From IMG/VR virus record IMGVR_UViG_3300021233_000222, positions 1-37,387 of that record: a DNA stretch of 37,387 nucleotides; one strand, given 5' to 3'. This document shows positions 1-37,387 of the stretch, one piece after another (position 1 is the first letter of the stretch; the number at the start of each line of letters is the position of its first letter). The position numbers were made by a program, and so were the translations under genes. The DNA comes from a virus. The notes beneath the pieces are model-generated. The model saw only the letters and a list, made by a program, of their open reading frames with translations. It ran no database searches and was not told where the DNA came from.

Positions 1-120
1 GCCAAAGATGACGCACGGCTCAAATCCCTCTGAACGGGGATCTAACCCCTGAAGGATGTAGCGATCAACAAGGCCGTAAAGGTGCCTCGGCACAGAGGCG
101 TTCATGCAATGATGGTTCAT
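1..120 (-). CDS. Partial phage protein, N-terminal 40 residues; paralogue of the 205-aa protein at 3591-4208
   Basis: An ATG at 118-120 opens a minus-strand frame that stays open to the window edge, so only the first 40 residues are present. They match the start of the 205-residue protein at 3591-4208 closely: both begin MNHHC.NASVPRHLYG and both contain GFEPCVIFG. The nucleotide sequence is also clearly similar. The ATG overlaps the stop of the upstream gene as ATGA, which fixes the start. The function is unknown; it is a second, diverged copy of a phage hypothetical protein. It does not continue sensibly into the right end of the window, because a stop would appear after seven codons. The window is therefore not a complete closed circle. 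Confidence 0.75.
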   Translation of the reverse strand, partial: MNHHCMNASVPRHLYGLVDRYILQGLDPRSEGFEPCVIFG

Positions 121-458
121 CTTAGGGGTTTGTTTAGGGGCTCACGGAGCTTGCTCTTCCAGTAGCCCCGGTGGATCGGGCATCCGGTGTAGGCAAGTCC
201 TTCTGCTATTTCCTTGAGCTTATCGACCCGGGCCTCAGCTTTCTGAAGTTTCAGCGTAGTCTCAACATCGTCGTTGTAATACTTGCTCGCGACCTTATCG
301 GCCTTTCGGAGTAAGTCTTCCAGCATCCGAACATGATCCTCCCAGACGGGACAGGTTCGCAGTTCCGCGATGCGGGTTTCAATGTCCATGCTGATGTCGT
401 AATCATTATTAGATTCGGCAACTGGATAATTATTGGATTCGTTTGAGTTATTTGTCAT
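117..458 (-). CDS. Hypothetical coiled-coil protein, about 113 aa
   Basis: I do not recognise this protein. It has an Asn/Ser-rich start (MTNNSNESNN), then a charged helical region (about residues 25-85) with heptad-like spacing that probably forms a coiled coil, and ends with CPIHRGYWK and a basic tail. I chose the ATG at 456-458. A TTG at 471-473 would add five residues and cannot be excluded; neither start has a clear ribosome binding site. The start region lies in an 18-bp direct repeat shared with the 3' end of the upstream gene. The stop overlaps the next gene's start as ATGA. Confidence 0.6.
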   Translation of the reverse strand: MTNNSNESNNYPVAESNNDYDISMDIETRIAELRTCPVWEDHVRMLEDLLRKADKVASKYYNDDVETTLKLQKAEARVDKLKEIAEGLAYTGCPIHRGYWKSKLREPLNKPLR

Positions 459-483
459 CTTCTTGAGGTTCAATGGGTTTTGT

Positions 484-873
484 TTAGTTATTTGTCATCT
501 TCTCACGATATCTTTCGCCTAGTTTATGAGCCGTAAAAGCGGTCAGCCTCGGATTATGGAAAGGAGTCATCTCTATTTCGGTGATTGCTTGGGAGAGAAG
601 ATCCTTCAGCCTCTCGACCTCGGCCTTTAGCTCAGTATCTTGTCTCGTGGCAAAGTCAACAAGGGCCATATAGCTTATTTTCTGTCGCTTCAGCTTCTCG
701 ACCTCGCCCTCTAGCTTCTGGGACTTCTCGCGTTCAAAGCAAAGGTCGGATCGCAAGGCTCCATTTGGAACCGCGCCGCAAGTGTAAATCTGCCATTGAG
801 GTTCTGCATGGGCGTTCTTGATTCCGGCCCCGCAATGGGGGCAGGCATCCGTTCGTGGGGTGTCGGTGTTCAT
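484..873 (-). CDS. Small zinc-ribbon and coiled-coil phage protein (129 aa)
   Basis: The N-terminus carries CPHCG followed by a second Cys pair (YTCG, DLCFERE), a pattern suited to binding one zinc ion. From about residue 48 onward the sequence is heptad-rich (EVEKLKRQ, AEVERLKDLL), typical of a coiled coil. The whole protein resembles its upstream neighbour at 870-1241: N-terminal TDTP, DAC.HCGA, then LCYERE or LCFERE and AEVERLK. The two are therefore tandem paralogues. The function is unknown; such short proteins are common in phage early operons. The ATG overlaps the upstream stop by four bases. Confidence 0.65.
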   Translation of the reverse strand: MNTDTPRTDACPHCGAGIKNAHAEPQWQIYTCGAVPNGALRSDLCFEREKSQKLEGEVEKLKRQKISYMALVDFATRQDTELKAEVERLKDLLSQAITEIEMTPFHNPRLTAFTAHKLGERYREKMTNN

Positions 874-1241
874 TTCGGGTCTAATGTGTTGGCGTGGAAA
901 TCGAATCCGTTTTTACGCATGAATGTTGCATGATCTTTTAGGATCGCCCGAAGCCTCTCGACCTCGGCCTCGGCTTTCTCTGTTCTTTCCCTATACTTCT
1001 TGTTCAAAGCATCTCGTATTTCTGCGAGTTCGATTGTTGTGAGCTTAAAGTTTTCCTTCAGCCTCTCGACCTCGGCCTCTAGTTTCTGACGGGACTCGCG
1101 TTCGTAGCAAAGTGCAGTCCGTGAATCTTTATCCGATCCGCACTTGAAGTTTTTATATCTCGTGTCAATAAGCATTCCTTTTTGTCGTTCAGCCCCGCAA
1201 TGGAGGCAGGCATCTAGCGGGGTGTCGGTTGGTGTGGTCAT
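870..1241 (-). CDS. Small zinc-ribbon and coiled-coil phage protein, paralogue of its downstream neighbour
   Basis: It contains DACLHCGAERQKG, then FKCG and ALCYERE, giving four well-spaced Cys residues, followed by repeated AEVERLK heptads that predict a coiled coil. The frame is open up to an ATG at 1331, but the alignment with the 129-residue neighbour starts at MTTPTDTPLDAC. I therefore place the start at 1239-1241, leaving about 70 bases after the upstream stop. The longer form (153 aa) remains possible. The function is not known. Confidence 0.6.
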   Translation of the reverse strand: MTTPTDTPLDACLHCGAERQKGMLIDTRYKNFKCGSDKDSRTALCYERESRQKLEAEVERLKENFKLTTIELAEIRDALNKKYRERTEKAEAEVERLRAILKDHATFMRKNGFDFHANTLDPK

Positions 1242-1312
1242 TTCTGGTTTGTTGGTTCGCTTTCTCTTGTCGTGTATGCGTGGTCGGTGTCCGCAGTCGT
1301 GGTAGATGTCGC

Positions 1313-1711
1313 TCACTCCCCGTCCTCCCATTTGCCAAGTGTGCGGAGGAAAGCCTCAGCTCTATGCGCGGCGGTTGCTTTGTACGGTGAGTGTTTCCCT
1401 GTGCACAGAAACTCTAGCTTCATAAGGTAGCGGTTGGAGTCGTGCGTGAAGTTGCCCAGCGTCCCCTCGGCCTCGTGCATGGCGTTCAGGTCGCCGTGGT
1501 AGTTTGGCGGCGGATAGAAATCCTGGATGACCTCACTTCCAAAGCGGGAGTCGGATTCCGAAAGATTCCTAACAGCCTTTTGCATTTCCCACTTATCGTC
1601 TCCGAACATCCATGATGTTTTACCTCCGTCTTTTGAACACATCCATCCTCGATGAATTGGCTTCCACCCTACGGCTTCAGCGATGGCGCGGTTGATTTGT
1701 TGCTGGGTCAT
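1313..1711 (-). CDS. Phage ABA-sandwich domain protein (132 aa)
   Basis: The sequence fits the phage ABA-sandwich family: an N-terminal INRAIAEAVGW motif, a central PPNYHGDLNAMHEAEG segment, and the C-terminal ATAAHRAEAFLRTLGKW signature. The middle carries WMCSKDGGKTSWMFGDD. Members are small phage proteins of unknown biochemical role, usually in early or accessory operons. It starts with an ATG 70 bases after the terminase stop; the gap contains a purine-rich 7-mer array in the mRNA. Confidence 0.8.
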   Translation of the reverse strand: MTQQQINRAIAEAVGWKPIHRGWMCSKDGGKTSWMFGDDKWEMQKAVRNLSESDSRFGSEVIQDFYPPPNYHGDLNAMHEAEGTLGNFTHDSNRYLMKLEFLCTGKHSPYKATAAHRAEAFLRTLGKWEDGE

Positions 1712-1753
1712 ATATTCAGTTTTGGCGTTTTTCTTATTTAGTAGGTTTCGTTA

Positions 1754-1778
1754 TTTTAGCTTTTATCTTTTAGCTTTT
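1754..1778 (-). repeat. Heptamer array after the terminase stop
   Basis: On the plus strand the units are TTTTAGC, TTTTATC, TTTTAGC and a partial fourth. In the mRNA sense this is the purine-rich form (GCTAAAA). It begins four bases after the large terminase stop codon. Confidence 0.7.
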
Positions 1779-1781
1779 CCG

Positions 1782-3398
1782 TCAGTACGACCCTCCGGAT
1801 CGTACTGATAAAATCTCTCCCTCGACGTTGGTGACGCCGCTCAGGCAGAAGTAGCGCAGGACGTCGATCGGGTCTTTGAGCGCTCCGGTCTTGCCGTCCG
1901 CTCCGGTCCATTCCTTGAGCGCATGGATGGTGTTCTTGCAATCCTCCGCCACATAGAGCCTCGGCTGGTTCATGGCATCGACCGGCTTTCCCGTGTCGTA
2001 GTGAAGCCAGTCGTTGATCAGATCAATCCCCTCGTCGATATTGGTGCCGGGGGTGGCAACAAAGTTCAGGCCGATCTCGGCACATTCCTCGATCAGGGTC
2101 GTTGCGCTCTCCTTGGCGACCGTCGCGGCATTGCCATAGCGGCTGTCCATCCAGCGCTCAAAGACTTGCTCTCCTTTCTCCAGGCGCTCGATCTCCTCCT
2201 TGTAGCGCTCCAGCCCGAAGCCAAAGCTCTTCTGCGCGGGACCCGGCCTGCCATCGGCTTTCTTCCCATCGGGCTCGGCCCATGGACCCGCATATCCCAC
2301 GCCGTCGATGTAGTCGCTCCCAGGCCACTCCCGATAGACGAAGGCCCTGCCGGTCTCATCGAGCAGGAGCCAGATCATGAACCAGTTCCTCCCCGAGCAG
2401 GGATCGACAAACTGATACCGTGTCCCCTTCTCCGGGATGCGGGAGGATGGGATGACATGCACCTTGTCGTTGAAGAGCGGGAATCTCCCGGCAATCGCCT
2501 TGGTCGGGACTCCGTAGGCACGGCAAAGAATCTCAGGGCGTGATGCCTTCTCCAGCTCCTCCCTCATGCGGGTCCATCCTGCCCAGGGATTGTTCTTGGT
2601 ATGGAAGTAGAGCACGCTCGCCTTGCGCCGGACGCACCGCTGGATCACCGGCACCTTCTCATGGGAGACGATGAGGCGCTCTCCCTCCACCTCGCCATAG
2701 ATCGGAAGCAGCTCGGCATCGGTATCGTCCACCGTCTCGGCTCCGGTGAGGTAGTCTTTGACCGTGGCGCTGTATCCCTCGACCGGAGTGAAGGAGACGA
2801 GCAGCTTGCCGTTCCGATCCAGCAGGCGGTAGCGCATGGTCGTGAGCCAATCGAGCGGCACCAGCTCGTCGCACCAGATGATGTCCAGCTCGCCGCCCTC
2901 AATGGTGGAGACATCCTGGGCGTAGTTGCGGAACCAGCACTGAGAGCCATTCGGGAGGACAAAGGCATTCTCCGAGAAACCGTTCTTCTGCGAGTAAGAG
3001 ATATTGGTCACTTGGTTCTTCTTCGCGGTCTTCCACTCCAGCGGCATCATGTTCCAGATGTAGGGCTGCTGCATCTCGACGGAGTTGGGGGCCGTCGTCT
3101 GAAAGCACCAGGCTCGTGCTCTCGGCTTCTCCACCAAGGCACGCATCACCTCGCGTGCTGCCCAGGAGGATTTCCCCGAGCGGTTGCCCCCCATGACGAG
3201 GACTTCACGATCCCGCTCCAGGATCTCGCTGGCACGCTTCCAATGATCCGGAACGTAGCCGTGACGGAAGGGGTCCTCGCGCTCCTTGCGGATCAGCTCC
3301 TCGCGGAGCTGTGCCGCTGCCAGCCACTTGTCGGGAGGCAGCGTGGCCGGGGGGATCGGTAGCGCCGGATGAGGCGTGGGTGTCCAGGATTTAGACAT
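1782..3398 (-). CDS. terL: Terminase large subunit (DNA packaging ATPase and nuclease)
   Basis: This is the packaging motor that cuts and translocates DNA into the procapsid. The ATPase half shows a Walker A variant GGNRSGKS (residues 70-77), Walker B LDIIWCDE (171-178) and the coupling motif SFTP (202-205). The C-terminal half fits the RNase H-like nuclease: a first acidic strand at QFVDP (about 328-332) and later acidic positions including RWMDSRYG and INDWLHYD. The 538-residue length is usual. The start is an ATG preceded by a pyrimidine-rich heptamer array and no Shine-Dalgarno. A conserved 53-residue phage gene lies just upstream. No small terminase was identified with confidence. Confidence 0.93.
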   Translation of the reverse strand: MSKSWTPTPHPALPIPPATLPPDKWLAAAQLREELIRKEREDPFRHGYVPDHWKRASEILERDREVLVMGGNRSGKSSWAAREVMRALVEKPRARAWCFQTTAPNSVEMQQPYIWNMMPLEWKTAKKNQVTNISYSQKNGFSENAFVLPNGSQCWFRNYAQDVSTIEGGELDIIWCDELVPLDWLTTMRYRLLDRNGKLLVSFTPVEGYSATVKDYLTGAETVDDTDAELLPIYGEVEGERLIVSHEKVPVIQRCVRRKASVLYFHTKNNPWAGWTRMREELEKASRPEILCRAYGVPTKAIAGRFPLFNDKVHVIPSSRIPEKGTRYQFVDPCSGRNWFMIWLLLDETGRAFVYREWPGSDYIDGVGYAGPWAEPDGKKADGRPGPAQKSFGFGLERYKEEIERLEKGEQVFERWMDSRYGNAATVAKESATTLIEECAEIGLNFVATPGTNIDEGIDLINDWLHYDTGKPVDAMNQPRLYVAEDCKNTIHALKEWTGADGKTGALKDPIDVLRYFCLSGVTNVEGEILSVRSGGSY

Positions 3399-3402
3399 GC
3401 TG

Positions 3403-3430
3403 AGTCGAGGGTCGAGAGTCGAAGGTCGAA
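3403..3430 (+). repeat. GTCGA-type heptamer array before the terminase start
   Basis: Four tandem 7-mers read AGTCGAG, GGTCGAG, AGTCGAA and GGTCGAA on the plus strand. In the mRNA this is the pyrimidine-rich form, ending four bases upstream of the terminase ATG. A second array of the same type is at 30912-30939. Confidence 0.85.
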
Positions 3431-3432
3431 AG

Positions 3433-3594
3433 CTAGGGATGCGGCGGGACGGTGCGCTTGCCGATGGCTTTGGGGGGCGCTGGATTTCCTTTAGCCTTTA
3501 GCCTTTCGCCTTTAGCCTTTCCAAAAATCCGGTCGTAGTTCTCCCTGAACTTCGGACCGAGATTCCTCGGGGAGTCTCCTTTGCCTGCGCTCAT
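3433..3594 (-). CDS. Conserved small phage protein upstream of terminase (53 aa), with a heptamer repeat inside
   Basis: This short gene has an ATG at 3592-3594 that overlaps the upstream stop as ATGA, and a TAG at 3433-3435. The N-terminus MSAGKGDSPRNLG and FRENYDRIFGK is the pattern of a widespread small phage protein often found near the terminase; its role is unknown. Residues 26-37 (KAKGERLKAKG) are encoded by five tandem 7-mers (3488-3522), followed by a Pro/basic tail ending VPPHP. I infer that the repeat was inserted or expanded in a tolerant linker of a real gene. Confidence 0.75.
   Translation of the reverse strand: MSAGKGDSPRNLGPKFRENYDRIFGKAKGERLKAKGNPAPPKAIGKRTVPPHP
3488..3522 (-). 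repeat. CCTTTAG heptamer array inside a coding region
   Basis: Five tandem units on the plus strand: CCTTTAG twice, CCTTTCG, CCTTTAG and CCTTTCC. The mRNA form is purine-rich (CTAAAGG) and is translated as part of the 53-residue protein. Confidence 0.85.
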
Positions 3595-4208
3595 GCATCC
3601 TCCTTGGTGAAAGCTGTCTCCTGGGCATTGCGGCCTGCCTCGGCGTGCCAGGTCGTCGTGGCCATGACGCGGTAATCGAGCGGGTGGCCTGGCTTCACAA
3701 AGCTATCATCCCTCCAGACGATCCGGTTATTGGGCTGCGCCGCGATCTGACCGCTCCCATCCTCCAGAAGCAGGAGGTGGTAGCATTTATGCTCGGGGGG
3801 ATATTGGCTGTAGCCGTTATCCGTATGATCGAGTGTGAACCAGTAGCTTGCCGGGACCAACGATCCATCCCGCTTGCGGTAATGGCACCCCATTTCCCTG
3901 AGATACTCGTAATGCGTTACTGAGAAATCCCACCCATGGGCATCCCACATCTGAAGATCCGTTAGCTCGTGCTGTAGCTTTGCTGTGGGGATCTCATGCC
4001 GGAGCATCTGAAGCGGGATGCGCGCCCACTGCGCTCCGCTCTCGCAGAGGATGGAGAAGTGAAGCGCCCTTGATGGGATCGAGGTGACGCCAAAGATGAC
4101 GCACGGCTCGAATCCTGACTTGCTCCCATCCATTCCGTGCAGGATACAGCGGGAGACGTAGCCGTAGAGGTGGCGCGGCACGGAAGCATTAAGGCAATGG
4201 TGGTTCAC
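3591..4208 (-). CDS. Phage hypothetical protein (205 aa), full-length member of a duplicated pair
   Basis: I cannot assign a function. The protein is rich in aromatic residues, His and Cys and looks globular. Features include MNHHCLNASVPRHLYG at the start, a central ASYWFTLDHTDNGYSQYPPE, then CYHLLLLEDGSGQIAAQPNNRI and VWRDDSF. There is no signal peptide or membrane segment. The N-terminal 40 residues are repeated in the partial gene at the left edge, so the phage carries two diverged copies several kb apart in the same operon. Start and stop overlap both neighbours as ATGA. Confidence 0.75.
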   Translation of the reverse strand: MNHHCLNASVPRHLYGYVSRCILHGMDGSKSGFEPCVIFGVTSIPSRALHFSILCESGAQWARIPLQMLRHEIPTAKLQHELTDLQMWDAHGWDFSVTHYEYLREMGCHYRKRDGSLVPASYWFTLDHTDNGYSQYPPEHKCYHLLLLEDGSGQIAAQPNNRIVWRDDSFVKPGHPLDYRVMATTTWHAEAGRNAQETAFTKEDA

Positions 4209-4525
4209 GCTTCACCTCCCTGTATGGCATCGCGCATGTCAGTGACGCCGTGCTTGTAGCCGAGCATGAAGGCGTGCTCGAAACGCTCCATGGCGTCGAT
4301 CACTCCGTCATTGCGAGGCCCGAGCCAGCGGATACCCTCGGTGCGCCACACCCGCTTCCAGAGCGGGTCCGGATGGGAGCTGGTAGATGGAAGCTCGGAG
4401 CTGGGAAGGGGTGAGAAATCCATCGGCATGGTGGAGCGATCACTGAGAATGGCCTCTCTGCGACGCCGATCCTCGGCGGCTTGGCGACGAATCAGCGCCT
4501 TCTCCTCGGTGGTAAATGCGCTCAT
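4205..4525 (-). CDS. Hypothetical phage protein (106 aa) with an internal heptamer-encoded linker
   Basis: The N-terminal third is helical and highly charged (EEKALIRRQAAEDRRRR). The C-terminal half (WKRVWRTEGIRWLGPRNDG to the end) looks folded, with an AFMLGYKHGVTDMRDA helix. Between them is a Ser/Pro-rich linker, PLPSSELPSTSSHP, encoded by five 7-mers at 4371-4405. I do not recognise the family. Both ends overlap neighbours by four bases, which supports a real gene. Confidence 0.65.
   Translation of the reverse strand: MSAFTTEEKALIRRQAAEDRRRREAILSDRSTMPMDFSPLPSSELPSTSSHPDPLWKRVWRTEGIRWLGPRNDGVIDAMERFEHAFMLGYKHGVTDMRDAIQGGEA
4371..4405 (+). repeat. AGCTGG-type heptamer array inside a coding region
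   Basis: Five 7-mers on the plus strand: GGATGGG, AGCTGGT, AGATGGA, AGCTCGG and AGCTGGG. The same subfamily occurs at 21627-21661 in another gene. Here it encodes the Ser/Pro linker of the 106-residue protein. Confidence 0.75.
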
Positions 4526-5103
4526 AGGATTCCGTACATCGACATCCCAAGCGCACTTATGTCCTTTTCGGTGAATTGTTCTTTCACCAAATCTCCCACG
4601 GGGACGGATGGCCGGTCCTTTTCAGTCGTCTCCGCACCCTGGAGCCCCTCGGTCACTGACCTGGCGGGGTGACTGCCCGTGGTAAATTCTGCGATGAGTC
4701 CCTGGTCGATGGCCTGCACGGCCATGTCGAGACAGTTCAGGTATCCGGCCGCATCGACGCGGTTATCCCTCTTGGACTGGAAGTTCTCGCGCACCAGCTT
4801 GAGCACGACCATGAAGGTGATTGCCTGCCGGGCCGTGATCCGGTGTCCGGTCATGGCATTAAAGGCATCGGCCACCTTGCCAAACTCGATTCCAGGATGC
4901 CCATAAGACTCGTTCCTGTCGCGGGTGGTGAGGTGCTCTGCCTCGGCAAGGATGGAGTTGCTGTCACGGCCGGAGAGGCGGCCCTCCAACTCTGCGATGC
5001 GTGCCTTGAGCGAGGCGATATAAGCCTGATGCGCGGGGAGAAATATGGAATTCACCTTCCCACTTTTCACTTTTTCACTTTTCACTGTTTTAACTTTCTT
5101 CAT
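4522..5103 (-). CDS. DUF6378/MazG-like phage protein (193 aa)
   Basis: Residues 55-130 match the DUF6378 pattern: RDRNESYGHP (61-70), FMVVLKLVRE (97-106) and KRDNRVDAAGYLNCLDMA (111-128). The order YGHP, then LKLxRE, then DNxxDxAGY resembles all-alpha MazG-type nucleotide pyrophosphohydrolase folds, but the activity is unproven. The first 18 residues are a Lys/Val/Ser repeat (KVKSEKVKSGKVNS) encoded by a heptamer array rather than conserved sequence. The C-terminal 50 residues are not recognised. It lies directly upstream of the 106-residue gene and downstream of the helicase, fitting a nucleotide or replication role. Confidence 0.65.
   Translation of the reverse strand: MKKVKTVKSEKVKSGKVNSIFLPAHQAYIASLKARIAELEGRLSGRDSNSILAEAEHLTTRDRNESYGHPGIEFGKVADAFNAMTGHRITARQAITFMVVLKLVRENFQSKRDNRVDAAGYLNCLDMAVQAIDQGLIAEFTTGSHPARSVTEGLQGAETTEKDRPSVPVGDLVKEQFTEKDISALGMSMYGIL
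5051..5086 (-). repeat. AGTGAAA heptamer array at the 5' end of a coding region
   Basis: Plus-strand units are TTCACCT, TCCCACT, TTTCACT, TTTTCACT (8 bp) and TTTCACT. They encode the Lys-rich N-terminus of the DUF6378 protein. The sequence type resembles the repeats near the portal gene. Confidence 0.65.
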
Positions 5104-5105
5104 CG

Positions 5106-6479
5106 CTAGTATTTCTGACGTTTTTCTTTGTTGTTGGTGTAGAGGGTTTCCGTCGTGTTGTTGAACCGGGTGTATTCGGCCTCAAATTTGAGGTTCACCG
5201 TACCGACCGGGCCGTTGCGCTGCTTGGCGACGATCAGCTCGACGCTGCCGTCATCCAGGCTATTCCCATCGCTGTCCTTCATCCCCTTCTTGGGACGATG
5301 CAGCATCACCACGATGTCAGCATCCTGCTCGATCTGGCCGCTCTCACGGAGGTCGGCCAGCTTGGGGGCGCTTCTTTCCTCGGCATTGCGGCCAAGCTGG
5401 GTGGCCGCGATGACCGGCACTCCGAGTTCCTTGGCCGTGGCCTTGAGCGCCATGCTGATCTCGGCCACCTCGTAGGCGCGGTTCTCCTGGGCTCGCTTGC
5501 TCGTGCTCCTCATAAGCTGGAGGTAGTCCACGACGATGCACTTGACCCCATGCTTGACGACGGCTCGCCGCGCACGGCCGCGAAAGTCGAAGATATTCAG
5601 GCTCGGGGTCTCGTCGATATGCAGCGGGAGCTGGCTGATGCTCGATGCGGCCACCGGCATGCGCTGCATGTCGGTACGGTTCATAAATCCGTCCCTCACT
5701 CGCTTGAGATCGAGGGGCATCTCGGAGCAGATCATCCGGCTGGCGAGATCAACTCCCGTCATTTCTAACGAGAATATGGCCACGGGAATGCCATTCTGCG
5801 CCATCGAGGTAGCCCACTGGACGGATAGCGCACTCTTTCCCATGCCGGGACGACCAGCCACCACGACCATCTGGCCGGGACGCAGGCCCCCCGTCATGCG
5901 GTCGAAATCCGTGGTCATCGTTGCAAGGCCGACGCATTTCCCCCTGTTTTTGTAGGTGCTCTCGATTCCCTCGATGGCCTCCATGACGTAGCTCTGGATG
6001 GGCCTGAGCGATGTCTCGGCCTTGGTGCCTCCCCTGAGCTGGAGCCATCGGGCCTCCACCTCATTAAGCAGGACATGGGGCTCGCTCACGCTCTCCACCG
6101 CCACCCTGGCCGTCTCATTGGCAGCACGCAGGATGGAGCGCCGCATGGCTTTATCCCGGAGGATGTCGGCATAGGCCATGACGTTGCCAGCGGTAGGCAG
6201 GAAGATCGCCACCTCTGTCAGGTAGGCGGGATTCTCCTTGATGACGGCCTGATCCCGCAGCGCATCGGAGAGGCTAATCAGGTCGATGGGCTTGCGGTCC
6301 ATGAAGCGCTGCTTGAGGCACTCCCAGATCACCATGTGCGTGGGATCAAAGAAGTGATCCCCGGTGATGTCCCCAAGCTCCTCCATGCACTCGGGCTGGA
6401 GCATGACGGAGCAGAGGACGCCGCGCTCGGCATCTCCATTCCACGGGACGCCTCCCTTGGGTGTTGGCTCGTTTAGCAT
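5106..6479 (-). CDS. dnaB: Replicative DNA helicase, DnaB family
   Basis: This is a hexameric 5'-3' helicase for phage DNA replication. The N-terminal helical domain (about residues 12-120) contains the usual AERGVL, FFDPTH and FLPTAGNV segments. The RecA-like domain has Walker A GRPGMGKS (209-216), Walker B CIVVDYLQLM (314-323), the ATQL/DLRESGQIEQDAD motif (359-388) and a C-terminal KQRNGP motif whose R421 fits the arginine finger. The length of 457 residues is normal. No helicase loader or primase was found in the window, so the phage may use host factors or the upstream DUF1376 protein. Confidence 0.95.
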   Translation of the reverse strand: MLNEPTPKGGVPWNGDAERGVLCSVMLQPECMEELGDITGDHFFDPTHMVIWECLKQRFMDRKPIDLISLSDALRDQAVIKENPAYLTEVAIFLPTAGNVMAYADILRDKAMRRSILRAANETARVAVESVSEPHVLLNEVEARWLQLRGGTKAETSLRPIQSYVMEAIEGIESTYKNRGKCVGLATMTTDFDRMTGGLRPGQMVVVAGRPGMGKSALSVQWATSMAQNGIPVAIFSLEMTGVDLASRMICSEMPLDLKRVRDGFMNRTDMQRMPVAASSISQLPLHIDETPSLNIFDFRGRARRAVVKHGVKCIVVDYLQLMRSTSKRAQENRAYEVAEISMALKATAKELGVPVIAATQLGRNAEERSAPKLADLRESGQIEQDADIVVMLHRPKKGMKDSDGNSLDDGSVELIVAKQRNGPVGTVNLKFEAEYTRFNNTTETLYTNNKEKRQKY

Positions 6480-6967
6480 GACTTTGCCTCCGATAGCTTC
6501 AGCATTGTGTCGGCAACTGAATCAAGGAACCCGGATGACTTTAGCGCCTGCAACCGCTCGCAGAGATCAACAAATTCCTTGAGCCTGGACACTTCATCCT
6601 TGTGGTCGTGAGCAAGGAAGAACTTCCGCAGGTCAGTCAAGGGCTGGATGATTTGAGATACCTCCGTTGCAACAGCCATCCTTACAGCTCGGATATCGGT
6701 GATGTATTGGCTCGCTGTCTTCTTGAAGTTCTCAATATCACCACCCATCCCCGATAGCAGGGTATTTACTATCTCGCGGGCGTCTTGGGCCTCTTTAACC
6801 GTGGGCTTTGATTGCTTGGGAAGTTTGTCCGCCTCATTGCAGAGTAGTTCCATTAAATCATCCCTGCTTATCTCTATGCCTCCATCGGAGGCAACGCGGC
6901 AACGGATTCCGTTTGATGTAAATGATCCCGACGATGGCCGGGACGCTAGTGTGCTTTTATCAATCAT
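6473..6967 (-). CDS. Hypothetical protein, mostly helical (164 aa)
   Basis: I do not recognise this protein. After a short basic N-terminus with GIRCRVASDGG there is a long alpha-helical region (about residues 35-160) with mixed charge and regular hydrophobics, ending in LSEAKSC. It overlaps the DnaB start by seven bases and the upstream gene by four, so it is tightly coupled to helicase expression. A role in replication is plausible from position only. Confidence 0.6.
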   Translation of the reverse strand: MIDKSTLASRPSSGSFTSNGIRCRVASDGGIEISRDDLMELLCNEADKLPKQSKPTVKEAQDAREIVNTLLSGMGGDIENFKKTASQYITDIRAVRMAVATEVSQIIQPLTDLRKFFLAHDHKDEVSRLKEFVDLCERLQALKSSGFLDSVADTMLKLSEAKSC

Positions 6968-7164
6968 ATTTTTGTTACTTTGAATGGCCCCACTCGAACC
7001 ATAAGGGTGTTGAATTTTTCAATAAGTTCAGATGCCATAATTTCCGCTTCTTCATCGGGCTGCCCCAAATCATTAAGTGTTTCCACCAATAAATCACGGT
7101 AATCGGCGCAAAACGCAGCGATGGCGTCGCACTCCTGAAAATCTAAAGTTATTTTCTTTAGCAC
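6964..7164 (-). CDS. Small acidic hypothetical protein (66 aa)
   Basis: A GTG-start frame (7162-7164) encodes a small protein with DFQECDAIAAFCADYRDLL and a following acidic helix. There is no known motif. Overlaps with both neighbours (7 and 4 bases) fit operon packing. The start is uncertain because there is no internal Met before the conserved-looking part. Confidence 0.5.
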   Translation of the reverse strand: MLKKITLDFQECDAIAAFCADYRDLLVETLNDLGQPDEEAEIMASELIEKFNTLMVRVGPFKVTKI

Positions 7165-7442
7165 AGGATTGTCTGCTTGATGGTGACTTCGGCTTTGACG
7201 ATGCGCTTGGCCTGGAGCACCGCAAATCCCCGTGCGTGCGTCGGATGCTTGGCCGCCAGCCTCTCGGCCTCGGCACAGGCTTCCTCATAGGTGGCATGCT
7301 CACGGGTGGGGTGTGCGTCGATCTTGGTCACGCCAGCGCTGCCAAGCCGGATCACCATCCAGAAAAGGGAGCGATAGTCTCGCTTGGTCTCCAAGCTAGC
7401 AGTTGATGCAGGGTCGTAGGTGTTAATGTCGTTGGGTGTCAT
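7158..7442 (-). CDS. Hypothetical phage protein (94 aa)
   Basis: The middle contains RDYRSLFWMVIRLGSAGVTKID and a following helix, YEEACAEAERLAAKHP. It looks like a small alpha/beta protein. I know no function for it. The start ATG is preceded by an A/C-rich leader (ACCAACCCATACCC) without Shine-Dalgarno, a leader style shared by other genes here. It overlaps the small membrane protein upstream by 20 bases. Confidence 0.55.
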   Translation of the reverse strand: MTPNDINTYDPASTASLETKRDYRSLFWMVIRLGSAGVTKIDAHPTREHATYEEACAEAERLAAKHPTHARGFAVLQAKRIVKAEVTIKQTILC

Positions 7443-7542
7443 GGGTATGGGTTGGTTTTTTGGGTGGGTAGGTTTTGGGGGTGACGCAGTAGAGGATCAC
7501 CAGCACAAGTGTTGCGATCCCGGTAAGGATGGTGTCGTTCAT
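7423..7542 (-). CDS. Possible small single-pass membrane protein (39 aa)
   Basis: An ATG at 7540-7542 shares one base with the stop of the upstream SSB-like gene (TGATG), a form of translational coupling. The peptide has a hydrophobic stretch at residues 5-20 (ILTGIATLVLVILYCV) followed by a Pro/Lys/His tail. Such small membrane peptides occur in phage early operons, but none can be named. It may be chance, since it overlaps the next start by 20 bases. Confidence 0.45.
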   Translation of the reverse strand: MNDTILTGIATLVLVILYCVTPKTYPPKKPTHTHDTQRH

Positions 7543-7844
7543 CAGTTCCACGGGATGTCGTCATCGGCGATGGCGGCAGGCTTGGCCGGGGCAGGTGAGG
7601 GCGCTGCGGACGGGCGCTTCTCCCCAAGGCGCTTCCAGTTCCCGAGGATCGGGAGCTGGGCGTCGCCGCGCTCGCGCTCTTCCTTGGTCTGGCTCTGCTT
7701 CACAAACCCGTCATTGCCGTGGGCATCCGGCTTCTCAAAGAGGACGAGGTTGGCAAAGATGGCAGGGTTGCCGTTTTTGCGGGTGATGCGCTTAAATCGC
7801 TCCTTGTCGAGGAGCGTCACGTCGATGTCGATGGCGATGGGCAT
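7542..7844 (-). CDS. Phage single-stranded DNA-binding-like protein (100 aa)
   Basis: The protein starts IAIDIDVTLLDKERF, continues through FANLVLFEKPDAHGNDGFV and LPILGNWKRLG, and ends with an Ala/Pro linker and the acidic tip ADDDIPWN. That tip closely resembles the DDDIPF tail that SSB proteins use to recruit partners. The body fits a small OB-like phage family found near replication genes. I infer an SSB-like role; the body is too short for a standard SSB. The start is preceded by an unusual CCAACC-repeat leader with no Shine-Dalgarno. Confidence 0.55.
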   Translation of the reverse strand: MPIAIDIDVTLLDKERFKRITRKNGNPAIFANLVLFEKPDAHGNDGFVKQSQTKEERERGDAQLPILGNWKRLGEKRPSAAPSPAPAKPAAIADDDIPWN

Positions 7845-7883
7845 GGTGGTGGTTGGGTTGGTTGGGTTGTTGGTTTAGGGTGA

Positions 7884-8084
7884 TTAGTTGTTGTTTGATT
7901 CTTTGATCTCTCCTCGTGTCATAGGCCGGAGGCCGTTATCCAGGAGGCGGATCTCGACCAGCTCGGTCTCGATGCGGCACTCTTCACAGAGAGCGCCGAT
8001 GCCAGGCTCGGTGATCTTGGCGATCTCAGGGTGGTTGCAGCCGCAGAGGACGCAGGGAGCGTCGATGGTCTCGATGTCGCTCAT
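7884..8084 (-). CDS. Small zinc-finger-like protein (66 aa)
   Basis: Two Cys pairs (CVLCG near residue 11 and CEEC near residue 33) separated by about 18 residues suggest a zinc ribbon. The remainder is acidic and ends with an Asn-rich tail (KESNNN). There is no membrane segment. The ATGA overlap with the upstream gene supports the start. The function is unknown; a nucleic-acid or protein adaptor role is possible. Confidence 0.55.
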   Translation of the reverse strand: MSDIETIDAPCVLCGCNHPEIAKITEPGIGALCEECRIETELVEIRLLDNGLRPMTRGEIKESNNN

Positions 8085-8464
8085 GGCTGCACCATCTCCC
8101 CGTTGGCTGGATGGCTGTTGATCTCGCGCTCTTTGGCAGCAAGGTGGCGAGCCTGCACCGCCAGGCGAAAATCCCTCTCATGCCGCGCCATGGCGTATGC
8201 CTTGGAGTCGATCAGCCGGTCTTTGGTCTCGCGGTATTTGCGAGCAAAGAATCTGTCGCAGGCTTCTCCGACGATCCTGGCATTGGCAATCTCCCACCAG
8301 TTCCAGCATCCAGTTCCCATCTCGGGCTGGATGGAGAGGGCGCTGCCGTTGTGCGTGACGGCGGACAGGTCCGCCAGCTCGCCAAGGAGTATCCGGTGCC
8401 CATCCTTAAGGCCACTGCCTCCTCCCCACCGCTGGGATTTTCCACTGGTGGCGGCGCTGCTCAT
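8081..8464 (-). CDS. Hypothetical phage protein (127 aa)
   Basis: The start at 8462-8464 (MSSAATSGKSQRWGGG) gives an ATGA overlap with the methyltransferase stop; a start six codons upstream is less likely. The central part has GTGCWNWWEIANARIVGEACDR and the C-terminal half is a charged helix (RHERDFRLAVQARHLAAKERE). The family is not recognised. The position just after the methyltransferase may reflect a link to DNA modification, but nothing in the sequence shows it. Confidence 0.5.
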   Translation of the reverse strand: MSSAATSGKSQRWGGGSGLKDGHRILLGELADLSAVTHNGSALSIQPEMGTGCWNWWEIANARIVGEACDRFFARKYRETKDRLIDSKAYAMARHERDFRLAVQARHLAAKEREINSHPANGEMVQP

Positions 8465-9036
8465 GCGGTCTCCTTTCCCCATTGCATTGCCATTGCCCTG
8501 GCAATACCTGGATATGTTTTGCTTCGGATCTTCCAGCGATCTTCACTCGGCGGAAGCTTGTGAATCCTCGAATCCCTTCCGGAGACAATTTCTGTTGGTT
8601 CCAGCTTAGGAAGCCCACGCAACCAAAGGCATGTGGCTTTTGTTTCACCGTGGCCAAATTGCCAAGGATGAATGGTCTGATCGGGCTTTCTCCAAAGCGA
8701 ACTAATGATGCTTACAGGGTTCTCAATCGCTACCCGCGGGATATGCATTGACCTCCGGACCAACTGCATGACAAATGACATTGCTGACTGTTGGCGTCCA
8801 TCCATGCGCTTCGCATCAAAGTGCCTTGCGCCACTGACCGACAAATGTGTGCATGGAGGATGGAAAATTGCCAAATCCCATGGGTAGTCGATGACATCAA
8901 AAACCGATCCAACGTAATGCGGACCAGACCTATCTGTGGGGAGTAAATCGCAACTCATGACATCATGCCCCCCCCCCGATGATATAAATGCACTTCGGAC
9001 TTCACCGCTGTATTCGCACCCTATAAGAATTTTCAT
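8461..9036 (-). CDS. Phage DNA (cytosine-5) methyltransferase-like protein with a G10 tract
   Basis: It shows C5-methyltransferase marks in order: a SAM-binding start IGCEYSG (residues 5-11), the PPC motif with catalytic Cys (60-62), ENP (105-107), and a C-terminal PGIARAMAMQWG that resembles the closing helix. At 191 residues it is a compact phage version with little room for a target-recognition domain, so the site specificity is unknown. Codons 20-23 contain ten consecutive G residues (8968-8977 on the plus strand as C10). Typical relatives read GHD where this one reads SGGGHD, so the tract appears expanded. A one-base slip would truncate the protein. Confidence 0.7.
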   Translation of the reverse strand: MKILIGCEYSGEVRSAFISSGGGHDVMSCDLLPTDRSGPHYVGSVFDVIDYPWDLAIFHPPCTHLSVSGARHFDAKRMDGRQQSAMSFVMQLVRRSMHIPRVAIENPVSIISSLWRKPDQTIHPWQFGHGETKATCLWLRGLPKLEPTEIVSGRDSRIHKLPPSEDRWKIRSKTYPGIARAMAMQWGKETA

Positions 9037-9926
9037 GCGGTGACTCCCTCCAGGCGGTCTTTGATCTGCTGGCGCACGGCGGGAGACAGGCTAATCCAAA
9101 CGGCCCCTGCAATGGCCTCCGGATCGCTGTCATCGTATAATTCGGCCAGAGCCTCCCTCCACCCTTCTGGCTCGGGCTCTCCGCCCCGTTTTTCTTTTTT
9201 CAGGAAATCCGCACCGCGGTTCTGAGCCTCGGTGCGTGCTCGCTGAATCTCGCCGTTCCAGTTGCCAAGGAGGGTAGCAAGATCCTTGCGCCGGTACTCT
9301 CCCGCTTCCTTGGGGCCGGTGCCCTGGGCGTAGAGCCACTCCAGCATGAGCCAGTCCTCCTCAGAGGTGCTCTCGACCGCCCCTTTATTTTTTTTCCATG
9401 AACGGAGCTGTGCGGAATCAAGTGGAGTCGAAGGCCGCATCCTGAAGAGCATCCGAGCACGGTTGAGGTGCAGGTTCTTGTCGATGAGATCGGCCTGAAC
9501 GTCCCCGCTTGCGGGGACTATAGGGGTATCTGATTCCTGATTACTGATTACTGATAGGGTTCGACTCGCTTCAGTCTCGGTTGCGACTGGGTTTCGTTTG
9601 GGTTTCCGCTTGCCTCCAGATGGCCTCCCACCTCTTTTGCCGTTCTCGGCGTTGCGCTTGCAAATTTCGTGGTATTCGGAAATTTCAACATCAGCTCTGT
9701 TGTTAATCCACCCCTCGGCGGTCTCCACGAAGAAGTCTTTCAGCACAACTTTCACCACTTCTTGTGCAATCTGGATACGCCTCGCAACCCACTCGGTTTC
9801 CAGAGGGATTGCTTGCTCCTCGGTGTAATAGAGGTCGAGCAGCCTCCGGAAGCAGAGATCCTCGTCATTGGATAGATGCCGCGTCTGTACGGCGTAGTCG
9901 TTGATATGAAACTTGTAGAAGTGCAT
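9033..9926 (-). CDS. DUF1376 phage replication-region protein (297 aa)
   Basis: The N-terminal 95 residues fit DUF1376: HFYKFHINDYAVQTRHLSNDED, then FRRLLDLYYTEEQ and a WINNRADVEI segment. The middle is a basic Gly/Lys/Arg-rich linker (GKRGGRPSGGKRKPKRN). The C-terminal part contains a helical region (RKDLATLLGNWNGEIQRA) and a final segment with an EAIAGAVW helix. DUF1376 proteins often occupy the place of phage replication initiators or helicase-loading proteins. Here it is the best candidate initiator or loader partner of DnaB, by context only. Confidence 0.75.
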   Translation of the reverse strand: MHFYKFHINDYAVQTRHLSNDEDLCFRRLLDLYYTEEQAIPLETEWVARRIQIAQEVVKVVLKDFFVETAEGWINNRADVEISEYHEICKRNAENGKRGGRPSGGKRKPKRNPVATETEASRTLSVISNQESDTPIVPASGDVQADLIDKNLHLNRARMLFRMRPSTPLDSAQLRSWKKNKGAVESTSEEDWLMLEWLYAQGTGPKEAGEYRRKDLATLLGNWNGEIQRARTEAQNRGADFLKKEKRGGEPEPEGWREALAELYDDSDPEAIAGAVWISLSPAVRQQIKDRLEGVTA

Positions 9927-10141
9927 TATCGTGGCGAGGTGACGGTGGACGCATACTTGGGCGCATGAACCCCTTCTTTTTTCAGAACGTCGAGCATGAG
10001 GAACCAGAGCTGCGTCCAGCGCAGAGCCGGGATGATGTTGCGCTGCTCGATCCCCCTGCCGGTTACGTCAATATGGAGGTAGCCATTGATGCTCCCGCTT
10101 GTGCGGTAGCAGTAGGCCATGATGTCGGATAGAAGCCTCAT
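9926..10141 (-). CDS. Hypothetical phage protein (71 aa)
   Basis: A short protein with IMAYCYRTSGSINGYLHIDVTGRG and then ALRWTQLWFLMLDVLKKEG. The two halves look like a beta part and a helix. There is no recognised domain. It shares one base with the DUF1376 start and overlaps the upstream stop as ATGA, so it belongs to the operon. Confidence 0.55.
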   Translation of the reverse strand: MRLLSDIMAYCYRTSGSINGYLHIDVTGRGIEQRNIIPALRWTQLWFLMLDVLKKEGVHAPKYASTVTSPR

Positions 10142-10503
10142 TTCTGGAATCGGAGCCAGCGGCCCTCCTCGACGATGAAGAGCTTCCCGTCTCCATCTGG
10201 CTCTGCCTCGATGTAGGTCTTGACCCGGAATGCCTGGGCATCCTTGCAGCCTACGTTCACAACATCCTCCTCGGGGCCATGCATACGGCGTGCCTGAAGG
10301 AGGTTCTTGTTCTTCCCGATCTTGGTGACATAGAGACGTACTCGGCCATTTGCGGACTCCATGGCTCCTGCCGCCTCGGGTAGCGGCTTTCCAATGGAGC
10401 CCTGCCCAGCGCCCCCCTTTTCTTTTTTAGAAGCGATCCCAGGAAGGATGCGATTGATGAGAGATGGTTTCTCTCCCGTGGTATTGGTTGGTGTAGTGCT
10501 CAT
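10138..10503 (-). CDS. Hypothetical phage protein (121 aa)
   Basis: I place the start at the ATG at 10501-10503 (MSTTPTNTTG). A TTG ten codons upstream would overlap the previous stop and is an alternative. The first half is basic and Gly/Lys-rich. The second half has beta-rich segments (GRVRLYVTKIGKNKNLLQARRMHG, GDGKLFIVEEGRWLRF). There is no family match. The position between an HTH protein and replication genes suggests an early function. Confidence 0.55.
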   Translation of the reverse strand: MSTTPTNTTGEKPSLINRILPGIASKKEKGGAGQGSIGKPLPEAAGAMESANGRVRLYVTKIGKNKNLLQARRMHGPEEDVVNVGCKDAQAFRVKTYIEAEPDGDGKLFIVEEGRWLRFQK

Positions 10504-10529
10504 TTTAGTGAAAATTTTCTGCGAATGGA

Positions 10530-11453
10530 TCAATGCCCCCCGGACACCCGGCGTGAATTTGCGGACCCCCTCCCCCCCTCTTTCGGCGTCCGTCTTGTCT
10601 CGGCGCTCTCTCCGGTTGTCTCGTCGCCATCGACTCGCTGGCGGGTCTCCTGAGTGTCGCGGATGGCCTCCTGCACAGCCCCAAAACCTTCCGGAAGTGT
10701 AGCAGGATGCGTAGCAGACTCGGCATCTACAGAGACGGAGCCTGTCAAATCATCTGATTGCTCATCAGGTGTTGCCTGATTCTCGTGGTTTCCAGTGAGA
10801 TCACCGGCAGTGGAAGGCAACGCCAGGACAAGCCCGGCATCTGCTCCGGCCTGCACCGCGATCGCGGCGGCAGCGCCAGCCTCGTCACCCTTTTGGGCGA
10901 CTTCTTCCCCTTCTAAACCGGTAGCCGGGACAAGCTCCGCCTCGATCACCCTCCCGGAGATCATCCGAAGGTAATCGTCATGGGTCGGGCCGCTTTCGAT
11001 GGTCTCAATGCGGGAGGTTGCGCCACCGGCAAGCAGCTCCGCTTTCTCTACGGCGATGCCAAGGGCAATCGGCAGGGATTGAATCGGGATCTTATCCACT
11101 TCATCCAGGAGACGATCAGCGGCGAGCCGTCCGAAGGTACGCAGAACGGAAACAGTTCTTTCTTTAAGTGTGGCTACAGCCTGAGACTCCCGAGCCATGA
11201 CGGCGGCAACCGTGTGATGACTCACCCGGTAGGCACGGCAGAGTTGCCGAACCCCGAGACCTTGCCCGAGCCCGTCCACAATAGCCCGGTAGATCGTCGG
11301 TCGTGACTCCATGAGGCGCTCGGCAGTGAACTCCCCGCGGCGCTCCATCTCCTGATTTCCTTCCTCCTCCGTTGATATCAAAAAAAGAGAAGGGGCGGCG
11401 GCCTCATCGGCGGCCACCTGATCAAGGAGTGAATGCTTACTGCGCTTTGCCAT
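10530..11453 (-). CDS. HTH-containing phage DNA-binding protein (307 aa)
   Basis: The start at 11451-11453 follows the upstream stop with one base between. Residues 66-86 (LGVRQLCRAYRVSHHTVAAV) form a clear helix-turn-helix of the homeodomain-like type, with further helices to about residue 150. The C-terminal 150 residues are low-complexity, acidic and Ala/Gly/Thr-rich. An HTH with helical bundle followed by a disordered tail could be a small terminase, an initiator or a regulator; I cannot choose between them. A segment encoding part of the tail (10698-10735) resembles the arm repeats around the att site. Confidence 0.6.
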   Translation of the reverse strand: MAKRSKHSLLDQVAADEAAAPSLFLISTEEEGNQEMERRGEFTAERLMESRPTIYRAIVDGLGQGLGVRQLCRAYRVSHHTVAAVMARESQAVATLKERTVSVLRTFGRLAADRLLDEVDKIPIQSLPIALGIAVEKAELLAGGATSRIETIESGPTHDDYLRMISGRVIEAELVPATGLEGEEVAQKGDEAGAAAAIAVQAGADAGLVLALPSTAGDLTGNHENQATPDEQSDDLTGSVSVDAESATHPATLPEGFGAVQEAIRDTQETRQRVDGDETTGESAETRRTPKEGGRGSANSRRVSGGH

Positions 11454-11454
11454 G

Positions 11455-11652
11455 TCAGCCAACGAGACGCCGAGCAATGAACTCATCCAGGGCCGCTTCC
11501 GAGATCCGGCGGTCCTTGCCGGATAGCCATAGGACTTTCCCAAGCTCCCCTTTCCGTATGTAGTTGGCCAGCGTGTTCAAATGGATATTGAGCCGGTCAC
11601 AGACTTCCCGACTAGTCAGCCAACGGGGAGGTGTTGAATTCTTGTCGCTCAT
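11455..11652 (-). CDS. MerR-type HTH protein, excisionase-like (65 aa)
   Basis: Residues 12-34 (LTSREVCDRLNIHLNTLANYI) and the wing with GKVLWLSGKDRRIS match the HTH_17/excisionase family of small winged-helix DNA-binding proteins. Such proteins serve as recombination directionality factors or early regulators. The start at 11650-11652 overlaps the previous stop as ATGA. Its place in the early operon, divergent from the integrase side, fits an excisionase, but no experiment supports that here. Confidence 0.65.
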   Translation of the reverse strand: MSDKNSTPPRWLTSREVCDRLNIHLNTLANYIRKGELGKVLWLSGKDRRISEAALDEFIARRLVG

Positions 11653-11870
11653 GCTTTGACGGCCCAGCGGCAGCACTCCCGGAAGACTTCACGAGCCTTC
11701 AACGGATCTTCCGTGCAGGTCTGCATCTTCCCATTCATTTCGACCCTATAAAAAAAAGAAACGCCGGGGTTCATGGCGAGAAGCCAAACGGGCTTATGGC
11801 GAGCAAGTGTCACCCGCGTTTTCATTGTCGGCCTGACCTCCAGGCGAACCAGTTCACCGGCAGTAGTCAT
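11649..11870 (-). CDS. Hypothetical phage protein (73 aa)
   Basis: A small basic protein with segments VRLEVRPTMKTRVTLARHKPVW and FFYRVEMNGKMQTC, then AREVFRECCRWAVKA. It looks like a short beta sheet followed by a helix with a Cys pair. No family is recognised. ATGA overlaps on both sides tie it to the RHH-led operon. Confidence 0.5.
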   Translation of the reverse strand: MTTAGELVRLEVRPTMKTRVTLARHKPVWLLAMNPGVSFFYRVEMNGKMQTCTEDPLKAREVFRECCRWAVKA

Positions 11871-12001
11871 TTCCTAATCCTCCGGTTAGCCGTTCCATAA
11901 AAAAAACGGGCGGCGGCGGAAGAGATCGGGCCGGAGTAGATGGCGACAAAACCAATGACGCCCACAGCCAGAAGATTGAAGATGAAGGCGTGCGCGCTCA
12001 T
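11867..12001 (-). CDS. Small single-pass membrane protein (44 aa)
   Basis: The ATG at 11999-12001 overlaps the RHH gene stop as ATGA, and its TGA overlaps the next ATG the same way; such double coupling is unlikely by chance. Residues 5-25 (AFIFNLLAVGVIGFVAIYSG) form one hydrophobic membrane segment, followed by a basic tail (TANRRIRK). The role is unknown. As a membrane peptide made immediately after a regulator it could act in superinfection control or host membrane modulation, but this is conjecture. Confidence 0.65.
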   Translation of the reverse strand: MSAHAFIFNLLAVGVIGFVAIYSGPISSAAARFFYGTANRRIRK

Positions 12002-12186
12002 TCGCCTGCCTCCTCGTGGGTCGGATGCAATTCGCTTGTGCCACATTTACCATCCAAAAAATCACGGATTGCAATGCGAGCAAGGTCAGATGGTTTCAGC
12101 CAGTGTTTATCGGCTTCGGCGCGTAGTCTTGCTTTTAGTTCATTCGGCATTCTCATGGTCAACGTGGTGTCGAGTTGATTTTGCAT
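11998..12186 (-). CDS. Ribbon-helix-helix regulator heading the leftward operon (62 aa)
   Basis: The sequence DTTLTMRMPNELKARLRAEADKHWLKPSDLARIAIRDFLDG is a standard RHH (Arc/CopG/MetJ) fold: a short strand, then two helices with the KPSD turn. I chose the ATG at 12184-12186. A GTG at 12211-12213 would add nine residues and would place one operator inside the gene. The 62-residue length is typical of small RHH repressors. It is divergent from another RHH gene at 12277, and TTGTGCCACAT sites lie between and inside them. It probably represses one or both promoters. Confidence 0.75.
   Translation of the reverse strand: MQNQLDTTLTMRMPNELKARLRAEADKHWLKPSDLARIAIRDFLDGKCGTSELHPTHEEAGE
12036..12046 (+). 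promoter_or_regulatory. Operator-like site inside the RHH gene (third copy of TTGTGCCACAT)
   Basis: This copy lies within the RHH coding region. With the 12203-12215 site it shares 13 bp (GCTTGTGCCACAT). The core TGTG-C-CACA is an inverted repeat. Its centre is 169 bp from the middle copy, close to sixteen helical turns. Confidence 0.55.
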
Positions 12187-12276
12187 GCGCTGTTTGTAGC
12201 TTGCTTGTGCCACATGTCAAACACAAATAAGCAAAAATCTTATAGCGCTGAATTTTCATTGTGCCACATTGACAGT
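12187..12276. promoter_or_regulatory. Divergent promoter and operator region between two RHH genes
   Basis: Two copies of TTGTGCCACAT lie at 12205-12215 and 12259-12269, 54 bp apart (about five turns). Each holds the symmetric core TGTG-C-CACA. On the minus strand a -10-like TATAAG (complement of 12238-12243) has an operator where its -35 would be, and a TTGACA (complement of 12215-12220) lies beside the other operator. I infer that one or both RHH proteins bind here and control both directions. This is likely the lysis/lysogeny or early control switch; the promoters themselves are weakly supported. Confidence 0.6.
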
Positions 12277-12528
12277 ATGAAAAGGGAAAGCACCTTCAAC
12301 TTTAGACTCCCGAAAGAATTAAAAGCCCGACTAGACGCCTTTTGCGCGGCCAGGGGCATGAGCAAAGCGGACCTCGCCGTAACAGCAATAACCGAATTTC
12401 TCGATTCCGTTCAAAACCTTGAGAGAGCCCACTTGATAAGCCGGATCTATCCCGTGCAGGATGTCGAAGCACTCCGAGCCGCTGAAAAGCCTCACCAGCA
12501 CAGCCCGAGACGGTCCGCTGGCGCATAG
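12277..12528 (+). CDS. Ribbon-helix-helix regulator, rightward (83 aa)
   Basis: The N-terminal 45 residues are an RHH domain: strand STFNFRLP, helix KELKARLDAFCAARG, turn MSKAD and helix LAVTAITEFLDSVQ. The start is the ATG at 12277, just after an operator-like site; a frame open further upstream would read through both operators and is rejected. The last 38 residues are unlike the RHH fold and may be an effector or tail. It resembles the divergent RHH protein (both contain LPKELKARL or MPNELKARL), suggesting an old duplication. Confidence 0.75.
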   Translation: MKRESTFNFRLPKELKARLDAFCAARGMSKADLAVTAITEFLDSVQNLERAHLISRIYPVQDVEALRAAEKPHQHSPRRSAGA

Positions 12529-12562
12529 ATCCAACAGACCCCAAGACCATCCATCTTTTGCA

Positions 12563-12877
12563 ATGAACCGAATATCATACATAGTCGGCCCACTACTAGC
12601 AACGGCACTTGTCGCCTGTAAGCCGTCGCCCCGTTATACACTTACCGAGGCCACTGATCCAAAGACCGGAACACGCACTGCCTACCGACTCAACACCGAG
12701 ACAGGCGCATCCGAATCCCTGCAATGGGTAGAACCATCACCCGGACGCACTCTCCGATTTTGGGAACCGATCCACGACCAGCGGACAACGCTAGAAGTCT
12801 TAAAAGCCTACAAGAACGCCGACGCGGCCAACGCCAAGCAGGCCGCAGAGATCAAGGCCGGAACCTTCACATACTGA
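12563..12877 (+). CDS. Phage-encoded lipoprotein (104 aa)
   Basis: The start MNRISYIVGPLLATALVAC is a lipoprotein signal peptide: one basic residue, a hydrophobic stretch and a lipobox LVAC with the acylated Cys at residue 19. The mature part is short and soluble, with TDPKTGTRTAYRLNTETGAS and a C-terminal Ala/Lys helix. It sits in the rightward lysogeny module after the RHH gene. Lipoproteins in such places often block superinfection or alter the host surface, which I infer by position. An upstream in-frame ATG at 12461 lacks the signal peptide logic. Confidence 0.7.
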   Translation: MNRISYIVGPLLATALVACKPSPRYTLTEATDPKTGTRTAYRLNTETGASESLQWVEPSPGRTLRFWEPIHDQRTTLEVLKAYKNADAANAKQAAEIKAGTFTY

Positions 12878-12878
12878 C

Positions 12879-13151
12879 ATGAAAAAACCCGAACTGAACG
12901 GCCATGGTCCCGGCAAAGGGAAGCACTCCATCAGCTCCACCGTCACGCTCGAGGTCCTTGAGGCCCTCGACTACCTCGCGCACCGCTCCGGGCTCACCCG
13001 CGGCGGATACGTTGCGGCGGCAGTCAATGCGGCCGTGCTCTCCGGCTCCATCTTCCCGCGGGCGACGGCCGCCGTTCCACTACCCGCAGAGACCGCAAGA
13101 AAAGCCCGGCAGTCCGTTACCAGGACAAGACGCGAAAGCTCGCGGAGCTAG
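12879..13151 (+). CDS. Third ribbon-helix-helix-like protein (90 aa)
   Basis: After a Gly/Lys-rich N-terminus, residues 17-53 (SISSTVTLEVLEALDYL, AHRSGLTRGGYVAAAVNAAV) read as an RHH: strand, helix, LTRG turn, helix. The C-terminus is basic and Ser/Arg-rich (TRTRRESSRS). It begins two bases after the lipoprotein stop. It may be a DNA-binding regulator of this module or an antitoxin-like protein, but there is no toxin partner beside it. Confidence 0.55.
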   Translation: MKKPELNGHGPGKGKHSISSTVTLEVLEALDYLAHRSGLTRGGYVAAAVNAAVLSGSIFPRATAAVPLPAETARKARQSVTRTRRESSRS

Positions 13152-13198
13152 ATTTTAAGCGGCGCAAAAGCCAATTTCAATTTTCTGAAATTTTTCCA

Positions 13199-13240
13199 TT
13201 GACTTCCCACGAGAACCCGTGAGAGATTAAGCGCCGAACA
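13199..13240 (+). promoter_or_regulatory. Possible promoter of the ArdC operon
   Basis: A TTGACT hexamer at 13199-13204 is followed, 18-19 bp on, by GAGATTAA as a weak -10. Between them CACG and CGTG form a short inverted repeat. The 131-bp gap before ArdC otherwise contains AT-rich sequence with a TTTCA/TGAAA inverted repeat and no gene. Confidence 0.35.
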
Positions 13241-13282
13241 ACAAACCGGAAGAGCCAACCGACCAAACGGGCACAGACAACA

Positions 13283-14155
13283 ATGCAAACGCAAACCAAC
13301 ACCCCGGCAGCCTACCAAGTCATCACCGACCGACTCGTTGCCATGCTGGAGGCAGGCACGGCACCTTGGAAGAAATCATGGGCAGGCCGTTCCGGGTTTC
13401 CCAAAAACCTGATCAGCAAGAAAGCCTACTCCGGCATCAATACATGGATGCTGCACACCTCCGATTATGCCAGCAGCTACTTCCTCACCTTCAACCAGGC
13501 AAAGGAACTCGGCGGCACCGTCCGGAAGGGGGAGAAAGGGCTTCCCGTTGTCTTCACAAAGCAGCTTCCCGTGAAATCTGTTGAGGTTCAAACCGACAAG
13601 GGAACAGAGACCATGATCGACGGGAAGAGCGGCGGCAGGATGCTTCGCTATTACACCGTATTCAACGTCGAGCAGTGCGAAGGGATCGAGGCCCCGGATT
13701 CTGGCCAGCGCTACCAGCATGACCCCATCGACACCGCCGAGAAGATTGTTTCCGGAATGCCTAACCGGCCGCAAATCGAGCACAGAGGAGGCCGTGCCTG
13801 CTATGCCCCTGAGTCCGATATTGTGACGATGCCGGAGGCCGACCGCTTCACCTCGCGGCCGGGCTACTACTCCACATTATTCCACGAACTAGCACACAGC
13901 ACCGGGCACGGGTCCCGGCTGGATCGCCAGATTTCAAATGATTTCGGGTCAAACCCCTATGCGAAAGAGGAATTGGTTGCGGAGATGGCAAGCGCCTATC
14001 TATGCGCCCAGGCAGGAATTGAGCAAAGCACCATCGAAAACCAGGCCGCATATCTGAACGGATGGATACAGGCACTCAAAGGTGACGCGAGGCTGGCCGT
14101 CCAGGCCGCAAGCGCCGCACAAAAGGCCGCCAACTACATCCTCGCCGCCGCTTAA
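13283..14155 (+). CDS. ardC: ArdC-like antirestriction protein (290 aa)
   Basis: The N-terminal half fits the ArdC single-stranded DNA-binding domain: PWKKSWAG, NLISKKAYSGINTWML, FLTFNQAKELGGTVRKGEKG and RYYTVFNVEQC. The C-terminal half is a zincin-like metallopeptidase with HELAHSTGH (residues 201-209) and EELVAEMASAYL (229-240), which supplies the third metal ligand. ArdC proteins protect incoming DNA from restriction and are known on plasmids and phages. The 290-residue length is usual. The start is preceded by an A/C-rich leader with no Shine-Dalgarno. It heads a rightward string of small overlapping genes. Confidence 0.92.
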   Translation: MQTQTNTPAAYQVITDRLVAMLEAGTAPWKKSWAGRSGFPKNLISKKAYSGINTWMLHTSDYASSYFLTFNQAKELGGTVRKGEKGLPVVFTKQLPVKSVEVQTDKGTETMIDGKSGGRMLRYYTVFNVEQCEGIEAPDSGQRYQHDPIDTAEKIVSGMPNRPQIEHRGGRACYAPESDIVTMPEADRFTSRPGYYSTLFHELAHSTGHGSRLDRQISNDFGSNPYAKEELVAEMASAYLCAQAGIEQSTIENQAAYLNGWIQALKGDARLAVQAASAAQKAANYILAAA

Positions 14156-14174
14156 CCCTAACCACCTAATAACC

Positions 14175-14429
14175 ATGACAACAACAACGCACCCAACATT
14201 CGGAGACACCCGCTTGATTGATGAAATCAAACGAGAGCAAGCCATCCTAGAAATCGACGAACTATCCGCGAAGATCCTTGATTTATGGGAGGAAGCAACG
14301 ACCGAGACCTATGATTACACGCAAAAGTTCAGGTCTCACCGGCGAGTCAACAAACTAGATCCCAGGCTCCGCGCCTGCTTAGAGGCATTAAATGACGCCG
14401 CATCCGCATGGGAGGAGATCGAAGCATGA
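14175..14429 (+). CDS. Hypothetical helical protein (84 aa)
   Basis: The start at 14175 (MTTTTHPTFGDTR) follows a CTAACCACC-type leader. The body is a charged helical stretch (IDEIKREQAILEIDELSAKILDLWEEA) with a C-terminal LEALNDAASAWEEIEA helix. An open frame further upstream overlaps ArdC and is rejected. The function is unknown; it is coupled to the DUF551 gene by an ATGA overlap. Confidence 0.55.
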   Translation: MTTTTHPTFGDTRLIDEIKREQAILEIDELSAKILDLWEEATTETYDYTQKFRSHRRVNKLDPRLRACLEALNDAASAWEEIEA

Positions 14430-14668
14430 CCACAGAGATCCACAATCAAGCTGTACGCATGGCCGAGCTGCGCGAGCGCAACAACTGGCATAGGGTAGCT
14501 GACTGGCTACCGGATCGGCCGCTTTGCGTGCTCGCCCGGGATGGGGAAACCCATTTCATCGCGGTATATGAATCAGAAAAATGGTGGAACGCCCACCTTG
14601 ATGAGGAGATCGACTCCGTGATCACTCACTGGTGCCACCTTCCGGAGCCTTCACGGGACCAATTATGA
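14426..14668 (+). CDS. DUF551 family phage protein (80 aa)
   Basis: The sequence fits DUF551: WHRVADWLPDRPLCVLARDG, then FIAVYESEKWW and the closing VITHWCHLPEPS (compare the usual THWMPLPEPP). DUF551 proteins are small phage and prophage proteins of unknown role. The start at 14426 overlaps the upstream stop as ATGA; an earlier ATG at 14408 is less likely. Confidence 0.75.
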   Translation: MTTEIHNQAVRMAELRERNNWHRVADWLPDRPLCVLARDGETHFIAVYESEKWWNAHLDEEIDSVITHWCHLPEPSRDQL

Positions 14669-14838
14669 ACCTCCGCAACCCTAGAAAGCTGGCGCGACGC
14701 GACTACCTGCGCCGCCTTGCGTCCATGAAAGAGCAACCCCAGGAGAACCCATGCCGGTACTGGATCGCCATGTTCCGGACAGGCTGGCACACCAACGGCC
14801 CCGAGATACCCCGCCTCAGATACAATCAGAACAGCTAG
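14665..14838 (+). CDS. Small basic hypothetical protein (57 aa)
   Basis: It begins MNLRNPRKLARRDYLRRLAS at an ATGA overlap with the DUF551 stop. It is strongly basic in the first 20 residues, then has RYWIAMFRTGWHTNG. There is no known domain. The coupled start argues that it is real. Confidence 0.5.
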   Translation: MNLRNPRKLARRDYLRRLASMKEQPQENPCRYWIAMFRTGWHTNGPEIPRLRYNQNS

Positions 14839-14886
14839 ACACACAACCCAACAACGCACCACACTAACCACAACCAACCTACACCC

Positions 14887-15114
14887 ATGACACACAGCAT
14901 CACCACCGCCGATATTGAGACCCTGGAAACATTTGTTCCCGTCGAAGGGACTTGGACAAGCTCCCGAGGCCATGACCAAATCCCTCAAGACATCGCCGAC
15001 GAAATCATGCATTTCACGAATTTCCCCGTAACCGTCCAGATCTTCCGCGAAAACGGGGAACACCTTCAGGGAGATGAGCGAAGCGGCACAATGATTGTAA
15101 TTCGCGCCCAATGA
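14887..15114 (+). CDS. Hypothetical acidic protein (75 aa)
   Basis: The sequence has an ADIETLETFVPVEG start, a helix IADEIMHF and a beta segment VTVQIFRENGEH, ending TMIVIRAQ. It looks like a compact alpha/beta protein but I do not recognise it. The upstream leader is A/C-rich (ACCACAACCAACC) without Shine-Dalgarno. The next gene overlaps its stop as ATGA. Confidence 0.5.
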   Translation: MTHSITTADIETLETFVPVEGTWTSSRGHDQIPQDIADEIMHFTNFPVTVQIFRENGEHLQGDERSGTMIVIRAQ

Positions 15115-15272
15115 GCCACCAAGACGCCAAGACAATCGCCGCCCAGGTCATCCGCTCCCTGCTGGCAAAATATCCTGCCGGGATGGTCGTGATGATCATC
15201 CGAGCACTGACCAGAATCCAGCGCAGCACCCCCGACTTGACCATCTACAAAGCCCCGCCACCGCGGGACTAA
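15111..15272 (+). CDS. Small hypothetical protein (53 aa)
   Basis: The ATG overlaps the preceding stop as ATGA. The peptide contains a helix (AKTIAAQVIRSLLAKYP), a hydrophobic core (GMVVMIIRALTRI) and a KAPPPRD end. It is too short to classify. It is the last gene before the att region. Confidence 0.5.
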   Translation: MSHQDAKTIAAQVIRSLLAKYPAGMVVMIIRALTRIQRSTPDLTIYKAPPPRD

Positions 15273-15296
15273 TACCGGCTTCGCAAGCCTCGAAAA

Positions 15297-15520
15297 GGTG
15301 TAGCAAAACGCGTATCAAACGACTTCTACAGAGAGGAAAAGATGATTACGAATGAGATGCTCTACCGACTGAGCTAAAGCGGCGTTACTCTGTAAAATGT
15401 CAAAATCTTCTCACTTATCTCTGTAGCTGCTACAAAATATGCTTCACAAGACTCCACAACGGGCAATATCAACCGAGCCGCTTGACGTGTAGCAAAACGC
15501 GTAGCAGAGTGTAGCAGAGA
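15297..15520. other. attP: Phage attachment region (attP) with arm-type repeats around a tRNA fragment
   Basis: A 17-bp direct repeat GTGTAGCAAAACGCGTA occurs at 15298-15314 and 15487-15503, on both sides of the tRNA-Thr fragment. Further TGTAGCA-like motifs are at 15509-15515, at 15501 (GTAGCA), and as an inverted pair TGTAG/CTACA at 15422-15434. CTACAGAGAGG is at 15326. The integrase starts ten bases to the right. Arm sites on both sides of a core are what a tyrosine integrase needs in attP; attL or attR would have an arm on one side only. No other gene is seen in this 257-bp gap. Confidence 0.65.
15345..15383 (-). other. 5' half of a tRNA-Thr(CGT) gene, probable att core
   Basis: Read on the minus strand from 15383: acceptor 5' strand GCCGCTT, TA, D-stem GCTC with its pairing GAGC, then anticodon stem TCTCA and loop TTCGTAA with anticodon CGT. 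After the loop the expected TGAGA is absent and no 3' half follows, so it cannot make a tRNA. It is best read as the identity block shared with a host tRNA-Thr gene, with exchange in or near the anticodon loop. Confidence 0.8.
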
Positions 15521-15529
15521 CACGCCCAC

Positions 15530-16774
15530 ATGAACGCCGAAAACACTACTGTCAGAACTGAGGTGATTGTTACCCATCGGGGGAAACGCTACACGCTTTG
15601 GATGCGCGGTGACAACTTCTATCTCCGGCTTAGAAAGCAAGGCCGACAGATATGGAAGACCCTCGGCACCTCCCTCAAGGAGCAGGCCGTTAAGCAGGCC
15701 AAGACTGAGTTGGATAAACTGGAGAAGAATGACTGGCAGCCAGCGCCCAAGAAACCCGAGGCGATAAAGGGCATGGCTAGCGTGGGCGATCTTGTTGAGC
15801 GCTATCAGGCGGCAGACCGCGACATGGATCGCGGGACTAAGCTGAACTACATCGCCGCCTTAAAGACCCTCCTGAGAGTTGTTACCGGCAAGGAAGACCC
15901 ACTTACGCTACCGGCTACCATCCTTTCAGAAGAGACCCTAGACGCCTACATCAAAGCCGAGCGAGGCAAGGGCAGGCCCGATCACAGCATCCATGCCAGC
16001 CTGACGCAGGCCAGGTGCATCGTCAGCCCAAAAGTAATGTCTCTCTACAAGGGCCTAATCCTTCCAAACCTCGACGGATTTAGGGCCAAGCGGGACTTCA
16101 AGGGAGATCGAGACGCTGGATTCGTCAAGTTCAGCAGAGAGGAGGCGGCGGCTATCGAAACCCGAGCAGCGGAGCTACTGGCAGCAAAGTCGCCAGTATG
16201 GATTGCATTTGCCTTCATGGCTCGCCTGGCCATGAGAAACATTGACGTGTACCGCGCCAAGTGGAGCGACATCGTGGAGGGGGTTGAGTACCACGATGGG
16301 AAACCCGTTGAGAAGCGATGGATTCGCGTTAAAGCCAACTATATGGAAGCCCTCGCCGCTACCGTTGAGATCGAGGATGACCTATGGAAAAGCCTTCAGC
16401 TTTACAAGCCATCCACCTGCACCCATCCACCGACCATTGGCGACAAAGGGGAGCCGATCCCTTGTGAACTCTGCGCCCATATCATTCCAGCCAAGACAAA
16501 CAAACAGAGGGAGGACATCTGTTATCGTGATATATGCGACCGGTTCCGCGACGTCATTGTTGGCAGGAGAAAGATCGCCTACGAGCTGCGGCGCTGGGCC
16601 GGATCTATTGTTTATACCAAGCATGGAAGCGATGCATCACGGCAAACACTTCGCCACAAGAGCGTTGTGACTGCCGAGCGGTACTACGCAGCCGAGTTAC
16701 GCGGAGCGAAAAGTGCTTCTTCTACAGATGTCGCAGACATCTACGGACTCACCACACAACCCACCACCCAATGA
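15530..16774 (+). CDS. int: Tyrosine integrase (414 aa)
   Basis: A site-specific recombinase for phage integration at tRNA-Thr. The N-terminal 70 residues (RGKRYTLWMRGDNFYLRLRK) act as an arm-binding-like domain; a SAM-like core-binding domain follows (about 85-190). Catalytic candidates are R236 (AMRN), K268, R354 in YELRR (His of the usual HxxR is Tyr here), H376 (LRHKS) and Y385 or Y386 (ERYY). Between about 295 and 320 an insertion holds C297, C312, C315 and H317, suggesting a small metal site. The start lies immediately right of the attP arms, and the stop overlaps the next gene. Confidence 0.92.
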   Translation: MNAENTTVRTEVIVTHRGKRYTLWMRGDNFYLRLRKQGRQIWKTLGTSLKEQAVKQAKTELDKLEKNDWQPAPKKPEAIKGMASVGDLVERYQAADRDMDRGTKLNYIAALKTLLRVVTGKEDPLTLPATILSEETLDAYIKAERGKGRPDHSIHASLTQARCIVSPKVMSLYKGLILPNLDGFRAKRDFKGDRDAGFVKFSREEAAAIETRAAELLAAKSPVWIAFAFMARLAMRNIDVYRAKWSDIVEGVEYHDGKPVEKRWIRVKANYMEALAATVEIEDDLWKSLQLYKPSTCTHPPTIGDKGEPIPCELCAHIIPAKTNKQREDICYRDICDRFRDVIVGRRKIAYELRRWAGSIVYTKHGSDASRQTLRHKSVVTAERYYAAELRGAKSASSTDVADIYGLTTQPTTQ

Positions 16775-17058
16775 AAACCACCATCATCACAGCACTTATG
16801 GCGACCATTGCCATCACCTCGATCCATGCCGACCCTTTAGAGGATGTCGGGATTGCCACCATCGTCGGAGGACAGAAGGGAGGACCGGCAATCATCAATG
16901 ACAATGGCCGCAATGCCTTCGTCGTCGGAGACGGCCAGGGGAACGGAGTCATCTTCCAGGACAAGGGCCCTACCTATATCCAGAATGTCGGCGGAACCAC
17001 CTTCATTGTCCCGACCGGGAACCAGGGAAGGAACCGCGATTGCAACGGGTCGAGGTAA
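16771..17058 (+). CDS. Small secreted protein downstream of the integrase (95 aa)
   Basis: A signal peptide covers MKTTIITALMATIAITSIHA with likely cleavage before DPLED. The mature 75 residues are Gly/Asn-rich with short beta-like repeats (TIVGGQKGG, NAFVVGDGQGN, PTYIQNVGG, TTFIVPTGNQG). There is no known family. The ATG overlaps the integrase stop as ATGA. A secreted cargo coupled to int suggests a lysogenic conversion gene expressed in the lysogen, which is inference. Confidence 0.65.
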   Translation: MKTTIITALMATIAITSIHADPLEDVGIATIVGGQKGGPAIINDNGRNAFVVGDGQGNGVIFQDKGPTYIQNVGGTTFIVPTGNQGRNRDCNGSR

Positions 17059-17108
17059 CCACTAATTGCAAACGTTTTAGTAGTTGATTGGTAGGATCAG
17101 CGGCACAC

Positions 17109-17139
17109 AGCCTAGCAGGCAAAGACTACCTGCTGGGCT
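17109..17139. terminator. Possible bidirectional terminator between converging operons
   Basis: An 11-bp stem, AGCCTAGCAGG pairing with CCTGCTGGGCT (one G-T), encloses a 9-base loop that contains the stop of the minus-strand 1642-residue gene. It lies where the rightward lysogeny module meets the leftward late operon. No T-run follows on either strand, so rho-independent action is uncertain. Confidence 0.45.
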
Positions 17140-20100
17140 GGAGGGATCGAAGAGGGCCAGCTTGTCTAGCTGACTGATCCGCAGCGGATTGTTCCCTCCA
17201 TGCATTGACAAGATCGCGGTTACGGGCAATGAGACGCAGCTTGCCGATCTCGGCGGCGGCATTGGATACGGAAATCATGGCGCTTGCCTTGGCATCGGCT
17301 GGGCCAGCGGCAAACTTCGGGCTCATTGCCAGCCTTGTGTATCCTGCGAATATCAGAGATCCGACATCCTTCTGGTAGGCCGAAAGTTGCTCATTGGTCA
17401 GTTCAAGCTCCTGCCCCTTGAGCGTGAGCTTGGGGCGGAGCTGGTTTGGGACAACCTTGGAGTTGCCCGTATAGGAGAAGACAGACTCCATCTCGCGCAG
17501 TGCAGGGGAGGATTTGAATTGGGAAACAAACGCCGGATTCAGCATCACGTTAAAGAAGCTATTCCCGCCGTAGGAGTAGCGCTCCATGGCCTGACCAAAG
17601 GCATCGTAGCGAATGGGGAATCTTTGTGAGATCCAAGGGATCTGACTCTCGATCTGATTGAGATTCTGCATGACGGGGCCACCGGCACGGGCCTCGCGCA
17701 CATAGTTATCCATGAGCTTGTTGACCTGCTTAATGGCCGTCGGCACATACATCCCAGGCATTGAGACAGCGGAATCTGCCAGGGCTGGCCCGACACCTTG
17801 ATTGCCAGCCTCGCCCATAAATCGCACCAATCCCGAGAGCATTGGCTGGGACTCAAGCGTGCGGACGCTGCCAGCCAATGTAGCCGCAACATTTCCTGCA
17901 AAGACTGCTGGCTTCCCCTTGAGGCTCTCCAGTCTTGTCTTGTCCCGTTCATGCACCCACTGAGCCCCCATGGCGAGAGGCAGCGCTAGGGGTTGCGCCC
18001 AGTCATAGGAGACGATCACATCCCCATCCACCGGAGGCTGCGGAGTCCAGATGTTCCCCGACATCAGCAAGCGCTTCAAGGCGGTCGCGTTGATCCGATA
18101 GCCGCCAAAGCGGCTTGATCGGCGCAGCTTCTCAAGATCATCGCCATCCTCGCGCATTGCCGTGATGATCCCTAGCCCTGCAAGCCATGCCCCGGTTCCT
18201 GAGAGAGCGGCTGTGCCGATAGTGGCGCGGGTAAATGCCTCCGAGAACTTCTTCTGGTCAAACTCCTTGCTTGTCAGCACCGGGCCGATCCCCTCCCACG
18301 CCGCATTAAGAAATCCAACCGGACTCCATTCCACGCCACGCAGCAGGATTGATCCTGGCACCTGAGCAAACGGAGTGATCGCCGTCCCGATTCCAAACTC
18401 TTTCGACTTCCCGAATGTGGTCATCACATTGAGAGCTTCCCTGACTTTGGCCATTCCTTTGCTCAGGAAATTAGGGTCCTGATAGATGGCTCTGGCGGCA
18501 TCCATCGAGGCACGCTCCAGCATCTCCGAGGTGGGTCCGATATGCGTCTCGCCTCGTGACTTGGCGGCGGATAACTGCTGGGCCACCGACCCCTTGAATT
18601 GCGAGGAGTAAAATGCGCGATCCGCTCCCGAGAGGGCTACCGAAAGGGTATTCTCTAGCAACCGCATCATCGGATTAGAGAAGACCGATTGACCCGTTGC
18701 CCCGTTAATCTGACCAATCTCAAATTTACTCTGTGCGGTGAGTCTTCCTAGTGTTACCAGCGTCTTGACGCCTTCAGCCATTGACGACTTCGTGGAGAGC
18801 CCCTTCTGCCTGGCAAAGGAATATCCTTGGGCCACATCGAGGACAGGCTGCGCCAGCCCCTTGACCCGCTCCGCCATCTCCACGGAATTGACCGTGCGCT
18901 CAGATCCCCTGACACGGGAGACAAGGGGATCGACGACATAGGCAGTCACGGCATCGGCCACCCGCTCCGGAGCCCATAGGATCACGTTACCTCCGACGTT
19001 CTTGATGATCGTCAGGGTATTGAGAAGCATCGCCATGTTGGCGGCGGCGCGGGCTTTGGTCCAGACAGAGGGAGTGACCGACTCGTGGACCAGATCGGAG
19101 ACCTCGGTAGCCTTGACCATGGCCACCTCCTCCATGCCTAGAGCCTTGGCTTTCTGGTAGTCAGCAATCAGGGATTGCGCCTTGCGGCTATTCTCTCGGG
19201 TCCAGATTGGCGCACCGAGGATCTTGGCGACCCCCTCGGCGGCCACCGCATCGGAAAGAGCCCCGGCATTGTTGAGTTCGATGAGCTTTTGGAACTTTGT
19301 TTTCTGCTCTGGTCGAGCCGCGTCGCGTCGGGCACGGAGCATCTTGTCACGCTCACGGGAAAGCGTAGCGGTAAATTCCCTGCTGATCGCCGCCGCAGCC
19401 ACTTCAGCGTCACCATTGGTCAGACCGGCACGCTCAATGAGGAGGCTGGCGATTTGGAGTCTGGCCTTCTGCTTGTCCTCGGCAGATCCCACAAGGATCT
19501 CGCGCATATCAAGATTGAGAGATTCGCGGATGCTCTTCATGGCATCGCGGAGCATCTTGGGACTGTACGCCTCGATGGGAGAGCGCGACTCAGGAGGGAT
19601 CACCTGATCGAGATATTCTGACAGACGGGCGAGTTCCTCCGGGTTGTCCTTGAGTTGCTCGCGGGCATAGTCGCGTGCATCGCGCCATGCCTCGCGGTAT
19701 TTGTCCTGATTACGAAGCAGTTCACCGATGGCCTCTTCGGGGGTAAGACCGGCAGGTGACGCCGCCTTCCTCTTCAGGTTCTCGGGAAGCTGTTGCTTCA
19801 TCCGTGATAGCAAACGGCCGGAGAAGAGATCGAGCGCGGCCTTGGCATTCGGACCCTTCGACACCATCTCCGAGAGCAGGCTCTTGGCAATACTGGTTTT
19901 GTACCTAGCCCACAGGTTTTTGGGGTTGGAAAGCAGGCTCTCCTCCAGGAAAGATTGAAGGGATTGAGCCTTCTCTCCCTTTAACCGTGCCCCTTGGATG
20001 GCTTCCGTTCCGGACTGCTGCCGTGCCTCAAGAAGCTGCTGCCGAAGAGACTGCACCTCGGCAAGGGCGGCGGCGAGGCGGGGATCACCGGCAGCTACTT

Positions 20101-22054
20101 TGCGGATGATATTCTGAGCATGGATCTCAATCCCCTGCGGGGTCATTTTTGCCAGGAGAGAGGCCGCCTGAGTTGCTTGCCCACTGGTGGTCAGCTTCTC
20201 CCCGAGAGACAGCAGCAAGGTACTGGCATCTTCAAACCTGCCGAGACCTTGTAGCCGACCAGCCAGCTCAAATCCCGTGGTGATCGTGTCCTTGGTAGCC
20301 TGCTGCCCGCTGGCTAACTCTCCAAGAATCCGGGTAAGGGCCGCGTCAATCCCGACAGCATTGACTTCAGCCTTTGCCCGCTCGATGGCGGCGGCGTCAG
20401 TCTGCACCTGATAAAGGGAGCGAGGGGAGGAAGCGACCTCGGTTTTAACCTCGGGGGCGACATTGCTAGAGGCGGCGACGGAGCGGGCTAGTCCACGGAC
20501 ACCAGGGGCTTGCGACGTTGCGGCAGCGGCTTGCGACTTTGGCGCTGGAGCTTGCGACTTTACGGCTTGTTGAGCGGCTTGATTGGCGACGACTTGGCCA
20601 GCCTGGCCATCAACCATCGGCCCTCGACTCTCGACTTGGGCAGGCTGCCCTTCGACCCTAGCCCCTGAACCCTCAATGGCACCCCCCGTTGCTCCTCCAG
20701 TGATGCGTCTGGTGCCTAGCTCAAACGATGATCCCACCCCGATATTGGCCATGCCAGGGCCGAGATTACCCACGGCGGCGGCGGTGATGTTGCCCGTGGT
20801 GACGGTTCCGGAGGAGGCCAGTTCTCCGGTAGCCTGCCCAGCCATGGCAAGGCCAGTCTGAGCGGCAACTTCACCGGCCCCTTGCGCGGCCTTCCCTATG
20901 ATCGACTTGGCAGGAAGACGGAAGAGACGACCACCAATGCCTGCGGCAAAGGCGTCAAAGGCGGCGGCAGGAACGGAAAAGCGTGTCGCGTAGGACTTGG
21001 CGGAGGCCATCACCTCCGGGTTGGAGAATGCCTTGGTCAGAGACTCGGGGCTCTTGAGATCAACCCCGTTCTGCGCGAGGGATTCCAGGATCTTGCCCGA
21101 GTAGTTCAGCGCATAGCTAGTCTCGGCCATGCCGGTGATGAATCCCGCACGGGCACCCTCCCTGCCGCCAGCGATGGCACCGGGGATCGCTCCCACTCCG
21201 CCAACTGGAGCGCCGACCGCAGCACCTACCGGCACCCCGAGGGCGATGCCCTGCGCCATGCGGGTGGGGATCGTCTCGACGGCTTGAGGAACAAAGGAGG
21301 AAAGCCCCTCGGCCACCAGCTCTGTCGTAATGAGAAGCGGGTTGGCTACAAACGACGATACGGAGTCGCTCCACGAGTTCTCGGGACTCGTGAACTTCTG
21401 GTAAGCTGGAGAGGGAGCGGATTGCTCCATGCGCTGCTGGAGGGCGGCAATGCGGGGTGCGTCCTGCTGCTCGACAGCGGAGACCGCCTCCTGCTGGGCC
21501 AGCCCTCGATCAATGGCACGCGAAAGATAATCCGTAATGGATGGCTCAGAGGGCTGAGGTCTGGAATCTTGGGTTGCGGAGCTGGACAGAGCCAGCTCGG
21601 GGGGAGCCCACGGGACAGGGGACGGAGGCTGGGAGCTAGGAGATGGAAGCTGGGGATCGGGTGCTGGCAACTGATTGGCCGATTCGCTCAGTTCCGGAGG
21701 GGACCACTCAGAGAGAGATGCAGGAGAGGGAGCGGGAGCGACACTTTCTGTCGTGGGGGATAGCCGGTCAGAGACAGGAGCGCTTGCAGGGGCGACACTT
21801 CCTGTCTCCTTGGCTGGCGACGGGGCCACCGGATCAGGAGTGAAGGTGATTGTCGGAGCGTTCGATTGCTCGACCGGAGCAGAAATTACCGGACCCTCGG
21901 CTACCAGCTCGGGAGGAACCCAAGCTGGAGCATTGGTGACGGCCCCTGCATTGGGGGATTGCAGCTCGGGAGGAACCCACCCCTGAGATGCAGGTGCAGA
22001 AGACACCTGATCAGGATTGGATTGACCCGCCAGTTCCGGGGGCACCCATGCCAT
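17126..22054 (-). CDS. Giant internal virion / DNA-ejection-type protein (1642 aa)
   Basis: Last gene of the late operon and by far the longest. Residues 1-160 are Pro/Ser-rich with five W(V/S/A)PPEL motifs at W3, W26, W45, W117 and W149. A Gly/Ala-rich hydrophobic region follows (about 265-310), then long charged helices. Near residues 1240-1330 there is FGKSKEFGIGTAITPFAQVPG, RGVEWSPVGFLNAAW and ATIGTAALSGTGAWLAGLGI, which look membrane-active. No lysozyme or nuclease motif is seen. Size, position and membrane segments resemble podophage ejection proteins such as T7 gp16, by analogy only. Two heptamer arrays fall in its flexible N-terminal third. Confidence 0.6.
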   Translation of the reverse strand: MAWVPPELAGQSNPDQVSSAPASQGWVPPELQSPNAGAVTNAPAWVPPELVAEGPVISAPVEQSNAPTITFTPDPVAPSPAKETGSVAPASAPVSDRLSPTTESVAPAPSPASLSEWSPPELSESANQLPAPDPQLPSPSSQPPSPVPWAPPELALSSSATQDSRPQPSEPSITDYLSRAIDRGLAQQEAVSAVEQQDAPRIAALQQRMEQSAPSPAYQKFTSPENSWSDSVSSFVANPLLITTELVAEGLSSFVPQAVETIPTRMAQGIALGVPVGAAVGAPVGGVGAIPGAIAGGREGARAGFITGMAETSYALNYSGKILESLAQNGVDLKSPESLTKAFSNPEVMASAKSYATRFSVPAAAFDAFAAGIGGRLFRLPAKSIIGKAAQGAGEVAAQTGLAMAGQATGELASSGTVTTGNITAAAVGNLGPGMANIGVGSSFELGTRRITGGATGGAIEGSGARVEGQPAQVESRGPMVDGQAGQVVANQAAQQAVKSQAPAPKSQAAAATSQAPGVRGLARSVAASSNVAPEVKTEVASSPRSLYQVQTDAAAIERAKAEVNAVGIDAALTRILGELASGQQATKDTITTGFELAGRLQGLGRFEDASTLLLSLGEKLTTSGQATQAASLLAKMTPQGIEIHAQNIIRKVAAGDPRLAAALAEVQSLRQQLLEARQQSGTEAIQGARLKGEKAQSLQSFLEESLLSNPKNLWARYKTSIAKSLLSEMVSKGPNAKAALDLFSGRLLSRMKQQLPENLKRKAASPAGLTPEEAIGELLRNQDKYREAWRDARDYAREQLKDNPEELARLSEYLDQVIPPESRSPIEAYSPKMLRDAMKSIRESLNLDMREILVGSAEDKQKARLQIASLLIERAGLTNGDAEVAAAAISREFTATLSRERDKMLRARRDAARPEQKTKFQKLIELNNAGALSDAVAAEGVAKILGAPIWTRENSRKAQSLIADYQKAKALGMEEVAMVKATEVSDLVHESVTPSVWTKARAAANMAMLLNTLTIIKNVGGNVILWAPERVADAVTAYVVDPLVSRVRGSERTVNSVEMAERVKGLAQPVLDVAQGYSFARQKGLSTKSSMAEGVKTLVTLGRLTAQSKFEIGQINGATGQSVFSNPMMRLLENTLSVALSGADRAFYSSQFKGSVAQQLSAAKSRGETHIGPTSEMLERASMDAARAIYQDPNFLSKGMAKVREALNVMTTFGKSKEFGIGTAITPFAQVPGSILLRGVEWSPVGFLNAAWEGIGPVLTSKEFDQKKFSEAFTRATIGTAALSGTGAWLAGLGIITAMREDGDDLEKLRRSSRFGGYRINATALKRLLMSGNIWTPQPPVDGDVIVSYDWAQPLALPLAMGAQWVHERDKTRLESLKGKPAVFAGNVAATLAGSVRTLESQPMLSGLVRFMGEAGNQGVGPALADSAVSMPGMYVPTAIKQVNKLMDNYVREARAGGPVMQNLNQIESQIPWISQRFPIRYDAFGQAMERYSYGGNSFFNVMLNPAFVSQFKSSPALREMESVFSYTGNSKVVPNQLRPKLTLKGQELELTNEQLSAYQKDVGSLIFAGYTRLAMSPKFAAGPADAKASAMISVSNAAAEIGKLRLIARNRDLVNAWREQSAADQSARQAGPLRSLQPSR
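20622..20677 (-). repeat. Degenerate CTCGAC-type heptamer array inside the 1642-residue gene
   Basis: Eight 7-mers in register (CCTCGAC, TCTCGAC, TTGGGCA, GGCTGCC, CTTCGAC, CCTAGCC, CCTGAAC, CCTCAAT) on the plus strand. They encode a linker with VEGQPAQVESRG. Only the first, second, fifth and last units are close to each other. Confidence 0.5.
21627..21661 (+). repeat. AGCTGG-type heptamer array inside the 1642-residue gene
   Basis: Units GGCTGGG, AGCTAGG, AGATGGA, AGCTGGG and GATCGGG. This is the same subfamily as at 4371-4405; AGATGGAAGCT is shared. It encodes PDPQLPSPSSQPPSP in the Pro-rich linker. Confidence 0.7.
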
Positions 22055-22057
22055 AGA

Positions 22058-22711
22058 TTATCGCTTGGTAAATGTCTGCCCGTTCCAGCTTACCGTGGCC
22101 CCGGCTGGCACCTTGGCATAGTCCGCCTCGCCCGTGATCTCATAGACCTTGGGGGCTTCTTGTGCGGGGGCTTGGGCTGGAGCTGCGGCAACTTGAGCGG
22201 AAGCCGACGGAGATGGGGATGCCATGGGCTGAGGGGTATACGCGGCGACAGGGGGCTCCAGCATAGCCGCGCCGGACTGGCCGACAGGCGCGGGCTGGGG
22301 TTCCCCACCAAGGAGAGCGGCAAAGGGATCAACTTTCTTGGCCTCTTTCACGGGTTTCCCAGTGGTGGCATCCCATGCTTTGACAACCGCTAAGGTATTC
22401 CTGTCCATCATCGCCGGGGTTCCGTCTTCAAGCGTTATTTTAATCGGGTCCCATGCCGCTTTATCTTGAACAAGCTGCGCGGAGTTTGGGGATGTTTTAG
22501 CCATCTTGAGGGTCCCACCCCACGGGGCCTGCACCTCAACCGCTGTCGGCGTAAAAGCCGGACGGTCAGCGGCGGCCTGGGCCTTCATAACTTCGGCGTT
22601 ATAGGTTTTCCACATAGCCTCGATACTTTTCATCTGGCTACCCGGAATCCTTGTTCCTGGCTGATAGCCAAGCTTCTGCTTGACAAAATCGTTAAACGAA
22701 AACGGCTCCAT
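22058..22711 (-). CDS. Virion-associated hypothetical protein (217 aa)
   Basis: I place the start at 22709-22711 (MEPFSFNDFVKQKLGYQPG), one base after the preceding stop; a longer form would overlap it. The N-terminal 110 residues look folded, with IKITLEDGTPAMMDRNTLAVV. The second half is Ala/Pro/Gln linker, and the last 30 residues (YEITGEADYAKVPAGATVSWNGQTF) form a small beta segment typical of phage structural proteins. The function is unknown; it lies between two internal-virion-like genes. Confidence 0.55.
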   Translation of the reverse strand: MEPFSFNDFVKQKLGYQPGTRIPGSQMKSIEAMWKTYNAEVMKAQAAADRPAFTPTAVEVQAPWGGTLKMAKTSPNSAQLVQDKAAWDPIKITLEDGTPAMMDRNTLAVVKAWDATTGKPVKEAKKVDPFAALLGGEPQPAPVGQSGAAMLEPPVAAYTPQPMASPSPSASAQVAAAPAQAPAQEAPKVYEITGEADYAKVPAGATVSWNGQTFTKR

Positions 22712-22712
22712 A

Positions 22713-23102
22713 TTACTGTACAACGTAATCCCCACCACCAGCCCCGCCTGCTCCCATGTGGCCCTGCTGGCTCATCTGGATATTCTGTTGCTTGAGGTTG
22801 TTGGCATACTGGAGCTGCGCCATGTTGAAGAGCCCACGCTTGGTGCCGATGGAGCCGGACTGGAACTTCTGGAGCATGTCGGCATCGACGGCTCCCTGCT
22901 GATGGAGGAAGTCCATCCCACCGCCCATCATGTCGAGTTCCTCGCGGGTCATCTGACCCTTGTTAGCTGATTGGGCAATGCCTCCGGCAATGGCAGATCC
23001 AGCAGCAGAGATCCCGGAGGCGATGCCTTCGGCTCCCTTTAAGTTATAGGCTCCTTGGATCTGACCGGAAGTGTCGTTGACGGTAGGATTGTAGGCAAAC
23101 AT
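22713..23102 (-). CDS. Small internal-virion-like protein (129 aa)
   Basis: The sequence is Gly/Ala/Gln-rich with an amphipathic middle (GIASGISAAGSAIAGGIAQS) and a Gln-rich tail (YANNLKQQNIQMSQQG). The style resembles the 328-residue protein at 24193-25179, suggesting both are minor virion or ejection proteins. No enzymatic motif is present. Confidence 0.5.
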   Translation of the reverse strand: MFAYNPTVNDTSGQIQGAYNLKGAEGIASGISAAGSAIAGGIAQSANKGQMTREELDMMGGGMDFLHQQGAVDADMLQKFQSGSIGTKRGLFNMAQLQYANNLKQQNIQMSQQGHMGAGGAGGGDYVVQ

Positions 23103-23106
23103 GGCG

Positions 23107-23391
23107 TTAGTAGGTTGGGAGGTTCTTGGCTTTTCTGGCTTCGAGGCAGAGGGGTGATCCGGCAGTAAAGGCCCGGCAGGCAGCAGGGCGATTCTCGTAG
23201 ATCAAACACCCGACAGAGGAGCCGACCGTTCCGGTCAGCGCAGCGCATCGGTGGTGAAGGGTCTTCATCAGAGGGTAATCAGATCGAGTTAGTGACGGGT
23301 CGATTCCTGATGCATCGGATCGGTCTCGGCGGAGAACTGGCCAGCTCCATTTGTGGGAGCAGCAGGCCCCGCAGGATTGGCAGTCGTACAT
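23107..23391 (-). CDS. YkgJ-family cysteine-cluster protein (94 aa)
   Basis: Eight Cys residues fit the YkgJ pattern: C4, C7, C10, C11 at the start (YDCQSCGACC), C49, C62 (VGCLIYENRP), C72 and C82. The family is thought to bind an iron-sulfur or zinc centre; its biochemical role is not settled. The start overlaps the 3' end of the PAPS-reductase-family gene by 103 bases in another frame, yet the Cys motif begins right at the start, so the start is well supported. Confidence 0.75.
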   Translation of the reverse strand: MYDCQSCGACCSHKWSWPVLRRDRSDASGIDPSLTRSDYPLMKTLHHRCAALTGTVGSSVGCLIYENRPAACRAFTAGSPLCLEARKAKNLPTY

Positions 23392-24191
23392 CCCGCTGTC
23401 CTCAGATTGCAGTAATCAAAGCTCGGCTCGTAGTGCTGCACCTTCTCCGAAATGTTTGCAATGACTGCTCCTGCCCGCTTAGGACACGGGATGTATGGGC
23501 CTTCCCGTTTGTCGAGGCAGCGGAAGCAGGCATGGTAGTAGTCGCTATTGAGATGCTTATCGGTCTTGGTCACGAGCACACCGTCGATCAGGTCGTATCG
23601 ACCACTATCCCACGGGATCTCGTGAGAAATAAGGTACTCGGAAACATCCCTATCCGTCCAGTCACGGATTGGGTAGGCAATGGAGGCGCTGCCATCGAGC
23701 TGGAGCAGATCAAGATTGAGAGGGATAGGACCTGAGAGAGGATCGCTGTCATCGCTCTTATGACCACAGAGGAGGAGATCCCAAGGAAACTCCACGGCAG
23801 ATGCTTTTGGGCGGGTCATCCACTCCATCCCGCAGACATAGGGACGGCCTGGCTCATAGGGCTCTGTGCCGCGGGCAATGATGAGAGACTGCGTGCCGAT
23901 GGCATAGCTTTCCATCACATCAATGCGGTCATTGCCATGGCAGATAGCAGCAGAGAGAGGGAGCGCATAGAGGACTGTGAGGCCCCACTCAGCGGCCAGC
24001 TTGTTTTGGAAGGCCCATTTCTGCTTCATCCACGGAAGCTGCCACTGAATCACCTCGATTTCAGGACGGACTTGGCGGACCAGATGCAAGAGAGCGGTCG
24101 AGTCCTTTCCGCCGGACCAGAGGACAGCAGGGCGCTTCGCTTCTGAAAGCGCGACCCTGATCTTCTCCAGTATGGCAGGGAGGGGTGGCAT
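23289..24191 (-). CDS. PAPS-reductase / ATP-pyrophosphatase family protein (300 aa)
   Basis: A PP-loop SGGKDST is at residues 26-32 (AVLWSGGKDSTALLHL), followed by VIQWQLPW and, later, YPIRDWTDRDVSEYL, all typical of phosphoadenosine phosphosulfate reductase-like proteins. A CFRCLDKREGPYIPC cluster near the C-terminus suggests a metal or thiol site. The enzyme class adenylates a substrate, often in sulfur transfer; the phage substrate is unknown. The start at 24189-24191 lies one base after the preceding stop. The last 35 residues overlap the YkgJ gene and may not be conserved. Confidence 0.8.
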   Translation of the reverse strand: MPPLPAILEKIRVALSEAKRPAVLWSGGKDSTALLHLVRQVRPEIEVIQWQLPWMKQKWAFQNKLAAEWGLTVLYALPLSAAICHGNDRIDVMESYAIGTQSLIIARGTEPYEPGRPYVCGMEWMTRPKASAVEFPWDLLLCGHKSDDSDPLSGPIPLNLDLLQLDGSASIAYPIRDWTDRDVSEYLISHEIPWDSGRYDLIDGVLVTKTDKHLNSDYYHACFRCLDKREGPYIPCPKRAGAVIANISEKVQHYEPSFDYCNLRTAGCTTANPAGPAAPTNGAGQFSAETDPMHQESTRH

Positions 24192-24192
24192 T

Positions 24193-25179
24193 TTAGAAAA
24201 CAGCGGCAGCTCCGACCATTCCAACGGCCCCGATTCCAGCCCCGATCATGGCTCCATTAGAGGCCGTCTGCGCCCCGGAAAGAGCCGCCTGGTTGTTCAT
24301 GTAAGAGTTGTAACGGGAGTCGAGCATGTTGGCGTTGAAGCTCGCAACATTACCGGCCATTTGAGTTGCCGTGTTGTAGGTGTTTCCGATCATCGAGCCC
24401 GTCTGCCCTTGGATTCCAGAGCCGAGATTGACGCCAATTCCTAGCGCACGCTGGTAGGGGTCGAGATTGACGAGGGCATTGGCTCCTCCGAATCCTAGCT
24501 GTGCTGCATTCTGGTAGGCCCCTCCACCCTGTCCGTAGATATTGGCGGTATTGCCGAGCATACCGAGCGCTGCCGTCTGACGGCCTTGGATTCCCTGCTC
24601 GCGGGTTTGGTTGGCAGCTTGGGCATTGGCGAGACGCTGCTGATAGCGGGCATCGGCCACCGCGGCACGGTTCAGGATTTCCGCGGCTGCGGCACCCGAG
24701 CCTACTCCGAGACCGCGTGCAGCAAAGGCACCTCTGGCAGCCTGCGATGCATTTCGCTGCTCCTCGGCATTGAGTGATCGGCCGAGCGCCAGATCAGAGG
24801 CAGCATTGTCATAGAGATTTTGCTCGATGGAGGTGGGCCCAGCCATGGCGCGACCCTGGGCATCACGGGCGATAGCCCCGGAGAGATCGCCAAGGGCATT
24901 GATCCTATCTCCCGTATCTGCCAGGGCAGAGGCCCCCTGCTGAAGCGTGGAGTCGATGACTCCCTTGGCTTGCTGGGTGTAGGCGTTGTTGAGGTTCCCC
25001 CCGATCTTGGAAACCGTTCCGAGCTGGAGGGCTTCCATCTGAGGGTATGCTTCGATCTGTGCCTTGAGTTGGTCACGATACTGCGCTTTGGCCGCTTCGG
25101 ATGCCTGGGCCATGATCTTGTCGTAGTCGAGAGTGTTGGCCTGTTTTGGGGCTTGGCCGCCGCCTTTAGATCCGCCCAT
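24193..25179 (-). CDS. Internal virion / minor structural protein (328 aa)
   Basis: The protein is Gly/Ala/Asn/Gln-rich with long amphipathic helices and ends in a hydrophobic ASNGAMIGAGIGAVGMVGAA segment. Motifs such as NQTREQGIQGRQTAALGML and RYNSYMNNQAAL are common in podophage internal or tail-associated proteins. There is no catalytic motif. It lies downstream of the tail-collar fibre and the 121-residue protein in the late operon. Confidence 0.6.
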   Translation of the reverse strand: MGGSKGGGQAPKQANTLDYDKIMAQASEAAKAQYRDQLKAQIEAYPQMEALQLGTVSKIGGNLNNAYTQQAKGVIDSTLQQGASALADTGDRINALGDLSGAIARDAQGRAMAGPTSIEQNLYDNAASDLALGRSLNAEEQRNASQAARGAFAARGLGVGSGAAAAEILNRAAVADARYQQRLANAQAANQTREQGIQGRQTAALGMLGNTANIYGQGGGAYQNAAQLGFGGANALVNLDPYQRALGIGVNLGSGIQGQTGSMIGNTYNTATQMAGNVASFNANMLDSRYNSYMNNQAALSGAQTASNGAMIGAGIGAVGMVGAAAVF

Positions 25180-25186
25180 ATTAGGA

Positions 25187-25214
25187 AAAGCTGAATGTTG
25201 AAGGATAAAGGATG
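25187..25214 (+). repeat. AAGGNTG heptamer array upstream of the 328-residue gene
   Basis: Units AAAGCTG, AATGTTG, AAGGATA and AAGGATG, pyrimidine-rich in the mRNA and ending eight bases before the ATG of the internal virion gene. Confidence 0.55.
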
Positions 25215-25218
25215 AAAC

Positions 25219-25584
25219 TTACCGAGTGAACCCGACTCGGCGTGCAAAGTGATCCCAGCGCCACGCGTGGATTTTGAAACCGTTGTTGCGTCGAAAGAGG
25301 ATCCATTCGCGGGGATGAGGCGCGACTTGCAAGAGGAGAGATAAGGCTGAAGGCTGAAGGCTGAAGGCTGAAGGTGATAGAACTGCAAGCTCTACGAACC
25401 ACGCATTCTTGGTTCCCTCCACGATCTCCTGCCCGCCATGATCCCATGTCGCCTCCGAGGCCATTAGAAAGCAATCTTGCGTGGAATAGACCAAGCCACA
25501 GGCCAAGTGCCAGCCCAGCCGCTCCTCGAATGGAACGGTGGAGTGCTCCTGCCACCATGTACGTGCGGTTTCCCATGCGAGCAT
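25219..25584 (-). CDS. Hypothetical late protein (121 aa) interrupted by heptamer-encoded residues
   Basis: The N-terminal 68 residues (ARTWWQEH, LGWHLACGLVY, CFLMASEATWDHGG, NAWFVELAV) and the C-terminal 32 (PHPREWILFRRNNGFKIHAW, RWDHFARRVGF) look like one conserved globular protein rich in Trp. Between them LSPSAFSLQPSALSLLLQ is the in-frame translation of the AAGGCTG repeat at 25343-25370. This is best explained by a repeat inserted into a small phage protein while keeping the frame. The ATG directly follows the tail-collar gene stop. Confidence 0.6.
   Translation of the reverse strand: MLAWETARTWWQEHSTVPFEERLGWHLACGLVYSTQDCFLMASEATWDHGGQEIVEGTKNAWFVELAVLSPSAFSLQPSALSLLLQVAPHPREWILFRRNNGFKIHAWRWDHFARRVGFTR
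25343..25370 (+). repeat. AAGGCTG heptamer array inside a coding region
   Basis: Four perfect copies of AAGGCTG followed by a partial fifth (AAGGTGA). This is the cleanest array in the window. It encodes Ser/Ala/Phe/Leu residues in the 121-residue protein. Confidence 0.9.
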
Positions 25585-26349
25585 TTAGAACTTGATGCAG
25601 TACAGCATCGCAATGTTCCGGGGACGGGTTTCGTTAGCCGTCCTTGGAGTGCCGTTGGTCCCGTCTGAAACTGGACCAGTAGTCGTTGTCCCGTAATACC
25701 CATAATTTGAGCCTCCAGGAAACCCAGCTCCAGTTGCAGCTATTGTGTTGCCATATAAGTTGTGTATATGTCCCTGAAATGCATCCGCTTGTTTGGCACC
25801 AAACGTCCCTGATGCAGTTCCGTCCGCGCTTGTGCCAGCACCGCGGATAAAGTATCCGCGCAGATCAGGGAGGGTAAACGTGGTCGATCCGTCACCGGCA
25901 CCGTAGGTCGTGCCGATGGCAGCAAAGAGCGCCGCATAGGTCGTCCTGGAAACGGCAGCGCCATTGGCGTCCAGCCATCCGCTTGGGGCCGAGTTCATGG
26001 CAAAGGCCAGCACCGCTCCGACGGGCATCAGGATTTGAGCACCTGCACCCCCAAAGTAAGGCGCATTAACTGCCTGCTGTGCCGTCATCGTCCCGGCTGA
26101 GAAATTCCCGCTGGCATCCCGCGCCACGATGGCATTGGCCGTATTCGCGGCCGTCGCTGTCGTGGCGCTGTTGGAGACCTTATTGGCAGTGGCAATCGTG
26201 GCGAGCTTGGTATCGGAGATTCCTGCAGCCGCCGCGATATCGGCATCGACGATCCCGGTCACGGTAGCGCTATCGACCAGCGTATTGAGCTTGGTTGGGG
26301 TTACGACTTCCCCTGATACAAATGTCCTGCCCTTGGTGACGGTAGCCAT
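25585..26349 (-). CDS. Tail-collar domain fibre protein (254 aa)
   Basis: A receptor-binding or tail-tip protein. Residues 109-170 match the phage tail collar domain (PVGAVLAFAMNSAPSGWL, YGAGDGSTTFTLPDLRGYFIRG), with GHIHN and a C-terminal ETRPRNIAMLYCIKF usual for such fibres. The N-terminal 100 residues are Ala/Thr-rich and probably form the shaft. The coding sequence ends one base before the next ATG. A pyrimidine-rich heptamer array lies just before the start. Confidence 0.88.
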   Translation of the reverse strand: MATVTKGRTFVSGEVVTPTKLNTLVDSATVTGIVDADIAAAAGISDTKLATIATANKVSNSATTATAANTANAIVARDASGNFSAGTMTAQQAVNAPYFGGAGAQILMPVGAVLAFAMNSAPSGWLDANGAAVSRTTYAALFAAIGTTYGAGDGSTTFTLPDLRGYFIRGAGTSADGTASGTFGAKQADAFQGHIHNLYGNTIAATGAGFPGGSNYGYYGTTTTGPVSDGTNGTPRTANETRPRNIAMLYCIKF

Positions 26350-26365
26350 GAAGATAGGTGGTTAG

Positions 26366-26386
26366 ACTGAAGGCTGAAGGCTGAAG
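26366..26386 (+). repeat. GCTGAAG heptamer array before the tail-collar gene
   Basis: Three units (ACTGAAG, then GCTGAAG twice). In the mRNA they read CTTCAGC, about 17 bases upstream of the ATG. Partly complementary to the array at 26431-26458. Confidence 0.75.
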
Positions 26387-26430
26387 AGATTCATGTGGAA
26401 ATCAGTAATGGCGTTGGTATGGGATGCGGT

Positions 26431-26458
26431 TTTAGCCTTTAGATTTTAGCTTTTAGCC
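26431..26458 (-). repeat. TTTAGCC heptamer array after the nozzle stop
   Basis: Units TTTAGCC, TTTAGAT, TTTAGCT and TTTAGCC; purine-rich in the mRNA, nine bases after the stop of the nozzle gene. It can pair imperfectly with the CTTCAGC array 45 bases downstream. Confidence 0.8.
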
Positions 26459-26467
26459 TTTTCCAAT

Positions 26468-28567
26468 TTACTCTTCCGTCCGTGTTCCGAACTTGGGCAA
26501 TGAGTCGATGGTAGCCTCGGCCGTGATGGCTCTTAGGATCGGTCTCCCTGCCGTTGTCCGCCAGCTCAGGTCGAGCATGTTGGCGCTCCTGCGAATAGGT
26601 CCCTTTACTGTGTAATCTTCCAGTGAGATCCCGTTATTTGTCAATGACAGAATCTCAAAATCGGCATCCGCGTCCGTCGTCACCGCGTCCATGGCGGCAC
26701 CTGATCCGGCTGGGAGCACGACGGATGCGACGGTCCTGGTCATGCGTTTGCGGGTGAGCGATCCGAATCCATAGCGTCGGGTCAGGATCCTCCCCTGCAC
26801 CGTATAGGTTCCGGTGCCTGTCGGCTGGTCATCGAGGCCGCTATCGTACTGATCGAGAAGGTAGAGCTTTCCGTTGCGGCTCGCCGCATAGAGGCGGCGC
26901 TCGGTTCCGTAGTCCGAGATGACAAGTTGATCGAGGTTAAAGGCGTAAGTATCCCGACTCTCCCATGCCTCGTTAAGCATGTTGTAAATAAGCAGCGTAT
27001 TGGGAACATCCGAAGGTAGCCCATTTGCCAACTTGGTCGGAACGGCCAGCCAGAATCGGTTGTTGAAGAAGATCCCGTTGGAGAGCCCCACGGCCGGGAC
27101 ATTGATTTCGGCCATGAGATCCGCAATAGGATCGGAGAGCGGCTTGGTATTGCCCCGGAGCTTGAGGTCAAACTGATTGTCGAGTCGATAGACTCCGCTA
27201 TCGGAGAGGAAATAGACATAGATCCCGGCCGTTGCGATGGCGCGCCTGGCGCAGCATCCGACTTCATTGGTTAGGAGTTGGAGCGAGGAGCGAGCCGGGT
27301 CGATAGAGATCCCGTCTGCGGCCATGACGGCCGTCGCCAGGTAGATCGACTTGCGGCAGAAAACAAGCACCTGCCCCTCGGCATAGGGATGGAGCGCGAC
27401 GATCTGATCATTGGAGCCCGTATTGGCCCGGAAGGACTTCAGGAGCGGGTCATACGTCTCGGCATCCATGACATCGGAGATGATCACTTCGTCACGGTTG
27501 CGGGCGAGGAGAAGCTGGTTGTTGGTGTAGGTGGCGATGGAGGCCGATGGCATCCGCGAAAAGGTCGGACCGGTAGGGTGGCTTCCGAGTCCTACCCGGA
27601 CAAAGTTGCCTGTGCCACCATCCCATACAAGCGGAGCACAGACACGGCGGGCAAAGGCTACGCCGGTCGATGGGGTGACGGTGCCGCTGGGCACAGTAAA
27701 TGTAAAGGTCGTGGATGTTGGGACTGAGGCAATAAGGAAGTCAGCATTGTAGCCTGCTTGGTCGCTTCCAAAGATACGGACAACCTGACCAACCGCATAG
27801 CCGTGTGGCGTCGGGGTAGTTGCCGTGGCCGTTCCGCTGGCATGTGTTAGTGATGAGAGACGATACTCCACCTCATCCCTCCAGCGCAGGAGATAGAGCC
27901 GGTCGAACGCCTGGATGAGTGAGACATCATCGGTCGGCAACACCAGTTCCGTAAGGGGACTGGTAGGGTAGCTTTTGGTGACAAGGCTGGCTCCATCCCG
28001 CCAAAGATAGGCGGCATCCGGACCTGCCAGGACGATGTATTCATTGGAATCATCGAGTCGAGGCGAAGAGTAGATCCCGGCTGCAAAGACACCTCCCGAG
28101 TAGGTAGAGCGTACGACCGGGCCTCCGTTCATCACAATGGTCCCGGTGGCGGGAGTGGCCGGGGTTCCCGAGACCGTGATCGTGAATGTCGTGGATGTCG
28201 GGGCTGACACCACAGAGAAGTCGCCATTGTATTCCGCCTGATTTGCTCCCCGGATATTGACGATCTGGCCGACGGCCTCGCCGTGCGCGGCGGCCGTGGT
28301 GATAGTGGCGGTCGATCCCGAGCGGGTGATCGAAGTCACGGAAATGTCAGACCCCAACGTGAAGTCGAGAATCAGCTCCGTCTCTCCGGCAGCAATGGAA
28401 TCGGCAAGCCGCTTTGCCCCCTTGCGGGTTTGTGCCACGCCCCTGTCGAGGCGCATGTTCTCGGAAAGTTGGACCATCCCCTCCTTGAGCTGGAGTGGAT
28501 TGAGGCGCGAGGCCATACCGATGAAGCCGCCATCTCCTTCGCGTTGGGTGGGATTATCAAGTGGCAT
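26468..28567 (-). CDS. Tail nozzle-like protein, podovirus tail tubular B type (699 aa)
   Basis: The start at 28565-28567 (MPLDNPTQREGDGGFIGM) follows the endolysin stop by two bases; an upstream ATG would overlap it. The N-terminus (LNPLQLKEGMVQLSENMRLDRG) is typical of podophage nozzle or stabilisation proteins. Two internal repeats of about 70 residues (77-146 and 237-305, both with HGxAVGQ and PTSTTFT) resemble the small beta domain called E1 FCCH in phage tails. The rest contains propeller-like blades (SIYLATAVM, YRLDNQFDLKLRG, RLYAASRNGKLYLLDQ). Analogy to T7 gp12 is by order and length. Confidence 0.75.
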   Translation of the reverse strand: MPLDNPTQREGDGGFIGMASRLNPLQLKEGMVQLSENMRLDRGVAQTRKGAKRLADSIAAGETELILDFTLGSDISVTSITRSGSTATITTAAAHGEAVGQIVNIRGANQAEYNGDFSVVSAPTSTTFTITVSGTPATPATGTIVMNGGPVVRSTYSGGVFAAGIYSSPRLDDSNEYIVLAGPDAAYLWRDGASLVTKSYPTSPLTELVLPTDDVSLIQAFDRLYLLRWRDEVEYRLSSLTHASGTATATTPTPHGYAVGQVVRIFGSDQAGYNADFLIASVPTSTTFTFTVPSGTVTPSTGVAFARRVCAPLVWDGGTGNFVRVGLGSHPTGPTFSRMPSASIATYTNNQLLLARNRDEVIISDVMDAETYDPLLKSFRANTGSNDQIVALHPYAEGQVLVFCRKSIYLATAVMAADGISIDPARSSLQLLTNEVGCCARRAIATAGIYVYFLSDSGVYRLDNQFDLKLRGNTKPLSDPIADLMAEINVPAVGLSNGIFFNNRFWLAVPTKLANGLPSDVPNTLLIYNMLNEAWESRDTYAFNLDQLVISDYGTERRLYAASRNGKLYLLDQYDSGLDDQPTGTGTYTVQGRILTRRYGFGSLTRKRMTRTVASVVLPAGSGAAMDAVTTDADADFEILSLTNNGISLEDYTVKGPIRRSANMLDLSWRTTAGRPILRAITAEATIDSLPKFGTRTEE

Positions 28568-28569
28568 AA

Positions 28570-29019
28570 TCAGACGACGGGGTGGCCTGCTTTCACGCGG
28601 TCGCGCATCTCGGCTAGAGTGAGGCCCGTCTTCCACTGGATGTGCGGCTCATCGACAAACTTCCAGTTGCCACCCCATTCCAGGGTGGGGAACTTGGCGA
28701 CGATAGGACCGAGATCCTTATAGAGCGGAGATTCCTCAAGGTAGTCTCCAGCAGGGGTGAAGAGTCCGACATCCACGGCGATTGAGAAATTGTGGTTCGA
28801 CTCGCCACCCTTGGCCCGTGTCACGATGGGACCAGGCTTCGTGCGGCCCTGTGCATACAACTCATCCTGCTCTGCCCATGTTCGGGTTCCGGAGATGTAT
28901 TTGACCTCGATTCCCTTCTCATGAAAGTGCTTCTTCAGCTCGATCAGCAGATTTGCAAAGGTAGGCTGTACCTTCAGCAGGAGGGTGCTGATGACTTTGG
29001 CGGAGCGGTTGTCGATCAT
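28570..29019 (-). CDS. Endolysin, peptidase M15 (VanY-like) family (149 aa)
   Basis: A zinc peptidase that cuts peptidoglycan peptides to release virions. The metal pattern is SNHNFSIAVD (H76 and D83) and EPHIQW (H126), with E124 as candidate base. The preceding ISGTRTWAEQDELYAQGRT is the usual M15 signature. It has no signal peptide, so it needs a holin, and a three-TM holin gene lies directly upstream. The ATG is preceded by a pyrimidine-rich heptamer array. Confidence 0.88.
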   Translation of the reverse strand: MIDNRSAKVISTLLLKVQPTFANLLIELKKHFHEKGIEVKYISGTRTWAEQDELYAQGRTKPGPIVTRAKGGESNHNFSIAVDVGLFTPAGDYLEESPLYKDLGPIVAKFPTLEWGGNWKFVDEPHIQWKTGLTLAEMRDRVKAGHPVV

Positions 29020-29030
29020 GGATGGGGAAA

Positions 29031-29058
29031 AGCTGAAGGCTAAAAGCTAAAGGCTAAA
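29031..29058 (+). repeat. GCTRAA heptamer array before the endolysin gene
   Basis: Units AGCTGAA, GGCTAAA, AGCTAAA and GGCTAAA on the plus strand, ending six bases before the holin stop. Pyrimidine-rich in the mRNA. It and the array at 29481 are inverted relative to each other and flank the holin. Confidence 0.85.
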
Positions 29059-29064
29059 ACATGG

Positions 29065-29469
29065 TTACTTGGTGACGCCGCGCACCTTCTCCCATGACCT
29101 GAACCCGCCTAATCCCAGGAGCCCAAAGAGGACGGTATTGAGCGCATCGTGATCCAGGGCAACGACGGGAGCCGGGTGCTTGGTGATGAGGGCGTAGAAG
29201 AAGCTGAAGAGAGGCTGGCCGACGAATTGCCAGGCGAAGGCTCCGGCACAGACCCATCCGACGCATGGCCTCCATCCGCTAATGAAGATATTGGGATTCG
29301 CGGCCTCCGTCTGATTGATCTCCGTCTGTGCCTTGGCGGCATCGGCCTCGATCTCCAGGAGCTTCATCTGAAGTTCGGCCTGGAGTTTTGCCTGCTGATC
29401 CCGGTCGGGAATGAACTTGTTCACGATCCCGCCGATTGTCGTCACCATCTGTGGAATGTCCCAAGTCAT
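29065..29469 (-). CDS. Three-TM holin (134 aa)
   Basis: The C-terminal half has three hydrophobic segments (FISGWRPCVGWVCAGAFAW, FVGQPLFSFFYAL, ALNTVLFGLLGLGGF), matching the holin family with three membrane segments, including its ISGWRP.VGW signature. The N-terminal half is a charged helix (AKLQAELQMKLLEIEADAAK). It would form inner-membrane lesions to release the M15 endolysin encoded next. The repeat upstream ends in GGAGAA, which gives a good ribosome binding site. Confidence 0.85.
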   Translation of the reverse strand: MTWDIPQMVTTIGGIVNKFIPDRDQQAKLQAELQMKLLEIEADAAKAQTEINQTEAANPNIFISGWRPCVGWVCAGAFAWQFVGQPLFSFFYALITKHPAPVVALDHDALNTVLFGLLGLGGFRSWEKVRGVTK

Positions 29470-29480
29470 TGATGTTTTCT

Positions 29481-29516
29481 CCTTCAGCCTTTAGCCTTCA
29501 GCCTTCAGCCTTTCAG
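29481..29516 (-). repeat. CCTTCAG heptamer array before the holin gene
   Basis: Units CCTTCAG, CCTTTAG, CCTTCAG, CCTTCAG and CCTTTCAG. Unlike other arrays before starts it is purine-rich in the mRNA and its edge (GGCTGAAGGAGAA) supplies a Shine-Dalgarno-like sequence for the holin. Confidence 0.8.
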
Positions 29517-29522
29517 TAAGTC

Positions 29523-29573
29523 GTGCCACGGGCGGATCGGCACCCGACGCAGGGGGTTCGGACTCCCCGCCCG
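29523..29573. other. Structured intergenic segment upstream of the holin
   Basis: The pair CGGGCGG (29529-29535) and CCGCCCG (29567-29573) forms a perfect 7-bp stem; inside are TCGG/CCGA (29537-29547) and an alternative GGGG/CCCC hairpin. GTGCC/GGCAC is a further alternative. Mutually exclusive stems in 50 bases suggest an attenuator or processing site. It is not a tRNA. Confidence 0.4.
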
Positions 29574-29580
29574 CAGCAAA

Positions 29581-29859
29581 TTATTTTGAAATAACGTGGT
29601 CCTCGATGCGCTTGCAGCGCTGGTCGATTTGAGAGAGCGTTGCCAGGGCGGCAGCCAGCATCTCTCGCCTCTGCATGGCGTCGGCCTGCATCTCGCCGAG
29701 CTTGCTATCCTGGATCTTGTTGGCTTCCTCCACCCGATCCATCCGCAGAGGGAGCGCCGAGTAGATAGCAAAGAAAGTGAAAAGGGCGGCGGCTCCTGAT
29801 CCCGCTGCAATCAGCGAGATCACCAGCGTCAAGGGATGCGGCAAGGGAGCCGTGGACAT
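29581..29859 (-). CDS. Membrane-anchored coiled-coil protein of the lysis cassette (92 aa)
   Basis: The start at 29857-29859 (MSTAPLPHPLTLVISLIAAG) gives a 92-residue protein with one membrane segment (about 9-34) and then a coiled coil (MDRVEEANKIQDSKLGEMQADAM to RIEDHVISK). This shape suits an inner-membrane spanin or a holin-associated protein, and it lies directly upstream of holin and endolysin. There is no nested lipoprotein gene, so a two-part spanin pair is not shown. A longer frame to 29988 is rejected as it overlaps the next gene. Confidence 0.6.
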   Translation of the reverse strand: MSTAPLPHPLTLVISLIAAGSGAAALFTFFAIYSALPLRMDRVEEANKIQDSKLGEMQADAMQRREMLAAALATLSQIDQRCKRIEDHVISK

Positions 29860-29863
29860 GGCC

Positions 29864-30112
29864 CTAGTTCTGGTAGGCGACGACCGATCCCCCGTGCAGT
29901 TTGACCGAGGAGAAGAGGCCGCTGATAACATGATTGGCCGGATAAGTGACGGCGCTTCCAATGGTGGTATTGGCGGCACCGGCGACACTTCCTGTCAGGG
30001 TATGGAACTGAGTCGGGGTGATGACCCGGATCTCACGGAAGGAGCCGTTGACGGTGGTGGTGTCGGCGATGACTTGGCCGACCGCTGCTGGGAATTGGTC
30101 TCTGGATGACAT
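29864..30112 (-). CDS. Small structural protein, possibly a fibre or decoration protein (82 aa)
   Basis: The protein is beta-rich with TTTVNGSFREIRVITPTQF and a HGGSVVAYQN end; it lacks Lys/Asp clusters or membrane segments. This style is usual for small phage decoration or adaptor proteins. It follows the tail adaptor gene and is preceded by the first of three near-identical intergenic elements. I cannot name the family. Confidence 0.55.
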   Translation of the reverse strand: MSSRDQFPAAVGQVIADTTTVNGSFREIRVITPTQFHTLTGSVAGAANTTIGSAVTYPANHVISGLFSSVKLHGGSVVAYQN

Positions 30113-30118
30113 AGAGTG

Positions 30119-30179
30119 TGAAGGTTGGAAGGTGAGAAGGTTTGAGACTTTTTACTTTTCTACTTTCATGCTTTTTACC
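30119..30179. repeat. Composite intergenic element, copy 1
   Basis: In the mRNA: a purine part (GGTAAAAAG ... AAAGTAG) after the adaptor stop, the fixed core CTCAAACC, then a pyrimidine part (CTTCTCACCTTCC) before the next ATG. The core GTTTGAGACTTTTTAC at 30140-30155 is identical in copies 2 and 3. Confidence 0.8.
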
Positions 30180-30188
30180 GACTCGCCG

Positions 30189-30905
30189 TTAGGCGATGCG
30201 GGCGCTCCAGCGTCCGCCCATGCCGCCGACCTGGAGGCCGATCTTGTCGCTCTCGCGGATCAGGTGGCCTTCGGCGCGGTATTCCTCGGCATTGGCCTTG
30301 TCGAGCTGCCCATCCTCGCGCAAGGCATCTGAGGTGATGGCGAGCTTGAGGTAGTCGGACAGGACGGATGGAACCGGGAGCTGCTTCCAGTTAGTTCCAT
30401 TGGGAGGCTGGACAGCCGAATTGGCCGTGAGTGACTGGTAGCAGTGACCGTCGGCGGCCCGCACGATGTCCCCGGCGGCGTAGTTGGTCGCCGCGCTCCA
30501 TGACGTCGCGCTGTATTGGTAAGGCCGCAGCCTGTAATGCACCCACACGTCAGCCACGGAGAGATCAGGGTCAAGCAGAATCCGATCCTCACGCAGGGAA
30601 TAGCCCACTTCCTTGGGGGTCAGTGTCTTGTCCGGGTCCTCCAGGTAGATCCCGAAGACCTCGCCAAAGGGCTCTTGCCCAACCTGATCATAGGAGAGAG
30701 AGAGTTCGGTGCCGCTCACCTCGGGAGTGCGCTGCTCGATGCGGCACAGCTCCGGCCAGCGATCCCACTCCCAGGCGATGCAGATGCGGGAGTTGATATA
30801 CTCGGTAAGGGCGGCTCGGGTCGATGCCTGGAGTGAGACCGTGGGATCGAGTCCCATGCGGGCGGCAACGCCGGTGATGATCTTTTCGTAGGAGGTTGAG
30901 CGCAT
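30189..30905 (-). CDS. Tail adaptor (head-tail connector) with a CBM5/12-like insertion (238 aa)
   Basis: The N- and C-terminal parts (MRSTSYEKIITGVAARMG, RAALTEYINSRICIAWEWDRW, and DYLKLAITSDALREDGQLDKA) resemble podophage tail adaptor proteins (T7 gp11-like). Residues 134-177 (SWSAATNYAAGDIVRAADG, then HCYQSLTANS, PPNGTNWKQL) are a carbohydrate-binding module 5/12-like unit placed within the adaptor. Such inserts may bind cell-wall or surface glycans on the virion. A GTCGA heptamer array is just before the start. Confidence 0.75.
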   Translation of the reverse strand: MRSTSYEKIITGVAARMGLDPTVSLQASTRAALTEYINSRICIAWEWDRWPELCRIEQRTPEVSGTELSLSYDQVGQEPFGEVFGIYLEDPDKTLTPKEVGYSLREDRILLDPDLSVADVWVHYRLRPYQYSATSWSAATNYAAGDIVRAADGHCYQSLTANSAVQPPNGTNWKQLPVPSVLSDYLKLAITSDALREDGQLDKANAEEYRAEGHLIRESDKIGLQVGGMGGRWSARIA

Positions 30906-30911
30906 AAGTGA

Positions 30912-30939
30912 AGTCGAGGGTCGAAAGTCGAAAGTCGAG
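30912..30939 (+). repeat. GTCGA-type heptamer array before the tail adaptor gene
   Basis: Units AGTCGAG, GGTCGAA, AGTCGAA and AGTCGAG. Same subfamily as at 3403-3430. Pyrimidine-rich in the mRNA, ending six bases before the ATG. Confidence 0.85.
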
Positions 30940-30941
30940 GG

Positions 30942-31166
30942 CTACCGATTCATCAGGTATGCAAGTCCCACCGCCACCATGACGACGGCACCGGTGATTT
31001 CGGCTTCCTCGCGGATGCCGCGGCGGACCAGCTCGGTGCGGGTCTCGTTATAGCTGATCATGTGCCGCACCGTGCCTGGATACTTCTCACGGCGATCTGC
31101 CAACACCCTACCCTTTGCAATCGGGTAGCAGCGGATCAGTAAGCAGAGATCGCGGAGGAGCTTCAT
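30942..31166 (-). CDS. Small membrane protein of the late operon (74 aa)
   Basis: The start at 31164-31166 (MKLLRDLCLLIRCYPIAKG) overlaps the upstream stop as ATGA. The first half is basic; the last 18 residues (ITGAVVMVAVGLAYLM) form a probable membrane segment. The function is unknown; late membrane peptides may help lysis or assembly. Confidence 0.5.
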   Translation of the reverse strand: MKLLRDLCLLIRCYPIAKGRVLADRREKYPGTVRHMISYNETRTELVRRGIREEAEITGAVVMVAVGLAYLMNR

Positions 31167-31372
31167 GGGGCCGGTTCCTCTGGAGTCTCGACGACCTCGC
31201 AGAACTCGGCGGGTATCCACGAAAATTCGCCGCCGTATTGAGGGAAAACTGCGCTATGGAATTTATTTCCGTCTGTCTCGTAGGTTCCCGAGACATCGCC
31301 CTGCTCTCCATTGATGAGGGTTGCGATGCGCGACCAATAGGGATCGGTGTTGGTGATGATGGTGAGTTTCAT
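31163..31372 (-). CDS. Small hypothetical late protein (69 aa)
   Basis: The sequence starts MKLTIITNTDPYWSRIATLING and has KFHSAVFPQYGGEFSWIPAEFCE, then an acidic Pro-rich tail. It resembles a short beta-barrel but I do not recognise it. It lies between the fibre-like 397-residue gene and a membrane peptide. Confidence 0.5.
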   Translation of the reverse strand: MKLTIITNTDPYWSRIATLINGEQGDVSGTYETDGNKFHSAVFPQYGGEFSWIPAEFCEVVETPEEPAP

Positions 31373-31375
31373 GGG

Positions 31376-32569
31376 CTAGACGTAGCTCAAATTGACCAGT
31401 ACCTCGCCACTCCCAACGCTAGTGTTATCTAGCAATGCCGAGCCGCCCGTGATTGCGTAGGCAATGCCAGTAGAAAGACGAAACCCCTGAACGGTTGATG
31501 TTATGTCTATCGAGGAGTTCGGTGGAATAGGAGCTTGCCAGACAGGGGTGCTAGTTCCGGGCGTTGGGGCAACTGAAAGGTTGAAGAATTTCACATAACG
31601 CCAACTCGCTGACGTGTTGGACAACAGAATAGTTCCAAGAGTTCCAGCACTGCTTTTCACAGAGGTCGCATTAGTCGATGCAGCAGAGACTAGAGAATGG
31701 AACGTATTGTATCCCGAACTTGCGTTCGTCGATATAAACCCTACAGATGAAGCTGCCACCGTCCCAGAGACCTGCTGATAGAGCTTTGGCGTCGCTTGCT
31801 GGCTTGCGTAGGCGACGAGGGTTGTCGTGCCGGAGGTTTGGTTTCCCTGCGAAACAATGCGGAAGAACCGAGCGCCGAGCAGAGGGACGTTTGTGGCATT
31901 TGTGTTTGTGAGCGTGTTGCCAATAGCCCCACCACTTGTAATGCCGTTGGCTATTACCCAGTTAGAATTGTCATTTGAAACTTGGAAAATCGGGGCTGTA
32001 CCGCCTGTTCCAATAGAAACAACATGGACAGAGACCTCGCGGAATTGAGAGCTTTCAATCGGGCCGATCAGGACGGTGTTCGCCGCAATCGCACCACTTT
32101 GGCTAAAATTGTAGACCTGACTCGCCGCATTATTCGCCTCGACGGGAACCCTGCCGCTGGACAAAGCGGGGAGCTTCGCGTCGATGGCCTGCGCCTCGGT
32201 GGAGATCGTCTGAAGCTCTGGCCCAGTCGTGATGAGCCTGCCGTTGACATCGGTCTGGAGTGTGGTCGAGGCACCAGAGGTATATGTCGGAAGCGTGGCG
32301 TTATAGGCAGCACTAGCGCCGCCGCCTCCACCTCCTCCACCCGTGACGGCAATCGTTCCGCTTGCAAGCTGCGTTTTGACCGCAGCAAGGTCGGCGGCAG
32401 TCGCGGTCAGCAGAGCATTGGTTACGTCCTGCTTCCCCTCGATCTGATCCGTATTGACGGTCAGGGAATCAAGGGAGACTCCTCCGATCTGGAGTTTGCC
32501 AGCGGCGTCAACGGCGACGGGGACTTTATTGCCTGTCGGGTCTTTGCCGACGATTAGGTTAGCGGACAT
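31376..32569 (-). CDS. Virion surface / fibre-like protein (397 aa)
   Basis: The N-terminus MSANLIVGKDPTGNKVPVAVDAAGKL is a known style of phage virion proteins. A linker of eight Gly (about residues 79-86) separates the N-terminal stalk from a Ser/Thr/Asn-rich beta domain (SASWRYVKFFNLSV, IPPNSSIDIT, SGEVLVNLSYV). By content it is a fibre or head-decoration protein. Composition is lower in charged residues than its neighbours, as expected for beta fibres. Confidence 0.65.
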   Translation of the reverse strand: MSANLIVGKDPTGNKVPVAVDAAGKLQIGGVSLDSLTVNTDQIEGKQDVTNALLTATAADLAAVKTQLASGTIAVTGGGGGGGGASAAYNATLPTYTSGASTTLQTDVNGRLITTGPELQTISTEAQAIDAKLPALSSGRVPVEANNAASQVYNFSQSGAIAANTVLIGPIESSQFREVSVHVVSIGTGGTAPIFQVSNDNSNWVIANGITSGGAIGNTLTNTNATNVPLLGARFFRIVSQGNQTSGTTTLVAYASQQATPKLYQQVSGTVAASSVGFISTNASSGYNTFHSLVSAASTNATSVKSSAGTLGTILLSNTSASWRYVKFFNLSVAPTPGTSTPVWQAPIPPNSSIDITSTVQGFRLSTGIAYAITGGSALLDNTSVGSGEVLVNLSYV

Positions 32570-32577
32570 ATATGGTG

Positions 32578-32646
32578 TGAAAGTTTGAAGGTGGGAAGGT
32601 GAAAAGGTTTGAGACTTTTTACTTTGCTACTTTCATACTTTTTACC
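32578..32646. repeat. Composite intergenic element, copy 2
   Basis: It lies between the portal stop and the fibre-like gene start and even supplies the portal stop TAA. It contains the shared core GTTTGAGACTTTTTAC at 32608-32623 with flanking purine and pyrimidine parts in the mRNA. Confidence 0.85.
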
Positions 32647-34699
32647 CTTGTCCCGGCCCTAGCTGGGACAAGGCTGGCACCGCGCCCATGCGGCCGATCT
32701 GTGCGTTTTGCTGCTGGGTGAGCTGGAACTGGAAGCTCTGCACGCGGGCGTCGATCATCTTCCGGAAGATCTCATCCTGCTGGTAGCGCTGGGCGACGGC
32801 GGGATTTGCCTGGATGGTCTGCTGGAGGACCTGCAAGCGGACCTGCGGATTGCCTCCCTCCTTGAGAGGGGGCTCGGCTCCGGCCGCGATCTTCGTAAAT
32901 TGCACCTGCTCATCCTCGGCCTCGGCTGCGGCTGCCACTCCGGCGTCACGCACGAGCGACTCTCCCAGGACGGGATCGACGGCCGACATGATGAACTTCA
33001 CCAGCCCTGCCCGGTCGATGACTCCCGCCACATCGAGCGGGATGGCCACCTTAGCGATGTAGTCGAGCTTCTTGCCAAGGAACTCATTATCGAGATCCCG
33101 GACATCGAAATCGACTTGGAGATCGTACTGCCCCTGCACCTCCTCGCGGGTAAGCTGAAACTTTCCTGGCAGCATCCCGACGATGCGCTGCACCTGGGCG
33201 TCGGTGAGGTACTGCTGCATGAGCTGGAGCGTCTGCGCGATGGCCAGCTTCATGTCGGTGAGGAAGCTATCCACGAGATCCTGCTGGGCCAGCATGGTCC
33301 GAGCCGGTGCGATGGCAGCAGTGGCTCGGGAGAAATACTCATCCACATCTCCCCGTGTGCTCTGCTCGACCTCGATGGTCCCCTTGTCAAATGGAGGAGG
33401 CTCCATCCAGCCAAACTCTCCCGGCCTGCGCTCGGGGATCTGGCTGCCGGGACCGAAGACCAGCTCTAGCTTGCCACGGTTGGCCGGGACGCGGACGGGG
33501 GGAAGGATGGCGATGGAGGCGCGGTCGGCGCGGTAGTCGCGCTGGGTCTTGATCTCGCCCTGGCTGGTGTGGACCAGCTCGGGGATTCCGCGGGACTCCA
33601 GGAGATTGCGGCTGGCACGCTCGCGGGGAAGCTCGATGAAGGGGAACTGGCCGTGCTCGTAGGGGCTGATCTCGTGCTTGGCGACGAGATCGGTGATCGA
33701 GGTATTGATGACGGTGCACTCGACGCGGGTAGCTCCCTTGTCGTGGACCTTGCGATAGACATGATAGACTTCGATCAGGTCGCGGTCGTTGTTGGCCAGG
33801 TGCTCGTTGTTACGAAGGATGTTGCGGTTGATGCGCTGGGTCATCCCCTTCTGCTTGACGGCTCGCTCGATCCAGTCGGCGTCGTAGTCCTGTGTCGTCC
33901 CCCGCTCGCGCAGCTCATCCTCGGTGATCAGCTCCCGGCGTGCTACCCATGGTGCCCTCTGGATCGACCAGGTAGAGGCCGGGAACAGGATGTCCTCCAG
34001 CGGCTCCAGCGCTACCCACTCGGGCTTGCTCTCAAAGATGTAGGGATTCTCGTAGGTGAAGATTCCCTTCTCTCGGAGGGCTCGGACAGCGGCCACGGTG
34101 CCAGCCTTCTCAGCAAGCATCCCAAGCATAGCCTGGGCCCCTTCCTCCTGAAGCGGATCGAGAATTGCCTCGACCAGCGCTGCGGCGGCACCGTCTCCCT
34201 GGAGGGCGACATTCTGGATCTCCTCCATGGTGATCGACTTCTCCTCGACTCGGGTGGTGGTCCTCCAGAAGACCCCGAGGAAGGAGAGCCCGAAGGTCTC
34301 GCGGATCTGGAGCGCCAGCTCCACCTCGCGCCTGAGATCATCGAGGCAGTGGACCTTCATCATCCAGTTGAGAGCCGTCTGGACGGCCTGCTTGATGATC
34401 GAGTCGCTGGTCTCGACCGGCTGCACCTGCATCCGGGAGGAGAAGAAGGCCCGCTTAAGTAGGCGGACATTCTCATTGATCAGGGTGTCGGCCAGCCTAA
34501 TCCTGGTATCGCTGGCACCTTCCCATGGCCAAGGGCGCTTCCCAAGAGACCCCTGGTGCTTGCGTCCATCCTCGCTCTGGCCTGCCCACAGGCAGAATCG
34601 AGTGTTGAAATTATCGGTCTTCCTCCCGAAGTAGTAGCTGGCATCACTCTCGGCCTGTGACAGCTCGGAGATGAGGGAGGAAATCTTGGTGCGGTCCAT
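32642..34699 (-). CDS. Portal protein, podovirus type (685 aa)
   Basis: It forms the ring through which DNA passes at the capsid vertex. Features include a helical start (KISSLISELSQAESDASYY), WPWEGASDTRIRLADTLINENV, a long central part with LIEVYHVYRKV and FPFIELPRERASRNLLESRG, then FGWMEPPPFDKG and the C-terminal Gln-rich helix (FQFQLTQQQNAQIGRM). Length and position between capsid and tail genes fit a podovirus portal. Composite repeat elements flank it on both sides. Confidence 0.85.
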   Translation of the reverse strand: MDRTKISSLISELSQAESDASYYFGRKTDNFNTRFCLWAGQSEDGRKHQGSLGKRPWPWEGASDTRIRLADTLINENVRLLKRAFFSSRMQVQPVETSDSIIKQAVQTALNWMMKVHCLDDLRREVELALQIRETFGLSFLGVFWRTTTRVEEKSITMEEIQNVALQGDGAAAALVEAILDPLQEEGAQAMLGMLAEKAGTVAAVRALREKGIFTYENPYIFESKPEWVALEPLEDILFPASTWSIQRAPWVARRELITEDELRERGTTQDYDADWIERAVKQKGMTQRINRNILRNNEHLANNDRDLIEVYHVYRKVHDKGATRVECTVINTSITDLVAKHEISPYEHGQFPFIELPRERASRNLLESRGIPELVHTSQGEIKTQRDYRADRASIAILPPVRVPANRGKLELVFGPGSQIPERRPGEFGWMEPPPFDKGTIEVEQSTRGDVDEYFSRATAAIAPARTMLAQQDLVDSFLTDMKLAIAQTLQLMQQYLTDAQVQRIVGMLPGKFQLTREEVQGQYDLQVDFDVRDLDNEFLGKKLDYIAKVAIPLDVAGVIDRAGLVKFIMSAVDPVLGESLVRDAGVAAAAEAEDEQVQFTKIAAGAEPPLKEGGNPQVRLQVLQQTIQANPAVAQRYQQDEIFRKMIDARVQSFQFQLTQQQNAQIGRMGAVPALSQLGPGQG

Positions 34700-34702
34700 G
34701 GA

Positions 34703-34776
34703 AAACAGTGGGAAAGTGGAAAGGTGGGAAGGTGGGAAGGTTTGAGACTTTTTACTTTTCTACTTTTTACCTTTTA
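34703..34776. repeat. Composite intergenic element, copy 3
   Basis: It lies between the 107-residue gene stop and the portal start. Its core GTTTGAGACTTTTTAC is at 34740-34755, followed by repeated GTGGGAAG and AAGTAAAAAG-type units of 7 to 8 bp. The most expanded of the three copies. Confidence 0.85.
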
Positions 34777-34780
34777 CCAA

Positions 34781-35104
34781 TCACCTCGTGATGCGGATCT
34801 TGCGCTCGGCCTTGGGTGCGGCGCAGTGGGGGTTGCGACGGAGGAAGTCGGCTCGGAAGGATTTGTCCTGCCAGCATCCGGGCTCTTTCCAGTTCCAGAA
34901 GTAGAAGGCATCGGCATCCACACTCATGGTGTGCTGTCCGATCCCCTCCACCAGGGCGCTCTCAAGTCGGGAGTTGGCCTCGGCCACCTTGCGCTGGCGG
35001 ATCTCAGCCATGACGGCCGATGCGTGCCATCCACGGAATAGCTCGCCCTTGATCAGGTCGAGCATCTCGGGATCGTCGATCCCTATGTTTTCATCGGTCA
35101 GCAT
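34781..35104 (-). CDS. Hypothetical protein between capsid and portal (107 aa)
   Basis: The sequence contains DPEMLDLIKGELFRGWHASAV, a helix AEIRQRKVAEANSRLESALV, then DADAFYFWNWKEPGCWQDKSF and a basic tail. It may be a head-associated protein because it lies between capsid and portal. AGGGGA directly before the ATG could act as a close-spaced ribosome binding site. No family is recognised. Confidence 0.6.
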   Translation of the reverse strand: MLTDENIGIDDPEMLDLIKGELFRGWHASAVMAEIRQRKVAEANSRLESALVEGIGQHTMSVDADAFYFWNWKEPGCWQDKSFRADFLRRNPHCAAPKAERKIRITR

Positions 35105-35124
35105 TCCCCTGTGTGATCTGGCTG

Positions 35125-35154
35125 GGTGCCTCCCCCCATGACAGGAGAGGCACC
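35125..35154 (-). terminator. Hairpin downstream of the capsid gene
   Basis: GGTGCCTC and GAGGCACC form a perfect 8-bp stem with a 14-base loop, 19 bases after the capsid stop. No T-run follows on the minus strand, so it may limit read-through or protect the capsid mRNA 3' end instead of acting as a strict terminator. Confidence 0.5.
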
Positions 35155-35172
35155 GGTGTCAAACCACCCGAA

Positions 35173-36189
35173 TTAGGAAGCGGTCGAAGCGATCTTGCCG
35201 AAGCCCTTGGGGCTGTGGACGACGAGACCGGCGATGGCGTCGATGAGGCCACGGGGTCCACCGCCACGATCCTCAAGCTCGCGGAAGGCAGGGCGGCGGC
35301 CGTAGCGCACCTCGACCATCTCGGGGTCGATGATGTATCCACGGCGGCTCTGCACGGCGGCGAGACCGTCCTGGGCGAGCAGGAGGGAGGGGAGGAGCTG
35401 GAGGCTCCCGAAGTCACCCTCGAACATGTCGATGGTCGCGGTGATCTTCTTCTCGGCGGCACCCTGCGTGTAGGTCTTCACGTTGAGGGCCACGTTGGTC
35501 GATCCGGCCTGGGTGCGGGTGAACTCCGTGAAGCGGCGCTTCAGGGTAGGTCCGCAAAGCAGGACGAGGTTCTTGACCGTGCCGGTCTGCTCGTAGATCG
35601 ACTGGAGGAGGTTCTGGATGGAACCCTCGGTGATCGAGTCCGTCGCGGTCGAGGTGATCGAGCCAGCCGGGGTGCGGTAGTTGCTGTCCACGGGCAGGTC
35701 GGTCTGAGCCGCGGAGGCGATCCAGGAGCCGAGACCGCGGGTGCGGTACGGGTTGGAACCGCTCTGCTGCTGGCTGTCGCGGTCGGAGCAGAAGGCGGCC
35801 TCGATGTCGCGGCCGATCTCCTCGATGCTCTTGGCGGCACCACGGGCCATCTCCTTCTTGCGGCCGACACCGGCGACATCGGAGATGTTCGCGGCGAAGT
35901 CGTCCACCATGATGGAGCGGCGGAACTTCTGGCAGCGGCCGGAGAGCTTCGCACGCTGGGCGGCGGGGCTGTCGTAGGTGGAAACGTCGTCGCTGGCGAG
36001 CACGCCGTCGAAGCTGGGGGTGTTGTACCCGTCAGCCTGCCAGGAGTGGACGTCAGGGTTGACCAGTTCCGCACCCTTCTTGGCGAGCGCCAGGAGGGGC
36101 TTGGACTTGGCATCCACGACGGCGATGAGATCGCTCAGGTCCTCGCGGAGGCCTTTGCTGATCTGGTCATTGATGGTGAGTAGAGGCAT
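35173..36189 (-). CDS. Major capsid protein, DUF5309 family (338 aa)
   Basis: The protein matches DUF5309, a phage HK97-fold capsid family: LREDLSDLIAVVDAKSKPLLALA at the start, SWQADGY, CQKFRRSIMVDDFAANISD and KSIEEIGRDIEAAFCSD in the middle, and CGPTLKRRFTEFTR with a C-terminal MVEVRYGRRPAFRELEDRGGG. Codon use is GC-rich and strongly biased, as expected for an abundant protein. The leader before the ATG is A/C-rich (GACAACACACAACGACA). Confidence 0.9.
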   Translation of the reverse strand: MPLLTINDQISKGLREDLSDLIAVVDAKSKPLLALAKKGAELVNPDVHSWQADGYNTPSFDGVLASDDVSTYDSPAAQRAKLSGRCQKFRRSIMVDDFAANISDVAGVGRKKEMARGAAKSIEEIGRDIEAAFCSDRDSQQQSGSNPYRTRGLGSWIASAAQTDLPVDSNYRTPAGSITSTATDSITEGSIQNLLQSIYEQTGTVKNLVLLCGPTLKRRFTEFTRTQAGSTNVALNVKTYTQGAAEKKITATIDMFEGDFGSLQLLPSLLLAQDGLAAVQSRRGYIIDPEMVEVRYGRRPAFRELEDRGGGPRGLIDAIAGLVVHSPKGFGKIASTAS

Positions 36190-36228
36190 TGTCGTTGTGT
36201 GTTGTCCCGGCCGGGCGAGGGGTTGTGC

Positions 36229-37251
36229 CTAGCCGAGGAGTGATTCCATGAGGGACGCGACCGAATCCCGGTCTCCGCCCTCCAAAGCTTTCTGTAGCGC
36301 TGCGCCTTCGCGCACCGTCTTGGCAGGGACTTTCGCTTTTCCTGTCACCTTGGGAGGCTCGGGCGCCGGTGATGGCGCTTTCCGGGCCGGTGATGCGGGG
36401 GCCTTGGCTTTGGCCTGTGCCTCCTGTCGCGCCATGCGGGCCTGCTGGCCCACCAGTGCGTCACCGATAATCAGCTCGACGTTGGGGTATTTCCCCAGGG
36501 CGGGATACTGCTTGAGGATGTCCCGGAGGGCCTTGCTCTCGGAGGAGCCCTGGGTGAAGAAGGCCGGATAGGCGGCTTTCGCTTCGTTCACGCTGCTCTC
36601 CCGTTGGGCGAGCCATGCTCTCCTGGAGGGTCCGTGATCCATGACAATCGCATCGGCGGCGGCAAGGTGGCGTGCGATCTCGGCCGCTTCCACATATTCA
36701 TCCTGCCCGTCTGCCCCCTTCACGGTGGCTCCGTCGCGGTTGGTCATGGCCCAGGTCCGCACCCGCTTGGCGGCGGCGATCCTGGCTTCCAGATCCTCGA
36801 TGGTCTCGACATCGGAGAGCGGGTCATCGGGCGTGGGCTGGAGCACCACCTTGGAGGCGGTGGCCAGCTCGGCCTTCAGCTTGTCGGTCTCCTCGCGGGT
36901 CTTCTCCAGCGCCTCCTCGGCCTCGCGCCTTTTGGCGGTCAGCTTGTCGATGCGCTTGAGGAGCTTGGCGGTCGCCGGGGACCGGGCATCGCCCTTCTCT
37001 GCGTCCTCGTCATCCTCCGCGGTCGGTCCATCCTCTGTCTCCCGGTCGGTCTTGTCGGCCTCGGATTGCTCCGGTGCCGCCTGCTCCGACTCGTCTGATT
37101 GTTTTGTCCCGGAGTCCTCGGTTCCCTGTTCCGTATTGCCGGATTCCTTGGGTTCCGTCTCCTCCTCTGCGGCCTTGGTGGTCTCGACGCGGATTGTGTC
37201 CGGTAGGAACTCAGCCAGGTCCGTCAGGCTAATCGCTGTCTCTGCTGCCAT
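36229..37251 (-). CDS. Scaffolding protein (340 aa)
   Basis: It sits immediately upstream of the capsid gene. The N-terminal 90 residues are very acidic and disordered (Glu/Asp/Ser/Thr-rich). A coiled coil follows (about 95-130: KLLKRIDKLTAKRREAEEAL), then a helical region and a basic Ala/Pro/Lys-rich C-terminus (KAKAPASPARKAPSPAPEPP) that would bind the capsid shell. The architecture is typical of phage scaffolds. No protease motif is seen. Confidence 0.75.
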   Translation of the reverse strand: MAAETAISLTDLAEFLPDTIRVETTKAAEEETEPKESGNTEQGTEDSGTKQSDESEQAAPEQSEADKTDRETEDGPTAEDDEDAEKGDARSPATAKLLKRIDKLTAKRREAEEALEKTREETDKLKAELATASKVVLQPTPDDPLSDVETIEDLEARIAAAKRVRTWAMTNRDGATVKGADGQDEYVEAAEIARHLAAADAIVMDHGPSRRAWLAQRESSVNEAKAAYPAFFTQGSSESKALRDILKQYPALGKYPNVELIIGDALVGQQARMARQEAQAKAKAPASPARKAPSPAPEPPKVTGKAKVPAKTVREGAALQKALEGGDRDSVASLMESLLG

Positions 37252-37314
37252 AGGTAACTCCCCTAAGTGGAAACAAGCCCCATTCTTCCCTGCTCTCCGA
37301 TCAGGCTGGCCGGG

Positions 37315-37387
37315 CTAGGTATTGCCGCCTGATAAATCCGACACGTCCTGCTTGGCCGCGATCTTGTCAACAAGATTTCTCACGGGA
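37315..37387 (-). CDS. Possible C-terminal end of a gene cut by the window edge
   Basis: A minus-strand frame enters from the right edge and ends at TAG (37315-37317), reading VRNLVDKIAAKQDVSDLSGG near its end. It would be the gene before the scaffold. Only 23 residues are visible, so this is tentative. The 63 bases from its stop to the scaffold start contain no other gene. Confidence 0.35.
   Translation of the reverse strand, partial: PVRNLVDKIAAKQDVSDLSGGNT

Follow-up and report, generated by a model that had tools for sequence, protein, structure and literature searches.

A divergent pair of ribbon-helix-helix genes sharing a palindromic operator as the probable primary lysis-lysogeny switch of a temperate phage

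Can a temperate phage hold its primary immunity with ribbon-helix-helix (RHH) proteins? The lysis-lysogeny switch is a textbook case of gene regulation and, to our knowledge, almost all of the switches studied use helix-turn-helix repressors. The question is raised by a locus in a window of 37,387 nucleotides (the whole stretch of viral DNA analysed here, part of a virus record in IMG/VR that is 38,947 bases long). In an earlier note on this DNA, two similar divergent RHH genes and three identical operators had been described and interpreted as an unusual two-RHH immunity switch.

The two genes are present as described. RHH1 (11998-12186, minus strand) codes for a 62-aa RHH protein beginning with MQNQLDTTLTMRMP and heads a leftward lytic operon, while RHH2 (12277-12528, plus strand) codes for an 83-aa RHH protein beginning with MKRESTFNFRLP and heads a rightward integrase operon. 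The two proteins are 44% identical over 41 aa. By profile, RHH1 matched ORF56, an RHH protein of solved structure (E 1.2e-4), and its AlphaFold model was nearest to ORF56, CopG and Arc, with a Foldseek probability of at most 0.97 and E-values that were not significant. RHH2 scored 19.7 bits with Pfam RHH_1, under the cut-off of 20.5, and matched the Arc-like repressors of PHROG (5e-5); RHH domains at this locus score near or below the Pfam cut-offs. Among annotated phage proteins, RHH2 gave only a weak match to an RHH protein of a Sulfolobus virus. The AlphaFold monomers of both proteins consist of two helices without the strand, and their structural matches stayed below significance; the strand of RHH proteins is expected to form only in the dimer.

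The sequence TTGTGCCACAT occurs exactly at 12036-12046, 12205-12215 and 12259-12269. The distances of 169 and 54 bp between the centres, as given in the earlier note, are correct and correspond to 16.1 and 5.1 helical turns at 10.5 bp, a phasing which is approximate only. The 9-bp core TGTGSCACA, present here as TGTGCCACA, is restricted to these three sites in the 38.9-kb record. Operator O1 (12206-12214) lies within the -35/-10 spacer of a proposed leftward promoter, O2 (12260-12268) directly 5' of the RHH2 start codon, and O3 (12037-12045) in codons 48-51 at the 3' end of RHH1, so that one copy is indeed located inside a regulator gene. In shuffled sequences, sets of three 4+1+4 palindromes with the same arms within 240 bp numbered 0.035 on average, against one set observed. 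The evidence beyond chance is comparative: eight more contigs carry the three sites at matching positions.

These relatives were found by scanning viral contigs for paired TGTGSCACA sites, and the same eight contigs were returned by a search with RHH1 and by a search with RHH2. Together with the window they form a comparison set of nine contigs (~262 kb), all of which encode RHH1; G007 and G008 are near-identical at the switch locus and were counted as one independent case. The other matches of the operator-pair scan (L005, L007-L011, L016-L023, L026) were rejected as unrelated DNA; one of these viral contigs, L023, has tandem repeats of ~60 bp at 11478-11537, each with TTGTGCCACAATCTGCC. The exact core was found 25 times in the nine contigs, always at one of the three switch positions and never elsewhere. 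O1 is exact in all nine contigs, with C or G at its centre, and O2 and O3 in eight each; the two remaining sites are one-base variants, TGTGCCACt at O3 (G001) and TGTGCTACA at O2 (G002). The spacing, for which the earlier note had proposed a search of relatives, is retained in all nine, with 54-55 bp between O1 and O2 and 169-171 bp between O3 and O1. The centre base of O1 and O2 alternates between C and G among the relatives and both arms are constant, as expected of a symmetric binding site. The same operators are found in the window and in G007, which share 50% residue identity in the terminase, 35% in the capsid protein, 34% in DnaB and 30% in the integrase.

Conservation of O3 was compared at synonymous positions. 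In RHH1, the third positions of all four codons of O3 (48-51) are invariant, versus 4 of 44 elsewhere in the gene. Both codons for invariant residues in O3 (GGC and ACA) never vary across the eight distinct sequences, and upstream of O3 none of the 24 invariant-residue codons with a synonymous choice keeps a single codon. O3 is therefore conserved as DNA, and chance or codon constraint was rejected as its cause by this comparison. The idea of an operator within the gene is supported by this conservation and by close relatives in which the complete cassette is replaced, as described below.

The intergenic DNA offers candidates for two opposed promoters. The proposed PL (12193-12220, minus strand) consists of TTGACA (12215-12220), a 16-bp spacer and TACAAA (12193-12198), 6 bp from the RHH1 ATG. 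TTGAC and TACAA are retained with O1 between them in all nine sequences, the overall pattern being TTGACW, 16 bp and TACAAN. The ATG of RHH1 follows 6-8 bp past the -10, and the message would therefore start at or next to the ATG; PL and a leaderless RHH1 mRNA remain putative, the -10 (TACAAN) being weak. For the proposed rightward promoter PR, the -10 (TATAGC, 12241-12246, plus strand) would lie between O1 and O2; it is TATRGC-like in most relatives and TAGTGC in two. Relative to it, the centre of O1 is near -43 and that of O2 near +12. A simple consensus promoter scan called neither PL nor PR. Adjoining O1, a 17-nt block (GTCAAACACAAATAAGC, 12216-12232) which contains the PL -35 is nearly invariant in the alignment; this conservation exceeds what the -35 needs, and the block may be another binding site. 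Most relatives have an ATAAG...CTTAT inverted repeat after the block (window 12216-12243), and a CACA half-site is located 11 bp from the CACA half-site of O1.

The locus stands between two operons that run in opposite directions. Leftward from RHH1 follow a small membrane ORF, a 73-aa protein, an excisionase-like HTH_17 protein (11455-11652, minus strand; Pfam HTH_17 1.6e-12, PHROG excisionase and transcriptional regulator 1e-8), a primosomal protein, a DnaB-like helicase (5106-6479, minus strand; PHROG 1e-96) and the large terminase (1782-3398, minus strand; PHROG 1.9e-14). Rightward from RHH2 are found a lipoprotein-like ORF, a further RHH-like protein, ArdC and the integrase (15530-16774, plus strand; PHROG 6e-4), which has the same place in relatives reaching that far. 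This layout recurs in the relatives long enough to show both sides. Within the lytic operon, a ferredoxin-like gene (window 3591-4208; PHROG moron/AMG 2.5e-34) is 95% identical in G001 and was not detected in the other contigs. The ArdC-type anti-restriction protein is encoded at window 13283-14155 between switch and integrase; in L004 and G009 its place is taken by an ORF which by eye is RadC-like.

A conventional repressor was searched for in the same DNA. No HTH_3, Peptidase_S24 or HTH_19 protein was detected in the nine contigs in searches confined to these families. The nine include G004 and G007, two contigs of the TGTGSCACA type with terminal repeats; G009, a contig with terminal repeats and the next switch type, was likewise without a match to HTH_3 and HTH_19. 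These three are probably complete genomes; G009 (L147, L143, L148) has 44,118 bases with a terminal overlap of 2,125 bases at 99.95% identity, giving a genome of ~41,993 bases. No antirepressor match was obtained among the proteins scanned, the lytic-side operon containing the HTH_17, primosomal and DnaB genes. An immunity role is supported by the lytic operon in one direction, the integrase operon in the other and the lack of detectable HTH_3, HTH_19 and S24 repressors.

Further evidence came from the closest relatives. Joint exchange of regulators and operators between near-identical phages is a classical mark of an immunity region. In G009 and G010 the terminase is 93% identical to that of the window and the flanking genes are the same; neither contains TGTGSCACA, and each has another divergent RHH gene pair at the place of the switch. 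Both keep the final ~20 residues encoded by the rightward gene (RAAENP...RSAGA), and the exchange point therefore lies inside this gene. The 33 kb of G010 contain just two exact copies of CTCATGAG. One lies in the TTGACG-17-TTTACT spacer that precedes the RHH gene of the lytic side and the other, at a distance of 170 bp, in the 3' end of that gene. They are the only identical 8-bp palindrome pair at 168-172 bp in the 784 kb examined. A third type, common to G009, L186 and L190, has the palindrome TTCTAACTAGAA over the proposed -10; one operator was seen in this type, with no copy inside the gene. Its rightward switch gene, as seen in G009, resembles the third RHH-like gene of the window (12879-13151, downstream of RHH2) with 52% identity over 48 aa, which suggests duplication or exchange between the two. 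Replacement of the whole cassette is what an exchange of immunity cassettes would produce. G011 ends just before the switch and is outside this typing. Of another twenty contigs with related terminases (93-62% identical), most lacked an RHH2 match. In three contigs of the clade with ~63% terminase identity (G022 = L163 + L164; G018 = L156; G021 = L162), the divergent pair consists of an HTH_17 gene and an RHH gene, the former being the lytic-side and the latter the integrase-side regulator.

Taken together, we consider it quite probable that the locus is the primary lysis-lysogeny switch of a temperate phage, in which two divergent RHH regulators share TGTGSCACA. This reading draws on the operators, their spacing, the constraint on O3 at the DNA level, the gene order, the lack of detectable HTH_3, HTH_19 and S24 repressors and the cassette replacement; from these we infer the pairing of proteins with sites, looping, promoters and immunity. 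The simplest binding mode would be one RHH dimer per TGTGSCACA site. RHH2 is proposed to act like CI and, bound at O1 in the -35/-10 spacer, would block the leftward lytic promoter, while the distal O3 inside RHH1 would help this repression via looping or as a roadblock. RHH1, with a proposed Cro/MOR-like role, would shut RHH2 off, most directly via O2 near +12 of the rightward promoter. As a speculation, RHH2 on O1 (near -43) could also activate its own promoter in the manner of lambda CI.

A variant of this mechanism, possible though somewhat less likely than not, is that TGTGSCACA is read by one protein only, probably RHH2, RHH1 acting through protein-protein contact, as MOR of TP901-1 does, or on a different site, for example the invariant block beside O1. 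Such a block, otherwise unexplained, does adjoin O1; the strand residues are T-T-R in RHH1 versus T-N-R in RHH2; and MOR of TP901-1 binds DNA poorly alone (PMC7250872). However, RHH1 and RHH2 are homologous and each has the full RHH strand with the invariant arginine.

It is unlikely that the pair is a secondary immunity or accessory module like mnt/arc of P22, with primary immunity held by an unrecognised protein. P22 immI, the only divergent RHH pair described in the literature searched, shows that such a pair can be a secondary module, and many proteins of these phages are without assigned function. Against this, one gene of the pair is the first of the lytic operon and the other the first of the integrase operon, HTH_3, HTH_19 and S24 proteins were not found, and it is exactly this cassette which is exchanged in close relatives. 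A toxin-antitoxin system in which the RHH proteins serve as antitoxins and regulate their own promoter is very improbable. Weak matches to RelB-like antitoxins of NCBIfam were obtained below the cut-off, but the two RHH genes diverge and neither adjoins a recognised toxin, the neighbours being the small membrane ORF, the 73-aa protein, HTH_17, the lipoprotein-like ORF and the integrase. A test for type II systems gave no match to toxin families among the scanned neighbours, where small ORFs without assigned function are present. There is next to no chance that the three sites are due to chance, codon usage or a piece of common repeat: one copy is coding sequence and one-mismatch copies occur at chance frequency within the window, but conservation is position-specific at the DNA level, the centre base changes while both arms stay, and the core is confined to three positions in nine contigs, so that this explanation, including the unrelated repeat considered in the earlier note, is refuted by the comparative data.

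The primary switch proposed here may belong to a wider family. G303, a genome from the phylum of a Pontiellaceae (Verrucomicrobiota) MAG, contains a prophage with a 39% identical terminase, a portal, an integrase-like gene and other genes. A 65-aa RHH gene ahead of HTH_17 and lytic genes diverges there from a 128-aa gene which was called RHH-like by eye and has no family match. The palindrome TGCGTCATATGACGCA and a copy with two mismatches are 52 bp apart, one in each spacer of two opposed promoters. This divergent pair is a fourth type of RHH pair. A profile search of genome contigs with RHH2 gave no relative, and therefore no TGTGSCACA-type prophage with a named host was obtained. Judged from these sequences, the hosts of this temperate phage are probably Verrucomicrobiota, for whose temperate phages no characterised switch was found in the literature searched. 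We lean towards a class of primary phage immunity without helix-turn-helix repressors in Verrucomicrobiota phages, with paired divergent RHH regulators, palindromic operators in opposed promoters, often one in the lytic-side gene, and several exchangeable specificities (TGTGSCACA, CTCATGAG, TTCTAACTAGAA and TGCGTCATATGACGCA), regulators and operators being swapped as one cassette. Such phages would provide natural matched protein-operator sets for the study of RHH specificity, and immunity groups for temperate Verrucomicrobiota phages.

In lambda, the CI/Cro pair of divergent repressors shares operators between opposed promoters at OR. The lambda proteins are helix-turn-helix, and there are three adjacent operators with none inside a gene, unlike in the present switch. 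No two-RHH primary switch was described in the open-licence literature searched. The proposal of an unusual two-RHH immunity switch is supported by layout, conservation and cassette replacement, and the earlier note was largely right; it had missed two precedents, P22 immI for the RHH pair and TP901-1 for the operator layout. A small RHH protein, F55, maintains lysogeny in SSV1 (PMC5569661); this is an archaeal virus with a single RHH regulator, for which no divergent RHH partner is described there, and its tandem ATAGATAG sites differ from the operator TGTGSCACA. In P22 immI, too, two RHH genes diverge and share their control DNA, Mnt has the strand motif FNFR in common with RHH2, and Oarc occupies the -35/-10 spacer of Pant, the position which O1 has in the putative PL. 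However, immI regulates an antirepressor within the late region and provides secondary immunity (PMC8022706), whereas no control of an antirepressor (ant) in a late region and, with HTH_3, S24 and HTH_19 searched, no helix-turn-helix primary immunity of CI type was seen here. Moreover, Arc and Mnt have separate operators with no in-gene operator annotated, unlike the shared TGTGSCACA and O3. In TP901-1 the repressors are divergent, the lytic promoter is covered by an operator and a third operator is located within mor, in its distal part (PMC7250872); related phages whose operator sequences differ retain this topology (PMC7250872; PMC8516035). The same topology as in the CI-MOR switch of TP901-1 and phi13 (Lactococcus and Staphylococcus phages) is found here, with O3 in codons 48-51 of RHH1 conserved in nine contigs. 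The TP901-1-type switch is bistable, with immune and anti-immune states, and its CI, with a dimerisation hook, and MOR are helix-turn-helix proteins with other operators, whereas the present locus has two RHH regulators and an odd palindrome of 9 bp as operator. If true, an RHH-only switch with the layout of TP901-1, including a conserved distal operator in the partner gene, would show that selection keeps the layout and not the protein fold. Without all of the defining features of either, the system is the protein fold of P22 immI in the layout of TP901-1.

Follow-up and report, generated by a model that had tools for sequence, protein, structure and literature searches.

Probable attP of an uncultured Spartobacteria phage carrying the 5′ half of a host tRNA-Thr(CGT) gene

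A 39-nt piece of a tRNA gene lies beside an integrase gene in the DNA of an uncultured virus. Does this piece mark the site at which the phage integrates, and which DNA would stand before the tRNA gene rebuilt by that integration? The window, that is, the whole stretch analyzed here (37,387 nt), comprises bases 1–37387 of the 38,947-base IMG/VR record IMGVR_UViG_3300021233_000222; the tRNA scans were confined to this window. The piece, GCCGCTTTAGCTCAGTCGGTAGAGCATCTCATTCGTAAT, lies on the minus strand at 15345–15383 (nt 1 of the tRNA at 15383, nt 39 at 15345) and is identical at 39/39 positions to nt 1–39 of the complete tRNA-Thr(CGT) genes of three MAGs. By our own arithmetic for random sequence, the chance expectation for an exact 39-nt match in 37 kb is about 1e-19. 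The initial annotation, made from the letters alone, had called the piece the 5′ half of a tRNA-Thr ending in the anticodon loop, and the exact match to the MAG genes confirms this. The anticodon loop TTCGTAA (nt 32–38) occupies 15346–15352 on the minus strand, with the anticodon CGT at 15348–15350. As expected for half a tRNA gene, ARAGORN and Rfam detect no complete tRNA in the window, Rfam giving zero matches of any kind, and probes for the tRNA 3′ half have no match in the window, so the site is not an attP of the conventional 3′-half type. We consider it very likely that 15298–15520 forms an intact attP, belonging to an uncultured temperate phage that infects Spartobacteria (Verrucomicrobiota) and integrates in tRNA-Thr(CGT) by means of the 5′ half.

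The genes around the core bear on the state of this DNA. To the left of the core lie the terminase large subunit (1782–3398), a DnaB-like helicase (5106–6479), a methyltransferase gene and an ArdC-type antirestriction protein (13283–14155), the last of which carries a zincin-like metallopeptidase domain. To the right, a virion structural protein, the portal and an SU10-type major head protein occupy 32642–36189. With the terminase gene at its left end and the portal and head genes at its right, the contig looks like a circular or permuted genome that has been cut open; no end overlap of at least 12 bases was found. Prophages are often binned as viral contigs, so the contig could also be an integrated copy in which the fragment is the attL or attR. 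This is extremely improbable, because the core has phage DNA and arm repeats to its left and right, with the terminase and helicase on one side and the portal and major head protein on the other, and the tRNA 3′ half is on neither side. Since phage genes flank it on both sides, the core reads as an attP rather than a prophage end, in agreement with the earlier proposal of a virion or circular form.

The sequences next to the core show further regularities. The TGTAGCA-type repeats said to flank the fragment are indeed present on both sides. Away from the integrase gene, an arm-type repeat pair at 15298–15317 (GATACGCGTTTTGCTACACC on the minus strand) matches 15487–15506 at 19/20 positions, and on the integrase side three TGTAGCA/CGTAGCA copies occupy 15487–15519. 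Related attP sites also contain such repeat pairs, spaced by about 12 nt, and we regard them as putative arms. Two AGAG boxes lie on the minus strand between the core and the integrase-side repeats. Box 2 (ACAGAGTAAC, 15384–15393) abuts the tRNA 5′ end and is kept in most related attP sites. Box 1 (CTACAGAGA, 15418–15426) is 31 nt from box 2, and its AGAG core shows no variation across a 12-row alignment. An inverted copy of the box (inverted repeat I3, 9/9) lies on the plus strand on the far side of the core at 15326–15334, and its CTCT-T is conserved in alignment A2. The AGAG boxes could be operator, promoter or recombination-factor sites.

The integrase gene does adjoin the fragment, as first noted. 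It starts at 15530, extends to 16774 on the plus strand, pointing away from the core, and encodes a divergent tyrosine recombinase of 414 aa. The window protein has no match in Pfam at a threshold of 0.001. In alignment A1, which comprises nine integrase sequences 33–66% identical to that of the window, 5/9 members match Phage_integrase in Pfam (E values up to 1 allowed, best 4.5e-9) and 8/9 match PHROG 1 (integrase). A search of PDB sequences with A1 gave zero matches, and the window integrase has zero relatives among 50,697 phage records. The AlphaFold model has a pLDDT of 77 and a pTM of only 0.49; its best fold match in the PDB is lambda integrase (E 9.5e-8), with a TM of 0.38–0.42 and a poor whole-length rmsd. 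The residues R236, R354, H376 and Y385/Y386 are invariant in A1, and we take them to fit the catalytic set of tyrosine recombinases. In this family the HxxR motif becomes YxxR, a tyrosine replacing the usual histidine, and Y351 and R354 are invariant in 9/9 members.

A genome collection of 84,980 species has the exact core at four places. At three of them (L020, L022 and L023) the tRNA-Thr(CGT) gene is complete and thus attB; the fourth (L021) is an attP with an integrase gene, from the same MAG as L022. In MAG G002, an intact attB contig and an intact attP contig are found together. L020 and L023 are labelled Spartobacteria, and L021 and L022 are labelled Proteobacteria; we take L022 to be from Spartobacteria too, since its neighborhood proteins are nearly the same as those of L020. 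The search for host genomes with a tRNA-Thr(CGT) gene beginning with this core, which the initial annotation had proposed, was therefore answered by complete genes in three Spartobacteria-type MAGs.

A junction is preserved in contig L012. Its positions 10115–13795 are 100% identical to phage contig L010 (3,681 nt), its positions 13756–13858 are 100% identical to host MAG contig L023 (103 nt), and the phage-like and host-like stretches overlap only in the 39-nt core plus one base. On these identities L012 is an attL, composed of host upstream DNA, the 5′ half and a phage arm, with the switch between phage and chromosome inside the core. The phage in L012 is a relative, with an integrase 67% identical to that of the window, so integration is seen directly for this relative and not for the window phage itself. 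A second attL lies in another MAG at a contig end (G637:C195, equal to L106/L115), with a host-type promoter before the 5′ half and a phage-type arm after it. The opposite junction was sought in three sets. IMG/VR has 0 matches to the whole core followed by host 3′ sequence; CAGAGTAAC followed by the core, with up to 2 mismatches, returns only the known attP contig L021 from 213 genomes of the order; and G637 contains no tRNA 3′ half. Thus, prophage junctions at tRNA-Thr(CGT), which the annotation had also suggested looking for, were found as attL in L012 and G637, but attR was not found.

Might the phage now integrate elsewhere, the fragment being left from a past integration or picked up as a piece of a tRNA? 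Fragments of tRNA do persist near integrases. We nevertheless judge this very unlikely; L012 is a fresh junction of a relative exactly at the core, which argues that the fragment is not the remnant of an older junction that the annotation had considered. A survey of relatives points the same way. The exact 39-nt core is present in 13 further IMG/VR contigs, and in ten of them an integrase related to that of the window adjoins the core. The remaining three (L012, L015 and L018) stop on the integrase side, L018 retaining a scrap of the integrase. A variant core pattern gave four more IMG/VR contigs. Three of them were known from the integrase search described below; the fourth, L130, was new and likewise includes the start of an integrase gene. 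As a route that avoids selection by the core, IMG/VR was scanned with alignment A1, and sixteen contigs were confirmed. The tRNA 5′ half is carried by 13/16 of these, ten already known as core-bearing and three new ones (L048, L049 and L050) with the same 5′ half changed only at nt 16–17 in the D loop. This retention, with conserved arms on both sides, speaks against a remnant. The other three (L051–L053), which are sister integrases, have no tRNA half, so that a change of target does happen within the clade, a point in favor of a remnant. Upstream of int, L051, L052 and L053 have in common GCTGAATGACATTTTGC between AGAG boxes, a 17-mer found in 8 IMG/VR stretches, which likely marks a different attachment target. 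In the tree, the twelve 5′-Thr integrases together with those of L051 and L052 form one clade with a support of 97/97. The integrases paired with the 5′ half diverge to 33% identity with that of the window. The integrases outside this clade (G580, G193, G131, G437 and G572) have long branches of uncertain order, and the integrase of G637 (L116) is also placed outside.

Taken together, the host attB, the junction of the relative, and the arms and phage genes on both sides support the intact attP claimed at the outset, and its conservation can be compared among sites. Across 16 attP sites, 37 of the 39 core positions are invariant, a figure biased by the fact that 12/16 rows are the window or exact-core finds (including L021) and that L130 was found by a near-exact pattern; the three rows found via the integrase agree with it. 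This set excludes L012 (the junction contig), L015 (truncated) and contigs that were duplicates or nearly identical to others. The invariance starts at tRNA nt 1 and ends at nt 39, with positions −1 and 40 varying. The commoner D-loop spelling, TT, is also found in host genes; genes matching the D-loop pattern occur in 10/384 genomes of the class, eight with TT and two with TC. Because the invariance begins at nt 1, about 30 nt past the exchange loop, we infer that the conservation of the core fits selection for the tRNA and not for recombination alone.

These observations can be assembled into a route of integration. The tyrosine integrase would act on the host tRNA-Thr(CGT) gene at its anticodon loop, with 15346–15352 as the putative 7-nt strand-exchange region; the exchange is placed at the anticodon loop because identity to attB stops at nt 39. 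In two related elements, G580 and G622, the shared stretch likewise ends at or adjoining nt 39. At the attL end, the host promoter and the host's own 5′ half would remain. At the integrase-side end (attR), the phage 5′ half would join the host 3′ half and give a full tRNA gene downstream of phage DNA, in the expected order of a phage arm ending CAGAGTAAC, the full core and GAGAGGGTC. Since attP carries the 5′ half, the rebuilt tRNA would lie next to phage, not bacterial, control DNA. A complete tRNA rebuilt at attR is not found in the data for this clade and is found in the related island G580.

Transcription of the rebuilt tRNA from phage DNA, as the annotation had anticipated, would follow from this geometry; the tRNA itself would presumably be made. 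The annotation had further placed a TTGACA 15 bases upstream of the tRNA. The motif is there, as the complement of 15398–15403 (minus strand), but its distance from the tRNA 5′ end is 14 bases. It does not hold up as the promoter of the rebuilt tRNA, because it is unconserved in related attP sites and, were it a −35 element, a −10 element at normal spacing would land inside the tRNA. A sigma-70 scan of 15250–15560 found no promoter. The host tRNA-Thr(CGT) genes have the promoter TTGCC(A/T)-N16-TANNNT 14–20 nt before the gene. It is recognized in 9/10 loci, eight by the strict pattern and L020 (TAGCGT) by score, with none in L113. Eight of the 10 scored host loci also went into the promoter matrix, so the host p-values are partly circular; the two loci outside the matrix have p 0.005 (L020) and 0.333 (L113). 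No convincing match to this host-type promoter was found in 15 phage arms; the two lowest p values are 0.045 (L018) and 0.075 (L011), and the window has 0.70.

The missing host-type promoter would suit a different account, in which the lysogen does not express the rebuilt tRNA gene and the 39 nt persist solely because recombination uses a long core, or because they are exchanged with the host copy. A tRNA-Thr(TGT)-like gene, whose product could read ACG by wobble, is present in each of the 4 host MAGs checked and also speaks for this account. We hold this account to be rather unlikely. The identity spans the acceptor stem to nt 1 and stops there, 30 nt beyond the exchange loop, whereas the split element in G622 needs a core of only about 15 nt. 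Furthermore, ACG is common in small, hand-picked gene samples, with 143/536 threonine codons in 19 window ORFs and 63/221 in 11 host ORFs. Given the TGT-like gene in all four MAGs and this share of ACG, the host could probably do without the CGT tRNA, though not without effect. A rebuilt tRNA that is made would also allow a regulatory role, which we put forward as an unlikely and speculative extension: in the lysogen, tRNA-Thr(CGT) may leave its constitutive host promoter and come under a region controlled by the phage, in which the conserved AGAG boxes serve as operators or promoters, and the level of this host tRNA would then be set by the prophage state.

Elements with related integrases use a variety of tRNA ends. 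A 45-kb island in tRNA-Lys(CTT) (G580:C58:43682-89137, L087–L089) follows the 5′-half mode and is a complete analogue, in which the integrase gene adjoins the 5′ end of a rebuilt tRNA-Lys(CTT) and the displaced 5′ fragment (41/42) lies 45.4 kb away. The 3′ half is used in tRNA-Thr(TGT) by G193 (54.5 kb), in tRNA-Val by G131 (40 kb) and in tRNA-Lys by G437 and G572. The distant relatives thus include both 5′ and 3′ modes. The cargo of the G580 island includes type I restriction, reverse transcriptase and metabolic genes and is not that of a typical prophage; its two ends also resemble each other over an upstream sequence of roughly 100 nt. In G622 (G622:C1:425677-435806, L095–L099 and L069), a tRNA-Thr(CGT) gene is apparently split at the anticodon loop by a 10-kb integrase element, with the 5′ part at 435806–435768 and the 3′ part near 425720–425677. 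Just within the element is a second tRNA-Thr(CGT) gene, complete but different. The arrangement resembles tRNA-dependent lysogeny, a mode described in actinobacteria, or an island version of it, here in a host outside that group. In G472 (G472:C4:205469-205556) and in L056, a tRNA-Ser(CGA) points its 5′ end toward a related integrase and is preceded by a host-type promoter TTGCCA-N16-TANTAT. No displaced tRNA-Ser(CGA) fragment was found in 44 kb of G472, and the tRNA-Ser(CGA) genes beside integrases in G472 and G510 (L055 and L056) are not claimed as 5′-type.

Integration by a 5′ fragment is already known and rare, and the phage described here is a further case. In the Islander data, as given in PMC4383910, a 5′ tDNA fragment is recorded for 159 islands and a 3′ fragment for 3760, so 5′ halves are less unheard-of than the annotation implied. 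Those 5′-fragment islands, as described there, likewise combine a tyrosine integrase, a tDNA end fragment at the anticodon site and an expected rebuilt tDNA. In the present clade, the adjoining gene is a tyrosine recombinase, the fragment equals the end of a host tRNA, and the junction lies inside the fragment in the relative. In comparison with the Islander islands, the present case is a free phage genome in Verrucomicrobiota, and a whole integrase clade keeps the 5′ half of one tRNA.

Other systems share single features with this site. For the pTN3-like integrases of Thermococcales, PMC8371274 and PMC5495485 describe an attB that is the 5′ half of a tRNA gene, with 41 bp shared and the rebuilt tRNA parted from its own promoter. 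In that archaeal plasmid system attP lies inside the integrase gene, which is split on integration, whereas here attP lies outside int (core end 15383, int start 15530), which stays whole, in a bacterial phage. The dusA-specific integrases, according to PMC4482086, also let the element replace the 5′ end of the target gene and so supply the promoter; there the target is a protein gene with putative −35 and −10 elements after integration, whereas here it is a tRNA gene and none are recognized. In tRNA-dependent lysogeny, as Guerrero-Bustamante and Hatfull (PMC10865867) present it, a tyrosine integrase also cuts a host tRNA gene whose function must persist, using a core of about 10 bp and a whole phage-borne replacement tRNA. 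The site here differs, with a 39-nt core and no tRNA gene in the window. Finally, the ordinary 3′-half attP shares the half-tRNA of about 40 nt, the anticodon-loop exchange and the arm repeats, but it keeps the host promoter on the rebuilt tRNA, whereas with the 5′ half the host promoter would be lost. Matches of tRNA-type att sites have linked a marine phage to Verrucomicrobia, as described in PMC3861242. Among open-licence papers, we found none on this phage group or on a 5′-half clade in Verrucomicrobia.

In summary, an exact junction assigns Spartobacteria hosts to this group of uncultured phages from freshwater, and the rare 5′-half mode is kept in one clade while its integrases diverge to about a third identity. 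The tRNA-Thr(CGT) that the proposed shift of control would affect serves roughly a quarter of the sampled threonine codons. Among relatives within this bacterial class, some use 5′ halves, some 3′ halves and, apparently, some a complete tRNA as a replacement. These mixed modes within one class would provide a setting in which to test who transcribes the rebuilt tRNA.
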